Origin: a virus | Direction: 5' to 3' (one strand) | DNA length: 42,390 bases | Virus record (IMG/VR): IMGVR_UViG_3300025666_000018 | Span: 1 to 42,390 of that record | Part shown: in pieces, positions 1 to 42,390 of the stretch | Numbering within the stretch: the first letter of the stretch is position 1 | Layout: each line of letters opens with the position of its first letter | Program-made: the position numbers and the translations under genes | The notes under the pieces: generated by a model | The model's database searches: none | Seen by the model: only the letters and a program-made list of their open reading frames with translations | Told to the model about the DNA's origin: nothing

Positions 1-1
1 T

Positions 2-3000
2 TTAATTCCAGTTGGATTAGCAGCACGTGCGCTTGCTGCGATTAATGTAACTGACGCTGACGTTGCCAAGGTTGAAGGTCTAATTAAAATATTAATTCCA
101 ATTGCTGCTCTTGTAGGGTTTATGACAGCAATTACTAATTTAGGTAAAGAGGCACTAGTTAGTATGGGAGGTAACAAAGAAGAGGGTGCAAGTTTACTTA
201 AGAAAGATAATTCAAGAAAGAGAAATCAAAAGATGAATCTCAAAGGAATTGGTATCTTTGCACTAAAAGCAGTAACGTATTTAGCAGTCGGTGGATTACT
301 AGCCGTAGCATTCGCAAAAGCAGCGCCATATCTAGCACAGGGCATTTCAGCAATGAATGGATTAGACTATACTGGTCTGGTTAAATTTATTGCAGTTGCT
401 GGTGTTGCAGTACTTCTCTTTGGAGTCGCGATAGGAATGGTAGTAAGTATGGTTAAAGGAAAAGAGACCTCAACGCCTGGATTAATGAATTTAACAGGCT
501 CTGCAAAGTCGAAACCTGCAAAAATGAGTACGGCAGACATTATATTTGCTGGTTTAGTATTACCTATGATTATTGGCGGTATCGTGATAGCTGCACTAGG
601 GTTTAAATTAATAAATGCAGTAGGAGTACCAGAAGTAAGTGGAAATCTTCTAGCATTTATAGCAGTCGCCGGACTTGGAGTACTAATATTTGGAACAGTG
701 TTGGGTGTCGTTTCAAACCTGATGAAGGGAAAGGTAAGTAAGGGACTATTTAAGGGCGGAAGACCTGCAAAAATGAGTTATAAAGATGTTTTAGTCTCAG
801 CACTCATAATTCCAGCAATTGCACTGGGTATTGTAGCAACTGCCCTTGTATTTAAAGCACTTCCAGCTGGATTAACCGATAAAAATGCACCAGATCCTAC
901 GTGGTCTCTTACTGCTGGTTTATCAATCTTAGCGTTTGGAGTAACATTCGCATTAGTTACTAGGGCTCTTTCAAAAGCAAGGGTAGGTTTTAAAGACATT
1001 GCTAAGGGAACAGTTGCAATGGTTGGAATTGCAGTTTCAATTGTAGCAATTTCATACATATTTCAAGCCCTTGGAAATACGCGCACAGCACCGCCTGTTG
1101 ACTGGGCATTAACTGTCAGTCTATCACTCCTAGCGTTTGGTATTGGATTTGCAATGATTACTAAAGCCCTGCAAGATAGAAAAATAGGATTTAAAGATAT
1201 TGCTAAAGGTGCAGTTGCTGTCGTTGGAGTAGCAGCCGCAATAGTTGCGCTAGCGTTAGCTTTTTCATTCTTACCGGGTACATATAAAACACCACCTGTA
1301 GAATGGTCATTAAAGGCCGGTCTATCAATCCTAGCGTTTGGTATTGGATTTGCGATGATTACTAAAGCCCTTCAGAAAAGAAAAATAGGATTTAAAGATA
1401 TTGCTAAAGGTGCAGTTGCTGTCGTTGGAGTAGCAGCGGCAATAGTTGCGACATCGTTAGCTTTTTCATTCTTACCGGGTATATATAAAACACCACCTGC
1501 AGAATGGTCACTTAAAGCAGGTCTTTCAATACTTGCATTCGGAATTACATATGCTCTAGTTACTAAAGCTCTACAATCAAGAAGAGTTGGCTTTAAAGAC
1601 ATTGCTAAAGGAGGAGCTACGATGCTGGCTATTGCAGCATCAATCGTAGGTATTTCATTCATATTCGGTATGTTAGGCAATACTTGGAATGCACCACCAC
1701 CTCTTTGGTCGTTGACTGCCGGTCTATCAATCCTAGCGTTTGGTATTACATATGCACTTGTGACTAAAGCTCTACAATCAAGAAGAGTTGGCTTTAAAGA
1801 TATTGCTAAAGGAGGAGCTGCGATGTTGGCTATTGCAGCATCAATCGTAGGTATTTCATTCATATTCGGTATGTTAGGCAATACTTGGAATGCGCCTCCA
1901 GTAGAATGGACACAAACAGCTGGTATTGCACTCTTAGCATTTGGAGCTCCGTTTGCAATACTTACCGTACTCTTTGCTAAATTTAGAGTTGGCTACAATG
2001 ATATGTTTAAAGGTGCTCTGGCGACTATTCTAGTTGCAGTAACCATCAGTGCAGTATCTTGGATATTCTCATTCTTAGAAGGTACTTGGAGCGCGCCTCC
2101 GATCGAATGGTCTAAAAGTTCAGGTATAGCTATCTTAGTGTTTGGCGTCTCATTTGCAGTTCTGACCATGTTGTTTGACAAGATGGGAATTGGCTACGGC
2201 GGTATGCTAAAAGGAGCAATCGGTATGGTTGTAGTTGCACTTGCAATAGTTGGTGTAGCATGGATATTTACATGGATGCCAGATAGTTTTAACAGTGCGC
2301 CACCAATGGACTGGTCAATGGGAGTTGCACTTGCATTGGTATTATTTACAATACCAGTACTTATTATTGGCTTGATTGCAACAAGTGGTGTTGGAGCTCT
2401 TGGTATTCTACTCGGTGTTGTAGGTATAATTGTAATCGCAGCAGGTATATTAGCCGTTGCCTGGATCTTAAGCGCTATGCCAGATTTAGGTGCTATCTCG
2501 AAAAACTTTACAGATGCCTTGATGACACCGATCAATGCGATTATCGATGCATTCGCAAGAATTAAAAATGAGCTCGGTGTTGAAAATCTATTAAGTCTTG
2601 CAGTAGGCGTAGCAGCACTTGGTGTTGCCTGGTTAGTCTTCGTCGGAGCAACTGCAGGTGCAAGTGTTGCTGGAGGAGTAGGAAAATTAATCGGAGGCTT
2701 ACTTGATGGTATTGCAGGTCTATTTGGCGCTGATACCACATCACCTCTTGATATTCTAGAAAAACTAGCAGAAATCGCACCAAAATTAACAGAACTTGCA
2801 AGTCCCTTAATGGATATTTCAGGCGCATTTTTAAAGTTTACGGCTTTGTTCTCTGACGGAGCTGTAGAAAAAATAGGAAAACTATTTAATGCAGTGTTGG
2901 TCCCAATGGATGTAAAAACACTTGCAATGCTTGGAGTTAATAGCATGAGTACATATTTAGACAAATTACAGGCCACGATGCGTCATGTTGCTGAATCGTA

Positions 3001-3439
3001 TGGTATGATTGCGATCGCCTCTAAAGGTATGAACGTTGAGGCAATTAGGGCATCTACTGATATGTTTAATGCACTTGCTTATCTTGCTAGTGTTGGTAAG
3101 GATAATGCTCTTGCTCAACTTGGAGATAAGCTGATCTTAGCAGTTCAAGAATTAGCAAGTATGATTGCAGACTTTGAAGGTACTGTTGCTGAAGCTGGAG
3201 ATACAAACAATCAGGCTTCATCTAACATCTCGAATGCTGCTTCTAAACTTGTGGATAAACTTTCAGGACTCGTTAGTAGTGGCATTATTTCTAAACCTGC
3301 ACCTGCAACTGCAGCTCAAGCTGGTGGTGGCGGTGGAAATGCAAATACACAAGAGATCGACGTTAGTAGTATCGTTAGAGCGATCCAAGAGTTAGAAGAT
3401 ACTCTAACGGCACAAGGCATTAAGATCAAAGAAAGATAA
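2..3439 (+). CDS. Probable tape-measure / multi-spanning repeat protein, 5' end outside window
   Basis: The frame is open from base 2, so the ATG at 122 is probably internal and the true start lies upstream; about 1145 residues are visible. The protein is an extreme array of hydrophobic segments. A 67-residue unit recurs with an exact 201-bp period: the codons of its GFKDIAKG-like motif begin at 986, 1187, 1388, 1589, 1790, 1991 and 2192. Each unit carries two hydrophobic stretches and a PPxxW linker. More diverged units precede the array. The last 350 or so residues lose the repeats and end in an Ala/Gly-rich, then helical tail. Size, helicity and repetition suit a tail tape measure whose membrane segments help DNA cross the cell envelope. 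Nothing visible is specific to that family, and another large virion membrane protein is possible. Confidence 0.6.
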   Translation, partial: LIPVGLAARALAAINVTDADVAKVEGLIKILIPIAALVGFMTAITNLGKEALVSMGGNKEEGASLLKKDNSRKRNQKMNLKGIGIFALKAVTYLAVGGLLAVAFAKAAPYLAQGISAMNGLDYTGLVKFIAVAGVAVLLFGVAIGMVVSMVKGKETSTPGLMNLTGSAKSKPAKMSTADIIFAGLVLPMIIGGIVIAALGFKLINAVGVPEVSGNLLAFIAVAGLGVLIFGTVLGVVSNLMKGKVSKGLFKGGRPAKMSYKDVLVSALIIPAIALGIVATALVFKALPAGLTDKNAPDPTWSLTAGLSILAFGVTFALVTRALSKARVGFKDIAKGTVAMVGIAVSIVAISYIFQALGNTRTAPPVDWALTVSLSLLAFGIGFAMITKALQDRKIGFKDIAKGAVAVVGVAAAIVALALAFSFLPGTYKTPPVEWSLKAGLSILAFGIGFAMITKALQKRKIGFKDIAKGAVAVVGVAAAIVATSLAFSFLPGIYKTPPAEWSLKAGLSILAFGITYALVTKALQSRRVGFKDIAKGGATMLAIAASIVGISFIFGMLGNTWNAPPPLWSLTAGLSILAFGITYALVTKALQSRRVGFKDIAKGGAAMLAIAASIVGISFIFGMLGNTWNAPPVEWTQTAGIALLAFGAPFAILTVLFAKFRVGYNDMFKGALATILVAVTISAVSWIFSFLEGTWSAPPIEWSKSSGIAILVFGVSFAVLTMLFDKMGIGYGGMLKGAIGMVVVALAIVGVAWIFTWMPDSFNSAPPMDWSMGVALALVLFTIPVLIIGLIATSGVGALGILLGVVGIIVIAAGILAVAWILSAMPDLGAISKNFTDALMTPINAIIDAFARIKNELGVENLLSLAVGVAALGVAWLVFVGATAGASVAGGVGKLIGGLLDGIAGLFGADTTSPLDILEKLAEIAPKLTELASPLMDISGAFLKFTALFSDGAVEKIGKLFNAVLVPMDVKTLAMLGVNSMSTYLDKLQATMRHVAESYGMIAIASKGMNVEAIRASTDMFNALAYLASVGKDNALAQLGDKLILAVQELASMIADFEGTVAEAGDTNNQASSNISNAASKLVDKLSGLVSSGIISKPAPATAAQAGGGGGNANTQEIDVSSIVRAIQELEDTLTAQGIKIKER

Positions 3440-3480
3440 ACAATCTCTAAGTTGATTATATAAGTTGTAAAGACTTACAT

Positions 3481-3708
3481 ATGATAACGAGCACAATTTC
3501 ACATTACGATTCATCTACGGTCAAGTCAGCAGCTTACAATGTTGAGCATAAGACTCTAACTGTACATTTCAACCATGCGTCTTACTTTTATAAAGACGTT
3601 GAATTAGCAGACTGGAATCTTTTCAATATGGCAGACTCACAAGGCAGAGCCTTGAACGAGATTATTAAGCCTAACTATGAATTTGAGAAAATACAAGAGA
3701 CTGTATAA
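3481..3708 (+). CDS. KTSC-domain small protein
   Basis: 75 residues. The pattern of Ser-rich start, VKSAAYN, a short beta strand LTVHFN and then the aromatic Y-FYKDV stretch matches the KTSC domain, a small beta-rich fold common in phages and bacteria and of unknown biochemical role. The domain fills almost the whole protein. The stop codon overlaps the next ATG (TAATG at 3706-3710), so it is probably translated together with the glycosyltransferase that follows. Family call moderately sure; function unknown. Confidence 0.6.
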   Translation: MITSTISHYDSSTVKSAAYNVEHKTLTVHFNHASYFYKDVELADWNLFNMADSQGRALNEIIKPNYEFEKIQETV

Positions 3709-4706
3709 TGGAACTAGGACCTAACAATAAGAATGTGCTGGTCAAGGTTTCTTGTCCAGCACTTGGTGATACATTATGTTCAACACCTACTATTAAAAAG
3801 GTAGCACTTACATATGGCCATAAAGTTGATGTAATGACACACATGCCAGAGATCTTTAAGAATAGTCCTTATGTAGACAATATTATTCCTTATAATGAAG
3901 AATGGCCGGGTGAATATAAAGAGATCTTTGAGACATATAACCAGTGGCTGAAGACTAATTATGGGCTAGGTAGTGATAACTTCTATAATCAATCGATGGA
4001 AGTAAAGCTACATAACTTTGAAGCTCGTCAGTTACATGCAATGGGCGTCGGTATGTATTTGTATCCTGAAGAGTTAACATGTGAGTTTATTCCAGATCCA
4101 ATTACTGAAAGAGCTAGTAAGATAGACAAGAACTATCTAGTCTTTCACGTTACTGAGAATTGGCCTTCAAGAACATGGAATATTCAGAAGTGGCAGCGTA
4201 TGGTTGACCTTGTAAAGAAACATACAGACTTTAAGATTGTAACTATTGGCATGAGCCATAAAGAGGCTACATTTAATGGTCATTTAGATAAGAAGACTAT
4301 CAAGTTGGAAGGTATAGATCTAGATTACTGTGACTTAGATGGTAGTACTATTAGTGAACTTTGGCATATAATCAATAGCTCATATGGTTTAGTTACTTTT
4401 GATGCTGGTCCAATACATGTTGCAGGAACAACAGACTCAGAGATCTTTACAATAGGTTCTTCTATTCTCCCTAAAAAGTTTGCACCTTGGAGAAATTCAA
4501 GCCAAGATTATAAATTTCACTTTATTGGCGGTGAATGTAAAATCTTTTGTGCGTCAGAGCCAAAGTACTCAGTTAAAGAATGGGGTACTATCAACTCAAT
4601 CCATTATGTACCAGAATGTGCCGAAGGTTACCCTGAGTTTAAGTGTCAGCCATCGCCGGACCAAGTATTAATGAAAATATTAGAAGTTAAAAATGAATCA
4701 AGATAA
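3708..4706 (+). CDS. Glycosyltransferase family 9 (heptosyltransferase-like)
   Basis: 332 residues. The N-terminus VKVSCPALGDTLCSTPTIKK is the GT9 signature (ALGD plus PTI), the first half of a GT-B fold. The second half has the FHVTENWPSRTW segment and the LVTFDAGPIHVAG donor-site motif (compare D-GP-H in ADP-heptose transferases). It should transfer a sugar from a nucleotide donor; the acceptor cannot be told from sequence. It overlaps the preceding KTSC gene by TAATG and the following GT2 gene by 14 bp, so the two transferases are probably made as a pair. Possible roles are glycosylation of virion proteins, host surface glycan or modified DNA. Family call firm; role open. Confidence 0.85.
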   Translation: MELGPNNKNVLVKVSCPALGDTLCSTPTIKKVALTYGHKVDVMTHMPEIFKNSPYVDNIIPYNEEWPGEYKEIFETYNQWLKTNYGLGSDNFYNQSMEVKLHNFEARQLHAMGVGMYLYPEELTCEFIPDPITERASKIDKNYLVFHVTENWPSRTWNIQKWQRMVDLVKKHTDFKIVTIGMSHKEATFNGHLDKKTIKLEGIDLDYCDLDGSTISELWHIINSSYGLVTFDAGPIHVAGTTDSEIFTIGSSILPKKFAPWRNSSQDYKFHFIGGECKIFCASEPKYSVKEWGTINSIHYVPECAEGYPEFKCQPSPDQVLMKILEVKNESR

Positions 4707-5877
4707 GAAATTTCTATTAGTAACATCATTCTATAATAACCCACAAGAACACTTTGAACTTACTGTTAAGAATGTACTTAATCAGACTTACCAGAATTGG
4801 GTTTTAATCATTGGCGATGACTTTAGTGCAGATCCAGAATACAGAACCTGGCTTAAGAATGAGATCTTAAAGGTCAATGACCCGAGAATTATGTACTATG
4901 ATGTGAAGGAGAAGCGAGAACTCTATCTCTATCAGAACTTCTTTCAACACCTAGACTATGATTACTATTTTGATCTAGACTCGGATGATCTGATTGACCC
5001 TAATATTCTACAGACGTATCACAACCACTTCGATGCATATCCAGATGCCATGAGTGTATTTAGTGATTCAACGATGACCAATGTTGAAGGTCAATTACAA
5101 CAGTACTTCTTTGTCAAGCCACCTAAAGATTATGTTGCTGAGTTTAACTATCGTTCTACTAATGATGTTAACCAGCTCTGGAAAGACAGATCTTCTTATA
5201 ATATGTATGGCCATGCTAGATGTATGCGCAGACCAACCGAAAGTGCTATGCACATGAATAAGAATACTAGAACCTCAACGGACACTCTGTTTACATTCTA
5301 TAATCTGACTCGAGGCAAACACCTACATATACCAAGAAGGATGTATACTTATGTACGCAGAGATGGTTCAGATTCAGGCCGGATGTCAGCTGAAGAATAT
5401 GCTGATTTTAACATGAACGCAAGTTACTATCTTAACAAGTATGCTAACATGGAACCAACCGGCCACATTCCAGTCTACGACCATCTTTACAATTACACAT
5501 CGGCCATTTCAGCTTGTAAATTCTTAGACTCTGTGGATCGAGTAAGCCTTATTGCAGACATATCTGATGCAGACCAAGTGCTGATTAAGACAATTTACCA
5601 CGACAAGACTATTCTCTTCAATGATTATAGCTGTCCAAATATAATTGTGCCCTGGAAAGAGTTAGCAGAAAGTAGCAGAGAACGACTTTTGGCAAACCTG
5701 AGCACATTTGATCGAGTTACAATATACAACCATGTTGAAGGTGAATTTGACAATATGGAAGATGCTAGCAACCATTTCAATGCAGATCACCAGAAAGTAC
5801 TTGATACTATCAAGGGTAAGATGTTTGGCTATGGCTGGTGGTACTTCTTTAGACACATGACGGTTACAAAACAGTAA
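4693..5877 (+). CDS. Glycosyltransferase family 2
   Basis: 394 residues. The N-terminal half is a GT-A domain: start LLVTSFYNNPQEHF, QTYQNWVLIIGDD (residues 31-43, the nucleotide-binding acidic site) and DLDSDD at 94-99, the DxD-type metal-binding motif. The second half, about 170 residues, is not recognisable and may set the acceptor or bind the GT9 partner. No membrane segment is seen, so it is probably cytoplasmic. It starts inside the end of the GT9 gene. A promoter and probable unit boundary follow at about 5913. Confidence 0.85.
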   Translation: MNQDKKFLLVTSFYNNPQEHFELTVKNVLNQTYQNWVLIIGDDFSADPEYRTWLKNEILKVNDPRIMYYDVKEKRELYLYQNFFQHLDYDYYFDLDSDDLIDPNILQTYHNHFDAYPDAMSVFSDSTMTNVEGQLQQYFFVKPPKDYVAEFNYRSTNDVNQLWKDRSSYNMYGHARCMRRPTESAMHMNKNTRTSTDTLFTFYNLTRGKHLHIPRRMYTYVRRDGSDSGRMSAEEYADFNMNASYYLNKYANMEPTGHIPVYDHLYNYTSAISACKFLDSVDRVSLIADISDADQVLIKTIYHDKTILFNDYSCPNIIVPWKELAESSRERLLANLSTFDRVTIYNHVEGEFDNMEDASNHFNADHQKVLDTIKGKMFGYGWWYFFRHMTVTKQ

Positions 5878-5912
5878 TTGTTAATAACTTTGTGCAAAAA
5901 AGTTGCCACAGG

Positions 5913-5955
5913 ATTTTTTTATGTCAATCTTTTTGTTTATATTTATACTGTAATT
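5913..5955 (+). promoter_or_regulatory. Promoter P1 (phage repeated motif)
   Basis: T-rich -33 region at 5914-5920, a TGTCAATC element, -7 box TATATTTA at 5938-5945 and ACTGTAA just downstream. It is the first of ten copies of one motif, and all sit just upstream of a start codon or an RNA gene. The -7 box follows the Bacteroidota TAnnTTTG pattern with a final A. It should drive the block from 5983. Confidence 0.75.
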
Positions 5956-5982
5956 GAAAGTTAAACATAAACAAAAACAAAA

Positions 5983-6369
5983 ATGAAAAAAGTAACATCA
6001 TTCAACCGTCAAAACATCCGTCAAATCAACTCTGAACTTGAAGCAGTTATTAAGCAAGTGGCTGAAAAATACGGACTAGAAGTTAAACTTGGTAACACTC
6101 GCTTTACTGGCGATAATTTTACCACTAAAGTTCAAGTAGCTACAGTTGCTGAAGGTGGCATCACAATGTCAAAAGAGGCTACTGATTTTAATCGCTACAA
6201 GACAATCCTTGGGATTAACATGGACCTTGGACAAGAGTTCCAACGCAGCGGTAAAACATTTACTATCGTGGGTCTTAAACCACGTAGCAAAAAGTACCCA
6301 ATCTTGGCTAAATGCTCTGACGGTAAGACATACAAACTTCCAGTTGATCTAGTAAACATGTACGCATAA
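5983..6369 (+). CDS. Small conserved-type phage protein
   Basis: 128 residues. A basic helical N-terminus (about 1-30) is followed by a beta-rich C-terminal part with a Gly-led turn and a KxFTIVGLKPRSKKYPILAK stretch, a layout seen in a family of small phage proteins of unknown role. It is the first gene after promoter P1 and its stop overlaps the next start (TAATG at 6367-6371). No catalytic motif seen. Confidence 0.7.
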   Translation: MKKVTSFNRQNIRQINSELEAVIKQVAEKYGLEVKLGNTRFTGDNFTTKVQVATVAEGGITMSKEATDFNRYKTILGINMDLGQEFQRSGKTFTIVGLKPRSKKYPILAKCSDGKTYKLPVDLVNMYA

Positions 6370-6707
6370 TGGAAGCACTAATCAAATTAACAGCAGATGA
6401 AGCCCGGTACGAAGCTACTGGGACTTCACTTAAAGGCTATCTAAAGAGAGGTATTAAATTTACTGACCTTTACAAAGTCTTAGGAGAACCAACCTTTAAA
6501 CCAGAAGATTCTGGCGACGGTAAGATTCAATACGAATGGGTCCTTAAGTGGAACGGTAATATCTATACAATCTACGACTGGAAGACCTACAACCAAGACC
6601 ACACTTTAACCGAGTATGACTACTGGCACGTTGGTGCTAAAGTTTACTCTGGTGACTTTGAAGACCTAATTGAGAACATGGTAAATAAGAACTTATGCCT
6701 GAACTAG
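6369..6707 (+). CDS. Hypothetical phage protein
   Basis: 112 residues. A short helix is followed by KYLKRG-like text, then WVLKWNGNIYTIYDWKTYN and YWHVGAK. This aromatic core (tyrosine/tryptophan around a D-W-K turn, then WHxG) resembles a small family shared by large phages, of unknown function. Coupled by TAATG to the gene before it and overlapping the glycosylase start by 13 bp. The C-terminal half is acidic. Confidence 0.65.
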   Translation: MEALIKLTADEARYEATGTSLKGYLKRGIKFTDLYKVLGEPTFKPEDSGDGKIQYEWVLKWNGNIYTIYDWKTYNQDHTLTEYDYWHVGAKVYSGDFEDLIENMVNKNLCLN

Positions 6708-7540
6708 CAGAACTTAAACTGACAGCAGACTACGTTAATCAGTCAACACAAGGCAGAGTCTTTGGTGGGATAGAAAAGAATCCGATCCATAAAGGTGCAG
6801 AAGTCTCTGTGCCTTTCGATCAGTTTGAAATTCAGGCGAAGAGTCGAGGCAAAGAGCTCTTACTAGAGCTTAAAGACCTTAATTCAGACAGAGTCTATCC
6901 AATACGGATGGGTATGGGCATGTCAGGGCACTTCAGGCTAACTCAAAAGGCCCAAGAAGATAAACATGCACACTTAAAGTTCGGTGCCACAGACGGCCAC
7001 GTATTGTCTTTTGTGGACGTGCGACGTTTCGGTAACTGGAATGCAGGTGAGAGCTGGTCAGACAAGCGTGGCCCGGATCCAACTACCGATTATAGAGAAT
7101 TCTTCTTGAATGTGACGACTAATCTGACCAAGGCTAAATTTAACAAGCCACTCTTTGAAGTCCTGATGGACCAAAAGTACTTTAATGGCATTGGTAATTA
7201 TCTAAGAGCAGAGATCATCTACCGTGCTGAAGTTAATCCATTTCTACCAGCTAGAGAGCAACTAACAAGCTACCCAAAGATCTTAGAGCTATGTCGAGAT
7301 ATTCCGATGCTGGCCTACCAAAGAGGTGGTGGCGCAATCAAAGACTGGGATAATCCATTCGGCAAAGAGAGCCAAGTTGGTAAATTTATGCTCTGTTATG
7401 GAAACAAAGAGATGAGTCAACGTATAGACTCTACTGGGCGTCGTTTTTGGTACGACCCACATTGGGACAAGTTAGATCTAGAATCAGAATGGGATTACTA
7501 TTCAGGGCTACCGAACCCAAAAGCTTATGAAAGAACGTAA
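6695..7540 (+). CDS. Formamidopyrimidine/endonuclease VIII-type DNA glycosylase
   Basis: 281 residues. Begins Met-Pro-Glu-Leu; Pro2 and Glu3 are the catalytic pair of the Fpg/Nei family after Met removal. A conserved lysine in SRGKELL (about 53), MSGHF (76-80) and the helix-two-turn-helix DQKYFNGIGNYLRAEIIYRA (159-178, with the family Asn in GIGN) are all present. The usual C-terminal four-cysteine zinc finger is absent; CYGN with GRRFWYDPHW resembles a zincless finger. It should excise oxidised bases and nick the abasic site. A phage role in genome repair or host DNA breakdown is inference. It overlaps the preceding gene. Confidence 0.88.
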   Translation: MPELAELKLTADYVNQSTQGRVFGGIEKNPIHKGAEVSVPFDQFEIQAKSRGKELLLELKDLNSDRVYPIRMGMGMSGHFRLTQKAQEDKHAHLKFGATDGHVLSFVDVRRFGNWNAGESWSDKRGPDPTTDYREFFLNVTTNLTKAKFNKPLFEVLMDQKYFNGIGNYLRAEIIYRAEVNPFLPAREQLTSYPKILELCRDIPMLAYQRGGGAIKDWDNPFGKESQVGKFMLCYGNKEMSQRIDSTGRRFWYDPHWDKLDLESEWDYYSGLPNPKAYERT

Positions 7541-7571
7541 ACAATTTTAAACTTAAACGTATAATACAAAT

Positions 7572-8045
7572 ATGAAATTAGTACTCGTAGGCAAAGCAGC
7601 ATCTGGTAAAGACTATCTTAAGACTCGATTAAAGAAGAAGGGTTTTAAGATAGGTGTTAGCCATACTACAAGGCCACCTCGACCATCTGAAACAGATGGT
7701 GTTGATTATCGCTTTACAGACGAAGCCACCTTTAAACAGATGATCGAAAAAGATCAGTTTGTAGAATACATGCACTTTAACGGCTGGTACTATGGCCAGA
7801 CTAAAGAAGACTTCACACACGCAGAAGTTATGATTATGAGCAAAGATGGCCTAGACATTTTACCGGAACAATACCGTAAAGAATGTATGGTGATCTACTT
7901 AGATATTGACCGTAAGACTAGAGTTGAAAGACTTAATCTGAGAGAAGACCCAAATGATTCAGTTGAACGGCGTTTACTCGCAGACGACGAACAGTTTAAA
8001 GGCTTCAACGACTTTGAAATCCGCATTACTAACCCAGATTTTTAA
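7572..8045 (+). CDS. Guanylate-kinase-like NMP kinase
   Basis: 157 residues. P-loop GKAASGKD at 7-14 followed by SHTTRPPRPSETDGVDYRF, the guanylate-kinase GMP-binding block (TTR-PR, E-DG-DY-F), then FVEYMHFNGWYYG. Shorter than bacterial Gmk (about 200 residues), with the C-terminal helices reduced. It should phosphorylate GMP/dGMP and so feed dNTP synthesis; a modified-nucleotide kinase is also possible, as in several large phages. A short spacer holding TATAAT (7561-7566) lies just upstream of its start. Confidence 0.82.
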   Translation: MKLVLVGKAASGKDYLKTRLKKKGFKIGVSHTTRPPRPSETDGVDYRFTDEATFKQMIEKDQFVEYMHFNGWYYGQTKEDFTHAEVMIMSKDGLDILPEQYRKECMVIYLDIDRKTRVERLNLREDPNDSVERRLLADDEQFKGFNDFEIRITNPDF

Positions 8046-8082
8046 GAATATATAAAATCAAGAATCTTAAATTTTAATAAAC

Positions 8083-8604
8083 ATGTCATTAGAAACACTC
8101 AAGACAAAAAGAACAGAGCTAATTGAAAAATTAGACGAATTACAAACCCAGTCTGCTGAAAGGCTATTTGAAATAGAACTAGACGATCGTAAGCAGATTA
8201 AAACAATTATGGAGCACTTAAACAAAGGCTTCACCTGGAAGACTCAAAACGCTGCGGTTGTTGTAGCTCTTTACGATCAGTTAAAGAAGCAGAACAAAGA
8301 GTTAACCAGCTCTGAAGAAGAGGCTACAGTAATTAAACTAAAAGCTCACGAGCTTAACGGTCTTTACCAAGCTCTTCTTAACGTAGAAGGCGTTGGTGTT
8401 GAATCAGCACGCCGTTTTATCACAATGTTAACCAACGTTGGTGAGACAGTAACCAACGCAATGTCAGTACTTGGTGAGATGAACAAGGAGATCTCAGAGA
8501 TGCACGCAGAACTAGATGCAACCGAAAGAGAGATTGCTGAGCTTGAAAACACTGAAGAAGTAGAACCAGAGTTAGAAAGAACGACTCTAGAAAATAGAGT
8601 GTAA
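8083..8604 (+). CDS. Coiled-coil protein, unknown role
   Basis: 173 residues, almost wholly helical, acidic at the C-terminus, with long heptad-like stretches at 1-60 and 110-165. No enzyme motif, membrane segment or signal peptide. The stop codon overlaps the start of the PD-(D/E)XK nuclease (TAATG at 8602-8606), which suggests linked synthesis and perhaps a complex. Function not recognised. Confidence 0.65.
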   Translation: MSLETLKTKRTELIEKLDELQTQSAERLFEIELDDRKQIKTIMEHLNKGFTWKTQNAAVVVALYDQLKKQNKELTSSEEEATVIKLKAHELNGLYQALLNVEGVGVESARRFITMLTNVGETVTNAMSVLGEMNKEISEMHAELDATEREIAELENTEEVEPELERTTLENRV

Positions 8605-9140
8605 TGAAGACATCGAGTAAGAGCAGAAAAAGATTGGACTTCCTGGATTTAATCCAGGGAGTTCTTACTCACGATGACATCTACGAAACAATCGATTATC
8701 GCAGACAGAGTGAGGACAAGATCAAGCAGTTCATCTATCCACATTTGATAGAGAACTTGACAACACATCTTGTTGAGACAAAAGAGTTAGATAAAACCAC
8801 TGCAAAAGAGCGCGTAAAAGAGGCCTTGAAATGGGAAGGTAATGTTAAGACTACAGTCAACAACATTCTTTTCATGGGTACTCAAAACAGACCAGACATG
8901 GTACTCGAGATGAACGGGCTACGCATTGCAATTGAGTTCAAGCGTGGCGGTAAAGGTTCAGAACTGCGTAGCGGTATCGGTCAGTCAATGATCTATGCAA
9001 CACATTATGACTTTGTAATCTACCTCTTTATTGATACAACAGAAGACAAGAGAATCCAAAACTCGGTTGATAGCGTAAACGAGAGTGAGTTTATCGAAGA
9101 GCTTTGGAACAGATACAACATCAAATTTATTGTAGCTTAA
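8604..9140 (+). CDS. PD-(D/E)XK nuclease-fold protein
   Basis: 178 residues. The core RPDMVLEMNGLRIAIEFKRG carries Asp98, then Glu111-x-Lys113, the metal-binding D...ExK motif of the restriction-endonuclease-like fold; Gln127 in SGIGQSMIYA fits the usual downstream helix. The N-terminal 90 residues are helical and may bind DNA. It could cut host DNA or branched DNA; the target cannot be read from sequence. It lies between a coiled-coil gene and a phosphoesterase relative, overlapping both. Confidence 0.72.
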   Translation: MKTSSKSRKRLDFLDLIQGVLTHDDIYETIDYRRQSEDKIKQFIYPHLIENLTTHLVETKELDKTTAKERVKEALKWEGNVKTTVNNILFMGTQNRPDMVLEMNGLRIAIEFKRGGKGSELRSGIGQSMIYATHYDFVIYLFIDTTEDKRIQNSVDSVNESEFIEELWNRYNIKFIVA

Positions 9141-9655
9141 TGAAGAGATTTGTAACTTCAAATATGCAGCTGGGTCGTCCAGCTGCTATTAAAACTTATA
9201 AGAGACCTTTCGAGAATGTAGATGAGATGACCGACGCTCTAATCAGAGAGTGGAATAATGTCGTCTCTCCAGGTGATCTTGTCTATCACTTAGGTAACTT
9301 TGCCTGGGATCCAAAGACAGCACAAGAGGCCTTAGATCGACTTAACGGTAACATTTGGTTACTGCCAGCAGAATACGATGATGCTGTAATGATCTTGGCT
9401 AGAAAAGGTCTACTAAGAGATGGTGTTAAGGTGATTAACCGAATTATGCCGCTTGAAATGATGAAGGCTAATCTAAGTTACTGGCCAATGGAAGCCTGGC
9501 CCGGCAAACAGAAAGGTTACTACTCAATCATAGGTCACCCGCAGAAGCAATTCAAGAGTGACCCAAAGAAGAAGCGCATTAACGTTTCTACTGATCTCTG
9601 GGGTTTTAAGCCACAGGATCTAGAGAAGACTTTACAGATCTTTTACGACATCTAA
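9140..9655 (+). CDS. Degenerate calcineurin-like phosphoesterase homologue
   Basis: 171 residues from the ATG at 9140, which overlaps the previous stop; an in-frame ATG at 9104 would run back into the nuclease gene. The layout matches phage metallophosphoesterases (helical NVDEMTDALIREWN, VSPGDLVYHLG, later IIGH), but metal ligands are replaced: SNMQLGRP stands where SDTHFGH is expected, HLGNF where LGDF is, LPAEYDD where GNHD is, and GHPQK where GHxH is. It is probably a pseudoenzyme kept for binding. An intact relative lies at 26039-26725. Family inferred from layout. Confidence 0.6.
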   Translation: MKRFVTSNMQLGRPAAIKTYKRPFENVDEMTDALIREWNNVVSPGDLVYHLGNFAWDPKTAQEALDRLNGNIWLLPAEYDDAVMILARKGLLRDGVKVINRIMPLEMMKANLSYWPMEAWPGKQKGYYSIIGHPQKQFKSDPKKKRINVSTDLWGFKPQDLEKTLQIFYDI

Positions 9656-9682
9656 ACTTTTTGCAACTTTTTTGCAAAAAAG

Positions 9683-9722
9683 TTTTCTAGTGTCAATCTT
9701 TTTTATTATATTAGTACTATAA
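9683..9722 (+). promoter_or_regulatory. Promoter P2 upstream of the sigma factor
   Basis: AGTTTTC -33 region, TAGTGTCAATC element, -7 box TATATTAG at 9707-9714 and TACTATAAT. Same motif family as P1, directly upstream of the sigma-factor gene at 9745, so the factor may be made from the promoter class it might itself read. Confidence 0.75.
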
Positions 9723-9744
9723 TTATCACACAAAGAAAAAATAT

Positions 9745-10362
9745 ATGTCAAAAACATCCGATTTAAGCTACAGAGAATTAGCAGAGAACTTTTATGCTTC
9801 ACGCAGTGAAAAAGACTACAATGTACTTTACAAGAAGGTAAAGCCAGGACTTAAGTCTTATATCTTTAACATCATTAAAGACTCAGAAGCAACTGGCGAT
9901 GTCTTAGCTAATACTCTGACTAAGCTTTGGACTAAGATAGATCAGTACAAACCAGAGTATCAAGTAACTACATGGCTTTACAAGATAGCATTCAACGAAT
10001 GTCTAAGTCATATTCGTAAGCGTAATCGTAAGTACAGTCTAGATGCAATGCGAGATTATGGGATCGAAGTAACTGAAGGCAACCATACAACAAACATGGC
10101 CGACAATTTACTCTTAGACTCAGAAGAGCGCATGACTGAAGCAGACTTCTACGAAGAAGATGAGTATTTACAAAATCGTTACGAAAGTGCAATTGAGTGT
10201 ATTAACAGCCTTAAGCCAATGTACCGTGAGATTATGCAAGATCGTCTATTTCACAATATGAAGTACGAAGACATTGCAGAGAAATACAACGTATCTCTAC
10301 AGACTGTAAAGAATAGAGTACGTCGCGGAAAAGTTCTAATCCAAAGAGCGATGGGCGAATAA
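9745..10362 (+). CDS. ECF-like RNA polymerase sigma factor
   Basis: 205 residues. Region 2 spans about 15-100: LAENFYASRSEKDYNVLYKK, then the DVLANTLTKLWTKIDQY segment and TTWLYKIAFNECLSHIRKR, which corresponds to the -10-binding helix 2.4. An acidic linker (about 115-145) precedes region 4 (about 150-200: LKPMYREIMQDRL, YEDIAEKYNVSLQTVKNRVRRG), a helix-turn-helix for the -35 side. It should redirect host RNA polymerase. Candidate targets are the ten repeated promoters in this window. Followed at once by the first leader-ORF cassette. Confidence 0.88.
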   Translation: MSKTSDLSYRELAENFYASRSEKDYNVLYKKVKPGLKSYIFNIIKDSEATGDVLANTLTKLWTKIDQYKPEYQVTTWLYKIAFNECLSHIRKRNRKYSLDAMRDYGIEVTEGNHTTNMADNLLLDSEERMTEADFYEEDEYLQNRYESAIECINSLKPMYREIMQDRLFHNMKYEDIAEKYNVSLQTVKNRVRRGKVLIQRAMGE

Positions 10363-10364
10363 AG

Positions 10365-10395
10365 TTGAAACTTTTAAAAAGTTAACGATATATAC
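10365..10395 (+). promoter_or_regulatory. Second-type promoter (TTGAAACTTTTA / GATATATAC)
   Basis: TTGAAACTTTTA at 10365-10376 and GATATATAC at 10387-10395. The same pair of elements recurs at 11547-11578, and each time a short ORF and an intrinsic terminator follow. The 21-22 nt gap is slightly longer than the usual Bacteroidota spacing, so which sigma reads it is unsure. Confidence 0.55.
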
Positions 10396-10403
10396 TATCA
10401 CAA

Positions 10404-10478
10404 ATGAAATTATTGAATAACATAGAGCTGAATTTAAGAAGACTAGAACCTAGTCTTGGAAGCCCTCTTATTCGATAA
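10404..10478 (+). CDS. 24-residue leader-like ORF
   Basis: ATG at 10404, TAA at 10476-10478; Leu- and Arg-rich peptide beginning MKLLNNIELN. It starts just after the promoter at 10365, and its last codons encode strand A (10459-10468) of the alternative hairpins in the same transcript. The layout resembles an attenuator leader, but translation is not shown and the RNA could equally be a stand-alone small RNA. Confidence 0.4.
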   Translation: MKLLNNIELNLRRLEPSLGSPLIR

Positions 10479-10535
10479 ACTCAGATAAGACACCAACTAA
10501 CCAGAGGGCTTCAAGAAATTGAGGCCCTTTTTTTT
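10441..10535 (+). terminator. Alternative-hairpin region ending in an intrinsic terminator
   Basis: A 6-bp hairpin sits at 10441-10455. Strand A (10459-10468) can pair over 10 bp with strand B (10503-10512). Strand B overlaps the 5' arm (10506-10514) of a terminator whose 3' arm is 10519-10527, with a GAAA loop and eight T residues. A:B and the terminator exclude each other, as in attenuation. The base pairs are visible; the regulatory role is inference. Confidence 0.65.
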
Positions 10536-10554
10536 GCAAAAAAAGTCAAAAAAA

Positions 10555-10594
10555 GTTTTTAGTGTCAAACTTATTTGTTATATTTGCACTGTAA
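10555..10594 (+). promoter_or_regulatory. Promoter P3 at the head of the tRNA locus
   Basis: AGTTTTT at 10554-10560, AGTGTCAA element, -7 box TATATTTG at 10579-10586 (perfect TAnnTTTG) and CACTGTAA. It lies 23 bp upstream of the first mature tRNA, with a boxA-like element between. Confidence 0.8.
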
Positions 10595-10601
10595 CAAAAA
10601 C

Positions 10602-10618
10602 GTTCTTTTACATAATGG
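10602..10618 (+). promoter_or_regulatory. boxA-like antitermination element 1
   Basis: GTTCTTTTACATAATGG, close to rRNA boxA (GCTCTTTAACA). Lies between promoter P3 and the first tRNA, the position expected for Nus-dependent antitermination of a stable-RNA operon. Confidence 0.45.
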
Positions 10619-10688
10619 TCCGTTCGTCTAGGGGTCAGGACATCACCCTTTCACGGTGAAGACACGGGTTCGATTCCCGTACGGACTA
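10617..10688 (+). tRNA. tRNA-Glu(TTC)
   Basis: Acceptor GGTCCGT pairs with ACGGACT (G1-T72 wobble), T-loop TTCGATT, anticodon loop CTTTCAC. CCA is not encoded; first of the array. Confidence 0.93.
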
Positions 10689-10694
10689 CAATAT

Positions 10695-10768
10695 TCCTCC
10701 ATAGCTCAGTTGGTTAGAGCGGCTGACTGTTAATCAGTAGGTCCCTGGTTCGAGTCCAGGTGGGGGAG
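10695..10768 (+). tRNA. tRNA-Asn(GTT)
   Basis: Acceptor TCCTCCA pairs with TGGGGGA, anticodon loop CTGTTAA, T-loop TTCGAGT. Ends just before the tmRNA acceptor piece. Confidence 0.93.
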
Positions 10769-10770
10769 CA

Positions 10771-11016
10771 AGTTGATTGTCAATGACGCTTATTGGCAGA
10801 CTGTTGGACGCGGGTTCGAATCCCGCCACCTCCACAAGTTCTTTTACATATTACCAAAATATGGGGGTGACCGGCTTTTGACAATGGTTGATAGCGATAG
10901 GAAGAGACGATTGGCGTACGCAAACGACAACTTTGCATTAGCGGCATAAGTGCTGCTGATCTATTAAAGTCAAGGACTTGATAGATCACGTCAGCCTAGA
11001 ACGAAATCTAGGCACT
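10771..11016 (+). ncRNA. ssrA: Circularly permuted (two-piece) tmRNA
   Basis: The 3' (acceptor) piece comes first: a T-arm with 5-bp stem and TTCGAAT loop at 10810-10826, then CACCTCC-A at 10827-10834, matching the usual tmRNA 3' end. A spacer of about 26 nt follows, then the 5' piece starting GGGGGTG at 10863-10869 and a TGACCGGCTTTTGAC stretch like the tmRNA D-region. The two acceptor strands pair over 7 bp with G3-U70, the alanine identity pair. A P2-like helix forms between about 10876-10895 and 10788-10800. The tag frame at 10920-10949 reads ANDNFALAA-stop. Downstream helices lie at 10956-10996 and 10994-11013. No T-arm follows before tRNA-Leu, so the gene is genuinely permuted. Permuted tmRNA is known from alphaproteobacteria, some cyanobacteria and betaproteobacteria. 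The tag resembles the start of the remembered Caulobacter tag (AANDNFA...). Confidence 0.88.
10838..10855 (+). promoter_or_regulatory. boxA-like element 2, in the tmRNA intervening segment
   Basis: GTTCTTTTACATATTACC shares its first 12 bases with the element at 10602. It lies in the segment that must be removed between the acceptor and coding pieces of the permuted tmRNA. Confidence 0.35.
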
Positions 11017-11018
11017 TT

Positions 11019-11104
11019 GGTCGAGTGGTGGAATAGGTAGACACGTCAGACTTAAAATCTGATGGGCAGTAATGCTCGTGCGGGTTCGATTCCCGCCTCG
11101 ACTA
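11019..11104 (+). tRNA. tRNA-Leu(TAA)
   Basis: Acceptor GGTCGAG pairs with CTCGACT, anticodon loop CTTAAAA, long variable arm (class II), T-loop TTCGATT. Confidence 0.93.
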
Positions 11105-11152
11105 CAAAGAAACAAACAGACTCTTTATTCATATAAAGACTGTTAAATGAAT

Positions 11153-11226
11153 GGTCGCGTAGCTCAGCTGGATAGAGCATCTGCCTTCTAAGCAGACGGT
11201 CACAGGTTCGAATCCTGTCGCGATCA
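11153..11226 (+). tRNA. tRNA-Arg(TCT)
   Basis: Acceptor GGTCGCG pairs with CGCGATC, anticodon loop CTTCTAA, T-loop TTCGAAT. Confidence 0.93.
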
Positions 11227-11230
11227 CTAA

Positions 11231-11362
11231 ATGATTATGAAAATGTTAAACGAAAACCAAGGTAAGAGATTAAGTCAGGTCAAAGACTCTGAGAATCTAG
11301 CAATGTTATCAGTTATACTGGTCTTAATAGGAATAGTGGTAACGGCATTTGTCATTAACTAG
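11231..11362 (+). CDS. 43-residue single-span membrane peptide inside the tRNA array
   Basis: ATG at 11231 (in-frame ATGs also at 11237 and 11243), TAG at 11360-11362. A polar, charged N-terminal half is followed by one hydrophobic helix (about 23-41: MLSVILVLIGIVVTAFVI) and then the stop. It fills the whole gap between tRNA-Arg and tRNA-Met. A small inner-membrane peptide is likely; a toxin, lysis inhibitor or superinfection factor are all possible. No homology recognised. Confidence 0.55.
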   Translation: MIMKMLNENQGKRLSQVKDSENLAMLSVILVLIGIVVTAFVIN

Positions 11363-11368
11363 AATTGA

Positions 11369-11442
11369 GGGCTCTTAGCTCAGTTGGTTAGAGCAACTGA
11401 CTCATAATCAGTAGGTCGCAGGTTCGAGCCCTGCAGGGCCCA
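11369..11442 (+). tRNA. tRNA-Met(CAT), elongator or Ile2
   Basis: Acceptor GGGCTCT pairs with AGGGCCC, anticodon loop CTCATAA with stem ACTGA/TCAGT. The fully paired first base pair argues against an initiator. Could be Ile2 if C34 is changed to lysidine. Confidence 0.88.
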
Positions 11443-11448
11443 CAATAT

Positions 11449-11530
11449 GCTCAAGTGGTGGAATTGGTAGACACGCTGGTCTTAGGAACCAGTGCCGCAA
11501 GGCTTGAGGGTTCGAGTCCCTCCTTGAGTA
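11449..11530 (+). tRNA. tRNA-Leu(TAG)
   Basis: Acceptor GCTCAAG pairs with CTTGAGT, anticodon loop CTTAGGA, variable arm present. A second Leu(TAG) lies at 12567. Confidence 0.92.
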
Positions 11531-11546
11531 CTAATTTTCAAAAAGG

Positions 11547-11578
11547 TTGAAACTTTTAGCAAGTGAGCTGATATATAC
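11547..11578 (+). promoter_or_regulatory. Second-type promoter, copy 2
   Basis: TTGAAACTTTTA at 11547 and GATATATAC at 11570-11578; near copy of the promoter at 10365, again followed by a leader ORF and terminator. Confidence 0.55.
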
Positions 11579-11607
11579 CTAACAAATAACAAGAAAAACT
11601 AAGTTCA

Positions 11608-11694
11608 ATGAAACGCAGTCATACATATATGGTCGATTTTGGATGGTCACAGGCGATTAAGCCATGTGAGCTCAGAGGCCCGAATATTGTATGA
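11608..11694 (+). CDS. 28-residue leader-like ORF, stem-enclosed
   Basis: ATG at 11608, TGA at 11692-11694. An 8-bp stem (TAAGTTCA 11600-11607 with TGAACTTA 11692-11699) encloses the ORF exactly: the start codon follows the 5' strand and the stop lies in the 3' strand. The codons at 11675-11681 encode GAGGCCC, which can pair with the 5' arm of the terminator downstream. Same plan as the ORF at 10404 but unrelated peptide. Translation is not proven. Confidence 0.4.
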   Translation: MKRSHTYMVDFGWSQAIKPCELRGPNIV

Positions 11695-11733
11695 ACTTAA
11701 GTAGATAGAACATATAATATAACTTAGAAATAA

Positions 11734-11763
11734 GGGCCTCATCGCAAGATTGAGGCCCTTTTT
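11734..11763 (+). terminator. Intrinsic terminator of leader cassette 2
   Basis: GGGCCTCA (11734-11741) pairs with TGAGGCCC (11751-11758), 9-nt loop, then TTTTT. The 5' arm can instead pair with GAGGCCC at 11675-11681 inside the leader ORF. tRNA-Ser starts 7 bp after the T-run, so read-through would extend into the tRNAs. Confidence 0.8.
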
Positions 11764-11769
11764 CATTTT

Positions 11770-11856
11770 GGAAGATTGACAGAGTGGTCGATTGTGGCTC
11801 CCTGCTAAGGAGTTGGTCCCGAAAGGGGCTCGGAGGTTCGAATCCTCCATCTTCCG
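11770..11856 (+). tRNA. tRNA-Ser(GCT)
   Basis: Acceptor GGAAGAT pairs with ATCTTCC, discriminator G, anticodon loop CTGCTAA, class II variable arm. Confidence 0.92.
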
Positions 11857-11860
11857 CAGA

Positions 11861-11875
11861 GTTCTTTAACATACG
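11861..11875 (+). promoter_or_regulatory. boxA-like element 3
   Basis: GTTCTTTAACATACG, the copy closest to E. coli boxA (CTTTAACA). Its end overlaps the first bases of tRNA-Trp. Confidence 0.4.
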
Positions 11876-11943
11876 TCTGACAGGCAAGGTGCCGCACAGG
11901 TCTCCAAAACCTCGTGGGTAGGGTTCGATTCCTTACAGGCGTG
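11873..11943 (+). tRNA. tRNA-Trp(CCA)
   Basis: Acceptor ACGTCTG pairs with CAGGCGT, discriminator G, anticodon loop CTCCAAA, short D-arm. Confidence 0.88.
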
Positions 11944-11973
11944 CAAAAAACTTTGAAAAAAGTTGCAAGAAAG

Positions 11974-12013
11974 TTTTTCAGTGTCAAATATTCTTATTAT
12001 ATTTGCACTGCAA
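11974..12013 (+). promoter_or_regulatory. Promoter P4 inside the tRNA locus
   Basis: GTTTTTC, AGTGTCAAAT, -7 box TATATTTG at 11998-12005 and CACTGCAA. Begins a second tRNA/ncRNA unit; a boxA-like element follows within 20 bp. Confidence 0.8.
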
Positions 12014-12024
12014 TAAACAAAATG

Positions 12025-12043
12025 GTTCTTTGACATATTGGTA
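12025..12043 (+). promoter_or_regulatory. boxA-like element 4
   Basis: GTTCTTTGACATATTGGTA directly after promoter P4, the same promoter-boxA order as at P3. Nearly identical to the copy at 13928. Confidence 0.5.
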
Positions 12044-12188
12044 AAATTAAGAAAATGCAGATATTACTTCTGATTTGAAAGCTGGTCTAACGGCCCAGCC
12101 GATATGCTTAAGTAAGTCTTAAAGAGACCGGCTCTTTTAATATTTGGAGGGATATAGATGCTCCCGAGTAGGTGCAAGGCCTACAAAA
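12044..12188 (+). ncRNA. Unassigned structured RNA region before tRNA-Gln
   Basis: No ORF. Visible hairpins are GCTGG/CCAGC (about 12081-12099), AAAGAG/CTCTTT with a short T-run (about 12120-12139), GGAGGG/CTCCC-like pairing (about 12147-12166) and TAGG/CCTA (about 12170-12185). No known RNA family recognised; could be leader sequence of the tRNA unit. Confidence 0.35.
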
Positions 12189-12189
12189 T

Positions 12190-12260
12190 TGTCCTGTGGT
12201 GTAAAGGCAGCACATCTGGTTTTGGTCCAGAGAATCGAGGTTCGAATCCTTGCGGGACAA
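12190..12260 (+). tRNA. tRNA-Gln(TTG)
   Basis: Acceptor TGTCCTG pairs with CGGGACA, anticodon loop TTTTGGT, T-loop TTCGAAT. Confidence 0.9.
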
Positions 12261-12265
12261 CTATA

Positions 12266-12343
12266 TTGCGATGGTGGTACAGAGACAGTCTCATGAGCTG
12301 TATTGGGTAGCTCCCCTCCGAGGTTCGATTCCTCAATCGCAAC
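12266..12343 (+). other. tRNA-like element with non-standard middle
   Basis: Acceptor strands TTGCGAT/ATCGCAA pair perfectly and a T-arm with TTCGATT loop is present, but the centre does not fold as a tRNA. GAGCTGTATTGGGTAGCTC looks like a D-arm placed where the anticodon arm should be. A CTCATGA loop flanked by ACAGT/GCTGT would read CAT but leaves almost no D-arm; a 9-nt loop reading TGG is a third option. It may be a decayed tRNA or a tRNA mimic. Confidence 0.5.
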
Positions 12344-12348
12344 TATTT

Positions 12349-12423
12349 GACCTCGTAGCTCAGTTGGTTTAGAGCTTCCGACTTTTAATCGGAAGGCCGT
12401 GGGTTCGAGTCCCACCGGGGTCA
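12349..12423 (+). tRNA. tRNA-Lys(TTT)
   Basis: Acceptor GACCTCG pairs with CGGGGTC, anticodon loop CTTTTAA. Confidence 0.93.
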
Positions 12424-12566
12424 CAAGCTGTTCTGCATCAGAAGTGCTGGTTAGTGAAACACCTAATCGATGAGCCCATCAAAATGTGAGGTTAGAGCTG
12501 AAATAACCTACCGCGTTATCTATAACGTAGCTATCGGATATAGTTTTAAAGAAAAAGCTCTCTTAT
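12424..12566 (+). ncRNA. Multi-hairpin structured RNA between tRNA-Lys and tRNA-Leu
   Basis: No ORF. Serial hairpins: TTCTG/CAGAA (about 12431-12443), GGTTAG/CTAATC (about 12449-12470), GATG/CATC (12470-12481), AGGTTA/TAACCT (about 12489-12510) and CGTTAT/ATAACG (about 12514-12527). This many good stems in 140 nt is unlikely for a mere spacer. No family recognised. Confidence 0.45.
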
Positions 12567-12649
12567 GCCCGAGTGGTGGAATTGGTAGACACACTAGATT
12601 TAGGATCTAGCGCCATTATGGTTTGAGAGTTCGAGTCTCTCCTTGGGTA
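12567..12649 (+). tRNA. tRNA-Leu(TAG), second copy
   Basis: Acceptor GCCCGAG pairs with CTTGGGT, anticodon loop TTTAGGA, long variable arm. Differs from the copy at 11449 in acceptor and anticodon stems. Confidence 0.92.
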
Positions 12650-12652
12650 CAA

Positions 12653-12748
12653 TGGGAATATACCGATACTGGTTAAATGGCAGTTCAATTCTGTCCGATA
12701 GTAGGTCTCCACCTTGAGACGGGTGCTACTATCGTAGGTAATTCCCAA
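12653..12748 (+). ncRNA. tRNA-sized RNA with unusual fold
   Basis: GGGAAT at the start pairs with ATTCCC at the end, extended by TACC/GGTA. Inside are a D-arm-like ACTG...CAGT with GG in the loop, overlapped by a T-arm-like GGCAG-TTCAATT-CTGTC, then a long hairpin (CGATAGTAG with CTACTATCG) capped by GTCTC/GAGAC. The T-arm-like hairpin sits before the long hairpin, not at the 3' end, so this is not a normal tRNA. Possibly a tRNA mimic or rearranged tRNA. Confidence 0.45.
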
Positions 12749-12751
12749 ATT

Positions 12752-12826
12752 GCTCTCTTAGCTCAGTTGGTTCAGAGCGCTAGTTTTACACACTAGATGT
12801 CGCAAGTTCGAATCTTGCAGAGAGCA
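12752..12826 (+). tRNA. tRNA-Val(TAC)
   Basis: Acceptor GCTCTCT pairs with AGAGAGC, anticodon loop TTTACAC. Confidence 0.92.
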
Positions 12827-12852
12827 CAAACAACCAGAGTCGACGCTGGTTG

Positions 12853-12945
12853 GATCGGGTGGTGAAATTGGTAAACACGGGGACATCCCTGCTCTATTTA
12901 TGACGTCTGATATAGAGCTTGCAGGTTCGAGTCCTGCCCTGATCA
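12853..12945 (+). tRNA. Aberrant tRNA-Leu-like gene
   Basis: Acceptor GATCGGG pairs with CCTGATC, the D-arm GTGAAATTGGTAAACAC is typical of tRNA-Leu and the T-arm is perfect. Between D-arm and variable arm there is only GGGGACATCCCT, a 4-bp stem with a 4-nt loop, so no 7-nt anticodon loop exists. The variable arm is an unusually long 7-bp stem (GCTCTAT/ATAGAGC). A decoding role is doubtful. Preceded by a hairpin AACCAG/CTGGTT at about 12831-12850. Confidence 0.5.
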
Positions 12946-12951
12946 CAATAT

Positions 12952-13034
12952 GGGGACTGAAAGTCGTTTGGATACGGCAGCGAGACTGTAAATCTCGTCT
13001 TTAATTAGGAGTGGTTCGAGTCCACCAGGCCCCA
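12952..13034 (+). tRNA. tRNA-Tyr(GTA)
   Basis: Acceptor GGGGACT with AGGCCCC (one A-G mismatch at pair 5), anticodon loop CTGTAAA, class II variable arm. Confidence 0.9.
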
Positions 13035-13039
13035 CAAAT

Positions 13040-13112
13040 GCACTTATAGTTCAACTGGATAGAACACTCGGCTACGGACCGAGAGATAAGGGTTCGAATC
13101 CTTTTAAGTGTA
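13040..13112 (+). tRNA. tRNA-Arg(ACG)
   Basis: Acceptor GCACTTA pairs with TAAGTGT, anticodon loop CTACGGA. Confidence 0.92.
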
Positions 13113-13118
13113 CAATTT

Positions 13119-13191
13119 GGTACCTTAGCTCAGATGGTAGAGCACAGGACTGAAAATCCTGGTGTCCCCAGTTCGATCCTGGGAGGTACCA
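13119..13191 (+). tRNA. tRNA-Phe(GAA)
   Basis: Acceptor GGTACCT pairs with AGGTACC, anticodon loop CTGAAAA. Confidence 0.93.
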
Positions 13192-13350
13192 CAAATACCT
13201 TAGTAGTGAACCCGAGTCCCAACGCCTGATCAGTTAGTAGGAGGAGGTAGTAATAAAAGTGGTATCAGTAGGTAGCCCAATAGGGTGCAGATAAACTAAT
13301 GCATGATGCGAGTACAGGGAACCAGCCCGATGACTCTACCTACGCATTTT
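13192..13350 (+). ncRNA. Structured RNA between tRNA-Phe and tRNA-Pro
   Basis: No ORF. GTAGGTAG (about 13279-13286) pairs perfectly with CTACCTAC (about 13336-13343), enclosing CCC-AATA-GGG and GCAT/ATGC hairpins. The upstream half is purine-rich with repeated GTAG. Ends in TTTT just before tRNA-Pro. No family recognised. Confidence 0.4.
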
Positions 13351-13423
13351 CGGGATGTGGCGCAGTTGGTAGCGCACCGCGTTTGGGACGCGGGGGTCAC
13401 AGGTTCGAGCCCTGTTATCCCGA
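13351..13423 (+). tRNA. tRNA-Pro(TGG)
   Basis: Acceptor CGGGATG pairs with TATCCCG, anticodon loop TTTGGGA with stem CCGCG/CGCGG. Confidence 0.93.
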
Positions 13424-13429
13424 CTAAAT

Positions 13430-13503
13430 TGGAATGTAGCTCAGTTGGTTAGAGCACTTGCCTGATACGCATGTGGTCGGCGGTTCGAGTCCGCCCATTC
13501 CAA
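13430..13503 (+). tRNA. tRNA-Ile(GAT)
   Basis: Acceptor TGGAATG pairs with CATTCCA, anticodon loop CTGATAC, one T-T mismatch in the anticodon stem. Confidence 0.9.
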
Positions 13504-13510
13504 CCAATAT

Positions 13511-13585
13511 TGCGGGATGTGTAGAAATTGGTTATCTCGTCGGTCTCATAAGCCGAAGTTCCGGGTTCAAGTCCCGGTCCCGCAA
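13511..13585 (+). tRNA. tRNA-Met(CAT)
   Basis: Acceptor TGCGGGA pairs fully with TCCCGCA, anticodon loop CTCATAA, stem TCGGT/GCCGA. The paired first base pair favours an elongator, although the body resembles initiators. Confidence 0.88.
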
Positions 13586-13592
13586 CCAATAT

Positions 13593-13666
13593 GGTGATTG
13601 TAGCTCATTTGGTAGAGCGCCTGATTGTGGTTCAGGAGGTAGCGGGATCGTAACCCGTCTTTCACC
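13593..13666 (+). tRNA. tRNA-His(GTG)
   Basis: Extra 5' G faces C73 as usual for His; anticodon loop TTGTGGT. The acceptor has two T-T mismatches and the T-loop is ATCGTAA rather than TTCGAAT, so it may be weakened. Confidence 0.82.
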
Positions 13667-13800
13667 CAAAGGAGAGGCAGTTCAAGCTGTAGTTAGCACA
13701 CCACTGATAAGGGTGACTATACTGAAAAAGGGTTAAGATTAAGTATAGGTAAAATCAGGCTGACCAGTAACCCTGTAAGACCCAGAGCCTCTTCTTTTTT
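13667..13800 (+). ncRNA. Structured RNA with terminator-like end
   Basis: GAGAGGC (about 13672-13678) pairs with GCCTCTT (about 13787-13793), followed by a T-run ending at 13800. Inside, AGGGTT pairs with AACCCT (about 13727-13732 with 13769-13774). No ORF, no known family. Closed stem plus T-run suggest a discrete small RNA. Confidence 0.45.
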
Positions 13801-13874
13801 GGCGAAGTACCCAAGTGGTCTAAGGGAGCGGATTGCAACCCCGTTATTCGTTGGTTCGAATCCAACCTTCGCCT
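13801..13874 (+). tRNA. tRNA-Cys(GCA)
   Basis: Acceptor GGCGAAG pairs with CTTCGCC, discriminator T, anticodon loop TTGCAAC; one A-C mismatch closes the loop. Confidence 0.9.
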
Positions 13875-13927
13875 CAAATGAAACAAAGAATTAAGAATGT
13901 TATATAATCAACGTTATTAAAACAATA

Positions 13928-13948
13928 GCTCTTTGACATATTGGTATA
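13928..13948 (+). promoter_or_regulatory. boxA-like element 5 and processing-stem arm
   Basis: GCTCTTTGACATATTGGTA closely resembles rRNA leader boxA. Bases 13935-13948 are an exact reverse complement of 15034-15047, just after the last tRNA. Confidence 0.5.
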
Positions 13949-13960
13949 TTAAGAAACAGT

Positions 13961-14087
13961 AAGAGTGCTTACAGCAAATTTACAAACATTTGACTTTTAT
14001 TCAAACACGTTTACGCACTCTGGTCTTTTTAAGGATGCTTCCAGCAAATTTAACTTATACAATTAGGAAGTAAACAAGCAGCATCCT
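13961..14087 (+). ncRNA. Tandem pair of related stem-loops
   Basis: Two units 70 nt apart. Unit 1: AGAGTGC (13962-13968) with GCACTCT (14015-14021), then a T-run. Unit 2: AGGATGC (14032-14038) with GCATCCT (14081-14087). Both share GCTTnCAGCAAATTTA right after the 5' arm. The arms differ but stay paired, which is covariation. Could be a tandem ligand- or protein-binding RNA upstream of tRNA-Ala. Confidence 0.5.
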
Positions 14088-14096
14088 GTTATATTT

Positions 14097-14170
14097 GGGG
14101 GTATAGCTCAGTTGGCTAGAGCACTTGCCTTGCACGCAAGGGGTCGTGGGTTCGAATCCCTCTACCTCCA
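14097..14170 (+). tRNA. tRNA-Ala(TGC)
   Basis: Acceptor GGGGGTA pairs with TACCTCC (G3-U70), anticodon loop CTTGCAC. Confidence 0.93.
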
Positions 14171-14171
14171 C

Positions 14172-14614
14172 TAACTACCGTTTCCATAAACAAAACGATA
14201 AAATTATGGAACAATTAATTACATTTGTTCTAGGTGTTCTTTCAGTGGTTGCAGTCGCAGCTGTTGTGAGAGTGTTTGGGATGAAGAAGACAGTTGCCTT
14301 GATGATCGATGATCGGATAGACGACGTAACACAAGAACTACATGGTCGAATAGACATGGTAGAACGAGAACTAGAAGAGGTTGATAATAGGCTATATGAA
14401 TATATAGATCAGCTACACAGTAAACACGATGAAGATGTGGATAAGATTTATTCTTACATTGATTCAAGAACGGACAAAATGGCAGACGGCACTGCTAAAC
14501 ATATTGCCGATATAAACGCTAGATTTAATGACAATACAGCGTTTGTAGATCTACTTTCGCATAGAATAGAAGATCTAGAAAGTAAGTCATAAACAAACCC
14601 GGAAACGGTAGTTA
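14172..14614 (+). repeat. 14-bp inverted repeat enclosing a gene in the tRNA array
   Basis: TAACTACCGTTTCC at 14172-14185 and its exact complement at 14601-14614. The pair brackets the coding region 14206-14592, so in a common transcript the mRNA would be looped out by a 14-bp stem, possibly a processing signal. Confidence 0.65.
14206..14592 (+). CDS. Membrane-anchored coiled-coil protein within the tRNA array
   Basis: 128 residues from the ATG at 14206; the in-frame ATG at 14125 lies inside tRNA-Ala and is rejected. One N-terminal transmembrane helix (about 3-24: LITFVLGVLSVVAVAAVVRV) is followed by about 100 residues of charged heptad repeats rich in Asp, Ile and Arg, which would form a long cytoplasmic or periplasmic coiled coil. 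No enzyme motif. Such spanin- or scaffold-like layouts occur in phages, but no family is recognised. Flanked by a 14-bp inverted repeat. Confidence 0.68.
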   Translation: MEQLITFVLGVLSVVAVAAVVRVFGMKKTVALMIDDRIDDVTQELHGRIDMVERELEEVDNRLYEYIDQLHSKHDEDVDKIYSYIDSRTDKMADGTAKHIADINARFNDNTAFVDLLSHRIEDLESKS

Positions 14615-14622
14615 AAAAAATA

Positions 14623-14681
14623 GGGACTATAATCGAGCAGCTGGAATACTAGTTAGCATAAGACTAGGATTTAAGTCCCCA
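14623..14681 (+). ncRNA. Small closed-stem RNA between inverted repeat and tRNA-Thr
   Basis: GGGACT at the start pairs with AGTCCC at the end; CTAGT/ACTAG forms an inner hairpin with a loop containing GCATAAG. About 60 nt, similar in plan to the element at 12653 but shorter. No family recognised. Confidence 0.35.
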
Positions 14682-14684
14682 TTT

Positions 14685-14758
14685 GCCTCAATAGCTCAGT
14701 TGGCCAGAGCAGCTGATTTGTAATCAGCAGGTCGTGGGTTCGAATCCCTCTTGAGGCT
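14685..14758 (+). tRNA. tRNA-Thr(TGT)
   Basis: Acceptor GCCTCAA pairs with TTGAGGC, anticodon loop TTTGTAA. Confidence 0.92.
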
Positions 14759-14765
14759 CACATAT

Positions 14766-14839
14766 AGCGGGGTGGTAGCAGTTGGTAGCTCGCGAGCCTC
14801 ATAAGCTCGAGGTCGGCGGTTCGAGTCCGTCTCCCGCAA
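14766..14839 (+). tRNA. tRNA-Met(CAT), probable initiator
   Basis: The body GCGGGGTGGTAGCAGTTGG is very close to bacterial initiator tRNA. Position 1 (A) does not pair with position 72 (A), the initiator hallmark. Anticodon loop CTCATAA. The anticodon stem lacks the usual three G-C pairs. Confidence 0.8.
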
Positions 14840-14863
14840 CCAATGAGATATAAGTCTCAACAC

Positions 14864-14948
14864 AGAGGAGTGCCAGAGCGGTCGAATGGATCGGTCTTGA
14901 AAACCGACGTACGGCAACGTACCGGGGGTTCGAATCCCTCCTCCTCTG
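14864..14948 (+). tRNA. tRNA-Ser(TGA)
   Basis: Acceptor AGAGGAG pairs with CTCCTCT, discriminator G, anticodon loop CTTGAAA, variable arm GTACGGCAACGTAC. Confidence 0.92.
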
Positions 14949-14954
14949 CTAAAC

Positions 14955-15028
14955 AGTCCAGTAGCTCAGCTGGTTAGAGTGCCGCCCTGTCACGGCGGAG
15001 GTCGCGGGTTCGAGTCCCGTCTGGACTG
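14955..15028 (+). tRNA. tRNA-Asp(GTC)
   Basis: Acceptor AGTCCAG pairs with CTGGACT, discriminator G, anticodon loop CTGTCAC with a GC-rich stem. Last tRNA of the array. Confidence 0.93.
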
Positions 15029-15033
15029 CAATT

Positions 15034-15047
15034 TATACCAATATGTC
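15034..15047 (+). repeat. 3' arm of the array's long-range stem
   Basis: TATACCAATATGTC, exact reverse complement of 13935-13948 (boxA-like element 5). Together they would enclose tRNA-Ala through tRNA-Asp, as rRNA processing stems do. Confidence 0.55.
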
Positions 15048-15049
15048 TT

Positions 15050-15345
15050 GAAACATAACCTTAATTGGTTATATAAAGAACGGTTCTTGAAACAGTAATA
15101 CACAAAAGCTGTGAATAGAATTTTACCGAGGGTTTAGGAATGGCTCCAGAGCAGAGCGTCACAATTGTCCCTATAAACAAAAGACGTAGATGCTTGGTTA
15201 GTAGGCAGAGTGAGCAATGACTGCCGATTTACCCTAAAAATGTTCTAGTGGGAAACCGGTTCCCTGTGAAAATCAAACTAAATTCAGGGCCTCACGACGG
15301 CGAGGCGGCAAGGAGAGTTCGGTTCGGTAAACTGGCTCTCCTTTT
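15050..15345 (+). ncRNA. Large structured RNA ending in a terminator
   Basis: About 300 nt without an ORF between tRNA-Asp and serA. Hairpins include AACC/GGTT (15057-15070), AAGAAC/GGTTCTT (about 15077-15089), GGCAG/CTGCC (about 15204-15225), GGGAA/TTCCC (about 15251-15265) and GCCTC/GAGGC (about 15290-15307). GGAGAG/CTCTCC plus TTTTTT at about 15311-15347 acts as an intrinsic terminator. Not RNase P, tmRNA, 6S or a group I intron by the conserved cores I can check. A discrete unknown phage RNA is likely. Confidence 0.5.
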
Positions 15346-15399
15346 TTATGTTTGAAACTTTGTCTAAATTTAGCATAAAACAGTTAAACAACTTTAAAG

Positions 15400-16290
15400 A
15401 TGAATATACTTGCAAATGATGGTTTACATGAACTGGCAATTAATAAATTAGAAGAGCTAGGACATAAGGTCTTCACAGAACATGTTGAGCAGAAAGACTT
15501 GGCAGTCTGGATTAATGAGAATGAGATTGAAGCACTCTTTGTACGCTCAGCGACTAAAGTTAGAGAAGATCTAATCAAGAACTGTCCTAATTTAAAGTAT
15601 ATTGGCCGTGCTGGTGTGGGCCTAGATAATATCGACGTCGACCATGCTCAAGAGCAGGGTCGACATGTCTTTAACACACCAAAAGCAAGTTCAAGATCAG
15701 TGGCTGAACTGGTGATGACTTACATCTATGACTGGAGTCGTAGAGTAGGGCCGGCAAACTACATGATGAGCAACGCTGCGTTCAATGATGTTAAAAAAGG
15801 CATCTCAAGAATCTCGTATGAAGTCCAAGGTAAAACTCTAGGTGTTATTGGCTTTGGCAATATAGGTCAAACGGTGGCCAAGCTAGCTGAAGCAAACGGT
15901 ATGGATATTTTAGTATATGATCCGAATGTAGACTGTAAATGGTCAACTTCAATGGAGACACTCTTGATCGAGTCTGACTTTATTACAGTACATATTGGTG
16001 GCAAAGCTGAAGTGCTTAAGGCTGCTGATTTTGAGATGACAAAACCAAGTGCTGTTGTGATTAACACTTCTCGTGGTGGCTGTGTCAACGAAGAAGATCT
16101 ACTTAATGCTATCAAAGAAAAGCAACTTGCCGGAGCATGTCTGGATGTTTTCACGAATGAACCTGAGCCAGATCGTAGACTCTTAAACAATTCAAGAGTG
16201 ATTGCAACACCACATATCGGTGGCTCAACCAACGAGGCTCAGGTTAAAATTGGACTTGAACTAGTAAGTCAGCTTGAGGAATTAGCATAA
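15400..16290 (+). CDS. serA: D-3-phosphoglycerate dehydrogenase-like 2-hydroxyacid dehydrogenase
   Basis: 296 residues, the catalytic core length without the C-terminal ACT domain. The NAD-binding loop GFGNIG lies at 151-156 and the active-site residues are in place: Arg225 in NTSRGG, Glu254 in FTNEP and His272 in TPHIGGST. IGRAGVGLDNIDV (68-80) is typical of the SerA branch. It should oxidise 3-phosphoglycerate, the first step to serine; another 2-hydroxyacid substrate is possible. Without a regulatory domain it should escape serine feedback. Its 5' region (15352-15399) contains TTTGAAACTTTG, resembling the second-type promoter. An unusual gene for a phage. Confidence 0.88.
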   Translation: MNILANDGLHELAINKLEELGHKVFTEHVEQKDLAVWINENEIEALFVRSATKVREDLIKNCPNLKYIGRAGVGLDNIDVDHAQEQGRHVFNTPKASSRSVAELVMTYIYDWSRRVGPANYMMSNAAFNDVKKGISRISYEVQGKTLGVIGFGNIGQTVAKLAEANGMDILVYDPNVDCKWSTSMETLLIESDFITVHIGGKAEVLKAADFEMTKPSAVVINTSRGGCVNEEDLLNAIKEKQLAGACLDVFTNEPEPDRRLLNNSRVIATPHIGGSTNEAQVKIGLELVSQLEELA

Positions 16291-16337
16291 AGAAGGGCTC
16301 AGCTAGGATATATAGTAGAAATAGACGATCTACTTAT

Positions 16338-16646
16338 ATGAAATCAAAATGGTTTTTTGGCTGGGAGAACATTAAATGGTTCATCCGTGAAATTAGAAGC
16401 TTATATAGCGGTGAAGATTCTTTCTTCTCAAAGAAAAGAATTGAGTCTGGGATAGCATTTATTGTTGGCCAATGGGGTATGATCTATTTCTTAACTAAGA
16501 ACATCAACTCTTTGACAGCTTCAGATATTGTACTATGGGCTGGTGTAGAGTTTGCAATCGCGGGCTATATGGTTAATGCGATCCAGAAGGAGAAGAAAGA
16601 GAATGCTAAGACTCCAAAAGAGTTCTTAGAGGAGAACGAAGACTAA
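16338..16646 (+). CDS. Small membrane protein, possible holin
   Basis: 102 residues. A basic, aromatic N-terminus (MKSKWFFGWENIKWF) is followed by two hydrophobic helices (about 38-54 IAFIVGQWGMIYFLT and 62-82 SDIVLWAGVEFAIAGYMV) and a charged Lys/Glu tail. Size, two spans and a charged C-terminus suit a holin or another small phage inner-membrane protein. No lysis enzyme lies next to it, so the role is uncertain. Confidence 0.6.
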   Translation: MKSKWFFGWENIKWFIREIRSLYSGEDSFFSKKRIESGIAFIVGQWGMIYFLTKNINSLTASDIVLWAGVEFAIAGYMVNAIQKEKKENAKTPKEFLEENED

Positions 16647-16676
16647 GATTGTTAATAACTTTTTGCAAAATAATTG

Positions 16677-16725
16677 GCCTGACATTTTTTTATGTCAGGC
16701 TTTTTTATTATATTTACACTGTACT
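16677..16725 (+). promoter_or_regulatory. Composite terminator-promoter P5
   Basis: A hairpin, GCCTGACAT (16677-16685) with ATGTCAGGC (16692-16700), has a six-T loop and a TTTTTT tail, followed at once by -7 box TATATTTA (16709-16716) and CACTGTA. The T-rich loop falls where the -33 box is expected. Identical over about 45 bp to P8. Confidence 0.8.
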
Positions 16726-16738
16726 TAAAAACAAAGAC

Positions 16739-17131
16739 ATGACAAAAATACCAAAGATCTACAAGCACGGCATTGAAATTACAAAACCTTGGTCACAAGA
16801 GATGTATGACTATAATGACAATATCAGAGCTCATATGATTAAAGAGACTAAGTCTGCAATCAACACACTTCAAGATGAAGCCACTGCTAATAAGCTAGCA
16901 AAGATTATTAATCCTTATGGTTATGGTGAAGGTTATAACTTAGCCAGTATGAAGGCTGATATGTTAAAGAACGCTGATAACTTTGAAAACTACTGGTTAG
17001 CAGAGATCTGGGACGAACTAATCGACGCTGAGTTTGTAATGCCAAACTTTGGCGAGGGCAACGAGGTCTTTCACATCATTGGCTTTGAATCTCGTGAAGA
17101 AATCTTAGAACTACGTAAAAAATTCGCATAA
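16739..17131 (+). CDS. Hypothetical phage protein
   Basis: 130 residues from the ATG at 16739. The longer frame back to 16649 runs through promoter P5 and its hairpin, so the later start is chosen. Helical, with an acidic, aromatic middle (NYWLAEIWDELIDAEFV) and an FHIIGFESREEILELRKKFA end. No motif recognised. The stop overlaps the next ATG (TAATG). Confidence 0.68.
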   Translation: MTKIPKIYKHGIEITKPWSQEMYDYNDNIRAHMIKETKSAINTLQDEATANKLAKIINPYGYGEGYNLASMKADMLKNADNFENYWLAEIWDELIDAEFVMPNFGEGNEVFHIIGFESREEILELRKKFA

Positions 17132-17346
17132 TGATAAGAGAAAAACAACCACAATCAGAGATTGTAATTGACCTAACAGGTCCAGATGGAAATGCATTCG
17201 CACTTTTAGGAATGGCTAGAAAATTTGCTAAGCAATTAGGAATACCACACCAACCAATTGAAGATGATATGATGTCCGGTGATTATGAACACTTAATCCA
17301 AGTCTTTGATCGTGAATTCGGTAACTTTGTAATCTTAGAGCGATGA
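17131..17346 (+). CDS. Small hypothetical protein
   Basis: 71 residues. The pattern IVIDLTGPDGNAFALLGMAR, a strand, a Gly-turn and a helix, then a FDREFGNFVILER end, recurs in small phage proteins of unknown role. Translationally coupled to the preceding gene. Confidence 0.65.
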   Translation: MIREKQPQSEIVIDLTGPDGNAFALLGMARKFAKQLGIPHQPIEDDMMSGDYEHLIQVFDREFGNFVILER

Positions 17347-17354
17347 TAATATTT

Positions 17355-17477
17355 ATGGAACAAACTTTGGCAATTATTGCCAACCAGAACAAGGCTTTCT
17401 TTCAAGGCCTGGTAAAACAAGGCGAGGTTAGAGAGACTGAAGCCGGCCAAAAATATTTAAGGATTAAAGACAAATAA
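17355..17477 (+). CDS. 40-residue hypothetical protein
   Basis: ATG at 17355, TAA at 17475-17477; helical MEQTLAIIANQNKAFFQG start, ends in KYLRIKDK. It fills the gap between the previous gene and DNA ligase without overlap. Supported by position and reasonable codon use only. Confidence 0.5.
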   Translation: MEQTLAIIANQNKAFFQGLVKQGEVRETEAGQKYLRIKDK

Positions 17478-17479
17478 AG

Positions 17480-18775
17480 ATGACAGTATTAGACAAGGTA
17501 CAAGAGTTTGTAGATGCTTCTAATCTAACCAACTCAAACTCAGACAAGCTTAACGTAATCAAGCACTTTAGCACCGACGTAGAAGTGATGAAGATGTTGA
17601 GATATGTCTATCACCCAACTAAACAGTTCTATGTAACCTCAGACAACTGTAAGAAGCGTTCTGAGCTCATCAGCTATGGTTACAAAGATATATTTACACT
17701 CTTAGATGACCTTGCAACCAGGTTCATCACAGGCCACACAGCAATTGCAGCCGTGAATGGCTTCGTGAGTGCTAATCCGCGCCATGCAGATCTAATCTGG
17801 AACATTCTAGACCGTAATCTAAAGACGCGTTCGACAACCTCAATGATTAACAAGATTGTACCAGGCTTAATCCCAACCTTTGATGTGGCCTTGGCTAAGG
17901 CTTATGATGAGAAGACTCAGAAGAAAGTAAACTGGAACGATGGTTGGTATATGAGCCGTAAATTGGATGGAGTACGTTGTGTCTGTGTAATCGACGAGAC
18001 TGGTGCCATCAATTTCTACAGCCGCCAAGGTAAAGAGTTTGAAACCCTAGACAACGTGCGTAAAGCACTTGAGCCATATGGTCTACGTAAGATTGTACTA
18101 GACGGTGAGATCTGTATGGTAGACGCAGAGGGCAACGAGAACTTTCAAGGCATTATGAAGGAGATCAAGCGTAAGGACCACACAATTCAGAATCCAAAGT
18201 TCTTGGCCTTTGATATTTTACACCAAGATGAATTCGAGAGCTGTACCTCAGAGCGTACCTTTTCAGAGCGCCAAGAAGAGCTCGAGCTCTTTGTTGATAC
18301 TTATGACACTGCTGGTATTATCGAACATGTGGCGCAGATCAGAGTTGAATCTGACCAAGATCTACAAGACTACGTGGATCTCGCTAGCAAATCTGGCTGG
18401 GAAGGCCTAATGCTACGTAAAGATGTGGTCTACCAAGGCAAACGCAGCACGGATGTCTTAAAGGTTAAGAAATTCCATGATGCTGAATATACCGTAGTTG
18501 CAGTTGAGAGTGATCTACACCGAGTTGTAGTCGACGGTCAAGAGGTAGAAGAAGAGATGCTCAGTCACGTGATTGTGGAACACCGTGGCAACCAGGTTCG
18601 AGTAGGCAGTGGTTTCAACCACGAACAGCGTAGAATGTATCACAGCAACCCTGAGCGTATTCTGAACAAGACGATCACGGTACAATACTTTGAAGAGAGT
18701 CAGAACAAGAACGGCGAGTACTCGTTAAGGTTTCCTGTGGTTAAGGCAATCTATGAAAATGGCCGAGATTTTTAA
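17480..18775 (+). CDS. ATP-dependent DNA ligase
   Basis: 431 residues. Nucleotidyltransferase motif I is SRKLDGVR with Lys161 as the AMP-accepting residue. Motif III-like AFDIL, motif IV EGLMLR and motif V LKVKKF follow in order, then an OB-fold C-terminal part ending near residue 431. The first 140 residues are a helical N-terminal domain of the kind found in several large-phage ligases. It seals nicks during replication or repair. Followed by promoter P6. Confidence 0.93.
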   Translation: MTVLDKVQEFVDASNLTNSNSDKLNVIKHFSTDVEVMKMLRYVYHPTKQFYVTSDNCKKRSELISYGYKDIFTLLDDLATRFITGHTAIAAVNGFVSANPRHADLIWNILDRNLKTRSTTSMINKIVPGLIPTFDVALAKAYDEKTQKKVNWNDGWYMSRKLDGVRCVCVIDETGAINFYSRQGKEFETLDNVRKALEPYGLRKIVLDGEICMVDAEGNENFQGIMKEIKRKDHTIQNPKFLAFDILHQDEFESCTSERTFSERQEELELFVDTYDTAGIIEHVAQIRVESDQDLQDYVDLASKSGWEGLMLRKDVVYQGKRSTDVLKVKKFHDAEYTVVAVESDLHRVVVDGQEVEEEMLSHVIVEHRGNQVRVGSGFNHEQRRMYHSNPERILNKTITVQYFEESQNKNGEYSLRFPVVKAIYENGRDF

Positions 18776-18794
18776 CAAAATAATTGCAAAAAAG

Positions 18795-18834
18795 TTTTCT
18801 AGTGTCAATCTTTTTGTTTATATTTACACTGTAA
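18795..18834 (+). promoter_or_regulatory. Promoter P6
   Basis: TTTTC, TAGTGTCAATC, -7 box TATATTTA at 18819-18826, CACTGTAAT. Simple (no hairpin) version of the repeated promoter, just after the ligase stop. Confidence 0.78.
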
Positions 18835-18849
18835 TTAAAAACAAACAAT

Positions 18850-19152
18850 ATGAAAACATTTAAAGATTTAGTATTCAGTAAAAAGAGAATCCATACTGGT
18901 GGTATTAACAGCCGAACAGACTTTGACAATGGATTTTCAATTAGTGTAATCGCAGGTGGGTTGGCTTACAGTACACCACGTGAAGATAAGGATAGTCCTG
19001 ATGACTTTGCTTCATTTGAGGTAGCAGTATTTGCTCCTGATGGTGAGTTTACACGTGAATTCTTCCCTGAAGATCATAATGATGATGTTTTGGGATGGCA
19101 AGATCGAGGTCAAATCAACGCTATAATGTTATTAATCCAATCTAAAGGCTAA
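18850..19152 (+). CDS. Small acidic hypothetical protein
   Basis: 100 residues. Begins MKTFKDLVFSKK, then a beta-rich body with SISVIAGG and an FEVAVFAPDGEFTREFF stretch; strongly acidic. The size and promoter-led position suit an early host-takeover protein. No family recognised. Confidence 0.65.
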   Translation: MKTFKDLVFSKKRIHTGGINSRTDFDNGFSISVIAGGLAYSTPREDKDSPDDFASFEVAVFAPDGEFTREFFPEDHNDDVLGWQDRGQINAIMLLIQSKG

Positions 19153-19175
19153 TTAAATTTTAAAAATAATTAACG

Positions 19176-19220
19176 CGAGATTTTTTAGTCTCGGGTTTTT
19201 TGCTTATATTAGTACTATAA
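19176..19220 (+). promoter_or_regulatory. Composite terminator-promoter P7
   Basis: CGAGA (19176-19180) pairs with TCTCG (19189-19193), T-rich loop, TTTTTT tail, then -7 box TATATTAG at 19205-19212 and TACTATAAT. The stem sequence differs from P5 and P10 but the layout is the same. Confidence 0.7.
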
Positions 19221-19236
19221 TTAAAAAACAAGCACA

Positions 19237-19614
19237 ATGGCAACACGTAGCAGAATCGGAATCGTAAAAGAAAATGGCACAGTGGAATCAATCTACTGTC
19301 ACTGGGATGGCTACCCAGAAAACAACGGCCAACTCCTATTAGACAACTATGACTATGAGATGGCACAAGGGCTAATTGAACTTGGTGATATTTCATCTTT
19401 AGGTAAATCACCAGATCACACTGAAGCATACTGCCGAGATCGCGGTGAAGAGTACAGAGACCCTAGATTTGATGAGTCGATGGATGCTTTCTTTGAGAGC
19501 GACATTGAAGAGTATGGCTACTTAATCACACCAGATGGTGAATGGTATATGAAGTCAGCAAACAGCTACAATAATGATTATATGCCATTAGGATATTATT
19601 TTGCAGAAGCTTAA
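19237..19614 (+). CDS. Conserved phage protein (YCHWDGYP family type)
   Basis: 125 residues. MATRSRIGIVKENGTVESIYCHWDGYP is the hallmark opening of a small protein family found in many unrelated phages; the YCHWDGYP-NG core and the acidic, aromatic C-terminus are intact. Function unknown. Led by composite promoter P7. Confidence 0.75.
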   Translation: MATRSRIGIVKENGTVESIYCHWDGYPENNGQLLLDNYDYEMAQGLIELGDISSLGKSPDHTEAYCRDRGEEYRDPRFDESMDAFFESDIEEYGYLITPDGEWYMKSANSYNNDYMPLGYYFAEA

Positions 19615-19632
19615 ACGTTAAAATAAATCAAC

Positions 19633-19962
19633 ATGAACAAAGGAATTATTGGCCTAGTGGCCATCGTAGCAATCGCAATTATTGGCTTTGAGATAGCCAG
19701 TTTTACCAACAAAGAAACTGTTAAGACCGCTGTAACCGACAAGGAACGCATTGTCAAAAAGAGTGGTGAGAGCATCGAATCTTACTACCTCATTTATACG
19801 GAGGCTGGCACTTTTAAACTAGAAGACGAACTATTGTATGGTAACTTTAACTCAAGTGACTGGTATGGTAAGATCAAACCTGACAGCACATATGAATTTA
19901 CCACAATCGGTTTTCGTATTGGTTTTTTAAGTGAGTACCCTAACATTGTAGAATTCAAATAA
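19633..19962 (+). CDS. Membrane-anchored phage protein
   Basis: 109 residues. One N-terminal helix (about 4-25) anchors an outer domain with VKTAVTDKERIVKK, SYYLIYTEAGTFKLEDELLYG, NSSDWYGKI and a YPNIVEF end, a layout shared by small membrane proteins of phages and bacteria (DUF1523-like by memory). Function unknown. Confidence 0.7.
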   Translation: MNKGIIGLVAIVAIAIIGFEIASFTNKETVKTAVTDKERIVKKSGESIESYYLIYTEAGTFKLEDELLYGNFNSSDWYGKIKPDSTYEFTTIGFRIGFLSEYPNIVEFK

Positions 19963-19963
19963 G

Positions 19964-20185
19964 ATGAAAACAAATACAACACAAGAATTTAGGTTAAATC
20001 CCAATGAAGTCAAGGACATTTTAGTAAGACATCTAATGAAGTCGGGTCATATTAAGGGTGATGTCGATATGGATAAGGTCGCAATGTCGGATCTTACAAA
20101 GACTAGAACTGAACCCGGGGGAGATCCTCACGACGCATATTACATAGAATATTTTGATGGACTTAAAATTACAATCTATGAGTAA
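19964..20185 (+). CDS. Small hypothetical protein
   Basis: 73 residues, starting 2 bp after the previous stop. Helical N-terminus with FRLNPNEVKDILVRHL, acidic middle, beta-strand end YYIEYFDGLKITIYE. The layout resembles small phage DNA- or RNA-associated proteins, but no motif is diagnostic. Overlaps the next start by 8 bp. Confidence 0.65.
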   Translation: MKTNTTQEFRLNPNEVKDILVRHLMKSGHIKGDVDMDKVAMSDLTKTRTEPGGDPHDAYYIEYFDGLKITIYE

Positions 20186-20627
20186 AAAGAAACACAACCC
20201 AGTAGAGGCTTTAAAGAAGGCCTTTGAAGAAGTGGTAAACGATCCTGAGTTACAAGGAAACTATGATCGATTCAAGAGTGCGTTAAAAAGGGCCAAGAAT
20301 GAACATAATGAGCTTGTACCGGTGGTTAATAGAAACCTTGACGAGATTCTTACCTTGAAGGAATCCATCCTAAACTTGGCAATGCTTGGTATTATCTCAA
20401 CAGAGGCCAGAGACAGGGTCCTTCAGCTAGAGGCTGACAATGAAGACATGATTCACATGATTGAGCGCTATAAATCTGAGATCGATGAAAACCAGGCCTT
20501 AATCGAAAAGTATGACAGCTTGAATGACCATAAACTTTTTGTCTGGTGGCAGGCCCTGGTTGCCGTAGATCCAGAAACCCAGCCTTGGTTTAAGTGGAAA
20601 GAAACTTTTAAAGATAAAATTATATAA
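20178..20627 (+). CDS. Coiled-coil hypothetical protein
   Basis: 149 residues from the ATG at 20178, preferred over one at 20154 that lies deeper in the preceding gene. Long charged helices (about 10-120, with heptads around LKRAKNEHNELVP and LEADNEDMIHMIE) and a Trp-rich tail (VWWQALVAVDPETQPWFKW). Could be a scaffold or a partner of the adjacent small proteins. No family recognised. Confidence 0.62.
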   Translation: MSKKKHNPVEALKKAFEEVVNDPELQGNYDRFKSALKRAKNEHNELVPVVNRNLDEILTLKESILNLAMLGIISTEARDRVLQLEADNEDMIHMIERYKSEIDENQALIEKYDSLNDHKLFVWWQALVAVDPETQPWFKWKETFKDKII

Positions 20628-20632
20628 AAGAT

Positions 20633-21205
20633 ATGGGAGCAGATATACACATGTTTGTTGAGTACCGAAACAAGAAGCGGGCTCAAGAAGACAAGACAGG
20701 AGGTCGTAAACCCTATTGGTACTCTTATGGAAACCATACAAATCCGGGTAGAAACTACACTCTATTTGGAATATTAGCGGGAGTTAGAGGTAAATATGGA
20801 GACTCATTTGAGCCTAAAGGTAAATTAGATCGTGAAGAGATGGGCTGGTCGAGCCGAGATGCTAATTGGTGCTATATTAGCAAAGATTGTGTTGAAACTG
20901 ACTTTGAGAACGGCTGTACAAATCTAGAGACTGCAAAGAAATGGGAGGGTTATGGCTGTAAGATCGAGAACGACCAGAATGGTGTGCCATCATGGGTCGA
21001 ACACCCAGAATGGCACTCACACTCTTGGATGAGCATTGAAGAACTGGAAGAGGCTTTCAAACGTTATAAAGTACATGCAACTTTAGATTGGGGAGAAGAC
21101 GTCACTAAACCTCCAGTAGAGTATCAGGCACTCCTAGCCTCGATGAAGGCCCTCGAAGATGATGGTGAAAATGAGGTTAGAGTAGTATTTTGGTTTGATA
21201 ACTAA
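20633..21205 (+). CDS. Conserved phage protein (MGADIH family type)
   Basis: 190 residues. The start MGADIHMFVEYRN, the LFGILAGVRG block and the WHSHSWMSIEELEEAF stretch are characteristic of a widespread phage family of unknown function. His and Asp residues in the GADIH and SHSW blocks could bind metal. Followed by composite promoter P8. Confidence 0.78.
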   Translation: MGADIHMFVEYRNKKRAQEDKTGGRKPYWYSYGNHTNPGRNYTLFGILAGVRGKYGDSFEPKGKLDREEMGWSSRDANWCYISKDCVETDFENGCTNLETAKKWEGYGCKIENDQNGVPSWVEHPEWHSHSWMSIEELEEAFKRYKVHATLDWGEDVTKPPVEYQALLASMKALEDDGENEVRVVFWFDN

Positions 21206-21234
21206 AAAAGTTGCAAAAAATTGCAAAAAAGTTG

Positions 21235-21282
21235 GCCTGACATTTTTTTATGTCAGGCTTTTTTATTATATTTACACTGTAA
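21235..21282 (+). promoter_or_regulatory. Composite terminator-promoter P8
   Basis: Same hairpin as P5: GCCTGACAT at 21235-21243, ATGTCAGGC at 21250-21258, T-tail, -7 box TATATTTA at 21267-21274, CACTGTAA. The element ends the MGADIH gene and starts the next. Confidence 0.82.
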
Positions 21283-21298
21283 ATCAATAATAAGAACA

Positions 21299-21484
21299 AT
21301 GAACTTAGACAGACTTAAACAGATGACGGTGCAGTTGATGGCTAACCATCCAGAGCACAAAGAAGAACTAATGGAACTCTATCAACTTGCAGTTGACGAG
21401 ATCGAAGATGGTGGTAGTGAAGCTCATGAATGTGAGTTGGCTATCTCAGACATGGAGTATTTGGTCGAGAATGGAGAGCTATGA
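21299..21484 (+). CDS. Small acidic helical protein
   Basis: 61 residues from the ATG at 21299; the longer frame from 21221 runs through promoter P8. MNLDRLKQMTVQLM start, negatively charged throughout. Stop overlaps the next ATG by 4 bp. No family recognised. Confidence 0.6.
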   Translation: MNLDRLKQMTVQLMANHPEHKEELMELYQLAVDEIEDGGSEAHECELAISDMEYLVENGEL

Positions 21485-21828
21485 GTAAGATAGTCTTGCC
21501 AGCTGATCCATTCTATGGAGCTGTTTTTGCAATTGTAAAGACACTTAGTGGTACTTACGTCTGTCCAGGATGGCATCCAGTGCCATCAGGTACAACCAGA
21601 GATCAGATTGAGTTTGATATGACGTCTATACCATCTGTAGAAAAGGTCGTCACAGAAGAGCCTAAAATGGCTAAGAAAGAATGGCAAGTTGAGTCCTCGA
21701 AGAAGAGCAAATTTTATACAGTTTCGCTTAACAGCTCAACTTGGGATTGTACTTGCCCGGCTAAGAATTTCCACAGAGGCGACTGTAAACACATAAAAGC
21801 TCAAAAAAGTTTGCAAAAAGTTTTTTAG
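21481..21828 (+). CDS. SWIM zinc-finger protein
   Basis: 115 residues. The C-terminus carries WDCTCPAKNFHRGDCKH with Cys90, Cys92, Cys102 and His104, the CxC...CxH SWIM motif that binds zinc and often DNA or protein. The N-terminal 60 residues are unassigned. The 3' end overlaps the start of promoter P9 by a few bases. A DNA-binding early protein is the likely role. Confidence 0.75.
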   Translation: MSKIVLPADPFYGAVFAIVKTLSGTYVCPGWHPVPSGTTRDQIEFDMTSIPSVEKVVTEEPKMAKKEWQVESSKKSKFYTVSLNSSTWDCTCPAKNFHRGDCKHIKAQKSLQKVF

Positions 21829-21860
21829 TGTCAATCTTTTTTATTATATTAGTACTGTAA
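21821..21860 (+). promoter_or_regulatory. Promoter P9
   Basis: TTTTTT, TAGTGTCAATC, -7 box TATATTAG at 21845-21852, TACTGTAAT. Simple form of the motif, overlapping the tail of the SWIM gene. Confidence 0.76.
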
Positions 21861-21882
21861 TTAAAACTAAAACATAAATCAT

Positions 21883-22317
21883 ATGCCTTACATCACAAAA
21901 GAACAAGTTAAAGCTAAAAGAGAAGCACTTAAGAAAGCGCTTCCAGAATTTAAACTATCAATCACTACTGAACATTATAGTGGGATTAAAGTTGCAATCA
22001 TGAGAGGTCCTTCGGACTTTGGAACTGAATATTCACAACTTAACCCATATCATGACTATAGAGCAGAAACATGGAATAGAGATACTGAAGAGTATGAAAG
22101 TAATCCAGCAATCGCAGATATTATGGATATTATTATGCCTATTTTAAACGAGGGTAAAGGAGCTTCTACTGAAGACGGCGATTATGGAATGATTCCAGAT
22201 TATTATACTTGGGTACATATTGGTAAATGGGACAAGCCTTATGTTTGTACTAAGATTGCTGGTGTGGATTTTTCGGAATCTCTTAATCAATTAGATAACT
22301 TATCAATACTTTCATAA
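21883..22317 (+). CDS. LPD29-like domain protein
   Basis: 144 residues. Start KEQVKAKREALKKALPEFKLSI, then a central strand IKVAIMRGPSDF, a layout like the LPD29 domain (a large polyvalent-protein-associated domain of phages and mobile elements). The C-terminal half holds DYYTWVHIGKWDKPY. Function unknown. Confidence 0.6.
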   Translation: MPYITKEQVKAKREALKKALPEFKLSITTEHYSGIKVAIMRGPSDFGTEYSQLNPYHDYRAETWNRDTEEYESNPAIADIMDIIMPILNEGKGASTEDGDYGMIPDYYTWVHIGKWDKPYVCTKIAGVDFSESLNQLDNLSILS

Positions 22318-22344
22318 TACGACACAATTAACTATAAAAAAACA

Positions 22345-22887
22345 ATGGATAAGAATAATTTCACCGAATTTGAAAAGACTCTGTTAGAAGACATGAATCG
22401 CAGAGCAATGCTAATCGTAAAGACCGAAGAGTTCTTACGAGAGAATAAGATCTCTTTTAACAAAGATTTGCTCTATGAATTACCAGACGATACTTTAAGA
22501 GACCTGTGTGAGAACTGGAATCCAGAGAATCAAAAAAATCGCAGAAAAACTGCTATGTCTGAAACACTCAGGCCAGGTAACCATACAATTAACGGCAGTT
22601 TAGCAAAAGACAAGGTTAGTCAGCTGACCTTTAAGGATCAGAGCGATATAATGCGCCGAATCTTGAACGATGTAGCTGCCGATTATCAGTTCGATAAAAA
22701 CAGCCCAGATTATTTAGGCTTCTTAAACTGCTCACCGATCGACGACGGTTGGCCCGAGATTGAGCGCTACGTGTTGGCAGTCTTCTTGACTAGAGAACGT
22801 AGCATATTAGACTCAATGCTTAAAGAAAGAGGCCTAGACATTGAAGCCGGAGCTGACCTAGAAGAGATCATCTTTATTGAGCGCTAG
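22345..22887 (+). CDS. Hypothetical phage protein
   Basis: 180 residues, mostly helical, with an N-terminal KTLLEDMNRRAMLI helix and a middle containing DDTLRDLCENW. No enzyme or DNA-binding motif, no membrane helix. The next gene starts directly at 22888 without spacing, so the two may be translated together. Confidence 0.62.
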   Translation: MDKNNFTEFEKTLLEDMNRRAMLIVKTEEFLRENKISFNKDLLYELPDDTLRDLCENWNPENQKNRRKTAMSETLRPGNHTINGSLAKDKVSQLTFKDQSDIMRRILNDVAADYQFDKNSPDYLGFLNCSPIDDGWPEIERYVLAVFLTRERSILDSMLKERGLDIEAGADLEEIIFIER

Positions 22888-23292
22888 ATGGAGATTAGAG
22901 TACCAAGACATAGGCACGACGTGCCAGAGAATAAAGTTCTGGTTCTAGGCATCTCACCAGGCTTTGCTGGTTCTCGAGCTAACTCAAAGTCAGTGCAGAG
23001 AGTAAACCGATGGCTGGCTGAATGTGGCGTTGTTGAGACCGAATATGACTGGCAAAACTGCTCAGATCAGCCTGGAGCTCGACCTAAACAGAGCGATATT
23101 GTAAAGAACAGATATGAAGTAGCACTCTACGACAAAGTAATCTGTCTGGGCAATTTTCCAGCGAGATGGTGTCGTTTACTTAGTATTGATCACATTAAGG
23201 TGCCACATCCAAGCGGTGTTAACCGAAAATGGAATGACCCGACAACTGAACCTGAGACTGTAGAACAGATAAGAAACTATTTAAACCGATAA
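22888..23292 (+). CDS. Uracil-DNA-glycosylase-superfamily-like protein
   Basis: 134 residues. LVLGISPGFAG at 18-28 stands at the place of UDG motif 1 (GxxPG), and VPHPSGVNRKW near 104-114 matches the motif 2 region (HPS...N) of several UDG families. The chain is short for a full UDG and the catalytic Asp/Asn of motif 1 is not obvious, so a base-excision or nucleotide-binding role remains inference. A glycosylase of another class lies at 6695. Confidence 0.6.
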   Translation: MEIRVPRHRHDVPENKVLVLGISPGFAGSRANSKSVQRVNRWLAECGVVETEYDWQNCSDQPGARPKQSDIVKNRYEVALYDKVICLGNFPARWCRLLSIDHIKVPHPSGVNRKWNDPTTEPETVEQIRNYLNR

Positions 23293-23304
23293 GATATAAC
23301 CAAT

Positions 23305-23805
23305 ATGGGTACAAATTACACAAGAGTTCCGAAGAGCGACGAGATAAATGCTCGCAAACAAAAGTTAAATATGAGGCTGCAAGAGGTCGACATGTGGAAC
23401 CCGGCCATGATCGAAAGAGGCTATCGCTACATTGACTGCCCAAAAGATGAATGGGAACAACTTTCACCATGGGATGAATTCTTAGATGGCACTGCGGTGC
23501 ACTTGGGTAAGCGAAGCATGGGCTGGAAATTCTGCTGGAACTTTCACAACAACAAATGGTACTCTAATCGGGAAGAGTTAATTAAATTTGTTTTGAGTGG
23601 ACGAGTAGTTGATGAGTATGGTGAAGAAATAGACTCACAAGAATTCTTAGATATGGCATTTAATTGGGGCGAACCTGATGGTTTAGTCGCAGATAAAGAA
23701 TATTTTGATACGACCAATCACCACCATTGGATGAGTAACCCGGAAGATTATTATGACATTGTGGTTGATGGTCTTAGAGTAAGTAGTTCAACTGAATTTA
23801 GTTAA
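23305..23805 (+). CDS. Conserved phage protein (MGTNY / HLGKRSMGW type)
   Basis: 166 residues. MGTNYTRVP and HLGKRSMGWKFCWNF are hallmarks of a small family common in tailed phages. An aromatic, His-rich stretch (TTNHHHWM) lies near the C-terminus. Function unknown. Confidence 0.7.
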   Translation: MGTNYTRVPKSDEINARKQKLNMRLQEVDMWNPAMIERGYRYIDCPKDEWEQLSPWDEFLDGTAVHLGKRSMGWKFCWNFHNNKWYSNREELIKFVLSGRVVDEYGEEIDSQEFLDMAFNWGEPDGLVADKEYFDTTNHHHWMSNPEDYYDIVVDGLRVSSSTEFS

Positions 23806-23807
23806 AG

Positions 23808-24197
23808 ATGAAAAATTACTACATGACAGACGAAGACTTCACTAGTTTCTTAGATGAGATTGGTGGTCTCGAGAACGGCTACTTCACAGATCGACCTAGG
23901 ATCAAAGAGGCTGGCTTTTTTGCAATTGGCCCAGGCTGGTATGGTATAGTCAAAGACTTAATTGAGAAGTCAATTGCTGCCGGCTGGGACCGTCAGATAT
24001 GTCAGGTCAAAGAGAAGTTTGGTGGCCTGCGTTTCTATATCAACGGAGCTTCAGAAGAAGTTTGGGCTCTAATTAGAGAGGCTGAAGAGAAGAGCTACGA
24101 GGTTTGTGAGGAATGTGGCGAACCGGGCGAGATGCGACATGGTGGCTGGATAGTTACACTCTGTGATAAACATAACGAAGAAAGGAGTAAGAAATGA
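23808..24197 (+). CDS. Zinc-ribbon phage protein
   Basis: 129 residues. IGPGWYGIV, then QVKEKFGGLRFYINGASEEV, and a C-terminal CEECGEPGEMR...LCDKH zinc-binding ribbon define a widespread phage family of unknown function. The final bases overlap the HAD gene start by 4 bp. Confidence 0.75.
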   Translation: MKNYYMTDEDFTSFLDEIGGLENGYFTDRPRIKEAGFFAIGPGWYGIVKDLIEKSIAAGWDRQICQVKEKFGGLRFYINGASEEVWALIREAEEKSYEVCEECGEPGEMRHGGWIVTLCDKHNEERSKK

Positions 24198-24808
24198 AAG
24201 TAATATTTTTAGATAACGATGGCGTAATCTGCCTCTCAAATAATTGGGGCTCTCGCCACAAAAAACAAAAAGAATGGGGAGGTCTCAAGCTTTCAATGAG
24301 CATGCGAGAAATCCCACTGGAGTATCGATTCGATAACTTCGATGCAAAGGCAGTCAAGGTACTTAACTCAATACTAGAGGAAACTGGAGCAGAGATTGTA
24401 GTCTCTTCGGACTGGAGACTCTATGCAAGCATTGAAGAATTGGGTGATTACTACGAGGCTCAGGGTATTATTAAGAGACCAATTGACGGCACTGAGATAT
24501 TCCACTACACTAATTGGCTCGAAGATGGACTTATTAAAGATCATGGAGAGTTTCCATGGAGTCGCAACGAAAGTCGAGAGCAAGAGAGACACTTTGAGAT
24601 TAAGCGCTGGTTAAGAGACCACCCAGAAGTTACTCATTGGGCTGCTATTGATGACCTACATATGGGCGTTCATGTTGAAAATAGTAGTTATGGTCCATTT
24701 GACCGAGAGGATTGGGGTCTTGAAAACTTTGTTTGGACGCCAAGAGACTTTGAGGGAATTAAACAATCCGGTATTAAAGATAAAGTACTTAAATTTCTAA
24801 ATGATTAG
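24194..24808 (+). CDS. HAD-superfamily phosphatase domain protein
   Basis: 204 residues. Motif I is FLDNDGV with Asp7 and Asp9; motif II is IVVSSDWR, and AAIDDLHM supplies the acidic motif. This layout matches the small HAD domain linked with phage and RNA-repair proteins. Expected activity is removal of phosphate from a small molecule or from nucleic-acid ends. Starts inside the zinc-ribbon gene. Confidence 0.8.
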   Translation: MKVIFLDNDGVICLSNNWGSRHKKQKEWGGLKLSMSMREIPLEYRFDNFDAKAVKVLNSILEETGAEIVVSSDWRLYASIEELGDYYEAQGIIKRPIDGTEIFHYTNWLEDGLIKDHGEFPWSRNESREQERHFEIKRWLRDHPEVTHWAAIDDLHMGVHVENSSYGPFDREDWGLENFVWTPRDFEGIKQSGIKDKVLKFLND

Positions 24809-25142
24809 TGATATGCAGTTTAAAATGAAAGGTAAAAAGAGAAGCTACAGCTTCTGGAGTTGGGTCTTAAAAAAGGCTCAAGGAAAAGTTAAAGAGACAG
24901 AAGCGAAGACAGTTAACTTAATCTCAGTTACGTTTCCAAGCGCGTTCTGTATGCTGATTCGGTACGAGATCATCAACACCGGTCAAAAGTACGAGATTGT
25001 GATACAAGGCGACTATCAAGATCAATATAGAGCCTGGAAGGAATCAGAGGAGCAGGAGATCCCGGAAGCAGTTATAGTGGAGTTGCTTATCACAGAGAAT
25101 CATGCTAATGCCAAACAAGTTGCAGCTAAATCAATGGCGTGA
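24801..25142 (+). CDS. Hypothetical protein
   Basis: 113 residues (an alternative start at 24813 would shorten it by four). Basic N-terminus KGKKRSYSFWSWVLKKAQGK, then a beta-rich body with YEIINTGQKYEIVIQGDY and a helical C-terminus. No family recognised. Confidence 0.58.
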   Translation: MISDMQFKMKGKKRSYSFWSWVLKKAQGKVKETEAKTVNLISVTFPSAFCMLIRYEIINTGQKYEIVIQGDYQDQYRAWKESEEQEIPEAVIVELLITENHANAKQVAAKSMA

Positions 25143-25204
25143 TGGGAGAAGATATGATTTTTTGGGATGACCAGTGGAATGGTGAATCTGAAGAGGACTG
25201 TTAA
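25142..25204 (+). CDS. 20-residue mini ORF
   Basis: ATG at 25142 overlaps the previous stop (TGATG); the TAA at 25202-25204 comes just before composite promoter P10. Very acidic, Trp-rich peptide. Coupling is the only support. Confidence 0.3.
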   Translation: MGEDMIFWDDQWNGESEEDC

Positions 25205-25224
25205 TAACTTTTTGTAAAATAATT

Positions 25225-25273
25225 GGCCAAACATTTTTTTGTTTGGCCTTTTTTGTTTATATTTACACTATAA
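25225..25273 (+). promoter_or_regulatory. Composite terminator-promoter P10
   Basis: GGCCAAAC (25225-25232) pairs with GTTTGGCC (25241-25248), T-rich loop, TTTTTT tail, then -7 box TATATTTA at 25258-25265 and CACTATAAT. The stem sequence differs entirely from P5 while the layout is kept, which supports a real hairpin. Confidence 0.8.
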
Positions 25274-25282
25274 TTAAAAAAA

Positions 25283-25489
25283 ATGCTAAAACAAAATATT
25301 CCACTTATCATTGCAGAAGGGATGATAGTAAAAGAAGAATTAGAACGACAAGGAGCAAAAGAATTAACAGCTCACAGCGATTTAGGAGTAGCTTTAACGG
25401 CTAAACAAATGGATTTGGTATGTGAGTATAAAGAAGTAATTAAAACGCTTAAACAATTAAAAAAGAGATATGGAAATAAAGAAAAGTAA
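25283..25489 (+). CDS. Small helical protein
   Basis: 68 residues, AT-rich codon use unlike its neighbours. MLKQNIPLIIAEGMIVKEEL start, then a charged helix ending KKRYGNKEK. No family recognised. Overlaps the next gene by 20 bp. It may belong to the transferred block that ends near 25919. Confidence 0.6.
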   Translation: MLKQNIPLIIAEGMIVKEELERQGAKELTAHSDLGVALTAKQMDLVCEYKEVIKTLKQLKKRYGNKEK

Positions 25490-25673
25490 TATTATCCCAA
25501 CACTTATAGTAATGGGTTGGTTTGGCATCTTATTGATTGTAGCTACTATTATGACTAGCTGTGAGAAACATGATGATTGCAAATTATACCGATGCGGAAG
25601 CAAAGAAGTTAATGTTATCAATCATGCAGCATATTACCAATCAGATAACTGCGAATGTATTGAAAAATTTTAA
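25470..25673 (+). CDS. Probable small lipoprotein
   Basis: 67 residues. Lys-rich start, hydrophobic stretch (about 8-28: IIPTLIVMGWFGILLIVATIM), then TSCEKHDDC; the Cys after TS is a plausible lipobox. A short Cys-rich tail (CKLYRCGSKE, CECIEKF) follows. A membrane or outer-surface lipoprotein is the likely fate; superinfection exclusion is one possible role. Ends about 7 bp before an attC-like palindrome. Confidence 0.58.
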   Translation: MEIKKSNIIPTLIVMGWFGILLIVATIMTSCEKHDDCKLYRCGSKEVNVINHAAYYQSDNCECIEKF

Positions 25674-25680
25674 TTGTTGC

Positions 25681-25739
25681 TAACGTATTGTATAAAATGC
25701 GTTGAGGAACGAAATGAATTTTATATGGTGTTATGCACC
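25681..25739 (+). repeat. attC-like imperfect palindrome (left site)
   Basis: Starts TAAC and ends GTTATGCACC, with inner arms TATAAAAT (25691-25698) and ATTTTATA (25718-25725). The plan (outer AAC/GTT core, inner imperfect stem, about 55 nt) resembles integron attC recombination sites. The right-hand counterpart is at 25910. Recognition is by shape only. Confidence 0.5.
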
Positions 25740-25756
25740 GTTTAATACTTAAAATA

Positions 25757-25918
25757 ATGAATGAAGAAATTAAAAAACTTAGTTGCACCACAAGACAAAA
25801 ACAAATTCTACAAATAATCTACGAATACAATGAAGGTTGGAGGGATGCACAAAGCATTGAAAAGGATTTAGGTAAATTGTTTTTGGATAAAAGACATAAG
25901 CCTAAAAATGGTGCATAA
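25757..25918 (+). CDS. Cassette-like small protein
   Basis: 53 residues from the ATG at 25757; an ATG at 25733 lies inside the palindrome and is less likely. MNEEIKKLSCTTRQKQILQ start suggests a helix-turn-helix-like or regulatory peptide, but this is not firm. The stop codon sits inside GGTGCATAAC, so the gene fills the interval between the two repeat arms. AT-rich. Confidence 0.5.
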   Translation: MNEEIKKLSCTTRQKQILQIIYEYNEGWRDAQSIEKDLGKLFLDKRHKPKNGA

Positions 25919-25919
25919 C
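25910..25919 (+). repeat. Right inverted arm of the cassette
   Basis: GGTGCATAAC is an exact reverse complement of GTTATGCACC at 25730-25739. The pair flanks the 53-residue gene, as expected for a captured gene cassette. Confidence 0.55.
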
Positions 25920-26038
25920 GGACGAGTGTATGACAAGTGCCAACACAGAACTTAATTAAAAAAAGAACCCAACGATTCTCTACATACCAGATAGTTTAAT
26001 GTAGAAACAAAACCTAAGATCAGCATAAAAAGACTAAG

Positions 26039-26725
26039 ATGAGAATAACATTTATTTCCGACACGCACACCAAACACCGACAGCTAGATCTGCCGGGTGG
26101 AGACCTCCTAATTCATGCTGGAGACATTATGAATAGCGGTTATAGCGCGTATGAAGTCACAGACTTCTGTAAGTGGTTTGAGGGTCAAGACTATGATGTC
26201 TCCGCTTTTATTGCCGGAAACCACGACCGTCTGTTTGAGGATGAACCTGAAAAAGTGGCTGAGATCGTCAATTCATATGGAGTTGACTATATGCAGGACA
26301 ATGTTTTTGAGTATGGTCTTTTTCCGGATGAAATGGTTAAGATCTATGGCAGTCCTTGGCAGCCTGAATTTTATCATTGGGCTTTTAATCTACCCAGATG
26401 TGGTGAAGAGTTGGCCAAAGTTTGGAATGATATACCAGAAGATGTTGACATCTTAGTAACTCACGGGCCTCCACAAGGACATTTAGACATAAGTGGACCT
26501 CCATATAATGAAGGTGATCTAGGCTGTGAGATCCTAAGGGTTCGAGTAGATAAGATTAAGCCAAAGATCCACGTGTTTGGTCACATTCACGGCGGCTATG
26601 GCTATAAGTTTCATGAAGGTACGCATTTTATCAACGCAGCTGTACTAAATGAAAGGTACGTACAAGTAAATGAACCAATCACAGTAGACTGGGACCCAGT
26701 AACAAACGAAATAGAATTTTTATGA
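26039..26725 (+). CDS. Calcineurin-like metallophosphoesterase
   Basis: 228 residues. All metal-binding blocks are intact: SDTH at 7-10, AGDI at 27-30, GNHD at 60-63, THGPP and GHIHGG. It should hydrolyse phosphoester bonds in nucleotides or nucleic acid; the exact substrate is unknown. The 120-bp gap before it holds the cassette end and no recognisable gene. Overlaps the exonuclease start by 4 bp. Confidence 0.9.
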   Translation: MRITFISDTHTKHRQLDLPGGDLLIHAGDIMNSGYSAYEVTDFCKWFEGQDYDVSAFIAGNHDRLFEDEPEKVAEIVNSYGVDYMQDNVFEYGLFPDEMVKIYGSPWQPEFYHWAFNLPRCGEELAKVWNDIPEDVDILVTHGPPQGHLDISGPPYNEGDLGCEILRVRVDKIKPKIHVFGHIHGGYGYKFHEGTHFINAAVLNERYVQVNEPITVDWDPVTNEIEFL

Positions 26726-27408
26726 AGTACATAAGCATAGACATAGAGACAACTGGATTAGACCCAGAGAAATGTCAAGTCTTAAGTATCGGTGCAGTTA
26801 TTGAAGACACCAACGATATTAAACCACTAGCAGATCTGCCAACATTCCACGGCGTAGTTTTGCCAAACAGAATTGAAGGCGATCCTTATGCTATCAATCT
26901 GAACAGAGACCTGCTTCAGACGATCGTGCAGTATCAAACAGCACAGGATCAAGATGAGAAGAATGACATCGTGCAGATGACTGGCATGAAGTTCTATAAG
27001 AAAGAAGAGATCGTTGAAGCCTTTTATTACTGGTTAGCTGAAAATGGTTTTGTAGAGTTTAACGATATAAATTCTGGTGGTTATGCTAAGATGGAGAACG
27101 GTAAAATGTTGCCTATGATTACTAACAAGACTAAGCCGATCCATATCACAGCGGCTGGTAAAAACTTCGGCACGTTTGACCTTAAGTTCTTAGAGAAGAT
27201 GCCTCGCTGGAAACAGCTAATCAAAGTACGTCAGCGTATTTTAGACCCAAGCATAATCTATACTGAATGGAAAGAGGACGAGAGCTTGCCGGGATTAGGA
27301 CTTTGTAAGAAGAGAGCTGGTTTACCAGAAGAGGTTGCGCACGACGCAGTGAAAGATGCACAAGATGTAATCTTACTCTTAAGAAAGGAATATAATCCAG
27401 GTTACTAA
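26722..27408 (+). CDS. DEDDh 3'-5' exonuclease
   Basis: 228 residues. ExoI is SIDIETTG with Asp7 and Glu9; ExoII is AGKNFGTFDLKFLE; ExoIII is VAHDAVKDAQDV with the His-Asp pair of the DEDDh class. A trimming role on DNA or RNA ends, for example in DNA repair or tRNA maturation, fits. Longer than the minimal domain, with a helical insert at about 75-130. Confidence 0.88.
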   Translation: MKYISIDIETTGLDPEKCQVLSIGAVIEDTNDIKPLADLPTFHGVVLPNRIEGDPYAINLNRDLLQTIVQYQTAQDQDEKNDIVQMTGMKFYKKEEIVEAFYYWLAENGFVEFNDINSGGYAKMENGKMLPMITNKTKPIHITAAGKNFGTFDLKFLEKMPRWKQLIKVRQRILDPSIIYTEWKEDESLPGLGLCKKRAGLPEEVAHDAVKDAQDVILLLRKEYNPGY

Positions 27409-27632
27409 TGGCAAACGAGGAGATCAAGAAGAATTTAGACGAGTTTCATTATCATGAGGCTCTAGATAGGTTACATGTGATCGCATGCAACTGTGAAGAC
27501 CATTTGATGCAACATCCGGCAATTAAATTAGAGCCAGAAGTTAAACAAAACATAGATAAGGCTATACAACATCTATGGGAAGCTTACCAACAAATCGGTA
27601 ATATCTCAGATAAAAGATTTAAAGATGAATAA
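27408..27632 (+). CDS. Small hypothetical protein
   Basis: 74 residues, helical. FHYHEALDRLHVIACNC and the HLWEAYQQIG stretch resemble a small phage family of unknown role. Shares one base with the exonuclease end and overlaps the next gene by 8 bp. Confidence 0.64.
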   Translation: MANEEIKKNLDEFHYHEALDRLHVIACNCEDHLMQHPAIKLEPEVKQNIDKAIQHLWEAYQQIGNISDKRFKDE

Positions 27633-27963
27633 AATACTAAGAAAACTAGAATGGAAGTTGCGCAAGGTTAATCTTAAGTTTAACCTATTAGATATTTTCT
27701 TACATGATGGAGATGCATGTATCGGCTTCACGTTCTTTGAATTCACAAAGGACTTTCGACCATACGCCTTATTAGCATTTGAGTTTAGATTGCCGAATGG
27801 AGCAGACCGCAAGATCTTAAGTGTAACTAACTGGGACTTCCTTTTCTTGAGTACACCACTCTGGAAATGGCTTGACAATACAAGCGAGAGAAAACAATGG
27901 AGCTCCAACCTAACTAAATGGGAAGAGTTCTGGTTAAAGACTCTAAGTAAGTTGTATAGATAA
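27625..27963 (+). CDS. Hypothetical protein
   Basis: 112 residues. Basic N-terminus (MNKILRKLEWKLRKVN), then a strand-rich, aromatic body (FNLLDIFLHDGDACIGF, FLFLSTPLWKWL) and a basic tail. No motif recognised. Followed by an intrinsic terminator. Confidence 0.6.
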   Translation: MNKILRKLEWKLRKVNLKFNLLDIFLHDGDACIGFTFFEFTKDFRPYALLAFEFRLPNGADRKILSVTNWDFLFLSTPLWKWLDNTSERKQWSSNLTKWEEFWLKTLSKLYR

Positions 27964-27988
27964 AATAAGACGTGATTAACTTAACTTT

Positions 27989-28014
27989 AAGGAGGTCTCG
28001 CGACCTCCTTTTTT
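27989..28014 (+). terminator. Intrinsic terminator
   Basis: AAGGAGGTC (27989-27997) pairs with GACCTCCTT (28002-28010), loop TCGC, then TTTT. Strong 9-bp stem between two genes on the same strand. Confidence 0.85.
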
Positions 28015-28025
28015 ATTTTAGAGAG

Positions 28026-28481
28026 ATGAAGTTTAAGAAATTAGCTAGCAATACAAATTTTGATCTAGCAGAATACACTAGAGAATACCTTGAAAAGAAC
28101 AAGGATTATGAAGTAAAAATGTACCTAGGCTGTGACAGCCAAACTAAAGGTATTACAACTACTTATGCGACAACGTTAGTATTTCACGTTGCCTCATCAG
28201 GCTGCCATGTAATCTATAAGAAAGAAGTGGTGCCTGTGGTTAGAGATATGTGGAACAGACTGTGGAAAGAAACTGAACTTTCGGTTCAGGCTGCACTCTA
28301 TTTGCGTGATGCTGGAATCGAGATAGATACAATAGATTTAGACTATAACATCGACCCGGTCCATAAATCAAATAAACTGGTAAAAGCTGCGGTTGGATAT
28401 GTAGAGTCACTTGGCTTTGAAGCGAGAGTTAAACCAGACTTATTGCCAGCTGTTTATGCTGCTGACGATATTGTAAACTAA
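28026..28481 (+). CDS. RNase H-fold protein, YkuK/DUF458 type
   Basis: 151 residues from the ATG at 28026; the longer frame to 27972 would translate through the terminator. MYLGCDSQTKG supplies the first acidic strand, and VVPVVRDMWNRLWKET, IDLDYN and ADDIVN give the other blocks of this RNase H-like family. Catalytic activity is unproven in the family. Confidence 0.75.
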   Translation: MKFKKLASNTNFDLAEYTREYLEKNKDYEVKMYLGCDSQTKGITTTYATTLVFHVASSGCHVIYKKEVVPVVRDMWNRLWKETELSVQAALYLRDAGIEIDTIDLDYNIDPVHKSNKLVKAAVGYVESLGFEARVKPDLLPAVYAADDIVN

Positions 28482-28526
28482 TTCCATTTAGAGTATATAA
28501 ACAACAGAAAACAATTAACTTAATAT

Positions 28527-30536
28527 ATGTCATTAGCAGACGGTTACGAAAGTGAAAAAGGTAGAAAGGGGTCGAAGAAGAAAGCGACTCCTTTTCTAGA
28601 TGAGTTTGGTGAAGATCTAACACAACTTGCCGCTGAAGGTAAGCTAGATCCAATTATTGGTAGAGATAAAGAGATCTACCGCATTTGCCAGATCTTGTCC
28701 AGAAGAAAGAAGAACAACCCAATTATTCTTGGAGACCCAGGTGTGGGTAAAACTGCAATTGTAGAAGCGATTGCTCAACGTATTGTTGAGAAGAAAGTAG
28801 CGAGAGTGCTCTTAAACAAGAGAGTTATCTCAATCAACATGACAACGATCGTTGCAGGTACAAAATACCGTGGTGAATTTGAAGAGCGCATGAAGAATAT
28901 TGTTGACGAGCTAAAGATGGCCGACAACGTAATCGTCTTCATTGATGAGATTCATACTATTGTTGGTGCTGGAGGTGTTAGTGGAGCGCTAGATGCTTCA
29001 AACATCCTAAAGCCAGCGTTGGCCAGAGGCCAAGTACAATGTATTGGTGCTACTACACTTGATGAATACCGCGAGAATATCGAGGATGATGGCGCATTAA
29101 CACGTCGTTTTCAAGAGGTGTTTATTGACCCACCTTCAATTGAAGAGACTATTGAGATCTTACACAGAATCAAGTCTAATTATGAAGAGCACCATGCAGT
29201 TGAATATAATGATGAGTCAATCGAAGCCTGTGTGCGCATGAGTGAACGTTACATTAAGCAGCGTGAATTGCCGGATAAAGCAATTGACTTACTTGATGAA
29301 TCTGGCGCTAGAACGCACTTAATGGAAGTTAAAGTACCGGCTAATATCAAAAAGCTTGAGAACAAATGCGAAACTATTAAACTCGATAAGAAACTTGCAG
29401 TTGAAAAACAAGACTATGAACTTGCAGCTCAGTTGAGAGATGCTCAGATGGAATGTGAGTCTGAAGTTTTAGAAGAGACTGAAAAGTGGGAAGCAAGCCT
29501 AAAAACAACAAAACGTAAAGTTACAATCGACGATATTACAGAGACGATTGCAATCCAGACAGGTATTCCAGTGAATAAGCTTGGCGCTGACGACATGAAG
29601 ATGATTAAGAACATGGCTAATAAGCTTAAAGAGCATATCATCGGTCAGGATAAAGCAGTTGAGGCACTTGCACAAGTTATTAAAAGATCACGTACAGGCG
29701 TGGCAAGTCACAAGAAGCCTGTGGGTTCATTTATGTTCTTAGGTCCAACTGGAGTTGGTAAAACTGAGACTGTAAAAGCACTTGCAGAATACTTGTTTGG
29801 TGACACCGATGCAATGATCCGTATCGACATGTCAGAATACCAAGAGAAGTTTAATGTCTCAAGATTGATTGGTTCACCTCCGGGATATATTGGCCATGAA
29901 GACGGTGGTCAGCTAACAGAAGCAGTACGCCGCAAGCCATATTCAGTAGTTCTCTTTGATGAGATTGAGAAGGCGCACCCAGATACATTTAATACGTTAC
30001 TACAAGTGCTTGATGAGGGCCGTCTCACGGACTCTCTAGGCCGCGAGATTGACTTTACCAATACTATTATTGTCATGACTTCAAACGTCGGCGCGCGCAA
30101 GCTAGCGGACTTTGGAACTGGCGTTGGCTTCCAGAGCGCTTCTACAATTGCAACTGAGAATGCTAAGATGGATGCAATCATTAAGAAGGAACTCAAGAAT
30201 AAGTTTAGCCCAGAATTCTTAAACAGACTAGACGATATTATTCTATTCGATCAGCTTTCAAGTGATGACATTATTAAAATCGTTGACATTGAGCTTGATC
30301 TATTCAACGAGCGTATGACAGAGTTAGACTATGTATTTAAGTTTACTAAGGCTGCAAAAGAGTTTTTAGCAGTTGAAGGTTATGACCCAGCATACGGTGC
30401 TAGACCACTTAAGAGAGCAATTCAAAAATATGTAGAAGACTTAATTGCAGATGCGATAGTTGACGGTGATCTTAAACCAGGTAAGACTTACACTGTTAAT
30501 AAGATCAAGACAGACGAGAAACTAAAGCTTAAATAA
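28527..30536 (+). CDS. ClpC-like double AAA+ protein unfoldase
   Basis: 669 residues; the N-terminal Clp adaptor domain is missing, and the chain starts directly before the first AAA+ module. Walker A1 is GDPGVGKT at 69-76, Walker B1 near 136-144 (VFIDEIHTI), UVR-like KQDYELAAQLRDA at 294-306, Walker A2 GPTGVGKT at 406-413, Walker B2 near 474-481. The tripeptide VGF (533-535) sits where ClpA/ClpC insert into ClpP, and the phage encodes ClpP 1.2 kb downstream. The UVR-like helix favours ClpC over ClpA. Together they would unfold and feed substrates, perhaps tmRNA-tagged ones, to ClpP. Confidence 0.93.
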   Translation: MSLADGYESEKGRKGSKKKATPFLDEFGEDLTQLAAEGKLDPIIGRDKEIYRICQILSRRKKNNPIILGDPGVGKTAIVEAIAQRIVEKKVARVLLNKRVISINMTTIVAGTKYRGEFEERMKNIVDELKMADNVIVFIDEIHTIVGAGGVSGALDASNILKPALARGQVQCIGATTLDEYRENIEDDGALTRRFQEVFIDPPSIEETIEILHRIKSNYEEHHAVEYNDESIEACVRMSERYIKQRELPDKAIDLLDESGARTHLMEVKVPANIKKLENKCETIKLDKKLAVEKQDYELAAQLRDAQMECESEVLEETEKWEASLKTTKRKVTIDDITETIAIQTGIPVNKLGADDMKMIKNMANKLKEHIIGQDKAVEALAQVIKRSRTGVASHKKPVGSFMFLGPTGVGKTETVKALAEYLFGDTDAMIRIDMSEYQEKFNVSRLIGSPPGYIGHEDGGQLTEAVRRKPYSVVLFDEIEKAHPDTFNTLLQVLDEGRLTDSLGREIDFTNTIIVMTSNVGARKLADFGTGVGFQSASTIATENAKMDAIIKKELKNKFSPEFLNRLDDIILFDQLSSDDIIKIVDIELDLFNERMTELDYVFKFTKAAKEFLAVEGYDPAYGARPLKRAIQKYVEDLIADAIVDGDLKPGKTYTVNKIKTDEKLKLK

Positions 30537-30570
30537 GCATATAATAACAAAGATAATAATTTAAAGATAG

Positions 30571-31407
30571 ATGAGTTTTTCAACTACATTCAAACAAATA
30601 CTTTCACATATTAAAGAGCAAGGCACAGAGTCTCAGCCTAGAGATATGAAAGTCAAAGAAGTCTTACTAGCAGACTTCGATATTGACCCAGCTAAGCCAA
30701 TTGCTAATTTTGAGAGCAGACCTTTTAACTGGAAATATCTAGCTGGTGAACTAGCATGGTATTTACACAGAGATCGAGATATTGACTACATTAGTAACTT
30801 CTCTTCATTTTGGAAAGGCATTACTAATCCTAATTCAAACGAGATCAACTCTAACTACGGCAGTCTTGTTATCAATGATGAACAAATGTCTTGGGTGATT
30901 GAGTCTCTTAAGAAAGACCTTAACAGCCGCCAGGCTATTATGTTCTTTAACCGGCCAGACTTTCAGTTTGAAGGCAACAAAGACTTTGTCTGTACCATGT
31001 ATGCAAACTTCTTTGTAAGAGACAACAGGCTTATGATGAAAGTACAAATGAGATCTAACGATGTATTCTACGGTCTTACGTTTGATGCACCTTTCTTCTC
31101 ATTCTTACATCAATCAGTTTGGCATATCTTAAAGCAAACTTATCCAGATCTAGAGATTGGTTATTATTTCCACTTCGCAGACAACTTACATTTCTACGAA
31201 AGACACTTTGAGTTAGCAGATAATATTCTAGCCGAAACAGAAGACAAGACTGATACATTCATGCTTAAAAAGCCTTTTATTGATTACAAAGACGGGCAAG
31301 TAAGCTTAAGCGACCATGGTCGTGAATTCTGCCAGCGCATTGACGCTTCAATTGGTAAAGAAGACGTTAACTACAAAAACATCCTTGCGGACTATTTTGA
31401 ACTTTAA
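30571..31407 (+). CDS. Thymidylate-synthase-family enzyme
   Basis: 278 residues. LAWYLHRDRDIDYI, NYG and the Cys141 in DFVCTMYANFF followed by MRSNDVFYGLTFD match the thymidylate synthase / deoxynucleotide hydroxymethylase family, with FHFADNLHFYERH for the His block. It should transfer a one-carbon unit to dUMP or dCMP; which base cannot be told. If a hydroxymethylase, the DNA would carry modified bases. Confidence 0.83.
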   Translation: MSFSTTFKQILSHIKEQGTESQPRDMKVKEVLLADFDIDPAKPIANFESRPFNWKYLAGELAWYLHRDRDIDYISNFSSFWKGITNPNSNEINSNYGSLVINDEQMSWVIESLKKDLNSRQAIMFFNRPDFQFEGNKDFVCTMYANFFVRDNRLMMKVQMRSNDVFYGLTFDAPFFSFLHQSVWHILKQTYPDLEIGYYFHFADNLHFYERHFELADNILAETEDKTDTFMLKKPFIDYKDGQVSLSDHGREFCQRIDASIGKEDVNYKNILADYFEL

Positions 31408-31412
31408 GAAAG

Positions 31413-31724
31413 ATGGCAGAACCGTTAAGAATACACATTGACCCTAGAGCTTTAACAGTAACTGATTTCGATCAGCTGTTAATGAGCAAATACGATATGT
31501 TCTACCGCAGAATAGTAGAATATGTACTTAAAGATATTGAGGAGGGTTCTAAGGATGAAATTATGGCCATCTTAGTAGATGAAGATGGCGTTGAGTATGA
31601 TATGAGTCTACCAAGAGAAGGCTACCTAAAATCATTAAACAAAGCAACTGAATACTTTAGAATGATTGAAGAGTATGAAACATGTGGCCTAATCAAAGAT
31701 ATGATAAAACAAATTGAGAAATGA
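31413..31724 (+). CDS. Small hypothetical protein next to ClpP
   Basis: 103 residues, acidic, mixed helix and strand (PLRIHIDPRALTVTDFDQLL, AILVDEDGVEYDM). No adaptor motif of ClpS or MecB type is seen, but its place, 4 bp overlapping clpP, makes a protease partner worth considering. Confidence 0.6.
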   Translation: MAEPLRIHIDPRALTVTDFDQLLMSKYDMFYRRIVEYVLKDIEEGSKDEIMAILVDEDGVEYDMSLPREGYLKSLNKATEYFRMIEEYETCGLIKDMIKQIEK

Positions 31725-32401
31725 ATTACTATAGTAAAGATAAAGAATTTGAGAGATTCGCAAAGAGCGAATTTAACATCGGCTCATCAAAGCTAGATGT
31801 ATATAGCAAACACATCCAAGGCTCAATGACGCCATATATTCTAGAAGAACGAGAGTTGAGAGCAACTCAAATGGACATCTTCTCAAGATTGATGATGGAC
31901 AGATTGCTATGGGTTGCAGGTCCTGTAAATGACCAAATGTCAACTGTTGTCCAAGCTCAATTAATGTTTTTAGACACTACATCAAACGAAGATATTACAA
32001 TGCATATTGATTCTCCAGGTGGAAGTGTTAAATCAGGACTTTCAATGGTTGACGTGATGGAATACATTAAAGCTGACATCCGCACAATTAATACAGGTAT
32101 GGCAGCTTCGATGGGTTCAGTACTTCTTGGCGCTGGTACAAAAGGTAAAAGAATGTCATTAAGACACTCAACGACAATGTTACACCAGTCATCAGGTGGA
32201 TTCAGTGGAAACATTCAAGATGCTGAAATCGACTGGCAAGAATGGAAAAAAGTTAACAATGAGCTTTTTGTCCTACTTGGATCTTACTGTGGTAAAAGTG
32301 CAGAACAAGTTAAAGAAGATGCTACGCGTGACTTCTGGTTAAATGCAGAAGAAGCTGTTAAATACGGTATCATCGACGAAGTAATTAAGCCGAATAAATA
32401 A
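31721..32401 (+). CDS. clpP: ClpP serine protease subunit
   Basis: 226 residues, a little longer than bacterial ClpP. IDSPGGS forms the oxyanion block; the catalytic triad is Ser130 (GMAASMGS), His155 (MLHQSSGG) and Asp204 (ATRDFW), with the same spacing as E. coli (25 and 49 residues). An extra 30-40 residues at the N-terminus may be a propeptide. Pairs with the ClpC-like ATPase at 28527. It degrades proteins in the cytoplasm; the target set during infection is unknown. Confidence 0.94.
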   Translation: MNYYSKDKEFERFAKSEFNIGSSKLDVYSKHIQGSMTPYILEERELRATQMDIFSRLMMDRLLWVAGPVNDQMSTVVQAQLMFLDTTSNEDITMHIDSPGGSVKSGLSMVDVMEYIKADIRTINTGMAASMGSVLLGAGTKGKRMSLRHSTTMLHQSSGGFSGNIQDAEIDWQEWKKVNNELFVLLGSYCGKSAEQVKEDATRDFWLNAEEAVKYGIIDEVIKPNK

Positions 32402-32407
32402 AATAAG

Positions 32408-32737
32408 ATGGACAAGCGAGAAAAACAAAGAGAAGTCTTTATCGAACTAGTCAACAAACAACTAGAGCCCTTTGACGTTACTTATAAGGAAGTAAGTTCA
32501 GATCCAGACTGGTATATGCGCTATCGCGTAACAGCGGATCAAGAGCAAGCTTTTATTAAATGGGGCGTTGAACTGATCAGAAAGAAGCTTAGAATGACCA
32601 AGAAAATGGCCGAGCAGGAAATGAGCTGGTTTATTTTACAGTGGGGTCTAACTACAAATCAAATTGATCGAGTTGAACAAATAAGCTCAAAAGAGGCGCT
32701 TAAAGTTGATTTGAAAAAGACAAAAGATAATTTATAA
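32408..32737 (+). CDS. Small hypothetical phage protein
   Basis: 109 residues, helical and basic. MDKREKQREVFIELVNKQLE start, DPDWYMRYRVTADQEQAFIKW middle, of a type seen in other large phages. No motif. Ends the clpP gene cluster. Confidence 0.6.
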   Translation: MDKREKQREVFIELVNKQLEPFDVTYKEVSSDPDWYMRYRVTADQEQAFIKWGVELIRKKLRMTKKMAEQEMSWFILQWGLTTNQIDRVEQISSKEALKVDLKKTKDNL

Positions 32738-32779
32738 CCATTTCAGGCTGGTAACGGGCTTTTCCGTGATAAATATCTC

Positions 32780-33481
32780 ATGGAGAAGACTTACATACCA
32801 GAATGGGCTACTAAAGGCCCGATAGACTTTGAATACAGACACTATAAACTTCTAGCCGAAGTTAAGAGTCTTAAAAAAGATCTAAAGAATGGTCTATTCT
32901 CTGAAACTCTAAAAAAGGTAGACGACACGCTTGACTACCTTTACCGTTATGATGCAGAAAAGCTTCTTTCATCCGAGGACCTTTCTAACTATGAACTTAC
33001 TGGCATTAACTTCTTTAACTTTGATCTAGAATATACTCAAAAAGAATTAGATCAGGATGAAGTAATGGACATCCTCTGTGAGGAAGCAATAGATATTTTT
33101 GAAGAATTGCACTCAAACATCAGAGACATTTGGCGTGAAATCGAGCTTGGCCTTAAGGTTGCTTATGTACCACACAAGAGATATTTCTTAAACGATGGCT
33201 TTGTCTTCATTATCACAGCAAACAACGAATTACATTCATATTATTTCAACAAGCCTTCTGGTTATATTAATGACTGGCGCTCTTTTAAGCTTGAATTCTT
33301 AAACAAGACCAAGTACACAAAAGAGGTTTATATGTCGCAGCTAGAAGACCTAAATGCTACAGAAACTGAAAAGATTATCTTTAAAGTAGAGTGTAATAAC
33401 GCAACGATTATTGAAGGTTTTGCAATTGAGGTTATAAAAAGCACTATTTATCATACTCTGCGTAAAGACTATTCATTTTAA
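32780..33481 (+). CDS. Hypothetical protein before the fibre genes
   Basis: 233 residues. Helical N-terminal half, acidic middle and a strand-rich C-terminal half (FVFIITANNELHSYYF). No transmembrane helix or enzyme motif. It may be a virion or assembly factor because the next genes are appendages. Confidence 0.6.
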   Translation: MEKTYIPEWATKGPIDFEYRHYKLLAEVKSLKKDLKNGLFSETLKKVDDTLDYLYRYDAEKLLSSEDLSNYELTGINFFNFDLEYTQKELDQDEVMDILCEEAIDIFEELHSNIRDIWREIELGLKVAYVPHKRYFLNDGFVFIITANNELHSYYFNKPSGYINDWRSFKLEFLNKTKYTKEVYMSQLEDLNATETEKIIFKVECNNATIIEGFAIEVIKSTIYHTLRKDYSF

Positions 33482-33519
33482 GCAGGATAAATAAATAGAG
33501 AAAAATATAACAATTTCAA

Positions 33520-36339
33520 ATGCCAACAGTAAAAAGAGATAATCTTATCATAACACAGGCCAGCTTTACAGAAGTGTTAAGAGGCCAAGAAGCATTTTTT
33601 ACTTTTAACTTGTACCAAGATATACAGGGTAAAGATGTTAATACTAGTCTATTAGATGACTATGTGTTTACGCTTAAAGATTTAGACAACCAAACAGTAA
33701 AGACTTTTTCCAAGTCATTAGGTAACGTAACGCTCGGTAATCCGATTACAAGTAGCTTTAGAATACACCTTTCTGGCGAAGAGACCCTAGAATTAAAATC
33801 AGGTAGCCTCTTCTTAACAGTGTATATTCGCATGGGCATAAAGCGTCTTACTTTTGCACCGTTTAAAACTGGTGTAATCTACGCTTATGGAGACCAGTTA
33901 AAGAGTGGTGAGATCTTAACTAGATTTACACACCCAACTACAATTTACAGAGTACATGGTTTTGACTACAGTGGTGCAAATCCAAAACTGGGTGAAGTTG
34001 TGTTAAACTCAGCACTTACACGCTCTACAACTAAAGCGCTTTTTAACAAGACCGATTCTTTAGGTAAGATTAACGCTTATCTTGAGACAATGTTGCTTAA
34101 GAGATTCGATGAAGATGGGGCTAAACTTAATCTGATTTTAACTAACGCAAACGACACAACACAGTATGCAATCTATAAAGTTACAGGTTGGGCAAGAGTT
34201 GACCTTAATACAGACGGCTCAAGCTCAGGCTCTTTAGACGGCATTGAAGTAGATCTAGAATACGAAGGCGGCTCATCAATCGAAGGTGAGTCTTTCTCAT
34301 TTATAGTTAACGATGAGATTGGTCTTTGGATTGAATCTTTTAGTGACAATGCAAACACAATTGAAGTTAACTACACAGGAACATCTTACGGTGACGTTGG
34401 CAGAATTGTATTTAGAGGTGGTTTCGACGTAAGACCTAATGTTAACGGTGGAGTTGACGTTTGGGTACCGGACATTCCAGAACTAGATGAGATTAGAGTT
34501 ATTCACGGTGAAGACGGTACGGACGGTACGGACGGTACAAGTGGAACTTCAGGTACTTCTGGTACAAGTGGTACATCTGGTTCTTCAGGAACATCTGGAA
34601 CCGATGGAACTTCAGGCACTTCTGGTACAAGTGGCACTTCTGGTACAAGTGGCACATCTGGCACAAGCGGTGTAGATGGCACTTCAATTACTATTTTAGG
34701 AACACTTGAATCTGAAGATCAATTACCAGTTGATGAAAACTCTAACGGTGACGGTTATATTATAGCAGGCGATCTATGGACATGGAATCGTCCTCAATGG
34801 AATAATGTTGGTCAAATCCAAGGCCCTGCTGGTTCTTCAGGTTCATCAGGCACATCTGGTTCTTCAGGTACTTCTGGCACAAGCGGCACAGACGGAACTT
34901 CAGGCACAGACGGAACTTCAGGCACAGACGGAACTTCAGGCACAGACGGAACTTCAGGCACCTCAGGCACTTCTGGTTCATCAGGCACATCTGGTTCATC
35001 AGGTACAAGTGGTTCTTCAGGTGTAAACGGTGTAGACGGTACTTATTTAGGTACGGATGGAACAAGCGGTTCTTCAGGTATATCAGGTACATCAGGTACA
35101 TCTGGCAGTAGCGGAATAGACGGTGCACAGGCTACGGCTATAACACCAACGATTAAAAACTTAGAATTCTTTTCATGGTCTTCCGGCTCAGCTTATGTTT
35201 CGGGAACTCCAAGTCTCCCCGGTGAAAGTTTAACTATAGAAATCCATGTAAGTGTATCTGATTACAATATTATTAGATTAGTTGCAGACGTTGAAGGTGA
35301 TCTAGCTTATGCAATACAAAGATCTATTAATTCAACAAATCCTACTATAATTTATGAAGGTCAAACATATACTAACGATGTAATTAATCTTGAGTTTGTT
35401 GACTCACACGGTGCTATTGGGGGAGATATAGTTACTTATGAGATATTAGGCTATGGTATTGGTGCGTCCAACCCACGCCTCGGAAGACTTTCGGATCTAC
35501 AGCTTGTTGCATATGAATTTATGCATGCGTTAGCGGCAGGTCATTCATCAGGAACTAGTGGTTCTTCAGGAACTAGTGGCTCTTCGGGAACTAGTGGCTC
35601 TTCGGGAACAAGTGGTTCAAGTGGTGTTAATGGAACTATCGGTCCTGTTGGCAAAGACGGAACATCCGGTTCTTCAGGTACTTCTGGAAGTTCAGGAGTA
35701 AACGGCCAGGGCGTACCGACAGGTGGTACAGCCGGTCAAGCACTTGTTAAAATTGACGGCACAAACTACAATACACAATGGTCTGATGTAGCTGCAAGCG
35801 GTGGTACAACACAAAGATTAACAGACTACTCAGAAATACACTACAATGCAAAAATTCAGAGCGGACCAGCTAATGGTTATAACACACTGCAATCCGCGCC
35901 CGGAGGTACATTTATAGATTTAAAATCTAGTTTAATGCCAATAGATGCATCCTCGGTTAACCTGTTACAGCCTATAACTACAGGTGGGCTTTATTATGCA
36001 CTTAATAATATTAATGGGGAGAATATATCAAGCTGGCACAGAGTAGAATACAATATTAATTTGACAGGGTCTGAAAGTACTGAAGTTATTACAGTCTCTG
36101 TTTTTGACGCGGCGGTAAGTGGTAGCATCTATCAAGATGAATTTACTTTACCGGCTGCTAGAACCTATGTATTTAGTGCAGAGTTTGTTGCTCAATTAAA
36201 TAATACGAGCGCTCTAATACTCCAGCTATCATCTGCTACAACCAATTCATCTGTAATTATTAATCAATTTAATTTTAGAGCAGCACAGTACCAAGAAGGT
36301 ACAGTACATGGCAATGATAACTGGCAGGGCTACGTATAA
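33520..36339 (+). CDS. Collagen-like fibre protein 1
   Basis: 939 residues. The N-terminal 325 or so form a beta-rich module shared with the next gene ([19 protein letters not shown] here). Collagen-like Gly-X-Y tracts rich in GTSGSSG span about residues 330-389, 437-536 and 676-731, with folded inserts between. Before the last domain is the phage fibre linker [14 protein letters not shown], then a beta-rich tip. A trimeric, surface-exposed host-binding fibre is the natural reading. The repeats use many Gly, Ser and Thr codons. A promoter-like GATAAATAAATAG lies at about 33486. Confidence 0.85.
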
Positions 36340-36398
36340 GACCTTAACCTAAGATACGTTTGATATATAGATAGAGACTAAAAAATAAACAATAAAAC

Positions 36399-39300
36399 AT
36401 GCCATCAGTAAATAGTAATGATTTTATTCTACAGATACCTGAGTTAGTAAAGGTTAACCGCGGCGTACAAGCCCTGGTTACTACAACATTACACCAGAAT
36501 TATCTAGGTAATCTAGTAGATATTGTCAACTTAAATGACGTTACGATAAAAGTAGTTAACCACGCAGGAACGACGGTTAAAATACTTAAAAAATCAGATT
36601 CAACTTTAACGTACGGAACCGGATCTACAAAAGGTAGATTTATTATCAATCTAAGCTCAACTGAGACTTTAGGCTTACCAGAAGGCGATGTCTATCTAGA
36701 CGTTGTCATCAATTCAGGTGTTAAAGTAGTTACAATGCCAAGACTAAAAGTTGGTTTCACAATCGACGGTGGCCAGGCATTACCAGACGGATCAGTTGGA
36801 GGTAGATTTACAATCCCAGCTCCGATCTATGAAGTTATATCTTTAAACTACGGTAACGATTTACCAGCAGCAGGACAAGTTGTCTTAAGCTCTTCTAATC
36901 CAAATGGTTTAACGAAGATTGTCTTAAACAACACTGATGATCTAGGTAAGAGAAATGTATATGTAGAAACATTACTACAGAAAAGATTTACTGATGATGG
37001 CGCAGAGTTAAACCTCTTTGTTACTAATGTTAACAACACAAGTGAATATGCAATCTTTAAGGTTGTTTCATGGCAGAGAGTTGAAATTCTAGACTCAGGT
37101 GCTAGCAATAACTCTGAAATGGTGGATGGTATTGAGATTACCGTTTCACCAGAAGGTGCTTCTAGAACTGAGACTCAAGTTACTAAATTTGAAGTTGGTG
37201 ATACTCTAGGTTTCTTCTTAGAGTCTTTTGCAAACAACAGCATTACAGTAGTAAATGGCTCAACAGACTACGAAGGTACAAAGAGTATTGAATTTGTTGG
37301 CGGCATGACCGTTAGTGATAACGGCAACGGCAATATTGCAGTTAACATCCCTTATTTTGACAACGTAACCGGTACTATCAACGGTGTAGATGGTCAAGAT
37401 GGAACAAGTGGTTCTTCGGGTGTTAATGGTGCTGATGGAACTTCAGGAAGCAGCGGTGTTAGTGGTACAGACGGAACAAGTGGTTCTTCAGGAACAAGCG
37501 GTTCATCTGGTGTTAATGGTGCTGATGGAACAGGTGGTTCATCTGGTGTTAACGGTGCTGACGGAGCAGATGGTCAAGACGGAACAAGCGGTTCATCTGG
37601 TGTTAACGGAGCTGATGGCGCAGATGGTGCTGACGGCCAAGATGGAACATCAGGAAGCAGTGGTATAAACGGAGCCAATGGTGTTGATGGAACAAGCGGT
37701 TCATCAGGTGTTAACGGCGCAGACGGAAACGACGGTATTGATGGTACTTCAGGTTCTTCCGGTATAAACGGTGTAAATGGTATCGATGGAACAAGTGGTT
37801 CATCAGGTGTTAATGGTTTAGACGGAACAAGTGGTTCATCAGGTGTTAACGGAGTTAACGGAGTTAACGGTGTTGATGGAACTTCAGGAAGTAGTGGTGT
37901 TAATGGTGCTGACGGCCAAGATGGTGCTGACGGCCAAGATGGAACAAGCGGAAGTAGTGGTATTAATGGTGCTGACGGCCAAGATGGTGCTGACGGCCAA
38001 GATGGAACAAGCGGAAGTAGTGGTATAAACGGAGTTGCTGGTGCAACTGGACCTGCTGGAACTTCAGGAAGCAGTGGTGTTAATGGTGCTGACGGCCAAG
38101 ATGGTGCTGCCGGCCAAGATGGAACAAGCGGAAGTAGTGGTATTAATGGTGCTGATGGTGTTAACGGTCAAGATGGGACAAGCGGCTCATCTGGTATAAA
38201 CGGAGTTGCTGGTGCAACTGGACCTGCTGGAGCTGATGGAACTTCAGGAAGCAGTGGTGTTAATGGTGCTGACGGCCAAGATGGTGCTGCCGGCGAAGAC
38301 GGAACAAGCGGTTCATCTGGTATAAACGGAGCCAATGGTGTTGACGGAACATCTGGTTCATCAGGTATTAACGGAGTTGATGGCACAAGCGGTTCATCTG
38401 GTATCAGCGGAACTTCAGGTTCGAGTGGTGTTAGTGGCGCAGACGGAAATGACGGTACAGATGGTACTTCAGGTAGTAGCGGTGTTAACGGTCAAGATGG
38501 GACAAGCGGCTCATCCGGTATAAACGGAGTTGCTGGTGAAACTGGACCTGCGGGTGCGGATGGTACATCAGGAAGTAGCGGTGTTAATGGTGCTGACGGC
38601 CAAGATGGTGCAGATGGCCAAGATGGAACAAGCGGTTCATCCGGTATTAACGGAGCTAATGGTGTTGACGGTCAAGACGGAACATCAGGTTCAAGTGGTA
38701 TCAGTGGTGTTGATGGAAACGATGGTACGGACGGTACTTCAGGTTCAAGTGGTATCAGTGGTGTTGATGGAAACGATGGTACGGACGGTACTTCAGGTTC
38801 AAGTGGTGTTAATGGTGCAGACGGAAATGACGGTACGGACGGTACTTCAGGTTCTTCAGGTATCAATGGTGCTGACGGAAACGATGGTACGGACGGGACT
38901 TCAGGTTCTTCAGGTATCAATGGTGCTGATGGAAATAATGGTACTGATGGAACAAGCGGTTCATCTGGTGTTGATGGTGTATCAAATGTACCAGGTCCTG
39001 CAGGTACTGATGGAACAAGTGGTTCTTCAGGTGTTAACGGAGCTGATGGAGCCGATGGTACAAGTGGTTCTTCAGGTGTTAACGGAGCTGATGGAGCCGA
39101 TGGTACAAGTGGTTCTTCAGGTGTTAACGGTGCTGATGGAAACGATGGTACAGACGGTACTTCAGGTTCAAGCGGTGTTAATGGTGCTGACGGAAACGAC
39201 GGTACAGACGGAACAAGTGGTTCTTCAGGTATTAATGGTGCTGACGGAAACGATGGTACAGACGGAACAAGTGGTTCTTCAGGTGTTAATGGTGCTGACG

Positions 39301-40010
39301 GAAATAATGGTACAGACGGAACAAGTGGTTCTTCAGGTATTAATGGTGCAGATGGAAATGACGGTACGGATGGTACAAGTGGTTCAAGCGGTGTTAACGG
39401 TGCTGACGGAAATGACGGTACGGATGGTACAAGTGGTTCTTCAGGTATCTCTGGTGAAGGCGTACCAACAGGTGGTACCGAAGGTCAAGCTCTTGTTAAA
39501 GCATCTGCTACAAACTACGATACAGAATGGGCTGATGCTGCAAGTGGAGTAACAAACTATCTACTAAGACTTGAATATGATACTTCAAATCACCTTGTAA
39601 ATAGTACAACAGATAATAGATTTATAGCAGCAACTGGATTTGAAACTTCAGGTGCAAGCGTGGACAGCGTAAGCGTAGATACTGGAAACACAATCTATAC
39701 AATTACAGTATCGTTCAGCAACGAATCTAATCCACCACAAAACATATTAGTTTATGCATGGGATCCTGTAAACTACGACTATCAAGTACATCCATATAGA
39801 GTTGACTCTTCGGATCTAACAATTGATACAGACAACGGTGACTTTACATCATCTAACAACCAGTTCACACCAAATATTTTTGGTAGCTTTGGTTCAACAA
39901 GTTTGACGATCGACGTAAGACAGGATTACATCAAGTACGTGAACGCAATTGGCTTAGGTGGTAATAGAAGATTCGCACACGCATATTTAATAATATCATT
40001 CAACGGATAA
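36399..40010 (+). CDS. Collagen-like fibre protein 2, long repeat
   Basis: 1203 residues. The N-terminal 320 or so are paralogous to fibre 1 (NTDDLGKRNVYVETLLQKR). A single Gly-X-Y tract spans roughly residues 328-1022 with two recurring modules, GTSGSSG and GVNGADG. GVPTGGTEGQALVK again precedes the C-terminal domain (about 1030-1203). A trimeric fibre about 200 nm long is possible from collagen geometry; this is inference. Repeat blocks near 38700-39460 are nearly identical at the DNA level, so length may change by recombination. Confidence 0.85.
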   Translation: MPSVNSNDFILQIPELVKVNRGVQALVTTTLHQNYLGNLVDIVNLNDVTIKVVNHAGTTVKILKKSDSTLTYGTGSTKGRFIINLSSTETLGLPEGDVYLDVVINSGVKVVTMPRLKVGFTIDGGQALPDGSVGGRFTIPAPIYEVISLNYGNDLPAAGQVVLSSSNPNGLTKIVLNNTDDLGKRNVYVETLLQKRFTDDGAELNLFVTNVNNTSEYAIFKVVSWQRVEILDSGASNNSEMVDGIEITVSPEGASRTETQVTKFEVGDTLGFFLESFANNSITVVNGSTDYEGTKSIEFVGGMTVSDNGNGNIAVNIPYFDNVTGTINGVDGQDGTSGSSGVNGADGTSGSSGVSGTDGTSGSSGTSGSSGVNGADGTGGSSGVNGADGADGQDGTSGSSGVNGADGADGADGQDGTSGSSGINGANGVDGTSGSSGVNGADGNDGIDGTSGSSGINGVNGIDGTSGSSGVNGLDGTSGSSGVNGVNGVNGVDGTSGSSGVNGADGQDGADGQDGTSGSSGINGADGQDGADGQDGTSGSSGINGVAGATGPAGTSGSSGVNGADGQDGAAGQDGTSGSSGINGADGVNGQDGTSGSSGINGVAGATGPAGADGTSGSSGVNGADGQDGAAGEDGTSGSSGINGANGVDGTSGSSGINGVDGTSGSSGISGTSGSSGVSGADGNDGTDGTSGSSGVNGQDGTSGSSGINGVAGETGPAGADGTSGSSGVNGADGQDGADGQDGTSGSSGINGANGVDGQDGTSGSSGISGVDGNDGTDGTSGSSGISGVDGNDGTDGTSGSSGVNGADGNDGTDGTSGSSGINGADGNDGTDGTSGSSGINGADGNNGTDGTSGSSGVDGVSNVPGPAGTDGTSGSSGVNGADGADGTSGSSGVNGADGADGTSGSSGVNGADGNDGTDGTSGSSGVNGADGNDGTDGTSGSSGINGADGNDGTDGTSGSSGVNGADGNNGTDGTSGSSGINGADGNDGTDGTSGSSGVNGADGNDGTDGTSGSSGISGEGVPTGGTEGQALVKASATNYDTEWADAASGVTNYLLRLEYDTSNHLVNSTTDNRFIAATGFETSGASVDSVSVDTGNTIYTITVSFSNESNPPQNILVYAWDPVNYDYQVHPYRVDSSDLTIDTDNGDFTSSNNQFTPNIFGSFGSTSLTIDVRQDYIKYVNAIGLGGNRRFAHAYLIISFNG

Positions 40011-40030
40011 TAAATAAAAATAAATAGACA

Positions 40031-41953
40031 ATGTCAGTATACGATCCAACACATCCACCTCTGTTTTTAACAGGTACAATTAGCAGTATCAACTCTGGTC
40101 AAACATATCCATACACGGATGAGACTGGACTTAATGCAGCGGGTGCAAAAATAGACTATACAATTACCGTAGGTAGTATTGACCCACAAAGTGTTGGTGA
40201 CGCTAGTGTTAGAACAGGTGGTTCTAAACAATATACAGCACTTGACATTAAAACAGGCGACTGGATTGCTAATGCAAACGGTCAGATCTGTCTACAGATT
40301 GTAGGCGTTGATTCAAAAACAGACAGTGCAATCACTTTCACAGCGAAGGATATTGACATGATCTCTTATAAGACATACGCTAATAATGCAATGTCTAACG
40401 GTGATACAGTTGTCTTCTTTGAGGTTTCAGATAACGGTCAGCCACTAATTACAACAGCTGACATTACTGCATTCCAGAATCCAGGTTCAATTGATAAGAT
40501 CCAGGGTCGTTTTGCAGCAACTGAAGAGACTGAAAGATACAGATTTGAATTTAGTGCAGCACAAACAGGTTACAACAAAGGTGATACAATTACAGTAGAT
40601 ACTACTGATGGTTCTTTTGTTAAGTTTGGCGCAACTAATGCTTCAAATATTCCACTAGGTATTGTTTTAGAGAAAACAATGGGCGAGCGCGTAATTTACG
40701 TTAAGCCTTTCAATACAGTTATTGACAACTACTCTAATCCAGAACTTCTAACTGGAAGTGCAGGTGACGTTTACTATACAGATCCAGCCAATCCAGGTCA
40801 GATGACAACTACACATGCTAGCGGTTCAAAAGCAATCTTACTACAGGTTAAAGATGCTATTCCAACTGTAATCACAACTACAGTTGCGGATTACCTACCG
40901 GACGCTAACGATTCATTAATCATCAATGGTGTTGAATCTTTTGAAGGTGGTGTTGATACAACGCCCGCTGCAGTTTCAGATCTTGTAAACTTAATTAACG
41001 CAGATACTACAACACACTTTGTAACAGCAAGTAAAAGTTCAATCTACGCTTCAACAGAAACAGGCGATGGTACAGGCCCAACTAACGGTGTAGTTATTGT
41101 GACAATTACAGATGACGGTGGTTCAACTTACGACCCACTAGTAGTTACAATCGGCGACGGTACAACTTCATCTACAATTACATTTGATGAAAATACAGGC
41201 GAGACTTTAGTAGAACTTACGGCTTTAGGCGCTCCAGGCTATTTCGCATTCACAGCAACTGAGATTGCAAATGTACTTAATGCTGACTTTACAGCCAATG
41301 GTATTAATCTAGAAGCTTCAACAGTTGATAGCGGTACAGCGGGTTTCCCGAACCTTAAAATCTCGGCAACTAGCGCAAGTGCTACAATTAATATCTCAGG
41401 TACAGACACTGATAAACTAGCCGACACTTTCTTAACTGGAACTGGCGTGGCCGCAACAACTTCTGCTGCAAGCTCAGACTTCTTAGTCTTAACTAGAGCA
41501 GACGGTGGTGACATCTTGATTACAGCAAGCAAGGGTGACTACATTAACATAAATGGTTTAACTTCATCTTCAATGGGCTCTTCGGCAGTCCTACTAATGA
41601 TCGAAGGTGCGGGTTCTACGATTTCAGAAACTGGCGTTGAAACATCAGATGATCTAGACTGGATCCCAAACAATACTTCAGCAGACGGCGACTATGCAGG
41701 TATCACAATCACATATACGCCATATTCAGACAGTAACGTTCAAGTTACAGTAAACGGTGTTGGTGCTAATCTAGGTGATGGAGTAAAGACAAAAGACTGT
41801 TATTTCTCAGGCGATAATGGTACAACAGCCCGCGCAATTGCAGATATTACTGCAGGGGATAAACTTTACTGGAACGGCTCAATTGCAGGTTTTGAACTAG
41901 AAGATACAGATCTAGTTGACATTATTTATGATGCTTCAAGTAATGACGTTTAA
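40031..41953 (+). CDS. Large appendage / virion structural protein
   Basis: 640 residues. MSVYDPTHPPLFLTGTISSI start, then Thr/Asp/Gly-rich beta domains, and several repeated segments with VTITDDGG- and IDGD-like text. No enzymatic motif. Position after two fibres and before a repeat protein marks it as a tail-tip, fibre-connector or decorating protein. A terminator follows. Confidence 0.75.
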   Translation: MSVYDPTHPPLFLTGTISSINSGQTYPYTDETGLNAAGAKIDYTITVGSIDPQSVGDASVRTGGSKQYTALDIKTGDWIANANGQICLQIVGVDSKTDSAITFTAKDIDMISYKTYANNAMSNGDTVVFFEVSDNGQPLITTADITAFQNPGSIDKIQGRFAATEETERYRFEFSAAQTGYNKGDTITVDTTDGSFVKFGATNASNIPLGIVLEKTMGERVIYVKPFNTVIDNYSNPELLTGSAGDVYYTDPANPGQMTTTHASGSKAILLQVKDAIPTVITTTVADYLPDANDSLIINGVESFEGGVDTTPAAVSDLVNLINADTTTHFVTASKSSIYASTETGDGTGPTNGVVIVTITDDGGSTYDPLVVTIGDGTTSSTITFDENTGETLVELTALGAPGYFAFTATEIANVLNADFTANGINLEASTVDSGTAGFPNLKISATSASATINISGTDTDKLADTFLTGTGVAATTSAASSDFLVLTRADGGDILITASKGDYININGLTSSSMGSSAVLLMIEGAGSTISETGVETSDDLDWIPNNTSADGDYAGITITYTPYSDSNVQVTVNGVGANLGDGVKTKDCYFSGDNGTTARAIADITAGDKLYWNGSIAGFELEDTDLVDIIYDASSNDV

Positions 41954-41991
41954 CGTAGTTTAGGAACACTCTTATAATATTAGTATAATAC

Positions 41992-42025
41992 AGGCCCGTC
42001 TAGTAAAATTAGATGGGCCTTTTTA
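41992..42025 (+). terminator. Intrinsic terminator
   Basis: AGGCCCGTCTA (41992-42002) pairs with TAGATGGGCCT (42010-42020), 7-nt loop, then TTTTT. It separates the appendage gene from the next unit. Confidence 0.85.
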
Positions 42026-42088
42026 ATATATAAATATGAGGGGTCCAATAAAGTTCCCTTTAGGCCTAAAATAAACAAACATATACAC

Positions 42089-42390
42089 ATGGCATTAATT
42101 AAAATTAAACAGGTTGAAAATTTATCTAGCGAATTATCTGGATTATCAACTGACATCCTTGCTGCTGAAAGCACTGCAATCGTTATTGCTGGTTCTCTAG
42201 ACACAGTTCAGACAACTGCACTTGAGGCTTATGCTGACTCTGCTGAAAGCGATGCAATCGCTGTTGCTGGTTCTCTAGACACAGTTCAGACAACTGCACT
42301 TGAGGCTTATGCTGACTCTGCTGAAAGCGATGCAATCGCTGTTGCTGGTTCTCTAGACACAGTTCAGACAACTGCACTTGAGGCTTATGC
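42089..42390 (+). CDS. 26-residue-repeat protein, 3' end outside window
   Basis: ATG at 42089; about 100 codons are visible and the frame runs out of the window. After a short lead (MALIKIKQVENLSSEL) a 78-bp unit recurs almost perfectly: the GACACAGTTC block is at 42200, 42278 and 42356. Each unit (SLDTVQTTALEAYADSAESD) is helical and Ala-rich, so a long coiled-coil-like fibre or tail part is likely. A TATAAATA motif lies at 42029-42036. Confidence 0.75.
   Translation, partial: MALIKIKQVENLSSELSGLSTDILAAESTAIVIAGSLDTVQTTALEAYADSAESDAIAVAGSLDTVQTTALEAYADSAESDAIAVAGSLDTVQTTALEAY

Follow-up and report, generated by a model that had tools for sequence, protein, structure and literature searches.

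Does the tRNA array of this phage hold a tmRNA gene whose two halves have changed places, and if so, what kind of tmRNA is it? The window (the complete virus record, 42,390 bases) contains 25 tRNA genes between 10617 and 15029 according to ARAGORN, which called no tmRNA. The original prediction had placed a circularly permuted tmRNA inside this array, and the observation is confirmed: the segment 10772-11013 on the + strand is a permuted, two-piece tmRNA gene. When the entire window was searched against 4227 Rfam families, RF04321 (tmRNA_permuted) matched 10775-10949 with 67.6 bits (E-value 4.9e-11), above its gathering score of 47, and its alignment puts the T-arm, the acceptor strands, the connector helix and the tag where they had been predicted. 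The 3' tRNA-like half (elements at 10810-10834) lies upstream of the 5' half (10863-10869), with an intervening segment between them; the acceptor strands pair over 7 bp with a G3-U70 pair next to a T-arm, and the predicted tag ANDNFALAA is indeed read from an alanine resume codon through a hydrophobic end, ALAA, to a stop codon (GCA AAC GAC AAC TTT GCA TTA GCG GCA TAA). The parts are listed in Table 1.

A better fold in the normal gene order was not found. The standard model RF00023 reached 39.1 bits over 10762-10837, below its cut-off of 47, which leaves the gene outside the standard family, and the next T-arm downstream is already used by the complete tRNA-Leu (11019-11105), which leaves no free partner for the normal order. 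The proposed check with covariance models was borne out for the merged permuted model, but not for the lineage models: the tmRNA scored 50.4 bits (52.2 in another run) with RF01850 (beta, gathering score 84), 33.6 bits with RF01851 (cyano, gathering score 70) and 22.7 bits, the lowest of the three, with RF01849 (alpha, gathering score 50). Five further records of its clade of viral tmRNAs (G001, G005, G044, G046 and G047) are likewise below the cut-off in all three lineage models, as are several viral permuted tmRNAs from outside the clade in a set of 19 records. The hint of transfer from the Alphaproteobacteria is not upheld: the resemblance of the tag alone does not demonstrate transfer, and an origin in that lineage is not supported by the model that scores lowest.

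Table 1. Parts of the two-piece tmRNA gene and its neighbours (window positions; percentages are paired cells in the 14-row alignment, and double-changed pairs differ on both sides)
Feature	Position	Strand	Remarks
Promoter-like repeat TTTT-N19-TATATTTG, upstream of tRNA/tmRNA array	10556-10586	+	
tRNA-Asn abutting acceptor piece	10695-10769	+	ARAGORN
Connector helix P2c, acceptor-piece strand	10772-10781	+	pairs with 10906-10915; 97.8% paired, 5 of 10 pairs double-changed
Connector helix P2b, acceptor-piece strand	10789-10794	+	pairs with 10896-10901; 97.6% paired, 2 of 6 double-changed
Connector helix P2a, acceptor-piece strand	10801-10806	+	pairs with 10882-10887; 100% paired, 5 of 6 double-changed
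T-arm	10810-10826	+	100% paired, 3 of 5 pairs double-changed; RF04321 alignment
3' strand of acceptor stem (10827-10833), with discriminator A10834	10827-10834	+	RF04321 alignment, 14-row alignment
Intervening segment	10835-10862	+	expected from the gene order to be removed in processing; variable in alignment
Acceptor stem 5' strand, putative mature 5' end of coding piece	10863-10869	+	100% paired, 3 of 7 double-changed
D-loop-like segment ACCGGCUUUUGA	10870-10881	+	RF04321 alignment, 14-row alignment
P2a, coding-piece strand	10882-10887	+	
P2b, coding-piece strand	10896-10901	+	
P2c, coding-piece strand	10906-10915	+	
Spacer, connector helix to resume codon	10916-10919	+	four bases in 14 of 14 rows
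Tag frame ANDNFALAA and stop TAA	10920-10949	+	
Stop-codon hairpin	10940-10957	+	10940-10945 pairs with 10952-10957; 93.8% paired
Long hairpin	10958-10987	+	single-sequence folding
ACGU motif	10988-10991	+	11-15 bases ahead of next loop, 15 of 16 rows
3'-terminal hairpin, loop ACGAAA at 11001-11006	10994-11013	+	
tRNA-Leu adjoining coding piece	11019-11105	+	ARAGORN

An identical gene, letter for letter over 325 bases, is present in the 176,489-base contig IMGVR_UViG_3300025876_000005 (hereafter the 176-kb contig). Diverged relatives were collected with a T-arm-to-D-loop DNA pattern and with a tag DNA pattern, the latter returning 61 stretches, most of which are other tmRNAs. The resulting alignment (A3) holds 14 distinct viral sequences, six of them found without the tag pattern (the window, L012, L008, L068, L069 and L072) and eight fetched by it (L239, L249, L268, L273, L286, L260, L277 and L290). 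Excluded were L011, which is the sequence of the window itself, L280, which does not differ from L249 over 340 bases, L285/L108 (the contig of L067; over 301 bases L067 has the same letters as L066, the contig of L072) and L288, which has lost its acceptor piece; L268 was kept despite the absence of the ACGU/ACGAAA module described below.

The tested structure consists of 40 pairs, in the acceptor stem, the T-arm, P2a, P2b, P2c and the stop-codon hairpin. Over the 14 rows, 98.2% of the 545 cells can pair (shuffled mean 84.1) and 19 of the 40 pairs show changes in both partners (shuffled mean 11.7). The covariation score of 0.510 drops to 0.226 after shuffling and to at most 0.138 when the structure is slid by 1-3 columns. 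The P2-like helix that had been proposed to join the pieces is present as three covarying segments, which hold 12 of the 19 double-changed pairs and are absent from every search pattern. The acceptor 5' strands GGGGGUG, GGGGAUG, GGGGCCG and GGGCAUG each stand opposite a matching 3' strand, and the G3-U70 pair, the identity pair for alanine, is invariant in all 14 rows. RNAalifold recovers identical stems unaided; it also folds the tag back on itself (GCAAA with UUUGC), a pairing that is not counted here, since most of those letters were prescribed by the pattern with which eight of the 14 rows were collected. The score and E-value with RF04321, together with the preservation of the structure through compensatory changes in diverged relatives, rule out a chance match.

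The gene is unusual in the stretch ahead of the tag. Where the RF04321 consensus line has about 38 positions including a hairpin (counted by eye), every row has only four bases between the connector helix and the resume codon, so that, as read from the alignment, a PK1 cannot fit there in any of the 14 sequences. The usual architecture, a typical rather than a defining trait, is thus not that of the window's tmRNA, as two-piece tmRNAs typically carry both PK1 and PK2 on the coding piece (PMC3985003). A PK2-like contact is conceivable between CGU at 10989-10991 and ACG at 11001-11003, which could form a small pseudoknot near the 3' end; the letters involved hardly vary. The AUAG/AUAA tetramer that is preferred upstream of the resume codon (PMC4236655) is absent from the window's tmRNA; instead, 13 of the 14 rows conserve an A two bases ahead of that codon. 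Since an E. coli tmRNA in which PK1 was swapped for single-stranded RNA still tags (PMC4236655), the lack of PK1 is compatible with function in the clade. The gene represents a two-piece tmRNA without PK1, in a clade whose tested members fall below the cut-offs of the three lineage models, and it offers a natural test of the minimum that is needed to set the resume frame.

The tag itself is well kept. The six sequences found without the tag pattern encode ANDNFALAA (three times), ADGEFALAA, ANDEFALAA and ANDKFALAA, and all five variable sites across FALAA-stop in these six are silent; the frame is open in all 14 rows, eight of which were fetched by the tag pattern. Single-sequence folds of eight members all place three hairpins after the tag: the stop-codon hairpin, the long hairpin and the 3'-terminal hairpin of Table 1 (z-scores -3.1 to -6.8). 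The 3'-terminal loop reads ACGAAA or ACGUAA in 15 of 16 rows, near-copies included, with ACGU starting 11-15 bases before it, L268 being the exception. ARAGORN gave the correct tag for only three of the 14 aligned genes (L249, L273 and L286), and for L280 outside the alignment; in view of such misses, tmRNA genes of this kind may be under-reported in phage annotation.

The position of the gene within the array suggests how its ends could be made. The discriminator A10834 is followed by CAA, as in 12 of the 21 tRNAs checked (from 23 Rfam tRNA matches), and CCA follows the discriminator in one of those 21. With CCA missing from the DNA of the tmRNA and of 20 of the 21 tRNAs, a CCA-adding enzyme must finish the ends. 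The start of the acceptor 5' strand, 10863, is a putative RNase P site, and because tRNA-Asn stops at 10769 and tRNA-Leu starts at 11019, tRNA enzymes could set all four ends of the tmRNA, with RNase P acting at 10863 and 11019 and 3' processing after 10769 and 10834.

The promoter-like repeat of Table 1, behind which the array starts, has eight sites across the window when one mismatch is allowed (0.88 expected), and TTTTTNNTGTCANNNTTTTTTATTATATTT is found in eight + strand copies (5915, 9684, 10556, 11975, 16686, 18796, 21244 and 21822) at up to three mismatches (none expected); the patterns were written after the sites had been seen, so that the expected counts flatter the enrichment. The Bacteroidota promoter consensus, TTTG-N17-22-TAnnTTTG, is not enriched in the window (2 matches, 1.55 expected). 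Elsewhere in the array, the non-coding stretch CTAACGGCCCAGCNGATATGCTT (12087-12109) is conserved together with its flanks in L012, L065, L068 and L288. All Rfam families stay below their cut-offs at this place, and it is possibly a structured RNA of a new type. Two tRNA-like stretches with a T-arm, at about 11870-11945 and 12266-12343, lie below the calling level of ARAGORN and Rfam. No Rfam family other than tRNA and tmRNA reaches its cut-off in the window.

The original prediction had also named a probable Bacteroidota phage, and the phage matches of a protein of the same phage agree with this. Protein L118:8067-9830 of the 176-kb contig matches 31 of 50,697 phage records, of which 15 belong to Prevotella (Lak), five to Tenacibaculum, two to Chryseobacterium, one to Flavobacterium, six to uncultured phages and two to PAU, listed under Sphingomonas; some phages are counted twice among the 31 (GenBank and RefSeq). 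A second protein of this contig matches six records only, all of uncultured huge phages of 462-735 kb. Bacteroidetes hosts have been predicted for five huge-phage genomes larger than 634 kb, and tmRNA and SmpB have been reported among huge-phage genes (both in PMC7162821). Among NCBIfam models, TIGR02985 (Sig70_bacteroi1) fits the sigma factor at 9745-10362 best, although below the cut-off (83 of 126 bits). The lack of enrichment of the Bacteroidota promoter consensus speaks against such a host. There are thus good grounds, as far as protein matches go, to regard the window's phage as a large Bacteroidota phage. Proteins in common with the 176-kb contig were found for 11 of 16 clade loci (best hits of 33-100% identity). 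We are less sure of a Bacteroidota host for every clade member, as the other five loci (L239, L277, L288, L290 and L069) share no protein with that contig in the stretch compared.

The ClpA/C-like protein of the window matches phages of many hosts (169 records) and holds no host evidence. A genome scan with the same protein was rejected as a host clue: it returned ClpC-like genes, mostly of Bacillota, and among 80 of the 187 none is titled Bacteroidota. Among the other genes of the window, 33520-36339 and 36399-40010 encode two long collagen-repeat proteins, which are probably tail fibres, 6695-7540 a formamidopyrimidine-DNA glycosylase-like protein and 15400-16290, after the tRNA array, a D-isomer 2-hydroxyacid dehydrogenase-like protein.

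The distribution of the gene is patchy. A set of 47 loci was chosen through the ClpA/C-like protein, and in the 41 records searched (L015, L025, L031, L041, L050 and L051 were left out) a permuted tmRNA was found in four (G004, G040, G043 and G044), of which G040 and G044 are near-copies; G004 is the same phage as G000. Of the 14 records of this set larger than 100 kb, four carry a permuted tmRNA, and no standard one was detected at an E-value of 1e-15. Among 13 named Bacteroidota or huge phage records, none has the permuted form and five have a standard tmRNA (RF00023 above the cut-off: LR756500, LR756504, Lak-A1, Lak-C1 and Lak-B7); these searches left out MA9V-2 (W14) and used stricter filters, at the loss of some weak matches. 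G043 (347 kb) carries a beta-like permuted tmRNA (L062, 1458-1816) with the tag ANEELYAQAA and 85.5 bits with RF01850. In L288 (6478-6660) the coding piece is nearly identical to that of L290, the acceptor piece and the 5' acceptor strand are gone, and a tRNA-Gln occupies their place; the tmRNA gene is therefore dispensable in at least one phage. One of the DNA-pattern searches found permuted tmRNAs in 49 stretches of viral contigs. The T-arm-to-D-loop pattern of the clade gave no match in 84,980 genomes; the pattern misses members that are one base shorter (L072), and the scan does not exclude cellular copies.

No SmpB was found in 22 records, six of which carry the clade tmRNA, and the same search detected SmpB in the control genome of Bacteroides ihuae; all 22 are classed as linear, and may thus be fragments. 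The window encodes a ClpA/C-like AAA+ unfoldase (28527-30536) that has a UVR motif and, in addition, a VGF segment presumably resembling the ClpP-docking loop, and a ClpP (31721-32401; PF00574, 199 bits) in which, by eye, the catalytic serine, histidine and aspartate are in their expected positions. The two genes are 1.2 kb apart, with thymidylate synthase and a small frame between them. Both proteins occur in four of 18 clade-tmRNA records, the broken L288 included, and these represent two phages (the window and G004, which is the same phage, and the near-copies G040 and G044); this co-occurrence is biased, as it was the unfoldase that led to G004, G040 and G044. ClpP and the unfoldase also occur together in the huge phages LR756502 and LR745206, in which no tmRNA was detected. 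A link between the tmRNA tag and degradation by the phage ClpP and unfoldase is offered as a suggestion.

We consider it probable (roughly 80%) that this locus of a large Bacteroidota phage is functional and encodes a compact two-piece tmRNA, acting in trans-translation with the SmpB of the host. The sequence, the gene order, the conserved structure, the open tag frame and the phage context were computed here; transcription, processing, charging, use of SmpB, tagging and degradation would follow from them along these lines. The tmRNA would be transcribed together with the phage tRNA array and cut by RNase P at 10863, with 3' processing and CCA addition after A10834, and its outer ends would be set by the neighbouring tRNA-Asn and tRNA-Leu. 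The connector helix and the acceptor stem would keep the acceptor piece (about 10770-10834) and the coding piece (about 10863-11018) joined, and the resulting RNA would be charged with alanine, bind host SmpB and enter stalled ribosomes. ANDNFALAA would then be added to the unfinished protein and the ribosome released, and the -LAA end would direct the product to Clp proteases, perhaps to the phage ClpP with its ClpA/C-like unfoldase. Since both the room for PK1 and the AUAG/AUAA tetramer are lacking, the RNA might tag only weakly or serve some other use instead.

Compatible with this working gene is an origin by transfer, in which a permuted gene from an alphaproteobacterial, betaproteobacterial or cyanobacterial lineage, or from their phages, replaced a standard phage tmRNA. 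We regard such a transfer as about as likely as not. Proteobacterial tags begin with AND, as does the tag of the window, and the connector helix has a purine-rich internal stretch (by eye) like that of other viral permuted tmRNAs. Marine phages often carry permuted tmRNAs (PMC9004378), and to these come the 49 stretches in viral contigs. The scores below cut-off in the three lineage models argue against transfer, although several other viral permuted tmRNAs share them, so that they are not distinctive. The ACGU/ACGAAA module of the clade, which by eye is also present in contig G048 and in the crAss-like phage cr50_1, points the same way. Nor is the clade placed by a tree built from the tRNA-like parts of 36 permuted and 4 standard tmRNAs, 40 in all: L008, L068, L011 and L012 group together (99/95), L072 lies in an unresolved fork and L069 was omitted, being identical over this part. 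The bootstrap was still unsettled and the branches of the standard rows are long, so that no origin is read from this tree.

The tmRNA of cr50_1 (MT774375, 39374-39869, equal to L293 645-1140), a phage that we take to belong to the Crassvirales, with Bacteroidales hosts, is annotated as SsrA; both ARAGORN and RF04321 (60.3 bits) show that this tmRNA is actually permuted. Its coding piece and clade member L249 have a run of 12 bases in common, ACTACGAAAGTG, which follows an ACGT; it differs from the window's tmRNA in its long intervening segment and its tag GNNFVTDYTAIGA. It was not among the blastn matches of the window's tmRNA (best 20 of 105 records, and a tally of organism names); when the tmRNAs were compared with phages by blastn, 13-19% of the query was matched, around the T-arm, among the matches listed. 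G048 shares five proteins with the 176-kb contig (23-40% identity) and has a permuted tmRNA whose tag, ANNQEMLMAA, agrees in 7 of 10 letters with the tag GNNAEMRMAA of the standard tmRNA of LR756500. Read together, these likenesses would suggest a permuted type common to Bacteroidota phages; the match is short and the likeness of the module was first seen by eye. A more tentative proposal, to which we give less credence than to transfer, is a fourth independent permutation of tmRNA within the Bacteroidota phages, in which one branch from an ancestor with the standard gene, still found in LR756500, LR756504 and Lak, became permuted and lost PK1, leaving a minimal tmRNA, its connector helix nearly adjoining the resume codon, that in some phages would serve a private route of tagging and degradation with phage ClpP and unfoldase.

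The absence of PK1 and of the usual upstream tetramer, and the failure to find a phage SmpB in the 22 records, could also be expected of a decoy, an RNA that is made and folded and ties up the SmpB of the host, but does not tag. There is a precedent in the TLD-only tmRNA of mycobacteriophage DS6A, a DS6A-like molecule being a strong inhibitor of tmRNA, perhaps by titrating SmpB (PMC4131195). We consider this unlikely: a decoy needs no tag, yet the frame is open throughout the alignment (with the reservation on pattern-fetched rows given above), the differences over FALAA-stop are silent in the pattern-independent sequences, the stop-codon hairpin is kept, and the E. coli tmRNA with a replaced PK1 tags. 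That the locus is a decaying or accidental, functionless copy in an array that acquires cellular RNA genes is highly improbable, for its patchy occurrence (four of the 41 records) weighs little when records may be fragments, and against the broken relative L288 stand the strong compensatory change over 14 sequences, the conserved tag and the similar tRNA neighbours around the clade tmRNA in several contigs. The preferred reading therefore remains that of a working tmRNA.

How does this tmRNA compare with the known systems? That it is unusual holds in part. Permuted phage tmRNAs have been published before: two-piece forms account for 53 of 133 unique phage tmRNA structures, 50 of the 53 being from marine or aquatic samples (PMC9004378), and the 2025 tmRNA database holds 79 bacteriophage and 11,946 permuted sequences (PMC11915505). 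The SsrA annotation of cr50_1 likewise precedes this work. In the part of the literature searched, no Bacteroidota phage with a two-piece tmRNA was encountered. The tmRNA published for the flavobacterial phage Calle (PMC8776804) is of the standard form in Cellulophaga phage Calle_1, as is that of Cellulophaga phage phi38:1. Like the marine phage permuted tmRNAs, e.g. that of methylophage Melnitz, the window's tmRNA is phage-borne and in two pieces. The phages named in the available part of that report (PMC9004378) have OM43, SAR11 and cyanobacterial hosts, not Bacteroidota. In Melnitz a glutamine riboswitch accompanies the tmRNA; in the window, Rfam shows only tRNAs and the tmRNA at its cut-offs.

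With the two-piece tmRNAs of the alphaproteobacteria, betaproteobacteria and cyanobacteria (RF01849, RF01850 and RF01851, merged in RF04321) the gene shares its order, the acceptor stem with G3-U70, the T-arm, the connector helix between the pieces, the alanine resume codon and a tag ending in ALAA. It differs from them in having four bases instead of about 38 before the resume codon, without PK1, and in its 3' hairpins with ACGU and the ACGAAA loop. Finally, the huge phages LR756500, LR756504, Lak-A1, Lak-C1 and Lak-B7 are distant relatives of the window's phage, and their tmRNAs have the one-piece order and different tags (e.g. GNNAEMRMAA), whereas that of the window is in two pieces. Since the permuted and the standard form occur in one broad group of huge phages, the change in gene order can be traced and tested.
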